Positions 1-40,403 of a stretch of 40,403 nt of DNA are shown here, piece by piece (positions within the stretch are counted from its first letter, which is position 1; the number at the start of each line of letters is the position of its first letter). The notes beneath the pieces are model-generated. The model did no database searches and had not been told where the DNA came from. It saw nothing but the letters and a program-made list of their open reading frames with translations. This stretch comes from an uncultured Verrucomicrobiota bacterium (GTDB taxonomy: Bacteria > Verrucomicrobiota > Verrucomicrobiia > Verrucomicrobiales > Verrucomicrobiaceae): contig CAJCCF010000571.1 of the NCBI GenBank assembly GCA_903960845.1, positions 1 through 40,403 of the forward strand, given 5' to 3'. The position numbers were made by a program, and so were the translations under genes.

Positions 1-1493
1 ACGCCGAGGACGAGGCGGTTCACGATGGGATCGAGATGGCGATGATCCAGATGCACCGTCAGTGTGCCGTCTCGGAATCGGGCCAGCAGATCAGCCATAT
101 CACGAGGCAGTGCCGAAATGAGCCGGTCCCAGTCCCGATAAGCCCGGCGCGCTCGCCGAACGACCTGGCGTGGTGCAAAACGGCGCAGCAGCATGCGCTG
201 GCAGAAGGGCTGGATCAGTTCCGCCAGACTCACGTCGGGACTGAAACGGCGGCTGGTCCCTTCGAGCACGATGATGGTCTTCAAAAGCACGGCAAGAGCA
301 GGCGGCAGCGTGATGTGATAGCGGCGGATAATCTCGATCAATGAACTGAGCGCCGAACCAATATTGATATCACACAGGGGATGGCCCACGAAGTCGGCCA
401 TGAAATCATCCAGATCAGCGCGCAGCCGGCCAGCGGGGCAATCGGGCGGCACGGAGCCGAGCCGCAGAACCTGACCGGTAACCTGTTCCACATCGTTTTC
501 CACGATGCCCAGCAGCAGCGCCTCCACTTCATCACGAAGATCGTCGTCAATCCGGCCCACCTGGCCGCAATCCACCACACCGACCACGTTTCCTGGCAGC
601 AAAAACAGATTCCCGGGGTGAGGATCCGAATGATAGAAGCCATCGCGAAAAACCATTTCCAAATACATGTTCGCGCCCCGCTTGCCGAACTCGGCCAGGT
701 CTTCACCGGATGCTTTCAGCGCCTCTATATCAGTCCCGGGGATGCCATCCAACCGCTCCATGGTCACGATTTGATGCGAGCACAGGTCGGGATAAACGCG
801 CGGGATGCAGACGGTCAGATCGTCCTCAAAGTGCCGCGCAAATTCCTCCAGGTTGCGCTTCTCATAGGTAAAGTCCATCTCGCGCAGCAGCGTGCGCCGC
901 AGCTGCCGGACGATGGCGACCGGCTGGTAGGATCGCACGGTTGCCGACTGGCTCTCGATCAGTTCGGCCAGCAATTGCACGATCTCCAAATCCGTGATGA
1001 CCCGGCTCTCAATGCCGGTGCGCCTAACTTTCACCACAACACGTTCTCCGCTTGGCAAAACCGCGCCATACACCTGCGCGATGGAGGCCGCAGCGATGGG
1101 TGTCTCATCAAATTCGGCAAACAGCCCCTCCAGGGTCGCCCCAAGATCTTTCTCGATGATCGCGCGTGCTGAATCGGTCGATTCTGTCGGCACATTCGAC
1201 TGCAATTCAGAGAGCTCTGCGGTCATTTCCGGGCCGATGAGATCCGCGCGCGTGCTCAGCATTTGCCCCAGCTTGATGAAAGTGGTGCCCAGCTCCGTCA
1301 TCGCCATGCGCACCCGCGCCGCCGTTGTCACCCCAGCCAGGGCCTGGCCGTCGGCGCTGCGCAGCCGGTCATTCAGCCAGGGATAATCCAGGCTGCCGAA
1401 CAAGTCCGCCAAACCATACTTCCCCAGCACTGCAGCGATCTCGCCGAGGCGTTTCGCATGACGTTCCAACCGCGCGATGACATCCAGTTTCAT
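1..1493 (-). CDS. ABC1/AarF/UbiB-family atypical protein kinase, 3' end truncated by left window edge
   Basis: Reverse-strand translation from ATG at 1493 is open to the window edge: MKLDVIARLERHAKRLGEIAAVLGKYGLADLFG...TELGTTFIKLGQMLSTRADLIGPEMTAELSELQSNVP...AAASIAQVYGAVLPSGERVVVKVRR...GFYHSDPHPGNLFLLPGNVVGVVDCGQVGRI. KxGQ and HSDPHPGN motifs are typical of UbiB. Missing from the ORF track because no stop lies in the window. Confidence 0.93.
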   Translation of the reverse strand, partial: MKLDVIARLERHAKRLGEIAAVLGKYGLADLFGSLDYPWLNDRLRSADGQALAGVTTAARVRMAMTELGTTFIKLGQMLSTRADLIGPEMTAELSELQSNVPTESTDSARAIIEKDLGATLEGLFAEFDETPIAAASIAQVYGAVLPSGERVVVKVRRTGIESRVITDLEIVQLLAELIESQSATVRSYQPVAIVRQLRRTLLREMDFTYEKRNLEEFARHFEDDLTVCIPRVYPDLCSHQIVTMERLDGIPGTDIEALKASGEDLAEFGKRGANMYLEMVFRDGFYHSDPHPGNLFLLPGNVVGVVDCGQVGRIDDDLRDEVEALLLGIVENDVEQVTGQVLRLGSVPPDCPAGRLRADLDDFMADFVGHPLCDINIGSALSSLIEIIRRYHITLPPALAVLLKTIIVLEGTSRRFSPDVSLAELIQPFCQRMLLRRFAPRQVVRRARRAYRDWDRLISALPRDMADLLARFRDGTLTVHLDHRHLDPIVNRLVLG

Positions 1494-1613
1494 AGGCGAA
1501 CCATACATAAAACGATCCCCATGTCGAAGGTCACTCTCAGCAAGACTGCGCTCCCGCGACAGGCATGCATCTTTCCTTGCGTCATTCGCATGCTGCCGCC
1601 ACCATCGCCCGTC

Positions 1614-2417
1614 ATGCTCAAACTCGGACTCATCGGCTGCGGAAAAATGGGCGGCGCGCTTCTGCGCGGCGTCGAAAAGGCTCTTGGCAAAAAGGCTCTC
1701 TCTGTCGCGCTCAGCGACGTGGTGCCCGCCGCCGTCGAGGCCTTGGAAAAGAGTCTCACCTGCCCCGTCACCACCGGCACACCCGCCCAGGTCGCCGCGG
1801 CTTCAGATGTCGTGCTGCTTGCCGTTAAACCCGGGGATATGCGCGCGCTCTGCACCTCGCTTTCCAAAGTAAAGGGCAGCCGTTTGTATCTGAGCATCGC
1901 CGCCGGTCTCAAGGTGGCTGATTTGGAGAGCTGGCTCGGCAGCAGGCAGCGTGTTATCCGCTCCATGCCAAACACACCGGCACTCGTCGGCACGGGTGCC
2001 GCTGCTTTCTCGCGCGGCAGTTCCGCCACTGCTGACGACTCGGCACTCGCGAAGAAGATCCTCGGGGCCGTGGGCACTGCCGATGAAGTGTCGGAGAAAC
2101 TGCTGGATGCCGTGACAGGACTCAGTGGCAGCGGGCCGGCTTACATTTACACCGTGATCGAAGCCCTGGCTGATGGCGGCGTGCTCATGGGTCTGCCACG
2201 CGCCACAGCGCTGACGCTTGCCGCTCAAACGGTGGCCGGCGCCGCGCGGATGGTTTTAGAGACCGGCAAACATCCCGCGGCTCTGCGTGATGAAGTCACC
2301 AGCCCCGGCGGCACCACCATCGCCGGCCTTGAACAGCTTGAAGCGTACGGCCTGCGCAATGCCCTCATTCAAGCCGTGCGCACGGCCACGGAGCGCAGCG
2401 TGCAAATGGGCCAGTGA
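1614..2417 (+). CDS. proC: pyrroline-5-carboxylate reductase
   Basis: MLKLGLIGCGKMGGALLRGVEK...VLLAVKPGDM...RVIRSMPNTPALVGTGAAAFSRG...LSGSGPAYIYTVIEALADGGVLMGLPRATALTLAAQTVAGAARM...LRDEVTSPGGTTIAGLEQLE; classic ProC. Start placed at internal ATG 1614. Confidence 0.95.
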   Translation: MLKLGLIGCGKMGGALLRGVEKALGKKALSVALSDVVPAAVEALEKSLTCPVTTGTPAQVAAASDVVLLAVKPGDMRALCTSLSKVKGSRLYLSIAAGLKVADLESWLGSRQRVIRSMPNTPALVGTGAAAFSRGSSATADDSALAKKILGAVGTADEVSEKLLDAVTGLSGSGPAYIYTVIEALADGGVLMGLPRATALTLAAQTVAGAARMVLETGKHPAALRDEVTSPGGTTIAGLEQLEAYGLRNALIQAVRTATERSVQMGQ

Positions 2418-2422
2418 AGCCT

Positions 2423-3103
2423 TCACGGTGGCAGCAAACGCCATTCGCCTTCATCAATCCCATCCAGCGTGTAATCAGCAAACCGTGAGCGGTGCAGGCC
2501 GGTGACATGCCAGCCCTGGCTGGCAAACATGCGGCGCACTTGATGATAGCGGCCTTCCGTGATCGTGAGTGAAGCCGTGAGCGGACTGGTGATCACCAGC
2601 TTCGCCGGCAGGCAGGGTTTCGCCTCGTTTCGCAGCATGATTTCTCCACTGGCAAAGGTGTCCACGAGCCCGGGTTCGAGCTCGTGATCCACCGTGACCT
2701 CATAGACTTTTTCCACCTCGGCACGTGGTGAGGTGAAGCGATGAACCAGCGGCCCGATGTCGGTAACCAGGATCAGGCCGCTGGTGTCTTTGTCGAGCCG
2801 GCCTGCGCTCGTCACGGCAGGATTTCTCATCATCCACCGGTCCGGCAGCAGCTCATAAATCGTCGGCCCCTCTCCATCGGCATGCGTGCAAACATAACCG
2901 ACGGGTTTGTGCAGGATGGCGAGCAGCCCATCGATTGCCTCGAGCGGCTCTCCATCCAGCGTGACCTGATGCGGATCGACCCGCTGATCGGATCGCGCGG
3001 CTACGACACCGGCCACAGAAACCTGGCCGGCTTTCACCACCTCCCTCGCCTCCTGGCGTGAGCAGTAGCCGAGAGAGGAGAGAAGTTGATCGAGACGGCG
3101 CAT
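2423..3103 (-). CDS. RsuA/RluB/RluE-family pseudouridine synthase (probably 16S rRNA)
   Basis: MRRLDQLLSSLGYCSRQEAREVVKAGQVSVAG (S4-like) ... LLAILHKPVGYVCT... SAGRLDKDTSGLILVTDIG (GRLDxxTSGL catalytic motif) ... EGRYHQVRRMFASQGWHVTGLHRSRF. Confidence 0.92.
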   Translation of the reverse strand: MRRLDQLLSSLGYCSRQEAREVVKAGQVSVAGVVAARSDQRVDPHQVTLDGEPLEAIDGLLAILHKPVGYVCTHADGEGPTIYELLPDRWMMRNPAVTSAGRLDKDTSGLILVTDIGPLVHRFTSPRAEVEKVYEVTVDHELEPGLVDTFASGEIMLRNEAKPCLPAKLVITSPLTASLTITEGRYHQVRRMFASQGWHVTGLHRSRFADYTLDGIDEGEWRLLPP

Positions 3104-3111
3104 GGACCCGG

Positions 3112-4080
3112 TTAACCAATCATGGCCTTCAGCTCATCCAGCGCCTGCTTGGTGCGGGCGATTCCTTCCATCTCCGTGTGCTTGTCGCCTTCGTATTCGA
3201 TGCCGATGTGGCCGCTGTAGCCAGCCTTCACGACGATGTCGATGAGACGCTGGAAATCGAGCGTGATCTCACGGCCTTCACGGCGGTCTTCCGTGTAGAA
3301 TTTGCCAGCGCCGGTGTCCCAGTCATAAGCCTTGGCGCTCATGCCTTTCTTCACCCATGGCATGAATTCACGCAGGCCCTTGTAGGGGTTGTAAAGCTCG
3401 CCCTTGATGCGGTCCGTGTAGAAGTTGCCAAAATCGGGAAGGATGCCCACACGCTTGTGATCGGCGGCCTTCATCACGCCGGTGAGCCAGAGGCCGTTGC
3501 TGGAAAGTCCGCCATGATTTTCAACCACGACAAAGAGACCGCGCTTGTCGCCCTCAACACAAAGACGTTGCAGGCCATCGGCAGCGAGTTTCATCTGCTC
3601 GTCATAGCTGAGCTTGGCATCGCTCGCCGCATTCACACGAATGCTGTGGCAGCCCAGCGTGGCGGCGGCATCCAGCCACTTGAGATGATTTTCAATGGTC
3701 TTCGCGCGCTTCGCTTCATCAGGATCTCCCAGATTGCCCTCGCGATCGCACATGATGAGCAGGCCCTCCACGCCCTCTCCATCCTGACGTTTTTTCATTT
3801 CGCCGAGGTAGGCGGCGTCCGTGGCCTTGTCGAAGAACATCTGATTCACATACTCCACGCCTTCGATGCCCAAACCGCGCGCGGTTTTGGCAAAATCAAG
3901 ATGATCGAGCGGCTCGGCGCCGGCCTTCTTGAACAAACGTTTGTTAAGCGACCATTCGGCCAGTGAGATTTTGAAGGGCTCCTTCTTCCCGGCCGCGCGC
4001 GATACTCCGGTGAGGGAGGCGGCAAAGGCGGTGGTCGCAAGCTGGAGAAAGTGACGGCGTGTGGGTGCGGTGGTGGTCAT
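3112..4080 (-). CDS. secreted sugar phosphate isomerase/epimerase family (xylose isomerase-like TIM barrel) protein
   Basis: MTTTAPTRRHFLQLATTAFAASLTGVSRAAG (Tat-like signal) then KISLAEWSLNKRLFK...LDHLDFAKTARGLGIEGVEYV...IRVNAASD...VVVENHGGLSS...GYSGHIGIEYEG. Upstream in-frame start at 4140 is possible but less likely. Confidence 0.85.
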   Translation of the reverse strand: MTTTAPTRRHFLQLATTAFAASLTGVSRAAGKKEPFKISLAEWSLNKRLFKKAGAEPLDHLDFAKTARGLGIEGVEYVNQMFFDKATDAAYLGEMKKRQDGEGVEGLLIMCDREGNLGDPDEAKRAKTIENHLKWLDAAATLGCHSIRVNAASDAKLSYDEQMKLAADGLQRLCVEGDKRGLFVVVENHGGLSSNGLWLTGVMKAADHKRVGILPDFGNFYTDRIKGELYNPYKGLREFMPWVKKGMSAKAYDWDTGAGKFYTEDRREGREITLDFQRLIDIVVKAGYSGHIGIEYEGDKHTEMEGIARTKQALDELKAMIG

Positions 4081-4149
4081 GGATGAGTGGCACACTCTGT
4101 CATCGTCTCCACTGTCACTGCAAGCGCCGGCTGCAGGCATTTCTTGCGA

Positions 4150-5760
4150 TCATGCCAGCCTCACCTCTCCGCAAAGTGAGACATGGATGCCCAGTTCGCT
4201 CATCGCCGCTGCTTTGATGCGGGCGGCGCGGTGGGCTTGTTTTTCGTTGGGGCAGTAAACAACCTGAATGTGATTCGACTTGTGACGGGCCATCATCTGG
4301 TCGCGTGACACGCCTTTCAGCACGGTGTGCATGATGGGCCACTGCGCGGTGGTTTCCTGCCAGCGGCGCTGGGTCTCCTGCACAGGCAGTTTCACCACTT
4401 CCGCCACGCCGATGTCGCAGTGCAGCGCGCCGTCCATCACGAAGACGCGGCTCCAGACAATGTGACCCGGCTTGCTGATGCCCTTCAGCGTGCCGCCACC
4501 GAGGCGAAAATACATGGCTGGTTGACGCTCGCTGCTGGCACCTTTCCACCCGCCAATGAAATGGGCAGGCGGGGCGGCACCACTGATGAGGAGCACCCAC
4601 ACATAGTCTTTGGCAAACATCGCTCCCCAACGGAGATCATGCAGCGTGTTCTCGGGTGCGAAGCCGAGCTCACGCCAGAGTCGATAGGTGATCAGGCCGT
4701 CGAGCCCGGCGCATTCATCGACTTCATTGAAGTGAGGCAGGGCTTCACCTTCAAACAAAACGCGTCGGCCATCGGCGCTGCGCACAGGCGGGCGATCAGC
4801 ATTGTTGAGCATGCCTTCCACGAGATCACTCGCGGGTGTCAGATCCTTCAGACCCTGCTGATACTGGATGCCGATGGCATCACAGCCAAATTCATCGGCG
4901 AGCCGGACGGCGGCGATGTACATCTTACTTTGCAGGAGAACCTGCGGCCCGGTCAGTTCGGTCGATTCATCGCTGCCCAGTTTCATTTGCAGGCCTTTGC
5001 GCTTCAGCCAGGCAACGACTTCCGCAGCTTCGTCATCGCCGACCTGTTGCATGGTGGCGTAGAGCGTCGACTGACTGAGGCGTTCCTTGAAGCAGCCGGT
5101 GGCGTGCAGAAGCTCGTCGGGAATGATGGCATTGAACATGCCCATGCAGCCTTCATCGAACACGCCAAGAATGGCTTTGTGCCGGCGAAATCTGCGGGCG
5201 AACTGACGACCGGTCTGCTCGTCATCGGCAGGCAGTTTCAACAGCCCGAGATCGCGCACGTGGGATTGATCATGCGTGACGGTGCCGGTGCTCAGCCACT
5301 CATGCAGACCCGCTTTGAAAAAGCTGTCCGTGAAGGTTTCACTCCAGAGCGTGGAGTAGCGCACCCCTGCTTTGGTGAGGGACGCATTGAGGTTTAACAG
5401 GCCGACGAGGCCCGGCCATTGACCGCTCCAGTTCGCCACGGTGAGAATCGGGCCGCGATGGGTGATCAGCCCGGCAAGAACATGATGCGAGTACTGCCAC
5501 ACCGCCTCCGCCACGATCAGCGGTGCGTCGGGATCAATGTCGCGAAAGACCTCGATGCCCTCCCGCTGGCTGGCGATGAAGCCGTGTCTCTTTTTGGGTT
5601 CGTAAGGGTGCGCACGCTGAATCGTCCAACCCTCCGCTTTCAGCGCTTTGGCGAGTGCCTCCTCCATGGCCTTCTGGGCGGGCCAGCAGGTTTGATTGGC
5701 AGCGAGACGCAGATCGCCACTGGCGACAAGCTGAACGGTTTTGGCGGAGCGATTGGACAT
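4150..5760 (-). CDS. L-fucose isomerase-like / sugar isomerase family protein
   Basis: Long [48 protein letters not shown]...[62 protein letters not shown]; resembles fucose isomerase-like proteins. Confidence 0.7.
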
Positions 5761-5848
5761 GCACACGCATCATGGCCCGGCATGGCCCGAAAACACAAGC
5801 TGGCGCCGATGCCCATCCTTGGTGCCTGCTTGACGATCTTTGACCAGC

Positions 5849-7081
5849 CTATCTGCCCTGCCGCGCCGCAGCCTCACGCAGCTTGTCCTTCTTGCTCTTG
5901 CGTCGGCCCTTGATGCCACCCGTGCTTGGGGAGGGCGGCGGAACCAGATCGACTGGCTCGAATCCTTGAATCTGCTCACGCGTGATGGCCAGATGATTGC
6001 GCTTCTCGATGAGGCAAAAATGCGCGTGTGATTCAGCCGTGACGAAGCTGACGGCAAGACCGGACTCGCCGGCGCGGCCTGTGCGGCCGATGCGGTGCGT
6101 GTAATCCACGGCGGAGCGCGGCAGATCGTAATTCAGCACCACAGGCAGCTGAGCAATGTCCAGCCCACGCCCTGCGAGATCCGTGGCCACGAGCACATGA
6201 ATGTGCGAGTCCTTGAAGTCCGCCAATGCCTCACTGCGCGCGCCCTGGCTCAGCTCGCCATGGAAGGCCACCGCGCTGATGCCGCCCCGGCGCAGCTTAT
6301 CAGCGACATGCTCGGCCGTGTATTGTTTGGCCACAAAGACCAGCACCCGCTTCCAGCCCTCCGTCTTGATCAGATGGCGCAGCAGCGGCGTGCGCTGTGC
6401 CGTGTCCACCTCGATCGCGCGCTGCTCGATGACCGGCATATCCGCGGGTTCGCTCACGATCTCGACCAGCACCGGCTCGTGCAGCAGCCCCTTGGCCAGT
6501 GCCTGAACCGGCTCAGGGAACGTGGCCGAGAATAACAAATTTTGTCTCTTCTTTGGCAGCAGCGCAAGCACGCGCGCCAGTTCGTCCGCAAAGCCCAGAT
6601 CCAGCAGCCGGTCTGCCTCGTCCAGCACCAGCGAAGCCACATGCGGGAGATGCAGCGCATTTTGATCCACCAGATCCAGCAGCCGGCCCGGCGTCGCGAT
6701 CACAAAGTCGGCGCCGCCACGCAATGCCATCATCTGCGGGTTGATCGAGACACCGCCAAACGCGCTCACCACCTTGATCCGCTCAGGCAGATGAACCGAG
6801 CAGCGCAGCACCGTTTCCGTCACCTGCGCCGCCAGCTCGCGCGTGGGGACAAGGATCAGGGTGTGAACGCGGCGCGGCTTATCAAGCCGGGTCGCGAGCC
6901 AGCGCTGCAGCAGTGGCAGCACAAACGCCATCGTCTTCCCCGAGCCCGTCTGCGCCGTGGCAAGCACATCGCCACCCTTCAGCACTGCGGGAATGGCCGC
7001 CGCCTGCACAGGCGTGGGAGAAAGATATTGGCTGACGGCGCTCACAAGCGGAGCGGAAAGACCGAGGGATGAAAAGGGCAT
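5849..7081 (-). CDS. DEAD-box ATP-dependent RNA helicase (RhlE-like)
   Basis: Q motif PTPVQAAAIP, AQTGSGKT (Walker A), PTRELAAQ, DEAD (LVLDEADRLLDLGF), SAT (LLFSATFP), HRIGRTGRAG; Lys/Arg-rich tail. Confidence 0.95.
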   Translation of the reverse strand: MPFSSLGLSAPLVSAVSQYLSPTPVQAAAIPAVLKGGDVLATAQTGSGKTMAFVLPLLQRWLATRLDKPRRVHTLILVPTRELAAQVTETVLRCSVHLPERIKVVSAFGGVSINPQMMALRGGADFVIATPGRLLDLVDQNALHLPHVASLVLDEADRLLDLGFADELARVLALLPKKRQNLLFSATFPEPVQALAKGLLHEPVLVEIVSEPADMPVIEQRAIEVDTAQRTPLLRHLIKTEGWKRVLVFVAKQYTAEHVADKLRRGGISAVAFHGELSQGARSEALADFKDSHIHVLVATDLAGRGLDIAQLPVVLNYDLPRSAVDYTHRIGRTGRAGESGLAVSFVTAESHAHFCLIEKRNHLAITREQIQGFEPVDLVPPPSPSTGGIKGRRKSKKDKLREAAARQGR

Positions 7082-7156
7082 GGCTCTCCTATAAACCCTA
7101 TCGCGACTGCATAAAACTTGGAATCTCCCATCACCCCGACACGTTTGAACTTTCCC

Positions 7157-7795
7157 ATGAAATTCGCAGCCCTACTCGCCCTCAGCGCCACGCTCTCCTT
7201 TGCCGCCGACCACCCCGACACCACCGGCTGGAAAGACCTCTTCGCCACCGACCTGTCAAACGCCGTCAGTCCCGGCAGCTGGGCCTTCACCCATGGAGAA
7301 CTCGTCGCCAAAGACCACGACACCCTTTGGACCAGGGACTCGTATGGCGACGTCATCCTCGATCTGGAATTCAAGGTCGCCAAGGAATCCAACAGCGGGG
7401 TCTTCCTCCGCTCCGGCGATATCAAGAACGTCCTCTCAGCCCTCGAAATCCAAGTCCACGACAGTGCCGATGGCAGCAAATACGGGATGGTCGCCGCGAT
7501 TTATGACGCCATGCCGCCCACCAAAAAAATGGCCAAACCCGTCGGCGAGTGGAACCACTTCACCATCACCTGCCAGGGCAGCAAAGTCAGTGTCCTTTTC
7601 AATGGCGAACTCGTCATTGATGCCGATCTCAACAACTGGCCCGATGCCAAAAAGAACCCCGATGGCACGCCCAACAAATTCTCCGTCGCCCTCAAAGATT
7701 TCGCACGCAGCGGACCCATCGGCTTTCAGGGACTTCATGGGAAAGCGCAGGCTCCGGTGTGGTATCGGAATGTGAAAATCAAGGTGCTGAAATAG
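7157..7795 (+). CDS. secreted DUF1080 (3-keto-disaccharide hydrolase-like) protein
   Basis: Signal peptide MKFAALLALSATLSFAA, then DTTGWKDLFATDLSNAVSPGSWAFTHGELVAKDHDTLWTRDSYGDVILDLEFKVAKESNSGVFLRSG...WNHFTITCQGSKVSVLFNGELVIDADL; typical DUF1080 pattern. Confidence 0.88.
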   Translation: MKFAALLALSATLSFAADHPDTTGWKDLFATDLSNAVSPGSWAFTHGELVAKDHDTLWTRDSYGDVILDLEFKVAKESNSGVFLRSGDIKNVLSALEIQVHDSADGSKYGMVAAIYDAMPPTKKMAKPVGEWNHFTITCQGSKVSVLFNGELVIDADLNNWPDAKKNPDGTPNKFSVALKDFARSGPIGFQGLHGKAQAPVWYRNVKIKVLK

Positions 7796-7797
7796 GA

Positions 7798-8931
7798 ATG
7801 CTCCGCTCCTTCCTCCCGCTCGTCATCGCCACCACCGCCTTCGCCGCGCCCATCGAGCGCCTCTGGCTCACGCATGCGACAAACGATCCCTCCAGGATCG
7901 TCATCAACTGGGAAACGGACAAACCTGCCGGTTCCGTGGTCGAGTACGACACGAGCCCTGCACTGACCAGGCGCCTAACCTCGAATGACCAAGTCACCCT
8001 GCACCACGTCGAGATTCCGCTCGAGCAGCGTGACGTGCTGTATCACTACCGCGTGCGCAGCGGCGATGACGCATCCGCCATCGCCACCTTCAAAGGTTAC
8101 CCGGGCAAAGACCTCCGCATCGCCATTGTCGGCGACTGGGGTTATGCGATGGGAAAAGACGTGAGCGCCATCCTCAAAGACGATGTGCATCTGCTGCTCA
8201 CCGCCGGTGACAACGTGGCCAGCCTGCATGAGAAGGGCAAGGAAGGCACCCAAGCCTTCAGCGCCCTCATCGACGCGAACCGCGACCTCTTTCGCAGCAC
8301 ACCCCTGATGCCCATTCTCGGCAACCATGACCGCGAGATCAGCCCGCGCGGCCCGAAGCCACCGGCACACGCTGTTTATGACATCGAAGCCACGGCCTAC
8401 CGCGAGTTCTTCGCACTGCCCGGCGACGAATGGAAATGGCATTTCGATCTCCCTGGATTCGACCTGCGCCTCATCGCGCTGGACCTCAATCACATCCAGG
8501 ATTTCGGCACCACCTGGCAGACGTGCCACGTCTGGCAGACGGATTCACCGCAATTCCAATGGTTCACGGAAACGATGGCCTCCTCAACAAACAGCTTTGT
8601 GCTCACGTTGATGAACGAAAAGCAAACGCAGGTCCTGGGTCTAACCAAAGGCGCATGGCATGAATCCTTTCGCAAGGGCAGCGCGCTCATCACTGGTTTC
8701 GGTTACTTCGCCGACCGCGCCGAGCTCACCGGCGGCATCCCGTATTTCAACACCTGCCTGAAAGGCGACGGCGATCTCTACAAAGACCCGCAATCCAAAT
8801 TCCATGCCCGGGAAGACAATTACCTCCTCCTCACCCTCACGGCAGGCGCGCAGACCATGAAGATCCAATTCAAGAACCTCCGCGGCGAGGTGCTGGACAC
8901 GCGGGAGATCACGAAGAGGGAAACGAAGTAA
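7798..8931 (+). CDS. secreted metallophosphoesterase with N-terminal purple-acid-phosphatase/Fn3-like domain
   Basis: MLRSFLPLVIATTAFAAPIERLWLTHATNDPSRIVINWETDKPAGSVVEYDTSP...; IAIVGDWGY, LLTAGDNVA, PILGNHDRE metallophosphoesterase motifs. Starts 2 nt after the previous stop. Confidence 0.85.
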   Translation: MLRSFLPLVIATTAFAAPIERLWLTHATNDPSRIVINWETDKPAGSVVEYDTSPALTRRLTSNDQVTLHHVEIPLEQRDVLYHYRVRSGDDASAIATFKGYPGKDLRIAIVGDWGYAMGKDVSAILKDDVHLLLTAGDNVASLHEKGKEGTQAFSALIDANRDLFRSTPLMPILGNHDREISPRGPKPPAHAVYDIEATAYREFFALPGDEWKWHFDLPGFDLRLIALDLNHIQDFGTTWQTCHVWQTDSPQFQWFTETMASSTNSFVLTLMNEKQTQVLGLTKGAWHESFRKGSALITGFGYFADRAELTGGIPYFNTCLKGDGDLYKDPQSKFHAREDNYLLLTLTAGAQTMKIQFKNLRGEVLDTREITKRETK

Positions 8932-9061
8932 CCGTCCTGCCCGCAGAGGATGAAAGCGGTGCGGAAAACGAAATAACCGGCCTTCTGCGGTTGCTGCCCC
9001 TTCCCTGTCACGTCTTCACGTCAGTTGCAGTCCATCCGACAGCGGGAATGGTCAGGGCTGT

Positions 9062-10975
9062 TTGAAACCCTGGCTGCTCATCTTCGCGTTGCTCCTCACC
9101 ACCCCCGTGCTCGGTGGTGCGCCGTGGTCATGGCTGAATGGGAAGATCGTGACCATTGAACGGCAGCAGGAACAGCTTCGATCCCAACTTCGCGCGCTTC
9201 CTCCGCCGCCCGGTGTGCAGCCGCATGAGCATGCGGGCTTTCACAGCGGTTTCGCTCCGCAGCCGGATTCGATCCGTTGGGTGCAGCTCGATCTCGGAGT
9301 GGAACACGCACTTGATGCGGTCGTCGTGGTGCCGGCCATGTTCGGCAGCATGGGAGCCTATGGCTTTCCGCATCGCTTTCGGATTGATGCCTCCAATGAT
9401 CCCCTCTTTGGCGAGTCCGTCACGGTGCTCGATCACACAGACAGGGATGTCGAAGAATCGTTCGCGCCATGGCATATCCAGACGGGCTCCACAAAGGCGC
9501 GCTACGTCCGTTTCACGGCCACCAAACTCGCCCCCCAGCCGCGACTGAAAAAGCGCTTCATCTTCTGCCTCGGCGAATTGCTCGTGTTCAGCGGCGGAAT
9601 CAACATCGCGCTGCACTCAGAGGTCTTCGCACCAAACTCCGTCGAAACTCTGCCCACCTGGTCGCCCAAACATCTCGTCGACGGGTGCCACGCGCTGGGG
9701 CTGCCTGTTCAACCCGACGAGGTGACCAGCAATGGCTGGCACAGCGGCATTTCGAGTTCGGCGGATGCCGCCAAGTGGGTGCAGATGGATCTCGGCTCCA
9801 TGCACGCCTTGCAGGAGATCCGTCTCATTCCCGCTCATCCCAGGGATTACCCCGACCGCTTCGGTTTTGGCTTTCCTCAACGGTTCAAAATCGAGGCGGA
9901 TGGCAGGACGATCTTCGACAGCAGCGGTACCGATTTTCTCAATCCGGGTGACACGCCCGTCGCCGTGCCCACGCCGGATCTGCAGGCTCAAACCATCCGC
10001 ATCACCGCCACGCGACTCTGGGAGCGCAGCGGCGATTTCGTCTTTGCACTCGCCGAACTGCAAGCCTTCGCCGGTGGAAAAAACATCGCTCCCGGCGGCG
10101 CCGTCACCAGTTCCGACGACACCATCAGCGCCACATGGCGGCCTGAGTTTCTCGTCGATGGGCGCAGCAGTTCCGGAGCGCTCCTGCAGGAAGAAGCATG
10201 GCTCGGTAATCTCTCAAATCGCCGCCAATACACGCAGGACCTCACCGAACTCGATCGCGAGCACGCACTCGCCCTGGCTCTTGCTCAAGCACGCGCCACA
10301 TGGCTCGGTTGCAGCGCGGCGGTGATGGCCCTCGTGCTTGTTTTTCTCGCGATTCTCCGCACCAAACGCTTTCGCCGCCTGGAAATGGAAACTCTGCGGC
10401 AGCGCATTTCGCGCGATCTGCATGATGAGATCGGCAGCCATCTCGGCAGCATTCGCCTCATGTCCGAGCTCGCCCTCCGCGATGGGTCCGACACCGGTTC
10501 ACTCGAAGAAATCCACCGTCTCGCTGGCGAAGCCGCCGAATCCATGCGCGGCATCATCTGGCTCGTGCGCGAGGGTGATGCGCCCAAACTCACGAGCCTC
10601 CTCGAGGCCATGCGTCAAAGCGCCGCCGCCTTGCTCAAAGGCATCGACTGGCATTTGAATGCTCCGGCTTGCCGCGATCCGGACACCGCCTCGCTGGAAT
10701 TTCACCGGCAGGTCTTCCTCTTTTTTCGCGAAGCCGCGCATAACATCTCCCGCCACGCGCAAGCCACCCGTGTGATGATCACGGCCGCCACGCATGGCAG
10801 GCGCTTTCATCTCCAGATTGAGGACAATGGTTGTGGGTTCGACACCGCCGCCGTCGCCGCTGGCAATGGTCTGGCCAATCTTCGTCACCGGGCGGAAGTC
10901 CTTGGCGGCACGCTTCACATCTCCAGCGAGCCAGGCAAAGGCACGCGCATCACCCTGGAGGCCGACTGGTCATGA
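9062..10975 (+). CDS. sensor histidine kinase (HisKA_3/HATPase_c, NarL-type) with two tandem discoidin-like modules in the N-terminal extracytoplasmic region
   Basis: TTG start with signal-like MKPWLLIFALLLTTPVLGG; two modules each with (F/W)HSG(F/I)...WVQ(L/M)DLG...GFP(H/Q)RF(R/K)I; TM TWLGCSAAVMALVLVFLAIL; HisKA_3 RQRISRDLHDEIGSHLGSIRLMSELAL; HATPase HNISRHAQATRVMI...IEDNGCGFD...GNGLANLRHRAEVLGGTLHISSEPGKGTRI. Confidence 0.88.
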   Translation: MKPWLLIFALLLTTPVLGGAPWSWLNGKIVTIERQQEQLRSQLRALPPPPGVQPHEHAGFHSGFAPQPDSIRWVQLDLGVEHALDAVVVVPAMFGSMGAYGFPHRFRIDASNDPLFGESVTVLDHTDRDVEESFAPWHIQTGSTKARYVRFTATKLAPQPRLKKRFIFCLGELLVFSGGINIALHSEVFAPNSVETLPTWSPKHLVDGCHALGLPVQPDEVTSNGWHSGISSSADAAKWVQMDLGSMHALQEIRLIPAHPRDYPDRFGFGFPQRFKIEADGRTIFDSSGTDFLNPGDTPVAVPTPDLQAQTIRITATRLWERSGDFVFALAELQAFAGGKNIAPGGAVTSSDDTISATWRPEFLVDGRSSSGALLQEEAWLGNLSNRRQYTQDLTELDREHALALALAQARATWLGCSAAVMALVLVFLAILRTKRFRRLEMETLRQRISRDLHDEIGSHLGSIRLMSELALRDGSDTGSLEEIHRLAGEAAESMRGIIWLVREGDAPKLTSLLEAMRQSAAALLKGIDWHLNAPACRDPDTASLEFHRQVFLFFREAAHNISRHAQATRVMITAATHGRRFHLQIEDNGCGFDTAAVAAGNGLANLRHRAEVLGGTLHISSEPGKGTRITLEADWS

Positions 10976-11604
10976 ACACGATCTGGATTATCGAAGACCA
11001 CGTCGCCTTTCGCCGCACGCTTGTTCGTGTGCTGAACACCGAAACCGGACTGCAATGCACCCGTGATTTCGATTCATGTGAGAAAGCACTCGCCGCACTC
11101 GCGCATGATGAGGCACCCGGTTTAATCCTGCTCGATGTCGGGCTGCCCGGCATGAGCGGCCTGGATGGCATCCGCCTGCTCAAGGAACGCGCGCCCAAAT
11201 CGCTTGTCGTCATCCTCACGGTGTTTGAAGACGACGACAAAGTCTTCCAGGCCGTCTGCGCCGGTGCCGCCGGCTATCTGCTGAAGACCAGCAGCGCAAC
11301 CGACATCACCCAGGCCGTGCGTGATGCACTCGCTGGCGGATCGCCCATGACACCGCGCATCGCCCGCCGGGTGCTCGACATGTTCTCGAAATTTGCGCCG
11401 AAGCAGAGTGACTATGGCCTCAGCGACCGCGAAAAGGAAATCCTCCTGCTCATGACCACCGGACTGATCAAGAAGGAGATCGCCGACAAACTCACCCTCA
11501 GCATCCATACCGTCGATACGTATCTGCGCCGCATCTATGAAAAGCTTGAGGTCAACACCCGCACCGGCGCCGTGGCCAAGGCCCTCAAAGAAGGGCTCGT
11601 GTGA
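10972..11604 (+). CDS. NarL/LuxR-family response regulator
   Basis: ATGA overlap with the kinase stop; MNTIWIIEDHVAFRRTLVRVL...LILLDVGLPGMSGLDGIRLLKERAP...ILTVFEDDDKVFQAVCAGAAGYLLKTSS; HTH LSDREKEILLLMTTGLIKKEIADKLTLSIHTVDTYLRRIYEKLEVNTRTGAVAKAL. Confidence 0.95.
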   Translation: MNTIWIIEDHVAFRRTLVRVLNTETGLQCTRDFDSCEKALAALAHDEAPGLILLDVGLPGMSGLDGIRLLKERAPKSLVVILTVFEDDDKVFQAVCAGAAGYLLKTSSATDITQAVRDALAGGSPMTPRIARRVLDMFSKFAPKQSDYGLSDREKEILLLMTTGLIKKEIADKLTLSIHTVDTYLRRIYEKLEVNTRTGAVAKALKEGLV

Positions 11605-11660
11605 ATGTCCCGCGCTCGCGTGGCATGAAACACGGCCATCTCCGCCGTATGAATGATAGC

Positions 11661-14618
11661 ATGCGCCCTTTCTGTCTCATCGCCCTCGCCGCCACGCCCG
11701 TCTTCGCCGTCGATTTCGTGCGCGAGGTTCGTCCCATTTTCGAGAAGCACTGCTATGAATGCCACGGCGCAAACAAGCAGAAGAACGACTTCAGGCTGGA
11801 TATCAAATCCATCGCCATGACCGGCGGTGAAAATCACGCGCCCAACATCATCGCCGGAAAAAGCGCGGCGAGTCCGCTGTTCCGATTCGTGAGCGGCCTG
11901 GAAAAGGATGTGGCGATGCCGCCAAAATCCAAACTCAGCAGCTCCGAGATCGGCGTGCTCAAGCGCTGGATTGATGAAGGTGCCGTGTGGCCGGACGGTG
12001 TGGATGTCGCGAAGGTCGAGGACCGGCTTGATTGGTGGAGTTTCAAACCCTTGAAAGCGGTTTCGGCTTTAACCGGAAAGCCCCGGCCGGTTTCCATCGA
12101 CACCTTCACCCGCGCAAAGCTGGATGAAAAAAGTTTATCACCAGCTCCCGCCGCCGACGCGAACACGCTGATCCGCCGCATTTTTTTCGATCTCACCGGC
12201 CTGCCGCCGACACCGGAGGAAATGGTGAAGTATGCCGCGCTGCCTTATGAGAAACTGGTGGACGATCTGCTGGCCTCACCGCGTTACGGCGAGCGCTGGG
12301 CACGGCACTGGCTCGATCTCGTGCACTACGGTGAAACGCATGGTTACGACAAGGACAAGCCGCGCAACAACGCCTGGCCCTACCGCGATTATGTGATCCG
12401 CGCATTCAACAACGACAAACCCTATGCGCGCTTCATCGAAGAACAAATCGCCGGTGATGTGCTCTATCCAGGCACCACGGACGGCATCACCGCGCTCGGC
12501 TTCATTTCCGCAGGGCCTTGGGATTACATCGGACACGCGGAGGTGCCGGAGACGAAGCTCGATGGCAAGATCGCGCGGCATCTGGATCGCGATGACATGG
12601 TGCAAAACACCATCGGCACTTTTTGTTCGCTCACCGTTCAGTGCGCGCAGTGCCACTACCACAAGTTTGATCCGATCTCGCAGGAGGACTACTACTCGCT
12701 GCAGGCGGTGTTCGCGGCGGTTGACCGCACAGACGTGAACTACTACCCGGACGATGCCTCCATGCAGCGCTTCGCCGGCTTGGACAAACAGCGCAAAGAA
12801 GTTGCGACCAGCATCGCCGCGCTGGAAGAACCGCTCAAAAACAAAGCGGGAGCCGCCTACGCCGCCCTGAGCAAACGCATCGACGGAGCCGCGGACAAGG
12901 CCTCAGGCACCAATCCAAACGCCAAGCCTGACTTCGGTTACCACAGCAGCATTTCGGACAAACAGGACGCGGTAAAATGGGTGCAGGTCGATCTTGGCCG
13001 CACGGTTGAGATCGAGCGGGTCGTGCTCAAGCCATGCTACGATGACTTCGGCAAGATCGGTGGCGGCTTCGGCTTCCCGGTGCGATTCAAACTCGAAGCC
13101 AGTGACGATCCTGAATTCAAAACCGGCGTCACACTCATCTGGCGCAAGCATGACGCGACGTTCATGAATGATTTCAAGAATCCGGGCCTGACGCCCTTTG
13201 AAACCAACACCGCCGGCGATGACGGCGTGAAAGGCCGTTATGTCCGCGTCACGGCTGTCAAACTCGCACCGCGCAAAGACGACTACATCCTCGCACTCGC
13301 CGAGATGCAGGTCTTTGATGACAAGAAGGGTAAGAACCTGGCTGAAGGCCGCCCTGTCACCGCGCTGGACAGCATCGAAGCCGCACCGCGCTGGCGAAAG
13401 GCCAATCTCACCGACGGCATCGCCCCTGAAGCACGCACTCTGGAGGACAAACAAAAGCTCATCCGCGAACGCGACGCCCTGATGCTCGCAAACGCTGATC
13501 AAGCCACGCGCGCCAAGCTCAACGCCGCACGCAAACAGCGGTCTGCCATCGACGATGAAATCGCCAGGCTCCCCGCGCCCGGAAAAGTCTATGCGGGAGC
13601 CATCCACACCGGCAGTGGCGCCTTCAAAGGCACCGGCAATGAAGGCGGCAAGCCACGCACCATCCAGGTGCTCAAACGTGGAGACATCAAGCAGCCCGCC
13701 AAAGAAGTCGGTCCGGACAGCATCGCCGCACTAAGCCAATGGTTTCATGTGCCGTTTAAAGTCGCCGGTGATCATGAATCCGCCCGCCGCGCGGCTTTGG
13801 CCCAATGGATCACCGACAAAAACAATGCGCTCACCTGGCGCAGCATCGTCAATCGCGTCTGGCAGCATCACTTTGGCCGCGGCCTGGTCGATACCGCGAA
13901 CGACTTCGGCCGCATGGGCGGCCAGCCAAGTCATCCGGAGCTTCTCGACTGGCTGGCGATCACTTTCCGCGATGACATGAGCGGCAGTTTGAAAAAGCTG
14001 CACAAGCTCATCGTGATGAGTGGAACCTACAAACAGCGGAGTGATGGAATCTCAGCGTCCGATGCCAACAACGTCTTCCTGTCGCATCAAAACCGCCGCA
14101 AGCTCGATGCCGAATCCATTCGCGACAGCATCCTCACAGTCAGCGGCAAGCTCGACCTCACCATGGGCGGACCGAGCTTTCAGGACTTCATCATCGAGAA
14201 GCCGCAGCACAGTCCGCATTATGAATACGCGCTGCACGATCCTGAAGACCCGAAGAGCCACCGCCGCAGCATCTACCGCTTCATTGTCCGCAGCCAGCAG
14301 CAGCCATTCATGACCATCCTGGACTGCGCCGATCCATCCATGCGCGTGGACAAGCGCAACGAATCCCTCAGCCCTCTCCAGGCCCTCACCATGATGAACA
14401 ACGGGCTCACCGTCGCCATGGCAAAACATTTTGCGGCGCGTGTGTCGAAGGAATCTCAAGGTCTCGAAGCACAAACGAGGCGTGCCTTCACTCTCGCCCT
14501 CGCGCGCGATCCAAAGCCCGGTGAACTTGCTCCGCTCATCGACTATGCCAAACGCGAAGGCCTGGAGAACACCTGCCGCGTGATCCTGAATCTGAACGAA
14601 TTCATCTTTGTCGATTGA
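11661..14618 (+). CDS. large secreted PSCyt1 (c-type cytochrome)-DUF1549-DUF1553 protein with an internal discoidin-like module
   Basis: Signal MRPFCLIALAATPVFA; FVREVRPIFEKHCYECHGANKQKNDFRLD (CxxCH); LTGLPPTPEE...ASPRYGERWARHWLDLVHYGETHG (DUF1549); second CxxCH (CAQCHYHKFDPI); module GYHSSISDKQDAVKWVQVDLG...GFGFPVRFKLEASDD; DUF1553 NRVWQHHFGRGLVDTANDFGRMGGQPSHPELLDWLA. Alternative GTG start at 11601 overlaps the response-regulator stop. Confidence 0.9.
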   Translation: MRPFCLIALAATPVFAVDFVREVRPIFEKHCYECHGANKQKNDFRLDIKSIAMTGGENHAPNIIAGKSAASPLFRFVSGLEKDVAMPPKSKLSSSEIGVLKRWIDEGAVWPDGVDVAKVEDRLDWWSFKPLKAVSALTGKPRPVSIDTFTRAKLDEKSLSPAPAADANTLIRRIFFDLTGLPPTPEEMVKYAALPYEKLVDDLLASPRYGERWARHWLDLVHYGETHGYDKDKPRNNAWPYRDYVIRAFNNDKPYARFIEEQIAGDVLYPGTTDGITALGFISAGPWDYIGHAEVPETKLDGKIARHLDRDDMVQNTIGTFCSLTVQCAQCHYHKFDPISQEDYYSLQAVFAAVDRTDVNYYPDDASMQRFAGLDKQRKEVATSIAALEEPLKNKAGAAYAALSKRIDGAADKASGTNPNAKPDFGYHSSISDKQDAVKWVQVDLGRTVEIERVVLKPCYDDFGKIGGGFGFPVRFKLEASDDPEFKTGVTLIWRKHDATFMNDFKNPGLTPFETNTAGDDGVKGRYVRVTAVKLAPRKDDYILALAEMQVFDDKKGKNLAEGRPVTALDSIEAAPRWRKANLTDGIAPEARTLEDKQKLIRERDALMLANADQATRAKLNAARKQRSAIDDEIARLPAPGKVYAGAIHTGSGAFKGTGNEGGKPRTIQVLKRGDIKQPAKEVGPDSIAALSQWFHVPFKVAGDHESARRAALAQWITDKNNALTWRSIVNRVWQHHFGRGLVDTANDFGRMGGQPSHPELLDWLAITFRDDMSGSLKKLHKLIVMSGTYKQRSDGISASDANNVFLSHQNRRKLDAESIRDSILTVSGKLDLTMGGPSFQDFIIEKPQHSPHYEYALHDPEDPKSHRRSIYRFIVRSQQQPFMTILDCADPSMRVDKRNESLSPLQALTMMNNGLTVAMAKHFAARVSKESQGLEAQTRRAFTLALARDPKPGELAPLIDYAKREGLENTCRVILNLNEFIFVD

Positions 14619-14669
14619 AACAATGCATTGCCGGAAACGGAGCGGTGCTCATACTCAAATCCCACTTCC

Positions 14670-15779
14670 ATGAACACCCAACACCCCGCTGAACGCATTC
14701 TACTTGGCCCCGGCCCCAGTCCTGTCCCCGCACGAGTGCTGCGTGCACTCGGCGCACCGACGCTCGGGCATCTTGATCCGCAGTATGTCGCCATCATGGA
14801 CGAGGTCTGCGAGATGCTGAGGCAGGTGTTTCAGACAAAGAATGCACTCACCTTCCCTGTCAGCGGCACGGGCATGGCCGGGATGGAATGCATCGCTGTG
14901 AATCTCATTGAGCCGGGAGATGAAGTGATCGTCTGCGTGAACGGCGTCTTCGGCGGCCGCATGAAGGATGTCATGGAGCGCTGCGGCGCCACGGTGCATG
15001 CCGTCGAGGCCGCGTGGGGTGATGTCATTTCCCCTGATCAAATCGCCGCCGCGCTTGAGCAGCATCCAAAAACCAAACTCGTCGGCATCGTGCATGCGGA
15101 AACCAGCACGGGTGCGCTGCAACCTCTCGAAGGTCTGGCCGACCTCGTCCACGGCAAAGGCGCGCTGCTCGTCGTTGATGCCGTCACCAGCCTCGGCGGT
15201 CATGAATTGAAAGTCGATGAATGGGGCATCGACGCCATCTACAGCGGTACCCAGAAGTGCCTGAGTTGCCCGCCCGGCCTCGCGCCTGTCAGCTTTGGTG
15301 ATCGTGCGCTCGCCGTCATGGATGCGCGCAAGACGAAAGTGCAGTCTTGGTATCTCGATGTCTCCATGCTGCGCAAATACTACCTCGGCGGCGGTGGTGG
15401 CCGCGTGTATCACCACACCGCGCCGATCAACATGACCTACGCATTGCGCGAAGCTCTCGCCATCGTGCTAGAAGAGGGTCTTGAGGCCCGCATCGCTCGG
15501 CACGCGCTGATGCATCAGCGTTTGCGCGCCGGACTTGAAGCCATGGGCATCAGCTATGTGCCGAAGCATTCGCTGCACTCGCTCAACTGCATCCACATTC
15601 CCGCCGGAGCTGATGACGCAGGCACGCGCAAGCGTTTGCTCGAAGAATACGGCATCGAAATCGGTGCCGGCCTCGGCGTCATGGCCGGCAAAGCCTGGCG
15701 CATCGGCCTCATGGGCCATGGATCGACCGTGCGGAATGTCGATCTCGTGCTCACGGCGCTGAAGAACGTGCTGAAGTAA
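14670..15779 (+). CDS. class V aminotransferase, alanine/serine-glyoxylate aminotransferase type
   Basis: [54 protein letters not shown]...[35 protein letters not shown]...[44 protein letters not shown] (Lys in SGTQKCL). Confidence 0.92.
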
Positions 15780-15792
15780 TCCATCCCTGCTC

Positions 15793-15878
15793 CTCTGCCT
15801 CTCCGCCCCTCTGCGACAAAACGAACGTTGGGTGGCTCCGGTTTGCCGCAGAGTAGCAGAGGGGCAAAGGCGCAGAGT
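15793..15878. repeat. imperfect inverted repeat (REP-like long hairpin) between the aminotransferase gene and glcD
   Basis: Left arm CTCTGCCTCTCCGCCCCTCTGCGACAAAAC; right arm GTTTGCCGCAGAGTAGCAGAGGGGCAAAGGCGCAGAG is approximately its reverse complement; a T run (gagttttta) follows. Confidence 0.65.
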
Positions 15879-15890
15879 TTTTATCAGACC

Positions 15891-17327
15891 ATGCCACTCG
15901 CACGCCTCGCCCAAATCCTCCCATCGGACCGCATCCTCATGCGCCCGGTGGAACTGGCGGCCTACGAAAGCGATGGCCTAACTGCCTTTCGTACAAAACC
16001 GCTCGCGGTTGTCGTGCCGGAGACGGCGGCGGAAGTCATCGCCATTGTGCGGCTTTGCCACGAATTGAAGCTCCCGTTTGTGGCACGCGGCAGCGGCACG
16101 AGCCTCTCCGGTGGCTCGCTGCCGATCGCGGAAGGCATCGTCATTGCGCTGAATCGTCTCAATCGCATTCTGAAGCTCGATCCGCTGCAGCGCATCGCCA
16201 TCGTGGAGCCTGGCGTGATCAACACGCAGGTCACCACGGAAGCGGCCCCGTTCGGCCTGCACTACGCACCTGATCCATCGTCGCAAAGCGTCTGCACCAT
16301 CGGCGGAAACGTGGCTTTCAACTCCGGCGGCGCACACTGTTTGAAATACGGCATGACCTCCAATCACGTGCTCGGCATCAAGGCTGTGCTTGCCACCGGA
16401 GAGGTCGTCGAATGGGGCGATGGCAGCCGTGAACGCAATGGACCTGACTGGTGCGGCCTGTTCACGGGCAATGAAGGTCTCTTCGGCATTGCCCTCGAGA
16501 TCACGCTCCAGCTTTTGCCAAAAGCGGAATGCTTCCACACGGTGCTGGCCGGCTATCGCACGCTCGAACAAGCCGGTGATGCCGTCTCCGCGGTGATCGC
16601 CAGCGGCCTGCTGCCCGGAGCCATCGAGATCATGGACGCGCTGGCTCTTGAGGCTGCGGTGGCCGCTGTGCATGCCGAATATCCGCCCGGATGCGAGGCC
16701 GTGCTCATCGTCGAACTCGAAGGCCCGCGCGAAGTCGTCGCCATCGAACGTGAACGTCTCGATGCCATCCTCGCCGCCAGCCAGCCTGTCGAAATGCGGC
16801 CTGCGCGTGATGCCGGGGAGCGCATGGCCATTTGGAAAGGCCGGAAAAGCGCCTTCAGCGCCGTGGGCCGGCTCTCGCCGGACTTTATCGTGCAGGACGG
16901 CGTCGTGCCGCGTCGCAAACTGGGAGAGGCGCTGCGCCGCATCGCTGAAATGTCGCATGAGGCCAACATCCGCGTGGCGAATGTCTTCCATGCCGGTGAT
17001 GGCAATCTGCATCCGCTCATCCTGTTTGATGGCCGTGAAGAAGGTGCGCTGCATCGAGCAGAATCGCTCGCGGGCCGCATCCTGAAAATGTGCATCGAAA
17101 TGGGTGGCTCCATCACCGGCGAGCATGGCATCGGCGTCGAGAAACGTGACTTTCTTGGCGACATGTTCACGGACGATGAGATCGACTGCATGCAGCGCCT
17201 GCGCGCCGCCTTTGATCCGCTCGGCATTGCCAACCCGGGCAAGATGTTTCCCGGCAAAGAAGCGCCCGCTTTGTCCCATGTTGGTCTGCATCCGCTGGAG
17301 AAGGCCGGCATCATCTCACGCGAATGA
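15891..17327 (+). CDS. glcD: glycolate oxidase FAD-binding subunit GlcD
   Basis: [55 protein letters not shown]...[45 protein letters not shown]...[14 protein letters not shown]...[18 protein letters not shown]; followed by glcE and glcF. Confidence 0.93.
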
Positions 17328-18268
17328 TCCTGCCCGCCACACTCGCCGAACTCCGCGACGCGGTGCTCTCCGCACCGCGAGTCATCGCCGTGGGCGCCGA
17401 AACGAAGCCCCGTCTGTCCGCTGTCGATGCGGTTAAAATTTCCACGCGGCAACTGCGGGGCATCATCGAGTATGATCCGGGCGAGTTCACATTCACGGCG
17501 CTGGCGGGAACGCCTGTGAGCGAAATCATCGCCGCACTCGCCGAGCGCGCGCAGTATCTGCCTTTCGATCCGATGCTCGTCGAGGCTGGCAGCACCATCG
17601 GCGGCGTGGTGGCCAGCGGTCTCAGCGGTCCGGGCCGCTTCCGCTATGGTGGTGTGCGGGATTTCATTCTCGGCGTTCGCTTTGTCGATGGCCCGGGCCG
17701 CTTGCTGAGACTCGGCGGCAAGGTGGTGAAGAACGCGGCGGGTTTTGATGTGCCCAAGTTTTTGGTCGGCAGTCTTGGAAGATTCGGCGTGATTGGCGAA
17801 GTGACCTTCAAAGTGTTTCCGCGTCGCGAATCGACGCTGACACTCCAGATGCCCTTCGATGCCGGAACGATGGCCCGCATCGCCAATTCACGTTTCGAGG
17901 CCGATGCGCTGGATGTTTTGCCCGGTGGTGAAACGCTTCTCGTACGCCTCGCCGGGCCTGGAAAAGCCCTTGAAGTGCTCGCGAAGGAAATCGGCGGCGA
18001 CAGCATTGCCAACACGATTTGGGACGAGGTTCGCGAAACCCATTGGAAATTCAAAACCGGCCTCACGCCGGATCAAATCTCCGGTTTCAAAGCCGCGCAT
18101 GTGAGCTGCGCTGGTAACGTGGCTTTTTCAAACACGCTTCCTCCTCACGGCATGACCCTGCGCGGCGATTCACCCCTCTGGATCGGCACTCGTCCGCGTT
18201 ACGCCATTGAGAGTGCGGTGAAGCAGGCGCTCGATCCGCAACATCGTTTTCCCACACTCGACGACTGA
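17324..18268 (+). CDS. glcE: glycolate oxidase FAD-binding subunit GlcE
   Basis: FAD-binding type fold [38 protein letters not shown]...[79 protein letters not shown]; overlaps the GlcD stop by 4 nt. Confidence 0.92.
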
Positions 18269-19518
18269 TGCTCCACTCCATTCCAACTGACCAATTCGGC
18301 CCGCTGGGCGAACCGATGGCGAAAGCGGTGTCGGCCTGTGTGCATTGCGGCTTCTGCCTCGCCGCATGCCCGACGTATCGAGAACTCGGTCAGGAAATGG
18401 ACACACCGCGTGGCCGCATCGTTCTCATGAAAGAGGTTCTCGAAGGCACGATGAGCTTTGAGGACGCGCAGCCTCATGTGGATCGTTGTCTCGGTTGCCT
18501 CGCGTGCGAGCCTGCCTGTCCGAGCGGCGTGCCGTATCGCGATTTGATCAGCCCGTTTCGCGCTGTGGCAGCCTCGAAGATGAAACGTGGGCTGTTGGAA
18601 AGGCTGCGGCGTTTTCTGGCAGCGCAGACGGTGCCTTATCCAAAGCGGTTTCGTGTGGCGGCACGGATGGCACGGATCGGAAGAATGGTTCCGATGCCAA
18701 AGGCCTGGCGGGCGATGCTGGAACTGATGCCTGACACGATTCCACCCGCTCAGTCATGGACTGAGGTGAATCCCGCCATCGGTGCCAAGCGCGCCCGTGT
18801 GACCTTGCTGACGGGCTGTGCACAGCAGGTGCTCGATCCTGACATCAACACGGCCACCATCGAGGTGCTCACCCGGAATGGCATCGAGGTTGTCGTTCCG
18901 CGCCTGCAAGGTTGCTGCGGTGGTTTGGCTTGGCACACGGGTGATCTCGCTGCAGCGCAGCGTTTTGCCCGGCAGAATCTGGAGGCCTTTCCCGACGATG
19001 TGGACGCCATCCTCACGAACGCCGCCGGCTGTGGCTCGGCGATGCATGAATATCACCTCGTGCTGCGCGGTACGCCGGATGAGGCACGGGCGGAAGCCTT
19101 CCGGCATCACGTGATGGATGTGAGTGTCTTTTTGATGAAACTCGGTCTGCGGGAGCCGCTGCGGGAGACCCAACTCAAAGCCGCCTATCACGATGCCTGC
19201 CACCTCTCGAATGCCCAAAACGTCAGCCGTCAGCCGCGCGACCTGTTGAAAGCCATTCCAGGGCTGCAACTGCTCGAGATCACCGATTCGCATCTCTGCT
19301 GCGGCAGCGCAGGCAGCTACAACATGGACCAGCCCGCGATCGCCTCATCACTGGGCACGCAAAAAGCCAGGAACATTCTCGCCACAGGCGCGGAGATCGT
19401 CGTGACCGGAAACATCGGCTGCATGACTCAGGTGGCGATGCATCTGAAGAAACTCGGATCACCGATTCGAGTGAGGCACACGATGCAAGTCTTGCGCGAT
19501 GCCCATCAACCGAAATAG
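18268..19518 (+). CDS. glcF: glycolate oxidase iron-sulfur subunit GlcF
   Basis: Two 4Fe-4S motifs CVHCGFCLAACPTY and CLGCLACEPACPSGVPY; CCG-domain motifs GCCGGLAWHTGD and CCGSAGSYN; starts at the last base of the GlcE stop codon. Confidence 0.95.
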   Translation: MLHSIPTDQFGPLGEPMAKAVSACVHCGFCLAACPTYRELGQEMDTPRGRIVLMKEVLEGTMSFEDAQPHVDRCLGCLACEPACPSGVPYRDLISPFRAVAASKMKRGLLERLRRFLAAQTVPYPKRFRVAARMARIGRMVPMPKAWRAMLELMPDTIPPAQSWTEVNPAIGAKRARVTLLTGCAQQVLDPDINTATIEVLTRNGIEVVVPRLQGCCGGLAWHTGDLAAAQRFARQNLEAFPDDVDAILTNAAGCGSAMHEYHLVLRGTPDEARAEAFRHHVMDVSVFLMKLGLREPLRETQLKAAYHDACHLSNAQNVSRQPRDLLKAIPGLQLLEITDSHLCCGSAGSYNMDQPAIASSLGTQKARNILATGAEIVVTGNIGCMTQVAMHLKKLGSPIRVRHTMQVLRDAHQPK

Positions 19519-19528
19519 CATACCGGGA

Positions 19529-19921
19529 ATGATGAAACTCCTTCAGGCCGCTTGGAAACAAATACATAGACTGTGCATCCTGCTGATGCGTGGTTTTGGC
19601 GGCCTCCTGATGGTGTTAGCGATGTACAATCTGCTGCGAATCGTTGTTCATGCCCTGTTGGGAGGGCCCGTGGTTTTAGGGCGCATGCAATTCGGTCTCC
19701 CTGAGTTGGTCATTGGTTCCGCCCATCTCACCGGCAACACTTGGTGGAGCATGTTGATCCTGATCTTGATTAACCTGTTCTTCCTCGCCTGGGGATGGGA
19801 TTTGAAGAATATCGGCAGGCCAAATCGACCCATCTCGCCAGGTGGAAGAGCGCATCGCGCTCTGGCAGCGACACGTATCAAACTGCTTTTTAACACCTTA
19901 CTGCGCCGGCCCAACCGCTGA
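19529..19921 (+). CDS. small membrane protein of unknown function in the glycolate cluster
   Basis: MMKLLQAAWKQIHRLCILLMRGFGGLLMVLAMYNLLRIVVHALLGG...TWWSMLILILINLFFLAWGWDL; at least two predicted TM segments, 10 nt after glcF and 17 nt before the permease. Confidence 0.6.
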   Translation: MMKLLQAAWKQIHRLCILLMRGFGGLLMVLAMYNLLRIVVHALLGGPVVLGRMQFGLPELVIGSAHLTGNTWWSMLILILINLFFLAWGWDLKNIGRPNRPISPGGRAHRALAATRIKLLFNTLLRRPNR

Positions 19922-19938
19922 TCTTCATCCACCCATTC

Positions 19939-21555
19939 ATGACCTGGTCCCAAAACTACGATCCGCTCGGCAATCTGATTCTCTCCTCACTCGTGGCAGC
20001 GGTGCCGGTGGTGACGTTATTGGGGCTGCTGGCATTCTGGCATGTGCGGGCACAAATCGCCGCTGCTGCTGGACTCACCGCCGCGCTTTTGATTGCTGTG
20101 TTTGTGTATCACATGCCCGCGGCGATGGCGGGCATGGCGGCGGTGAATGGAGCGGTGTTTGGGCTGTTTCCCATCGGCTGGATTGTGCTGAACGCGATGT
20201 TTGTTTACAACCTGAGCGTGGAGACGGGCCAGTTCGCCGTGCTGCAGCGGCAGATTGCGAATGTTTCAAGCGACCGTCGCATTCAGGCCTTGCTAATCGC
20301 GTTCGCATTTGGTGCGTTCATTGAAGGCGCAGCAGGTTTTGGTGCTCCGGTGGCGATCACGGGTGCACTCATGATCGGTCTTGGTTTCAAACCGCTGGAG
20401 GCGGCGAAGCTGGCTCTGATTGGAAACACCGCGCCGGTGGCGTTTGGATCGCTGGGCACCCCACTGACAACCCTTGCGGACATCACGGGCCTGGATCTGC
20501 TTTCACTCAGCGCGATGGTTGGCAGGCAGTTGCCGTTGTTCTCACTCATCGTGCCGTTCTGGCTGGTGGCAGCCCAGGTTGGCTTGCGTGGGATGCTCGG
20601 CGTGTGGCCGGCGTGTTTCGTCACTGGAGCCAGTTTTGGCTTCATGCAGTTGGTGATGAGCAACTATCATGGACCCTGGCTGGTGGACATCGTGAGCGCC
20701 GTGGTGTCGATGGCGGCGCTCGTGCTGTTCATGAAAGTGTGGACGCCAAAGGAGGCAGGCGAAAAACCGGCGGTGGCAGAAGTGCGCGGTGCATCCCCGT
20801 GGAAGGCGTGGCTGCCGTGGGTGTTTTTGACGGCCTTCGTTTTCTGCTGGGGCATGCCGGCGGTGAAATCGGGTTTGAACGCTGTCTTCAATCAAGAAAT
20901 CGAGGTGCCCATGCTGCACAAACTGGTGGAACGCGTGCCGCCGGTGGTTGTTCATCCGGAACTGGAGAAAGCGGTGTTCAAATTCAATGCTCTATCGGCT
21001 ACCGGCACCGCTGCGATGCTCGCAGGTATGGTGGCCGGATTGTGTCTCGGCCTCTCGCCGAAGCGCCTGCTCATCTTGTATGGCATCACGGTTTGGAAGT
21101 TGCGCGTGTCACTGCTGACCATCGCTCTCATGCTCGCACTGGGTTATGTGACGCGCTACAGCGGCACAGACACGACGATGGGCCTCATGATGGCCGGGAC
21201 GGGTGTGTTGTTTCCATTTTTCTCGCCGGTCATCGGCTGGCTCGGCGTGGCACTTACCGGCAGCGACACCTCTTCGAACGTGCTCTTTGGCAACCTGCAG
21301 CAAGTCACGGCTAACCAACTGCATCTCTCACCCATTCAAATGGCCGCCGCAAACAGCTCCGGCGGGGTGATGGGCAAGATGATCGATGCGCAAAGCATCG
21401 TCGTCGCCAGCGTGGCGACCGGTGGTCATGCTGACAGCCCCGATGCCGGCACGGTGCTGCGCAGCGTCTTCTGGCATAGCGTGGCGCTGGCGCTGCTGAT
21501 GGGATTGCTGGTGATGGCACAGGCCTACTGGATGCCGTGGATGATCGTGAAGTGA
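19939..21555 (+). CDS. glcA: L-lactate permease family transporter (LctP/GlcA; probable glycolate permease by context)
   Basis: Polytopic; AFAFGAFIEGAAGFGAPVAITGALMIGLGFKPLEAAKLALIGNTAPVAFGSLGTPLTTLADITGLD, ALTGSDTSSNVLFGNLQQVTANQLHLSPIQMAAANSSGGVMGKMIDAQSIVVA; LctP family hallmarks; directly downstream of glcDEF. Confidence 0.88.
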   Translation: MTWSQNYDPLGNLILSSLVAAVPVVTLLGLLAFWHVRAQIAAAAGLTAALLIAVFVYHMPAAMAGMAAVNGAVFGLFPIGWIVLNAMFVYNLSVETGQFAVLQRQIANVSSDRRIQALLIAFAFGAFIEGAAGFGAPVAITGALMIGLGFKPLEAAKLALIGNTAPVAFGSLGTPLTTLADITGLDLLSLSAMVGRQLPLFSLIVPFWLVAAQVGLRGMLGVWPACFVTGASFGFMQLVMSNYHGPWLVDIVSAVVSMAALVLFMKVWTPKEAGEKPAVAEVRGASPWKAWLPWVFLTAFVFCWGMPAVKSGLNAVFNQEIEVPMLHKLVERVPPVVVHPELEKAVFKFNALSATGTAAMLAGMVAGLCLGLSPKRLLILYGITVWKLRVSLLTIALMLALGYVTRYSGTDTTMGLMMAGTGVLFPFFSPVIGWLGVALTGSDTSSNVLFGNLQQVTANQLHLSPIQMAAANSSGGVMGKMIDAQSIVVASVATGGHADSPDAGTVLRSVFWHSVALALLMGLLVMAQAYWMPWMIVK

Positions 21556-21615
21556 TCCGCGATTGCGTGACAAAGGGTGACTCGCCAGCAGCGTATTGAT
21601 CGTCCACACTTCTCA

Positions 21616-23049
21616 ATGCTCACCCGCCGCCAGTTACTTCAGACAGCCGGACAAGGTTTCGGCTCTCTCGCCTTTGCCTCGCTGGAAGCGGCAGAGACTT
21701 CGCACCGCTCGCAAGTCATCGTCCCAAAGGCGAAACGCGTGATTCAACTCTTCATGGGCGGTGCGGCATCGCACATCGACCTCTTCGACTACAAGCCGGC
21801 TCTCATCAAACACCACGGTGAAGAGTCGAATTTCGGTGAAGCCGTGGAGGCCTTTCAAAATGGACTCGGGCCCTGGAAGAAACCCGTGTGGGACTTCAAG
21901 CCTTATGGTCAGTGTGGAAGAATGCTGAGCGAAGCCGTGGCACCACTCGGCGCTTGTGCCGATGACATGGCCTTTGTGCATAACATGATCGGAAAGACAG
22001 GCGTGCATTCACAAGCCACCCTGCTCCAGGCCACCGGCTTCAATCTGCCCGGTTTTCCAGGCTTTGGTTGCTGGGTAAGCTACGGCCTGGGGTCATTGAG
22101 TGACAATTTACCGGCCTTCGTCGTGCTGCCCGATCACCGCGGCTTTGCATCCAACGGGCCGAAAAACTGGGACTCGGCTTTTTTACCGTCAGAGAATGCA
22201 GGGACGATCATCTATCCGGGCGCAGAGACACCCATCACGGATTTGTTTCCACACAAGGCCGGGCGCTACATCTCGAAAAAATCCGATCGTGAAAGTTTTG
22301 AACTGCTTGAGCAATTGAACCGCCAGCACATGCAGCAGCGCGCGGAAGACAGCCGCCTCGACTCACGCATCAAGAGCTACGAACTCGCCGCCAAGATGCA
22401 GCTCGCCGCACCTGAAGCCCTGGACATCAGCAAGGAGTCCGACGCGATGAAAGCGATGTATGGCATTCAGGAACACCGCAAAGTCTGGCCCACGGAGATC
22501 AATCCCGAGGAGGAAGCCGACTACATGGGACGCAAGTGTCTTGCCGCGCGCCGGCTGCTGGAGCGCGGCGTGCGTTTCGTCCAGATCTGGAGTGGCAACG
22601 ACAACGGCTTTCCACGCCGCAACTGGGACAGTCACGAAGATGTCGAGCGCGACCACGGCCCGCTGGCATGGGGCATGGCCAAGGCCGTCAGCGCCTTGAT
22701 TCTTGATTTGAAACAGCGCGGCCTGCTTGATGACACCATCATCTTGTGGACCACGGAGTTTGGCCGGATGCCCAGCACGCAGGGCGGCAGGGGTCGTGAC
22801 CACAATCCCTACGTCTTCACCAACTGGCTCTGTGGCGGTGGCATCAAGGGCGGTGTGGTCGCGGGCGAGAGTGATCAATGGGGCTACAAACCGCTCGACC
22901 GCGCCAATCCAACAACCTGCTACGACATTCATGCCACGATGATGCACCTGCTCGGCATCGATCACACCAGACTCACGATGCGGCACAACGGCATCGACCG
23001 CCGTCTGACGGATGTGCACGGGCGCGTGATCAAGGACCTGCTTGCCTAA
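21616..23049 (+). CDS. DUF1501 (secreted, sulfatase-like fold) protein
   Basis: [27 protein letters not shown] (Tat-like); [25 protein letters not shown]...[19 protein letters not shown]...[38 protein letters not shown]...[42 protein letters not shown]. Confidence 0.92.
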
Positions 23050-24131
23050 CCAACTTGTGCGCGCTGACGCAGCCAGTGATCAGCGATGATCAGATGCACC
23101 ATCGCCTCGACCATGGGTACTGCGCGAGGCAGCACACAGGCATCGTGACGGCCCCGGGCTGAGAGGGTGGTGTCCTCGCCGGTGTTGGTGACCGTCTTTT
23201 GCTCGCGCAAAACCGTCGCGGTCGGTTTGAAGGCGACGCGGAAGACAATCTCTTCGCCATTGCTGATCCCGCCCTGAATTCCACCGCTGCGATTGCTGCG
23301 GGTGCGGACCTTTTTGCCATCCATGAAGAACTCGTCGTTATGCTCCAGGCCTGTCATGTGAGTTCCTGCAAAGCCGCTGCCAATTTCGAAGCCTTTCGTT
23401 GCGGGCAAACTCATCATGGCTTTGGCAAGATCGGCTTCCAGCTTGTCAAAGACGGGTTCACCGAGACCGGGTGGCACACCACGCACCACACACTCGATGA
23501 CACCACCAACACTGTTTCCCTCGCTGCGCACCTGTTCAATGAGTGCAATCATGGGCTCAACAGCCTTTGGATCACAGGTTCGAACGATGTTGGATTCAAT
23601 AGCTTCTGCGGTGAGATCAGCACCGGCGGGCACCACGGCCTCGATGTCCTTGATGGTCTTGACGTAAGCAAGGCATTCGTAGCCATTTAAACTCTGCTGG
23701 AGCACTTTTCGGGCGATGGCCCCTGCCGCGACACGCCCGATGGTTTCACGCGCGCTGGAGCGGCCTCCTCCCGAAATCGCGCGGATGCCGTATTTCGCAT
23801 CATAGGTGTAATCGGCATGACTTGGCCGATAGGCCTGGGCCATCTCGGTGTAGGCCGAAGGACGCTGATCTGTGTTGCGGACAAAAATACCTATGGGCGT
23901 GCCAAGTGTCCGGCCATCAAGCACCCCGGAAAGAATCTCCGCTTTGTCGTCTTCCTTGCGTGGCGTCACGATCTTGCTCTGTCCAGGGCGGCGGCGATCT
24001 AGCTCATGCTGAATGTCCTCGACAGTCAAAGGAACAAGCGGCGGGCATCCATCAATCACGACTCCAACGCCTGGGCCATGGGATTCGCCCCAGGTGCTAA
24101 TGCGGAAGAGTGTGCCGAGGCTGCTGGACAT
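23046..24131 (-). CDS. aroC: chorismate synthase
   Basis: [97 protein letters not shown]...[27 protein letters not shown]...[28 protein letters not shown]. Confidence 0.97.
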
Positions 24132-24428
24132 AAGGAGTATATGATGGAGGGCGTCTGCCGATGTGCAAACGTTCAGAGCTTTTGCATGGTTGTTACGCTT
24201 TCACACAGTCTCTATGATTGGAGAATGATTCGAGCAGGAATCCTCCTTAACCGTATAGGCTGGGCATAACTGCAATAAGGCTGTTCCTTGCACCAACTGA
24301 GCCTGTTCCACGTCGTTCGGGCCGTGGATAAAATTGGGCACAGCTTGTGAGGTGTCATCAACAAGTCGCAGTTTTGAAGGTTCTTCGCAGAGCTGAGTGA
24401 CTTGTTGGTTCGTTTGCTCACAATGAAT

Positions 24429-25157
24429 TCAGGAAACTTCACTGGCGGATTGATCGGGTTTGGAGCTTTCCAGGATCAAAGGAAGATGCTCGGAGGCAAG
24501 GGCACTGCGTGCCGCGTCAACTTCCGCTTCCTTTTTGCTGCGTCCCAGCCCGCGACCAAGTTCTTTCCCGCACCAGGTCACCATGGCGTAAAAAGACTTG
24601 GCATGATCGGGTCCGCTTTCCTCGAGAATCTGATACGACGGCGATTGTGGACTGATGGCCTGCAAATGTTCCTGAAGCTGACCCTTGGGATTTTCCTCCA
24701 CCGGACTGGTTCCGAGACCTTTGATCTGCTCCATGAAAAGGCAGCGCACCATGCGCCGGGCAGCGTCCATGCCGCCATCCAGAAAAACAGCGCCGGCAAC
24801 AGCTTCCAGTGCATCGGCCAGGGTGGAATCACGCTCACGACCGCCGCTGCTTTCTTCACCGCGCGCCATGAGGAGGAAGCCGCCGAGACGGATTTGTTTG
24901 GCAATGACAGCGAGCGCCTTTGTGGAAACAAGTTGGGAGCGCACTTTGGTCAGCATGCCTTCATCAGCCTGGGTGAACTGAAGATAAAGTATCTCCGAGA
25001 GAACAAGTTGAAGGACCGCATCGCCAAGAAACTCCAGCCGCTGATTATCAGGCTGAGTGCGCTGCATCTCATAACCAAGACTGGGATGGGTCAGTGCCTG
25101 CTTGAGCAATGAGCGATCAGCAAAGGTGTGTCCGAGGACAGATTCGAGGAGTTCCAT
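24429..25157 (-). CDS. rnc: ribonuclease III
   Basis: MELLESVLGHTFADRSLLKQALTHPSLGYEMQRTQPDNQRLEFLGDAVLQLVLSEILY...DALEAVAGAVFLDGGMDAARRMV plus C-terminal dsRBD. Confidence 0.96.
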   Translation of the reverse strand: MELLESVLGHTFADRSLLKQALTHPSLGYEMQRTQPDNQRLEFLGDAVLQLVLSEILYLQFTQADEGMLTKVRSQLVSTKALAVIAKQIRLGGFLLMARGEESSGGRERDSTLADALEAVAGAVFLDGGMDAARRMVRCLFMEQIKGLGTSPVEENPKGQLQEHLQAISPQSPSYQILEESGPDHAKSFYAMVTWCGKELGRGLGRSKKEAEVDAARSALASEHLPLILESSKPDQSASEVS

Positions 25158-25230
25158 GAGCGCGTTATTGTGAAGTCACTCCTTCATTGCGCAACCAATG
25201 CGGTGCCTTGATGACCTGCATTTGAGGAAG

Positions 25231-25306
25231 TGGGGTGATCGACGGGGCTCGAACCCGCAACAACCAGAATCACAATCTGGGGCTCTACCATTGAGCTACG
25301 ACCACC
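25231..25306 (-). tRNA. tRNA-His (anticodon GTG)
   Basis: Reverse complement GGTGGTCGTAGCTCAATGGTAGAGCCCCAGATTGTGATTCTGGTTGTTGCGGGTTCGAGCCCCGTCGATCACCCCA folds as a cloverleaf; loop TTGTGAT, G-1 pairing C73 (His identity), encoded CCA. Confidence 0.96.
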
Positions 25307-25444
25307 AACTTGAGGGGCCGACAGTAATGCACCTCATCGGGTCTGCCAGCGCTTTTTTCATCACTCCTCAGAGCCCGCTTGGCGGTCCCCACTTTGAAAA
25401 TTGCGGTTGTCAATGCACCAGGTCACTAGCATTCTGCGACCGAC

Positions 25445-26056
25445 ATGGCATCCCCAAACTATAAAGGTAACAATCCCCGCCCAGGTCCACATCGCGGACC
25501 CTCTGGACCACCACGTCCAGCAACCGGCGGCCCGCCACGACCGGCGACTGGCGCAACTGGCTCAAGCACTGGCGGCCCGCCGCGACCTTATACAAGTACT
25601 GGGGGTCCGCCACGACCATACACAAGCGGTCCACCACGTCCAGCCGGTGCGGCTGGTCCAGCTACCGGGACCGGAGCAACAGGAGCCGCAGGCGGAACAG
25701 GCAATGCCCCAAGGCCTTACAACGGTCCTTCCCGCCCAGGTGGCAGTTTTGGCAATGGCAAAGGTCGCGGCGGCAGTCGTGGTCGTGGACGCGGTTACTC
25801 GGCACCACCGCGCCGCCCGGAACCTGTTGAAGACGATACCAAGCAGAAAGAGGAGGCCATCGAACTTGAAGGCACCATCTCTGCCGTGCTTGCCGGCACC
25901 ATGTTCCGCGTGAAGCTGAAGAACGAGCACGAAGTGCTGGCCCATATCTCGGGAAAGATGCGCAAAAAATTCATTCGTCTCGTCATCGGAGACAACGTGA
26001 AGATCGAGATGTCACCCTACGACATGGACAAGGCGCGAATCGTCTACCGGCTCTGA
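25445..26056 (+). CDS. infA: translation initiation factor IF-1 with long low-complexity N-terminal extension
   Basis: C-terminal ~68 aa [68 protein letters not shown] is a canonical IF-1 OB fold; N-terminal ~130 aa [16 protein letters not shown] repeats plus [14 protein letters not shown]. Confidence 0.9.
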
Positions 26057-26065
26057 TTTGACGCG

Positions 26066-26614
26066 ATGGCTCGGGACATCGTTTACTTCGATTTGGAAAC
26101 CCGCCGAACCGCGAATGACGTGGGCGGTTGGGGAAACAAGCACCAGATGGGCATCTCCGTCGCGGTGACCTACAGCACCAAGCTGGGCGAGTACCGCATT
26201 TACGAGGAAGACGAAACCAACGAGTTGATCAATCAGCTCGTGCGCGCTGATCTGGTGGTGGGTTTTAACCACATCAGCTTCGACTACGAAGTGGTCATGG
26301 GGCACACGATCTTCGATTTCCGTGATCAGGTTCGAAGCCTGGATCTGCTGGTGGAGCTTGAAAAAAAACTCGGGCATCGGCTCAAACTTGAGTCCGTGGC
26401 CGCGGCAAGTCTTGGCACAGGTAAAACGGCTGATGGACTGGAAGCCATCCGTTGGTGGCAGCAGGGCAAGATGGCGGAGATCGCCGAGTACTGCGCCTTC
26501 GACGTGAAGGTGACCAAGTGTGTCCACGAGTATGGCGCCAAGCATGGCCACGTGAAATATCACGACCGCAATGGCCGCGAGCAAAGTGTGGCCGTGGAGT
26601 GGTCGATTGATTGA
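26066..26614 (+). CDS. RNase H-like (DEDDy-type) 3'-5' exonuclease domain protein
   Basis: MARDIVYFDLETRRTANDVGGWGNKHQMGISVAVTY...DLVVGFNHISFDYEVV...AEYCAFDVKVTKCVHEY; DxE, N/D and YxxxD exonuclease motifs; 9 nt after infA. Confidence 0.8.
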   Translation: MARDIVYFDLETRRTANDVGGWGNKHQMGISVAVTYSTKLGEYRIYEEDETNELINQLVRADLVVGFNHISFDYEVVMGHTIFDFRDQVRSLDLLVELEKKLGHRLKLESVAAASLGTGKTADGLEAIRWWQQGKMAEIAEYCAFDVKVTKCVHEYGAKHGHVKYHDRNGREQSVAVEWSID

Positions 26615-26869
26615 AGCGCTGCCCGCGGGATCGCGGTTGTTCTCCGCCAGATTCGTCCAAACGCTGCCATCTCTTCTATCCTCGGTGAATCTTGTTTCAG
26701 GAGAATCGCACCTCGCAACCGCGCTTTGATTTGGCTCCGCTCCGTTACTCATGAGCCGACTTCATGATCCGATATTCGCACGCTACTCTGCATTTTTGTT
26801 GCCCCAGTACGGCATAGGCGGCTAAAACCTGATCATGAAATTTAAAGCCCGTGATATTCCAACAAAACC

Positions 26870-27295
26870 GTGGGCTACAATGCTGCTGACAAACCTCACG
26901 ATCTGTGGATGATCTTCAGAGTTCGGCCAACACAAATGGGATTTGTACTCCATAGACTCCCTCACGAGAATCTGAGAAGGCTTCCATCATGCCTCGGTGA
27001 TGCATATGGGGTAGCTTCCATTGACGAACATCGACACCCAGAAGGCAATGAGAGGCGGCTTCGGTATAGAGTCACATCTGGGAGAGGAAGCATTACGGTT
27101 GCTCAGTGGCCAGCTGAGGAATTTGACGATAAGTCGAAGGCGATTGTATTCATCACACAAGATCACCCCATGAATCCGTTCAAGTGGCGGGCAGATTTCC
27201 AGACCTACAATGCGTTCCTCAAGGACATGAAAGCACACGGCCTTGAGGAGATCCCTGTCGAAGGAAACGAAACGACAGATCAACACAACTCCTGA
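26870..27295 (+). CDS. hypothetical protein
   Basis: 141-aa ORF from GTG start, no recognised family (MGYNAADKPHDLWMIFRVRPTQMGFVLHRLPHENLRRL...WRADFQTYNAFLKDMKAHGLEEI); lies in sequence that looks less GC-rich than its surroundings. Confidence 0.4.
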   Translation: MGYNAADKPHDLWMIFRVRPTQMGFVLHRLPHENLRRLPSCLGDAYGVASIDEHRHPEGNERRLRYRVTSGRGSITVAQWPAEEFDDKSKAIVFITQDHPMNPFKWRADFQTYNAFLKDMKAHGLEEIPVEGNETTDQHNS

Positions 27296-27563
27296 AATGA
27301 CCATCAAGCAATCCACTCGCCAATACGGGCAGAAACATTAAAGGGTGTATTGCTGCGAGGAACGAGCCAGCAAATGCCCCTCGAGTTATACGCTGACTTG
27401 CCGCGATGAGCGGCAGCTGTTTGAGGCGAAGCCAATCCGCAGAGCTGGTGCAGCAGGTCACCCCGGCTTTGGCTGAAAGGCACGCTGATGCGCTTGATGT
27501 TAGGCCTTAGATGCTCGTTTCGCTTTGAAGCAATGGCGGCTGAACCCAGCGCGTTGGTTGACG

Positions 27564-28481
27564 TTATTTTCGGCGCAGGGTCACAAACAGCGCGGCATGA
27601 TCGCTGCCGGTGAGTCGCCAGATTTTCCTGGCCTCAAGGACCTCCCAGTCTGCGCCGACCCACACCTGGTCCAGGCTCAACAGCGGCAGGCCGCAGGGCC
27701 AGGTCTCTTTAAAACCTGAGCCAGCGACTTCAAACGACTCGACAAAATCCCTGCGAATGCCGGCGAGGTGCACGGATTCGAGCGGCGTATTGAAGTCACC
27801 CACCAGCATGGCATCACGCCGGCCCTGGGTGTGGTTGAGAGCCTCCTGCAATTGCTGGCGGCGTGAGTGAAACAAGTGCGGATACACGTCCGCCACCACG
27901 ACGGGAAAGGCTGATCCATGAGCCTTGACCTCAAATCGCGCAAAAGCGCCGATGCTTTCGAGCTTGCCCCTTTCCCGATAGCGCGAGGGCATTTGGGAGA
28001 ACCAGAGAATGCCGCGCGGCATCCATGCGACCTCATAGCCGGGCAGCGCGGACCTGTATCTTTCGATCAGCGTGCCTGCCGTGCTGCCCGGCTCGACAAA
28101 GGCCGCCAGCTGCGGTTTCAGCTCCCGCATGAGATCCACCATTTCCTGATCCAGTCCGGAAGGCCGGCCGAGATTCCAGAAGAGAAACGTCACCGCACTG
28201 TTGGTTGGGCCGGGCACCTTCCCTGCCACCTTGGGCTGAGGCGTGCACCATGATGATGACACCCACCACAGGGTGATCATGAGCGTGCTGACTGCGGCCA
28301 GCACTCTCAGCCGGCGTGTGGTGCGGGGCCATGCAGCAAGCATCAGGCTCAGTGCGATCAGGCACGGCTTGGGCAGGCCGTAGAATGCCAGTGCCCAGCG
28401 GATGTCATGATCCTTGAGCCACAGTTGCAGGATCAGGCCAGCGCCCAGAATCAGCCACCCGAAAACGTGCAGCACGCGCAT
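27564..28481 (-). CDS. membrane-anchored endonuclease/exonuclease/phosphatase (EEP) family protein
   Basis: N-terminal hydrophobic helices (VFGWLILGAGLILQLWL, LRVLAAVSTLMITLWWV); VTFLFWNLGRPSG, MLVGDFNTPLESV, SLDQVWVG, GSDHAALFVTL EEP motifs. Confidence 0.85.
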   Translation of the reverse strand: MRVLHVFGWLILGAGLILQLWLKDHDIRWALAFYGLPKPCLIALSLMLAAWPRTTRRLRVLAAVSTLMITLWWVSSSWCTPQPKVAGKVPGPTNSAVTFLFWNLGRPSGLDQEMVDLMRELKPQLAAFVEPGSTAGTLIERYRSALPGYEVAWMPRGILWFSQMPSRYRERGKLESIGAFARFEVKAHGSAFPVVVADVYPHLFHSRRQQLQEALNHTQGRRDAMLVGDFNTPLESVHLAGIRRDFVESFEVAGSGFKETWPCGLPLLSLDQVWVGADWEVLEARKIWRLTGSDHAALFVTLRRK

Positions 28482-28485
28482 GGCA

Positions 28486-29526
28486 TTAGCGCACAGGTGT
28501 CAGCACGACCTTTTGCACATCAAGCACCGCCGCCTTGAGTTTGTTCACCGGATCGATCACTAACCGCTGTGTGCCCGCCGCTTTGATTTCGATCTCGCCA
28601 GCCAGCACGTCCTGCCACTTTTGAAAGCCGCCGGTGTCCTGGGTGGCGAACTTCAGGGCTTGACCATTGAGTTTCACTTCGACCTCGCTGCCGTGATTGC
28701 CACCACCGCATCCGTGGGAGACCGCCACCTTGTAGCGACCGGGTTTCGTCACCTGAAACTCCCACTCCGCGAAGTCATCCGGATCCGTCCAATAGCCGAG
28801 GCAGTTTTTTTCCGGCTTTGACTCATAACGCATGGTCTCAGACCAGGTCGTGGCATCCCTGGCATTCAGAGTGATCACCCCGTCTTCTGCCTGCTTGATC
28901 TCTTCACCCTCCGAGGTTGGAATCAGCGCGATTTCCTGGATCGATAAGCCGGCATTTTCTGCGGGTGGAGTCAGCAGCGCAAAGGGCATGTCTCCGGGCT
29001 GTGCGATGGAGACCGTGCCCAGATACGATTTCGTCGGCTGTGAAGCACTTGCCAGAGTCTTCTTCACCATGAGATCGCCCATGCGGAACTGCATTCCAAG
29101 GGCGGCGCGTAACAAAGTGTAAGTTAGGCGGACCTGATAGCGGCCGGAGCGTTTTGCCTTGAATTTTGTCCAGGTGTAGGTCTCCCAGTGCGTGCCGTTG
29201 GAGTGCTCATAATCTTTGGGGCCAAAGGTGATGATGCCCCGCGTGGGCATGTCCTTGCGCTCCACAGGTTCACTGTTGCCAAACCCGCCGATATCCACCG
29301 CTTCAGGAAATTCCATTTCCTTGGGCGGGGTTGAATCCGCCACCGGCTTGATGGCCGCAGGCTGGGGTGCTGCCGGCTTGGTTGTCGCGGGCTGGGCAGC
29401 AGGAGTCTTTGCTTCAGCCTTTGGTGCAGCGGCCGGCTGTCCAGCCTTTGGTTCAGGTGCTTTATCGCAGGAGCAGAGGGTGAATGCCAGCGAGAGCGTG
29501 GCGGTGAAATGAGACGGGCGGATCAT
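28486..29526 (-). CDS. lipoprotein with Ala/Pro/Lys-rich linker and carbohydrate-binding-like beta-sandwich regions
   Basis: MIRPSHFTATLSLAFTLCSCDKAPEPKAGQPAAAPKAEAKTPAAQPATTKPAAPQ (lipobox-like LCSC); C-terminal DFAEWEFQVTKPGRYKVAVSHGCGGGNHGSEVEVKLNGQALKFATQDTGGFQKWQDVLAGEIEIKAAGTQRLVI resembles CBM6-like/putative carbohydrate-binding modules. Confidence 0.7.
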   Translation of the reverse strand: MIRPSHFTATLSLAFTLCSCDKAPEPKAGQPAAAPKAEAKTPAAQPATTKPAAPQPAAIKPVADSTPPKEMEFPEAVDIGGFGNSEPVERKDMPTRGIITFGPKDYEHSNGTHWETYTWTKFKAKRSGRYQVRLTYTLLRAALGMQFRMGDLMVKKTLASASQPTKSYLGTVSIAQPGDMPFALLTPPAENAGLSIQEIALIPTSEGEEIKQAEDGVITLNARDATTWSETMRYESKPEKNCLGYWTDPDDFAEWEFQVTKPGRYKVAVSHGCGGGNHGSEVEVKLNGQALKFATQDTGGFQKWQDVLAGEIEIKAAGTQRLVIDPVNKLKAAVLDVQKVVLTPVR

Positions 29527-29668
29527 GGGAAGGAAGCGACCAGACTGCCAGCAGGCGGCAGAATCGGCAACTGGTAACGAGTGACACGCAGAATCGTTAG
29601 CAGCAGGAGTGAGATTCTGTTTTCGGATCGTGGTTGGCATCCGTCAGCGTCCGGTTACGATGCATGCC

Positions 29669-29950
29669 ATGAAACACCCCGCCCACCCCTGCCCTGTTTG
29701 TGGATTCACCAAGCTCCGTGCCGCGCCGCGCAGCAGTTCCGGCGTTGGTTCCATGGAGATTTGCCCGTCTTGCGGATTTCAGTTTGGCGTCAGCGATGAC
29801 GATGACGGCATCAGCTATGAGGAATGGCGGGAAGATTGGATCGAGGGCGGCATGGAATGGACCAGCACGGGCATTGAACAACCGCGTGGCTGGAATGCCG
29901 CGGCCGCTCTGGCCACCGTCAAAAAAGCGGTGGTGAAGCGAAGCAAGTGA
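29669..29950 (+). CDS. small Cys-rich (CPxC) zinc-ribbon-like protein
   Basis: MKHPAHPCPVCGFTKLRAAPRSSSGVGSMEICPSCGFQFGVSDDDDGISYEEWREDWIEGGMEWTS; two CPxC pairs. Confidence 0.75.
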   Translation: MKHPAHPCPVCGFTKLRAAPRSSSGVGSMEICPSCGFQFGVSDDDDGISYEEWREDWIEGGMEWTSTGIEQPRGWNAAAALATVKKAVVKRSK

Positions 29951-30113
29951 CGCGATCCGTTGCGCTGGCTGACGGGTTGGTCGCGGAAAGGTGGCATGGC
30001 CTCCCTGCCCTTTGCCTCCGATCATAAACCCGCAGGAGCTCGGGCCTGGCATTCGCTTGATGGTGCGTGAAGGTGAGAGAGCCGGGGCGGTATGGGCGTA
30101 GTTGAATGCGTTT

Positions 30114-31499
30114 ATGCTCCCAAGTCATCCCAACAGTTTGTTCAACCGTCGCGAATGGCTTCGCGTTGGTGGATTGGGCTGCCTGGGGCTTTCTTTGCCT
30201 GCCATGCTGCAAGCGCGGGCACCGCGCAGCAGGGATGGCTCGTTTGGCCGGGCTAAAAGCTGCATCATCCTCTTCCTCAGTGGTGGCCCGCCGCAGCATG
30301 AGACCTTTGACCCGAAGCCGGATGCACCCTTGGAGATTCGGGGCGATTTCAAATCGATTCCTACCTCGGTGCCGGGCATTCATTTCTCCGAGACTCTGCC
30401 GCGCACGGCAAAGCTGATGCAGCACCTAGCCGTGATTCGCTCCATGACGACGGGCATCAATGCGCACTCCACCAGCGGCTGCTTCATGCTCACTGGCTAC
30501 GCACCCGCCTCAAAGGCTGAAAGCGTGCCGCCCAGTCACAACGACTGGCCCAGCATTGCCGCCACTGTCGGGGCCTTGAAACCGAGCCAGCGTTCGCCGC
30601 TTTCCTCCGTCGTTCTGCCCGAGCGTCTCGAAAACAACGGCAACGTTGTCTGGCCCGGTCAAAATGGCGGATTTATGGGTGCTCCATGGCATCCGCAGCT
30701 CATCCAATGCGATCCCAGCGCTGAACGCCTGCGAATCGAAGGCATGAGCCTTGTCGATGGTATCACGGATCTGCGTTTCCATGAGCGAGCCGGTCTGCTG
30801 CGGCAGTTGGATGCCAGCTTCCGTCTTTCGCTGGCCAATCCTTTGATCGAAGAGGCGGACGCCATGCATCAACGGGCGTTTGAGCTGATCCATTCCGAGT
30901 CCAGCCGAAGCGCGCTTGAAATCGAGCGCGAGCCTGCCGCCATGCGCGACCACTACGGCCGCGGGCGCTTTGGGCAAAGCGTGCTGCTTGCGCGCCGGCT
31001 TGTTGAGGCCGGCACACGACTTGTGCAGGTCAACTGGCCGCGCGAACCAGGTGACTTTAATGAGGGCAGTCCACTTTGGGATACCCACCAGCGCAACGGG
31101 CCGCGCGTGCGTGACGTGCTGGCTCCGCAGTTCGATGTGGCCTATGCGGCACTGATCCAGGATTTGCATGCTCGCGGGTTGCTTGATGAAACGCTTGTCG
31201 TCGTCATGGGTGAGTTCGGGCGCTCGCCCATCATCAACAAGAGCGGAGGGCGCGATCACTGGGGCAATGTGTTTTCTGTCGTCATGGCCGGTGCAGGCAT
31301 CGAAGGTGGCCAAATCATTGGTTCGAGCGATAAGATCGGCGGTTTTCCCGAAGACCGGCCTGTTTATCCGCCTGATCTCGCCGCCACCATCTTCCACCTG
31401 CTTGGCATTCAGCCGAACCACGAATTCATGGACGCACTCCAGCGTCCGCGCGCCGTCACGGACGGCGGTGTACCGCTGCGTGAACTCGTCGGTATCTGA
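30114..31499 (+). CDS. DUF1501 (secreted, sulfatase-like fold) protein
   Basis: RREWLRVGGLGCLGLSLPAMLQARA (Tat-like); KSCIILFLSGGPPQHETFDPKPDAPLEIRGDFKSIPTSVPGIHFSETLPRTAKLMQHLAVIRSMTTGINAHSTSGCFMLTGY...VVVMGEFGRSPIINKSGGRDHWGNVFSVVMAGAGIEGGQIIGSSDKIGGFPEDRPVYPPDLAATIFHLLGI. Confidence 0.95.
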   Translation: MLPSHPNSLFNRREWLRVGGLGCLGLSLPAMLQARAPRSRDGSFGRAKSCIILFLSGGPPQHETFDPKPDAPLEIRGDFKSIPTSVPGIHFSETLPRTAKLMQHLAVIRSMTTGINAHSTSGCFMLTGYAPASKAESVPPSHNDWPSIAATVGALKPSQRSPLSSVVLPERLENNGNVVWPGQNGGFMGAPWHPQLIQCDPSAERLRIEGMSLVDGITDLRFHERAGLLRQLDASFRLSLANPLIEEADAMHQRAFELIHSESSRSALEIEREPAAMRDHYGRGRFGQSVLLARRLVEAGTRLVQVNWPREPGDFNEGSPLWDTHQRNGPRVRDVLAPQFDVAYAALIQDLHARGLLDETLVVVMGEFGRSPIINKSGGRDHWGNVFSVVMAGAGIEGGQIIGSSDKIGGFPEDRPVYPPDLAATIFHLLGIQPNHEFMDALQRPRAVTDGGVPLRELVGI

Positions 31500-31638
31500 T
31501 GCAGATTTCTTCTCCCGGTCCCTGTCGCGAGGGCAGGGAAGGGCATCGGTTTCGATCCGACTAACAAAAGATGAAACGGAAAAATCCGTCAACCGGGGCA
31601 GCCCGCGCCTCAGAAGATGATTCCGGGGCAGGGGACCG

Positions 31639-31725
31639 TGGTGCCGATGACCGGACTCGAACCGGTAAGGGATGTTATCCCAGCAGATTTTAAGTCTGCT
31701 GTGTTTACCATTTCACCACATCGGC
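31639..31725 (-). tRNA. tRNA-Leu (anticodon TAA)
   Basis: Reverse complement GCCGATGTGGTGAAATGGTAAACACAGCAGACTTAAAATCTGCTGGGATAACATCCCTTACCGGTTCGAGTCCGGTCATCGGCACCA; class II with long variable arm, loop CTTAAAA, encoded CCA. Confidence 0.96.
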
Positions 31726-31879
31726 GTGGAACGGGACGGTGACCATAGCAGATTTTCCGGGCTGAACCATTGCTAATTCTTGCCAACCAAGCGATGAAGG
31801 TTGACTCCTGCATTCTGCTGAACAGCGCAATCTGCGTGCCAACCCCCACCTGCTTGTCCGTTACTCTCTCTGACTTCTA

Positions 31880-32446
31880 ATGATTCACTCCTGGCTCAAA
31901 AGGGTGCAGGACACCCGTCAGCGCAATAAGGGCTCCGACATCGGAGCCTGGCCGGCTCGATTGCAGACGGCGTGGGCGCTTTTCCGCCAGGTGCTGCCTG
32001 AGGATAAACCTGACCGCGAGGTGGCGGACTTCGGCTGTGGCAGGCAGCAGTTGAAAACACTGCTGCCCGCCGGCTGGAGCTATGTGCCATACGATTGGAC
32101 ACCACGCAGCCCCGACACCCGCGTTTGTGATCTGGCGGTCGCTGCACCAACCGGGGCGCATGAAATCATTTTCATGCTCGGCGTGCTCGAATACATGCCT
32201 GACCCGGCGCGACTTTTATCCCATGCCCTGAACCAGGCGCGCTGGACGGTGTTTTCTTGCTTCTGTGGCTGGTCGCCGCTGCGCGCCTGGAAGCAGGGCT
32301 GGCGCGGCCGGCTCTCACGCCGCGCTGTGGAGCGTGTTTTAAAGGGGGCTAATGTGCAGGTGCGCGCCTATCAGGACTGGCGTGGTGATGGCGGCTTGTG
32401 GGTCTGCGAAAATCTTGATCACCAAACGGGAGGGCAGGGGACTTGA
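31880..32446 (+). CDS. SAM-dependent methyltransferase
   Basis: REVADFGCGRQQLKTLLPAGWSYVPYDWTPRSPDTRVCDLA...HEIIFMLGVLEYMPDPARLLSHALNQAR; class I methyltransferase motif I and post-II pattern. Confidence 0.75.
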   Translation: MIHSWLKRVQDTRQRNKGSDIGAWPARLQTAWALFRQVLPEDKPDREVADFGCGRQQLKTLLPAGWSYVPYDWTPRSPDTRVCDLAVAAPTGAHEIIFMLGVLEYMPDPARLLSHALNQARWTVFSCFCGWSPLRAWKQGWRGRLSRRAVERVLKGANVQVRAYQDWRGDGGLWVCENLDHQTGGQGT

Positions 32447-34689
32447 AGCTGGCCTTGCTAACACCCGCCATCGGCAGCCGCAATGCGGGTGACGCGATGA
32501 TTGAATCGGCCATCCGCAGGCTCGTGCCGGCGGAATCCTTTGAGCGATTTACGCTCAGGCGTGCTCTGACGGGAGAGGAAATCGCCGCGCTGAATGCCTG
32601 CGATGCCGCCATCATCTGCGGATCGAATCTGTATCAAAACAAACTTCAATGCGCGCTCGATGCGGATTTTCTGAACCGCCTGCGTGTGCCGCTGATCCCG
32701 CTGGGCATCGGTGCCAGTTCAGCCACCGGCACGCTGCCGCAGATGAGCGCCGGTGATGCGGACATCGTGCGCGGCTTGCATTCACGCTCGGCGCTTGGTT
32801 CCGTGAGGGATGGACCCACGCTGCGCTTTCTCCAGAGTTTGGGGATTCAGAATGTGCGTCTCACCGGCTGCCCGGTGCTTTTTCATGGCCTGAGCCGTCC
32901 GGAAATCCAGATGGGAGACGGCGTGGTCACACTGAGCCTCCGGCAGACTTTCTTGCATGGAGCGGAGCCCCTGGAAGCAGGGCAGGAACCATTGCTGGAC
33001 GCCTTTTGCAACGCGCACCGCCCCACGCTCATCACCCAAGGGCCGGCGGATTTGGATCAGGCAAAACGGCTGGTTTGGCGGCATGGTCTGGACCACATCT
33101 ACGATGACGAAAACCAGTGCGAGACACATGAGTGGCTGGCTCCGCGTCAGGCCTGGACAGGCGGTTTCCGGCTGCATTATGGCATGCTCTCGCTCTCTCA
33201 TGGTCGACCCGCCTGGTTCATTGGTCATGACACCCGGGTGCAGGGTTTCTGCGAGTTGATGGGTCTTCCTTATCTGGATATTCGTGAGGCCAGCCCGGCG
33301 GATGTGCTAGCGTGGGGACCGCAGCGAATGGGCGATTTTGCCCAATTCGGTGCACGCTGGCAGGAGCTCGCCGCCGAGATGCGTGCCGTGCTGGTGGCGA
33401 ATGGACTGCCTTGTGCGCTGGACAACCCACCGAAGCCAAAACCGCGCCTCCTCTTCATGGTTCCGCGCCGCGAGTGGGCGTACGACTTTTCGGCGCTGTC
33501 CATGCGTGCCGGTTTGGAAAATGAGTACGACGTGCGGATGAGATATTCCACGGATGCTCCAATACTGCGGCCCGAGTCCTACGATCTTGCCATCATCTTT
33601 TACTGGGCGGAAATCATGCAGTTGCAGCGCGGATTTGATCCAAACCGCGTGATCCAGTACGTCTCCAGTCATCGCTGGCAATTTCCGGGCAAGCACGGAC
33701 CACTCTCTGTGCATGATTTCATCTGGAAGTATCTGAGCCGGGCGGGCACGATCTTTACCACGTCCATGCGACTTTTGAGCCTGTTGCATGGCGAGATGCC
33801 GCGTGTGTTCCATGCGCCGAATGGCTTTGAACCGGCGAAGTTCCGCCGCACCCGGGAGCGGCGCGGGCCGCTGCGCATCGGTGCCGCGGGCTGGTCGGGT
33901 GATTCCGTCAAAGGCTTTGGAGAGATTCTTGTGCCGGCCGCTGCGGGTTATGATTTCGAGCTCGCGGATGGCCAAATGAGCCATGCGGAGATGAACAATT
34001 TTTACAATCAATTTGATGTCGTGGCCATCACCTCGGCGCATGAGGGTGAGCCGCTGACATTGATCGAAGCCATGGCCGCAGGCTGTTTCCCGGTTTGTTC
34101 CGATGTGGGCATTGTGCCCGAGTTGATACGCGATCGTGAAAACGGCATCATCGTGAAACAGCGCACGATTGAAGGCTTCCGCGAAGCCTTTGCATGGTGC
34201 GCCGCCAATCTCGACAAAGTGCGCGAAGGCGGCCGCCTCAATGCCATCCAGCTTCTGGAAACACGTTCCTGGGAGCATCTCCTGCCTGACCTGCGCCAGC
34301 AGGTCGCAGAGGCCATGGCCTGGGGTTCACGGCCACGGTTCATCATGGAGACGGCTTCCCACACGGATGCGGCAACGGTGAAAAAACTGCAATGTTTGTT
34401 AGGTCGGTTCAGGCAGTCGGTTGCATTGGAGCCGCCTGATGATGAACCGATGCTGGATCTGGCCCGGGATGTTCAGCGTCATGCCGAGGCGGGAAAATCC
34501 TGGCGGATGCTTCCGGGGTACTGCTACAAAGTGCAGATCTTTAACGTCACCGGTCCGCAGGGACTCGGCTGGGAGGGTTTGGAGAAGGCGCTTTCCGAGG
34601 CACTGCTGCCTGCACCGCCTGTGCGGTTTCCACTGGTCCAGCGCACACGGCGTTTTCTTCTGCGGCAGCTTCAGAGTTTTGGCCGATGA
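32443..34689 (+). CDS. fusion protein: N-terminal polysaccharide pyruvyl transferase-like domain, C-terminal GT-B glycosyltransferase (GT4-like)
   Basis: N-term MKLALLTPAIGSRNAGDAMIESAIRRLVP...DAAIICGSNLYQ...LIPLGIGASS...SVRDGPTLRFLQSLGIQNVRLTGCPVLF; C-term APNGFEPAKFRRTRERRGPLRIGAAGWSG...VVAITSAHEGEPLTLIEAMAAGCFPVCSDVGIVPELIRDRENGIIV. Confidence 0.85.
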   Translation: MKLALLTPAIGSRNAGDAMIESAIRRLVPAESFERFTLRRALTGEEIAALNACDAAIICGSNLYQNKLQCALDADFLNRLRVPLIPLGIGASSATGTLPQMSAGDADIVRGLHSRSALGSVRDGPTLRFLQSLGIQNVRLTGCPVLFHGLSRPEIQMGDGVVTLSLRQTFLHGAEPLEAGQEPLLDAFCNAHRPTLITQGPADLDQAKRLVWRHGLDHIYDDENQCETHEWLAPRQAWTGGFRLHYGMLSLSHGRPAWFIGHDTRVQGFCELMGLPYLDIREASPADVLAWGPQRMGDFAQFGARWQELAAEMRAVLVANGLPCALDNPPKPKPRLLFMVPRREWAYDFSALSMRAGLENEYDVRMRYSTDAPILRPESYDLAIIFYWAEIMQLQRGFDPNRVIQYVSSHRWQFPGKHGPLSVHDFIWKYLSRAGTIFTTSMRLLSLLHGEMPRVFHAPNGFEPAKFRRTRERRGPLRIGAAGWSGDSVKGFGEILVPAAAGYDFELADGQMSHAEMNNFYNQFDVVAITSAHEGEPLTLIEAMAAGCFPVCSDVGIVPELIRDRENGIIVKQRTIEGFREAFAWCAANLDKVREGGRLNAIQLLETRSWEHLLPDLRQQVAEAMAWGSRPRFIMETASHTDAATVKKLQCLLGRFRQSVALEPPDDEPMLDLARDVQRHAEAGKSWRMLPGYCYKVQIFNVTGPQGLGWEGLEKALSEALLPAPPVRFPLVQRTRRFLLRQLQSFGR

Positions 34690-35813
34690 AACCCGTGCCC
34701 CGACTCGTCCGCTCAGTCATGCGCTGGCTTATCCGTCGGCCGCGTCGAGTGACTTTGAGTCTCAGGGATGGCTCACTCTCCCGAGTGCTGCGTGATCTCT
34801 GGCCGACGCTGCCATCTGGCGCTGAATTTGCTTTTCAGACGCGGGATGCCCCCCACGAAATCTGTGCTGTGGTCACCACTCAGGGCTGGCTGCTCCGGGA
34901 CATCGAGCGCCCGGAGGACGGGGAGCTGAGCACTGTCCATTTACAAAAACCCTCACATGGCCGCCTGATCCCGCAAGAGCCTGATTGGCCGGTTGAGTGC
35001 CAGCATTGGAGGGTCAAGATCGCCGAGAGTGCACAAAGAGCCGATTTACCCAAAGCTCAGCGCCTGAGTGCCGCGCGGCAACGTCGCTGCCATGTCATCG
35101 GCGTCGGTATCGCTAAATCCGGCACTCGCAGTCTGGCCGGGCTGTTCAGCCGTTATCACAGCGCGCATGAATTTGAGGCGGCGCAAACTATCCAACGAAT
35201 CACTGAGCGGCGTGAAACCGTGACCGCAGACTGGCTTCAAAAGCGTGATCAGCGCTCCGGTTTTCTGGAGTGCGACAGCTCGCAGCTTCACTATTGGTAT
35301 CTCGCAGACATCGTGTGTGCCTTTCCTGACGCGCGTTTTATCCTCACCATTCGCGAGCCGCGTGCCTGGCTGGATTCGCTGATCAATCACCGGCTCGCGC
35401 GCGGACTGCCGCCAGACTGGGCGGCTCTCGAAGAATTGCGCTTTGGTCCGCCTTCGGAGAATTGGACCGGACCGGAGAGCCTGCTTGCCCTGCATGGCCG
35501 TCCTTCGCTGGACAGTGTGTTTTCTTTTTGGGTACTGCATCATCAGGCAGTCCTCGACACGGTGCCGCCGGAGCGTCTGCTCGTGTTGCGTGTGCAGCAA
35601 ATCAGCACGGAGTCCTCCCGCATCGCCCGTTTCGCAGGCGTTCCCCCCGAAACACTGACTCCTGCCGCCGCTCACCTGAATCCCGGCCATGCGCGCTTTG
35701 ATCTTCTTGAGAGACTTCCAGCGGGGTATTTGGAATCGAAGATAGACGAGCACTGCACCAGTCTCTGGCAACAAATGATCGCCAGAGCGGATGACAAAAT
35801 GGTTGCTGTTTGA
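34686..35813 (+). CDS. sulfotransferase family protein
   Basis: HVIGVGIAKSGTRSLAGLFSRYHSAHEFE (PAPS 5'-phosphosulfate loop-like KSGTRSL)...DIVCAFPDARFILTIREPRAWLDSLINH...HHQAVLDTVPPERLLVLRVQQI; ATGA overlap with the preceding gene. Confidence 0.85.
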   Translation: MKPVPRLVRSVMRWLIRRPRRVTLSLRDGSLSRVLRDLWPTLPSGAEFAFQTRDAPHEICAVVTTQGWLLRDIERPEDGELSTVHLQKPSHGRLIPQEPDWPVECQHWRVKIAESAQRADLPKAQRLSAARQRRCHVIGVGIAKSGTRSLAGLFSRYHSAHEFEAAQTIQRITERRETVTADWLQKRDQRSGFLECDSSQLHYWYLADIVCAFPDARFILTIREPRAWLDSLINHRLARGLPPDWAALEELRFGPPSENWTGPESLLALHGRPSLDSVFSFWVLHHQAVLDTVPPERLLVLRVQQISTESSRIARFAGVPPETLTPAAAHLNPGHARFDLLERLPAGYLESKIDEHCTSLWQQMIARADDKMVAV

Positions 35814-35839
35814 GCCTTAAACTGGCTATGGTAAGGCTT

Positions 35840-36409
35840 ATGGCCTCGCTCAATAAAGTCATGCTAATCGGCAATCTCACCCGTGATCCGGAGGTGCGTT
35901 ACACGCCCAAAGGCAGCGCTGTGTGTGACATGGCAATCGCCGTCAATCGCCGCTACGTCAATGATGCCGGCGAACGTCAGGAGGAGGTGACTTATCTTGA
36001 CGTCGTTCTCTGGGATAAGAAGGCTGAACTTGCCGCCCAGTATCTTTCCAAAGGCAAACCCGTCTTCGTTGAAGGCCGCCTGCAAATGGATTCCTGGGAG
36101 GACAAAGCCACCGGTCAGAAACGCACCAAAATCCGCATCATCTGCGAGAACATGCAGTTCCTCGATAGTAAAGGTGGCAGCGGTGGCGGCCACTCGGGTG
36201 GCGACGATGGTGAAGGCTACGGCGCACCTGCTCCGCAGCAGCGCCGCCCGATGGGAGGTGGCGGTGGTGGAGGCGGCGGTGGCTATCAGCAGCGCCCTCA
36301 ACCAGCGCAGCGTCCCCAACCTCAGCGGCCCGCACCGGCACGGCAGGAAGACGACTTCGGCGAGGGACCGATCACCGACGGCATGGAGGGCGACGACATC
36401 CCGTTTTGA
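35840..36409 (+). CDS. ssb: single-stranded DNA-binding protein
   Basis: MASLNKVMLIGNLTRDPEVRYTPKGSAVCDMAIAVNRRYV...EEVTYLDVVLWDKKAELAAQYLSKGKPVFVEGRLQMDSWEDKATGQKRTKIRIICENMQFL, Gly/Gln/Pro linker and acidic tip DDIPF. Confidence 0.97.
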   Translation: MASLNKVMLIGNLTRDPEVRYTPKGSAVCDMAIAVNRRYVNDAGERQEEVTYLDVVLWDKKAELAAQYLSKGKPVFVEGRLQMDSWEDKATGQKRTKIRIICENMQFLDSKGGSGGGHSGGDDGEGYGAPAPQQRRPMGGGGGGGGGGYQQRPQPAQRPQPQRPAPARQEDDFGEGPITDGMEGDDIPF

Positions 36410-36452
36410 TCGCCTGATTGTGCAGTCATTGTGCATTGATGTGCAGGTTTTG

Positions 36453-36480
36453 ACAGCCCTCTAGGAAACTGGAGGGCTGT
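36453..36480 (+). terminator. Rho-independent-like terminator hairpin downstream of ssb
   Basis: ACAGCCCTCTAG-GAAA-CTGGAGGGCTGT: 12-bp stem (one G-T wobble) with GAAA tetraloop, followed by a short T-containing run (TCGTTT). Confidence 0.75.
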
Positions 36481-36536
36481 TCGTTTGGTGGTTAGTCCGC
36501 TGCTCATGATGAGTGGCGGCGAACCAACTCAACGCC

Positions 36537-36770
36537 ATGAAAGCACTCCTGCCCGCACTCTTCCTCGCCATCGTCAGCGTCACTGCTGTTTTTGCTAAAG
36601 GTGGTCCCGCCATCAATGACAAGTGCCCTGTGGATGGTAAGACCGTCCGCATCATTTACCGCATTTTCGCAGACAAGGGTACGATTGCCTTTTGCTGCGT
36701 GGACTGCATGGAGGCCTACCAAAAAAACCCGGCGCGCTACACCGTCACGGTCAAGGAACCCGGCAAGTAA
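36537..36770 (+). CDS. small secreted YHS-like/Cys-rich protein
   Basis: Signal MKALLPALFLAIVSVTAVFA; KCPVDGKTVRIIYRIFADKGTIAFCCVDCMEAYQKNPARYT resembles YHS-type metal-binding domains. Confidence 0.7.
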   Translation: MKALLPALFLAIVSVTAVFAKGGPAINDKCPVDGKTVRIIYRIFADKGTIAFCCVDCMEAYQKNPARYTVTVKEPGK

Positions 36771-36872
36771 TTGTTGGTCATTAGGAGACGCGGCTTGCGT
36801 CCACGGGCAGGTTCAGGTTTTGAATCATCCCATGCCCGCCGCCGTGTTCCGAACCCCCTTGGTATCGCATCC

Positions 36873-37474
36873 TCTATATATAGGTGCTCATCGCCGCTGC
36901 GGTGGGGATTGGCTGCCACTTGCCTGAACAGGGGAAGGCGCTGAAACCCTTGGGTGATGGCTTCATCAAGATGATGATCGCGCCGATCATCTTCTGCATG
37001 GTCGTGCATGGAATGTCTTCGATGGGCGACCTGAAAAAACTCGGGTATGTCGGTGCTAAAACGCTGCTCTACTTCGAAATCGTCTCCACGCTCGCGCTCT
37101 CCATCAGGTTGCTAGTGGTCAAAGTGCTTTAGCCCGGTGTGGGTTTTCATGACCTGGCTGACTATGGCAGGTGTCTTCCTCGCTCAGACCACGGACACCC
37201 CGCTTGATTTCGCCCAGCAACTCAGCCTCATGCTCGTCGCCATGATCACCTCAAAAGGTGCAAGCAGTGTCGCGGGTGCCGGGTATTCCCATCGAGTCAC
37301 TTGCCGTGATCGTTGGCATCGATCCGCTTCATGAGCGAGTGCCGTGCTTTGACCAATCTCATCGGCAACGGTGTTGCCACCATTGCCATCAGTCGCTGGG
37401 AAGGGGAGGTCACTCCAGAAATTCTCCGTGCCAATCTCCGCCATGCCACAGCGTCTCCTGCCAAGCGAAGTTAA
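36873..37474 (+). pseudogene. dctA: decayed C4-dicarboxylate transporter (DctA) remnant
   Basis: DctA-like pieces in successive frames: [72 protein letters not shown] (frame 2), VFMTWLTMAGVFLAQTTDTPLDFAQQLSLMLVAMITSKGASSVAGAG (frame 3), [16 protein letters not shown] (frame 1), [37 protein letters not shown] (frame 2). Central part absent. Confidence 0.9.
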
Positions 37475-37648
37475 ACGCCAGGCGCCAGAGCTCTGCTTCT
37501 GAGTAGAAAGCGGGCTGGGGTCCTGCATCGCGTTTCAGGGATCACCTGATGACTGGTGCCAATCCCTCCCTGATAATTCACACCTGACGCTTCGATGCTG
37601 GGAAAATCGGGCTAGGTTTCAAGCGGCTTGTGCTACGATTGCTTCGCC

Positions 37649-38509
37649 ATGCGATTGGTTATTATCATCCTGTGTCTCCTGTTATCTCCGGGCACTTATG
37701 CCCAGATCACGGGATTGGCTGCTTGGGCTGGATTGGTGACCAAGAGCCCGCTCGGAAGTTACCCACTGCTGACACCGTGTCGTATCGAATACGATTTGAG
37801 TTGGAACAATCTCGTCTCCGCCGGCACCGCCAAGATTCGATTTCAGGATCTCGATGGCCTTTGGGTGGCGCGTGCTGAGGCCGGGACAAATGGGCTGGCT
37901 CGTGCGTTGTGGCGCTACGATTGCACGATGGCCAGTGTGCTCGATTCCACGGTCCTGAGATCGCTCTACATGGAACACAGCGAGACTGATTCCGACGAAA
38001 CGGTGAGTTACCGCGTGCAGTTCCGTCCTGGCGATGTCGTGACGGAGGCCAAAGTGAGTCCCAAAAAGGGAGCGGCGTCGCTCAAATACAGCATCTGTCC
38101 GTATGCACCGGTGGACGATCTCCAGTCTGCGATCCTCTATCTGCGCAGCCAGCCGCTTGCCGCCGGGGATGCCATCACGCGGGTGATTCAGCCCTTTGAT
38201 CGTCCCTATCTGGCAACTTTCACTGTCATGACTCGAGAGTCGCGCAAAGTCGATGGCAAGGCCTATCCAACGATTCGTTTGGATGTGAAGATCCGCAAGC
38301 TCGACACCACCAGGCTCGAGCTGGCCAGTTATAAAAAGATGAAGACCGCCACCATTTGGGTCAGTGATGACGCCTGGCGCCTCCCTGTGGAAATGCATGC
38401 CCGCATCTGGGTTGGTTTCATTTCTGCCACACTGACCAAACGTGAATTGCTCATTGGCCCCAATGCCAAAGCGACGCTGCCGGCTTCCATGGTGGTCAAA
38501 GAACAGTGA
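37649..38509 (+). CDS. secreted DUF3108-like protein
   Basis: Signal MRLVIIILCLLLSPGTYAQ; PCRIEYDLSWNNLVSAGTAKIRFQD...DLQSAILYLRSQPLAAGDAITRVIQPFDRPYLATFTVMTRE...IWVSDDAWRLPVEMHARIWVGFISATL; DUF3108 pattern. Confidence 0.75.
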   Translation: MRLVIIILCLLLSPGTYAQITGLAAWAGLVTKSPLGSYPLLTPCRIEYDLSWNNLVSAGTAKIRFQDLDGLWVARAEAGTNGLARALWRYDCTMASVLDSTVLRSLYMEHSETDSDETVSYRVQFRPGDVVTEAKVSPKKGAASLKYSICPYAPVDDLQSAILYLRSQPLAAGDAITRVIQPFDRPYLATFTVMTRESRKVDGKAYPTIRLDVKIRKLDTTRLELASYKKMKTATIWVSDDAWRLPVEMHARIWVGFISATLTKRELLIGPNAKATLPASMVVKEQ

Positions 38510-38582
38510 CTGTTATTTGTTAGACCGGTTTTCCAAACGCTCCGGGTTCGAATCCCGCTTTGAGGAGTTCTTCGAGGGTGTT

Positions 38583-39332
38583 TCACTCCGTTAGCACAAG
38601 CATCGCCGCAAAGGTGTTGGGCGTGAATTTCGTGCCCGGGGCAGGGGAGGTGATCATCTGGGAGATGTCGCCATCGAGATACAGCGCATCCTGACAGCCG
38701 AGATGAAGAAACAACCGTGCAAGCTGATGGAAGGTCACACGTCCCTTCATTCGATTCTCTCGATCACTCATCACAAAAACAATTTCTTTTGTCCCTGACA
38801 CGATCCCCACGGCACTGCGTTGTCGCAAATTGGTTGATTTGACATTGAATGCCGGATGGATCATGCCCCGCCTCAGGATCAGTGGACCCGATTGACTGGC
38901 CAGACGCGGTTTGATTGTTAGCGCGGGATATTCTCCCGATTCCACGATTCCCGGGCCGTGTTGTGCATCAAGAAAAAATATCCCATTCGGTTTCATGAAG
39001 AAGTTACCCTCACCATCAGCGAGGTTGAGCGGGACCAGAATTTTTCCGTCACCTATAGTTAGACCGCAGGGCTTGGGGCCTCTCTCATAGATCCCTGCAT
39101 TCGTTGCAAAGGCGATCTTCTTTCCCTCCCCCTCGATCTGCTGCTGAAGTGCTCCAAAATTCGAGAGAGGCTTTCCCTCAGGATCCAGCCAGCGCAGATG
39201 CATCTTGGATTGCTGCGCCACAGGCACGCGCTGAACTTGATACAAGGCACCTTCGTATTCCAACGAGTCCGTGGCGAGAAGAGCTGGAGCGATGGCGAGG
39301 CTGAGGAACGCTAGAAGGCGGTGTTTCATCAA
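38583..39332 (-). CDS. phosphodiester glycosidase (DUF2233/NAGPA) family protein
   Basis: MMKHRLLAFLSLAIAPALLATDSLEYEGALYQVQRVPV...KKIAFATNAGIYERGPKPCGLTIGDGKILVPLN...FFMKPNGIFFLD...RSAVGIVSGTKEIVFVMSD...CQDALYLDGDISQMI. Confidence 0.85.
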   Translation of the reverse strand: MMKHRLLAFLSLAIAPALLATDSLEYEGALYQVQRVPVAQQSKMHLRWLDPEGKPLSNFGALQQQIEGEGKKIAFATNAGIYERGPKPCGLTIGDGKILVPLNLADGEGNFFMKPNGIFFLDAQHGPGIVESGEYPALTIKPRLASQSGPLILRRGMIHPAFNVKSTNLRQRSAVGIVSGTKEIVFVMSDRENRMKGRVTFHQLARLFLHLGCQDALYLDGDISQMITSPAPGTKFTPNTFAAMLVLTE

Positions 39333-39642
39333 GGCGGTTATATCACATTATTAAGAAGTCCATTCTGATAACTTGGAAGTCTAAAAATCCGGAATTGACG
39401 GAGTGCGCGTTGGGCCACGTTGTTCTGAAAATTCGCTGAGCTTGAGGGAAGGGCAGGGTACTCGCTCGGTAAAATAGGAACTGAGAGTGTATTCGAAAGA
39501 ACACTTATTGGGTTGCACTATTGACTCCGTTCGTCAGGGATTTGAAGTAGTTCGTCCTCAAATTGAAATGAGTTGAGGCTAAGTTTTGGCTTCGCCAACC
39601 TTCCCGTGTGCTGTTCGTATGTTTCGAATCTCTACGGATAAT

Positions 39643-40403
39643 TTAACCCTTCCTCAACATCACCGCCAGCAACGAAATTTCTGCAGGAGTGACGCCTTGG
39701 ATGCGTGCGGCTTGACCGAGGGTGGCGGGGCGGATTTCGGTGAGGCGGAGTTGGGCTTCTTTTTTCAGGCTGTGGACTTTGCTGTAATCAAAGTCTGGGG
39801 GGATGGCGTGGCCGTCCATGCGGGCCGTTTTTCCGATCATGTTCTCCTGACGCTGGACGTAACCCTCGTATTTCAGGCTGTAATCGAGCTGTTGCCAGAC
39901 GGGATCGGGAAACTCGGCGCGAAGCTCTGCGGGGAGTTTGGTGTGGTCGTTTTCGGTGCGGCGAACCCAGGAATGCAGTTTCATGCCTTCGTGACTCGTG
40001 ATTTGGGCGAACTGCATCGCTTTGGCGAGGAGGTCGGCTTTCTCCTGAGTGAGGCGGTTGCGCGTGGGGCAGGTGAGGCCGATCTCCGCAGCGCGCGGGG
40101 TGAGGCGGAGATCGCAATTGTCCTGACGTAGGAGCAGGCGATACTCGGCGCGGGAGGTGAAGAGCCGATAAGGTTCAGTGACACCCTTGGTCACAAGGTC
40201 GTCGATCAGAACTCCGAGGTAGGCTTCGCTGCGGCTGAGAATGAACGGTGCTTTACCCTGCACTTTCAGCGCGGCATTGGCTCCGGCGAGTAATCCCTGA
40301 CCGCCGGCTTCTTCGTAACCGGAAGTGCCATTGATCTGCCCCGCGAAGTAGAGGCCTGAAACGAGTTTCGTTTCCAGCGTCGGATAAAGTTGGGTCGGTG
40401 GGC
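39643..40403 (-). CDS. mnmG: tRNA uridine-5-carboxymethylaminomethyl modification enzyme MnmG (GidA), 5' part beyond right window edge
   Basis: Reverse-strand frame open to the window edge: PTQLYPTLETKLVSGLYFAGQINGTSGYEEAGGQGLLAGANAALKVQGKAPFILSRSEAYLGVLIDDLVTKGVTEPYRLFTSRAEYRLLLRQDNCDLRLTPRAAEIGL. Confidence 0.96.
   Translation of the reverse strand, partial: PPTQLYPTLETKLVSGLYFAGQINGTSGYEEAGGQGLLAGANAALKVQGKAPFILSRSEAYLGVLIDDLVTKGVTEPYRLFTSRAEYRLLLRQDNCDLRLTPRAAEIGLTCPTRNRLTQEKADLLAKAMQFAQITSHEGMKLHSWVRRTENDHTKLPAELRAEFPDPVWQQLDYSLKYEGYVQRQENMIGKTARMDGHAIPPDFDYSKVHSLKKEAQLRLTEIRPATLGQAARIQGVTPAEISLLAVMLRKG

Follow-up and report, generated by a model that had tools for sequence, protein, structure and literature searches.

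Two kinds of bacterial system offer the nearest comparisons for membrane sensors with carbohydrate-type ectodomains. In the biomass sensors of Clostridium thermocellum (RsgI/SigI), RsgI is an anti-sigma factor that acts through proteolysis, and in the polysaccharide utilisation loci of Bacteroides, hybrid two-component systems with a Reg_prop/Y_Y_Y ectodomain carry out locus-specific glycan sensing with one regulator per locus. The locus described here lies in a stretch of 40,403 nucleotides from an uncultured Verrucomicrobiota bacterium (the window, meaning the whole DNA analysed), where genes for a sensor histidine kinase, a NarL/LuxR-type response regulator and a PSCyt protein follow one another. 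The likeness to RsgI/SigI is a works-like analogy, namely a membrane sensor with a carbohydrate-binding-type module that would control exported carbohydrate-use proteins; the window system, however, pairs a histidine kinase with a response regulator whose predicted target is almost private, and Pfam scans of the three window proteins found neither the RsgI N-terminal domain nor a sigma-I factor. Similarly, locus-specific two-component control with one regulator per locus is shared with the Bacteroides hybrids, but kinase and regulator are separate proteins here, the kinase is of the HisKA_3 type, and its ectodomain is discoidin-like. In kinase core and regulator domains, gene order and the single regulator downstream, the pair matches the DesK/NarX/UhpB-type HisKA_3 kinases with their NarL/LuxR regulators, and it differs from them in an ectodomain of tandem discoidin-type modules; no named NCBIfam equivalog was reached at cut-off.

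The third protein has the domain order of the PSCyt1-PSCyt2-PSD1 group of He et al. 2017 (PMC5615132), who stated that nothing was known of the functions of PSCyt proteins and had already reported CBM/F5_F8_type_C domains in some of them, together with a conserved partner gene family; a histidine kinase is not mentioned there. Here, by contrast with that work, a probable dedicated regulator and a control element accompany a PSCyt gene, and among open-licence papers no report on discoidin kinases in Verrucomicrobia was found. Our main reading, held at roughly 80% probability from sequence comparison, is a dedicated, autoregulated two-component system that controls very few genes and has the PSCyt gene as its target, in which a glycan-sensing kinase would act through the regulator on a 22-bp element. 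The sensor probably exists to control one PSCyt protein, because kinase and PSCyt protein carry related modules and their genes share a rare element that, within the genome, occurs at just these two places.

Kinase, regulator and PSCyt protein

The kinase, regulator, PSCyt and DUF1501 genes, with the modules and control elements, lie on the plus strand. The kinase gene (9062..10975) was identified by HisKA_3 and HATPase_c Pfam matches, an AlphaFold2 model and PDB matches of its core; its start codon, TTG in the window, is uncertain. Pfam finds two F5_F8_type_C stretches, HisKA_3 and HATPase_c, and the layout is an N-terminal signal/anchor helix, module 1 of F5/8C type (residues 58–181; 9233..9604), module 2 (residues 224–341; 9731..10084), both placed by a subfamily profile, a membrane helix, HisKA_3 with H454, and HATPase_c. 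The model (mean pLDDT 85) shows the N-terminal helix, two beta-rich modules and a helix of about 97 residues (377–473) that leads to the kinase core and contains the membrane segment (10289..10360, from sequence and model). Among 24 aligned sequences, H454, N561, D588, G590 and G592 are invariant. The nearest solved structures to the core include ZraS, DesK-family kinases and VraS (PDB/Foldseek), and with the whole kinase as Foldseek query, kinase cores alone were among the best 50.

The regulator gene (10972..11604) encodes a receiver (Response_reg) and a GerE domain in Pfam, and its orthologues are 81–90% identical; the phospho-acceptor histidine, the N/G boxes of HATPase_c and an adjoining receiver–GerE regulator, as expected of a two-component system, are thus all present. 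The initial annotation described three consecutive genes with overlap or near-overlap, of which the first part stands, with 4 nt shared between kinase and regulator. The near-overlap of regulator and PSCyt gene arose because the start of the reading frame had been taken at 11601, to which the open frame extends back; orthologues begin at an MRxx signal peptide that corresponds to 11661, leaving a gap of 56 nt that contains a conserved control element. From this start the PSCyt gene spans 11661..14618, as set by Pfam and orthologue starts, and encodes a protein with an apparent signal peptide, CxxCH motifs for haem binding and a single module related to those of the kinase. PSCyt1, PSCyt2 (DUF1549) and PSD1 (DUF1553) are all above cut-off and in order, with F5_F8_type_C between PSCyt2 and PSD1, where the subfamily profile places the module at residues 445–579 of the 11601 frame (12933..13337). 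Pfam domains thus confirm the kinase, the regulator and the PSCyt protein with matching modules that had been recognised by eye. The AlphaFold2 model of the PSCyt protein is poor (pLDDT 53.5).

The DUF1501 neighbour expected of PSCyt1-PSCyt2-PSD1 proteins is also present, in the window 7 kb downstream of the PSCyt gene (21577..23049); it is the orthologue of the gene directly 3' of PSCyt in several relatives, and is likely to be a functional partner of PSCyt and a candidate member of the regulon. The interval at 14628–21555 holds a class-V aminotransferase, two FAD-binding oxidase subunits (GlcD/GlcE-like), a GlcF-like Fe-S protein and an L-lactate permease, and these glycolate/lactate genes look inserted between PSCyt and DUF1501. 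Upstream of the kinase (7118–8931) are a 3-keto-disaccharide hydrolase (DUF1080-type) and a calcineurin-like phosphoesterase, the latter adjoining the kinase in just two other loci (L060, L071).

Gene order and the 22-bp element

Gene order was compared in 21 same-genus genomes with a kinase orthologue, the window's own included (kinase identity 63–72%, PSCyt 75–83%). The PSCyt gene follows the regulator directly in 10 of these, and in six more it stands on the same strand, 2.0–9.4 kb downstream, so that gene order is kept in 16 of 21, as had been anticipated; in the other five it is on another contig or cut by a contig end, and in G033 it is truly unlinked, because about 20 kb of contig 3' of the kinase holds no PSCyt gene. 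Other genes flanking the trio vary and are common to few loci only. Across the genus, kinase and PSCyt occur together in 21 genomes, the kinase alone in none, PSCyt without an intact kinase in seven and neither in seven (Fisher p = 5e-4, counted over genomes that are not phylogenetically independent). PSCyt is kept without the kinase in several genomes and so can do without this regulator, a point against the main reading. The closest named relatives of the source genome are MAGs labelled Prosthecobacter or Verrucomicrobiaceae; several records named 'Akkermansia muciniphila' carry Prosthecobacter-like loci (L060, L072, L079, L081), and these names look wrong.

Alignment of the upstream regions shows one conserved block in a poorly conserved background, in the form TGTCCCGC..TCGCGTGG.ATG before PSCyt and TGTC(C/A)CG..TTCGCGTGGGTTG before the kinase. 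Conservation and pattern search place a 22-bp element, a candidate response-regulator operator, at 9006..9027 upstream of the kinase (TGTCACGTCTTCACGTCAGTTG) and at 11606..11627 upstream of PSCyt (TGTCCCGCGCTCGCGTGGCATG), with the consensus TGTC[C/A]CGY..TCGCGTG...TG about 35–55 nt 5' of the two starts. Over 24 distinct sites its shape is that of two TCNCG boxes in an 8-bp repeat (61% match); the dyad symmetry is weaker (53%). The PSCyt element abuts a conserved promoter-like block, ATGAAA-N17-TATGA, which reaches to 11652 and is recognised by its conservation, since a sigma-70 scan of 8900–11800 returned no plus-strand promoter.

The element is rare. The window contains only these two matches even at three mismatches, and in the 5.9-Mb draft source genome they are the sole matches at up to one mismatch; at the same threshold, matches in 464 kb of loci lie upstream of kinase and PSCyt genes. 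The PSCyt form has one or two copies in each of eight whole genomes. With the combined pattern at no more than one mismatch, the PSCyt site is found in 21 of 21 kinase-positive genomes and the kinase site in 20 of 21, a sensitivity that is partly by construction because these same sites served to define the pattern. In 56 genomes, all exact matches lie at kinase or PSCyt genes (in G003 at a kinase-gene remnant), against two matches in total for the reversed control pattern, and the element is kept at PSCyt also where PSCyt sits on another contig; neither the absence of sites elsewhere nor the way unlinked PSCyt copies behave is a product of pattern construction. Third sites with one mismatch occur in G010, G013 and G052, with no kinase, regulator or PSCyt homologue around the G010 site, and an extra copy in G017 probably comes from overlapping contig ends.

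Natural losses of the kinase–regulator pair bear on the same question. Among kinase-negative genomes, G007, G011, G029 and G006 (74% complete) have either no PSCyt element or a badly decayed one, and that of G004 is weaker; in G007 and G011 the boxes are broken and the downstream promoter-like block (TGAAA...CGTATGA) is kept. The element is intact at PSCyt without an intact kinase in G003 and G024 (87% complete), and both bear scars of internal kinase–regulator deletions, apparently independent: in G003 (L350) kinase residues 1–198 run into regulator residues 168–209, and in G024 (L353) the element adjoins the last 29 residues of the regulator. This pattern is what decay of the element following regulator loss would leave, and it is the best indirect evidence for the regulator reading the element. 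That another regulator instead uses the element, or that it is a dispersed repeat, with adjacency as mere genus-level synteny, would agree with the mismatches in some genomes' sites and with the indirect case for binding by this regulator; however, about two sites per genome do not make a dispersed repeat, the flanking genes are unconserved, and neither the retention of the element at PSCyt genes elsewhere in the genome nor its decay with the kinase and regulator, with scars in the exceptions, would be expected, which leaves this explanation very improbable.

Under the reading we prefer, a dedicated two-component system, an external ligand, most probably a saccharide or a fragment of a glycan, would bind to the two tandem periplasmic modules. 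One membrane helix would carry the signal to the HisKA_3/HATPase core, from which it would reach the NarL-type regulator, as is usual for these families. The regulator would then bind the element before its own operon and before the PSCyt gene, most likely activating both; activation is proposed because the PSCyt element is directly upstream of a weak -35-like box, a point of promoter geometry only. The PSCyt protein, judging from its family, would act with the DUF1501 partner in periplasmic carbohydrate oxidation. The earlier suggestion that the kinase tunes its own downstream effector is strongly supported, through gene order, one-way co-occurrence and an element at two genes, as a prediction from sequence.

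Discoidin-type modules and the ligand

The modules belong to one subfamily. With the F5/8C profile of Pfam, the kinase scores 50 bits over two stretches and the PSCyt protein 28.9 against a cut-off of 28.2, and module 2 alone, at 23.8 bits, falls under that cut-off and matches the subfamily profile (built from 16 modules) at 148.8 bits. When the kinase was searched against its own genome, the only hits were to the PSCyt module (39%, 7e-22), to a paralogous kinase and to kinase cores, with none to the genome's other F5/8C proteins; the modules resemble one another more than generic F5/8C domains do. The paralogous kinase is found near-identically at two contig ends (C433 and C485; L024, L025), consistent with a strain mixture (contamination 6%). 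Of about 75 PSD1 genes in the source genome, the kinase-adjacent one alone carries the subfamily module according to the kinase search and the module profile, the latter applied to the window and 30 of these loci; further PSCyt proteins in the genome have generic F5/8C matches beyond the reach of both. Each module is followed by a segment (NIA...LVDG) that may represent the fold's first strand in a displaced position. The best PDB sequence match of the module is the fucolectin-related 2j22. F-type lectins (CBM47) bind fucose through the motif H-x26-R-x-D, and membership in this family was rejected, the motif His and Arg having no counterpart at the aligned module positions.

The subfamily profile matched in 24 of 195 Verrucomicrobiota genomes searched. 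Across the loci examined, it is found in tandem pairs before HisKA_3 kinases, nearly always with a NarL-type regulator adjoining (one Pontiella kinase scored three module stretches), in PSCyt1-PSCyt2-PSD1 proteins, in nine GH78 alpha-L-rhamnosidases (L260, L262, L263, L266–L269, L272, L273) and in one GH127 protein (L261). In a tree of 102 modules, built on few columns and with many open forks that leave the deep order unsettled, 18 of 19 PSCyt modules cluster (99/75), 17 of these at 96/91; most kinase first modules fall together, as do six GH78 modules, and second modules are spread over several groups. The modules group by host protein and position, so that their sharing among protein types is old and they have been inherited in place since.

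This bears on the proposal of the initial annotation that kinase and PSCyt modules have a common ligand, plausibly a glycan, owing to exchange of the module between sensor and effector. The two belong to the same subfamily, rare in the genome, sit in neighbouring and apparently co-regulated genes, probably share a compartment, and have 27–35 positions conserved and identical between module groups. However, the tree, in which kinase modules are separate from those of DUF1553 proteins, places the sharing in the distant past, and recent exchange or gene conversion was rejected on the same grouping; in addition, the PSCyt module is nearly as close to GH78/GH127 modules (26–41% identity) as to those of its own kinase (38% to module 1, 42% to module 2), and the two kinase modules are as far apart from one another (38%) as from it. 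Exchange for a common ligand is not borne out, and we regard this shared-ligand reading as less likely than not.

A glycan as kinase ligand is plausible, as had been suggested, because the subfamily occurs in GH78/GH127 enzymes and because kinase relatives have fucosidase and sulfatase neighbours; such neighbourhoods make a glycan signal likely and do not by themselves name the ligand. The kinase might instead respond to the PSCyt protein as such, or to that protein's redox or assembly state, through discoidin–discoidin contact and not sugar binding, which would agree with He et al. 2017 (PMC5615132) classing F5_F8_type_C in PSCyt proteins as a protein–protein domain, and with a kinase that never occurs without a PSCyt gene in the genus. 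We consider this improbable, since that co-occurrence is already explained by regulation of the PSCyt gene and the GH78/GH127 enzymes that contain the module, like the fucosidase and sulfatase genes around kinase relatives in G222 and G209, fit glycan binding better.

Paralogous and wider kinase relatives

In 10 of 11 cases, genes of a paralogous kinase subfamily in the same genus are preceded by a different element, the 18-bp palindrome CCCCCGAATGTTCGGGGG. A single exact copy is present in each of 13 genomes and two are present in another, mostly at the paralogous kinase. Of 15 sites inspected, 8 place the palindrome between this kinase and a divergently oriented group-III PSCyt gene (PSD3-PSD5-PSD4-PSCyt3-PSD2), and three further sites adjoin neither kinase nor PSCyt. 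The loci concerned are L137, L140–L142, L161, L164 and L361–L373. As far as such patterns tell, the second subfamily repeats the private-operator design of the first. Other kinase relatives adjoin PSCyt genes in L155, L157 and L259.

Tandem-discoidin kinases are numerous in two genomes, with about 19–20 in G222 and about 14 in G209 (L235–L254), and 38 sampled genes beside them include 9 alpha-L-fucosidases and 8 sulfatases. An 885-kb replicon of G222 carries 15 of 19 kinases and, among those listed, 93 sulfatases; it is kinase-enriched as a whole, and the idea that its kinases lie nearer to sulfatases than by chance was unsupported (median 4.3 kb against 4.1 kb expected). The replicon recalls, by analogy, the megaplasmids mentioned for fucoidan-degrading Verrucomicrobiota isolates (PMC8857213). 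Only tentatively do we extend the proposal to a phylum-wide class of glycan-sensing systems with tandem discoidin ectodomain, HisKA_3 kinase, NarL-type regulator and private operators, some of which would control a PSCyt protein that oxidises the glycan sensed by way of related modules.

The private operator would offer a handle on a cytochrome family, as a compound that switches it on would point to the likely substrate class of the cytochrome. Meanwhile, the kinase architecture is repeated some 20-fold in a sulfatase-rich genome, and the ligands of these sensors may report which algal glycans Verrucomicrobiota detect.
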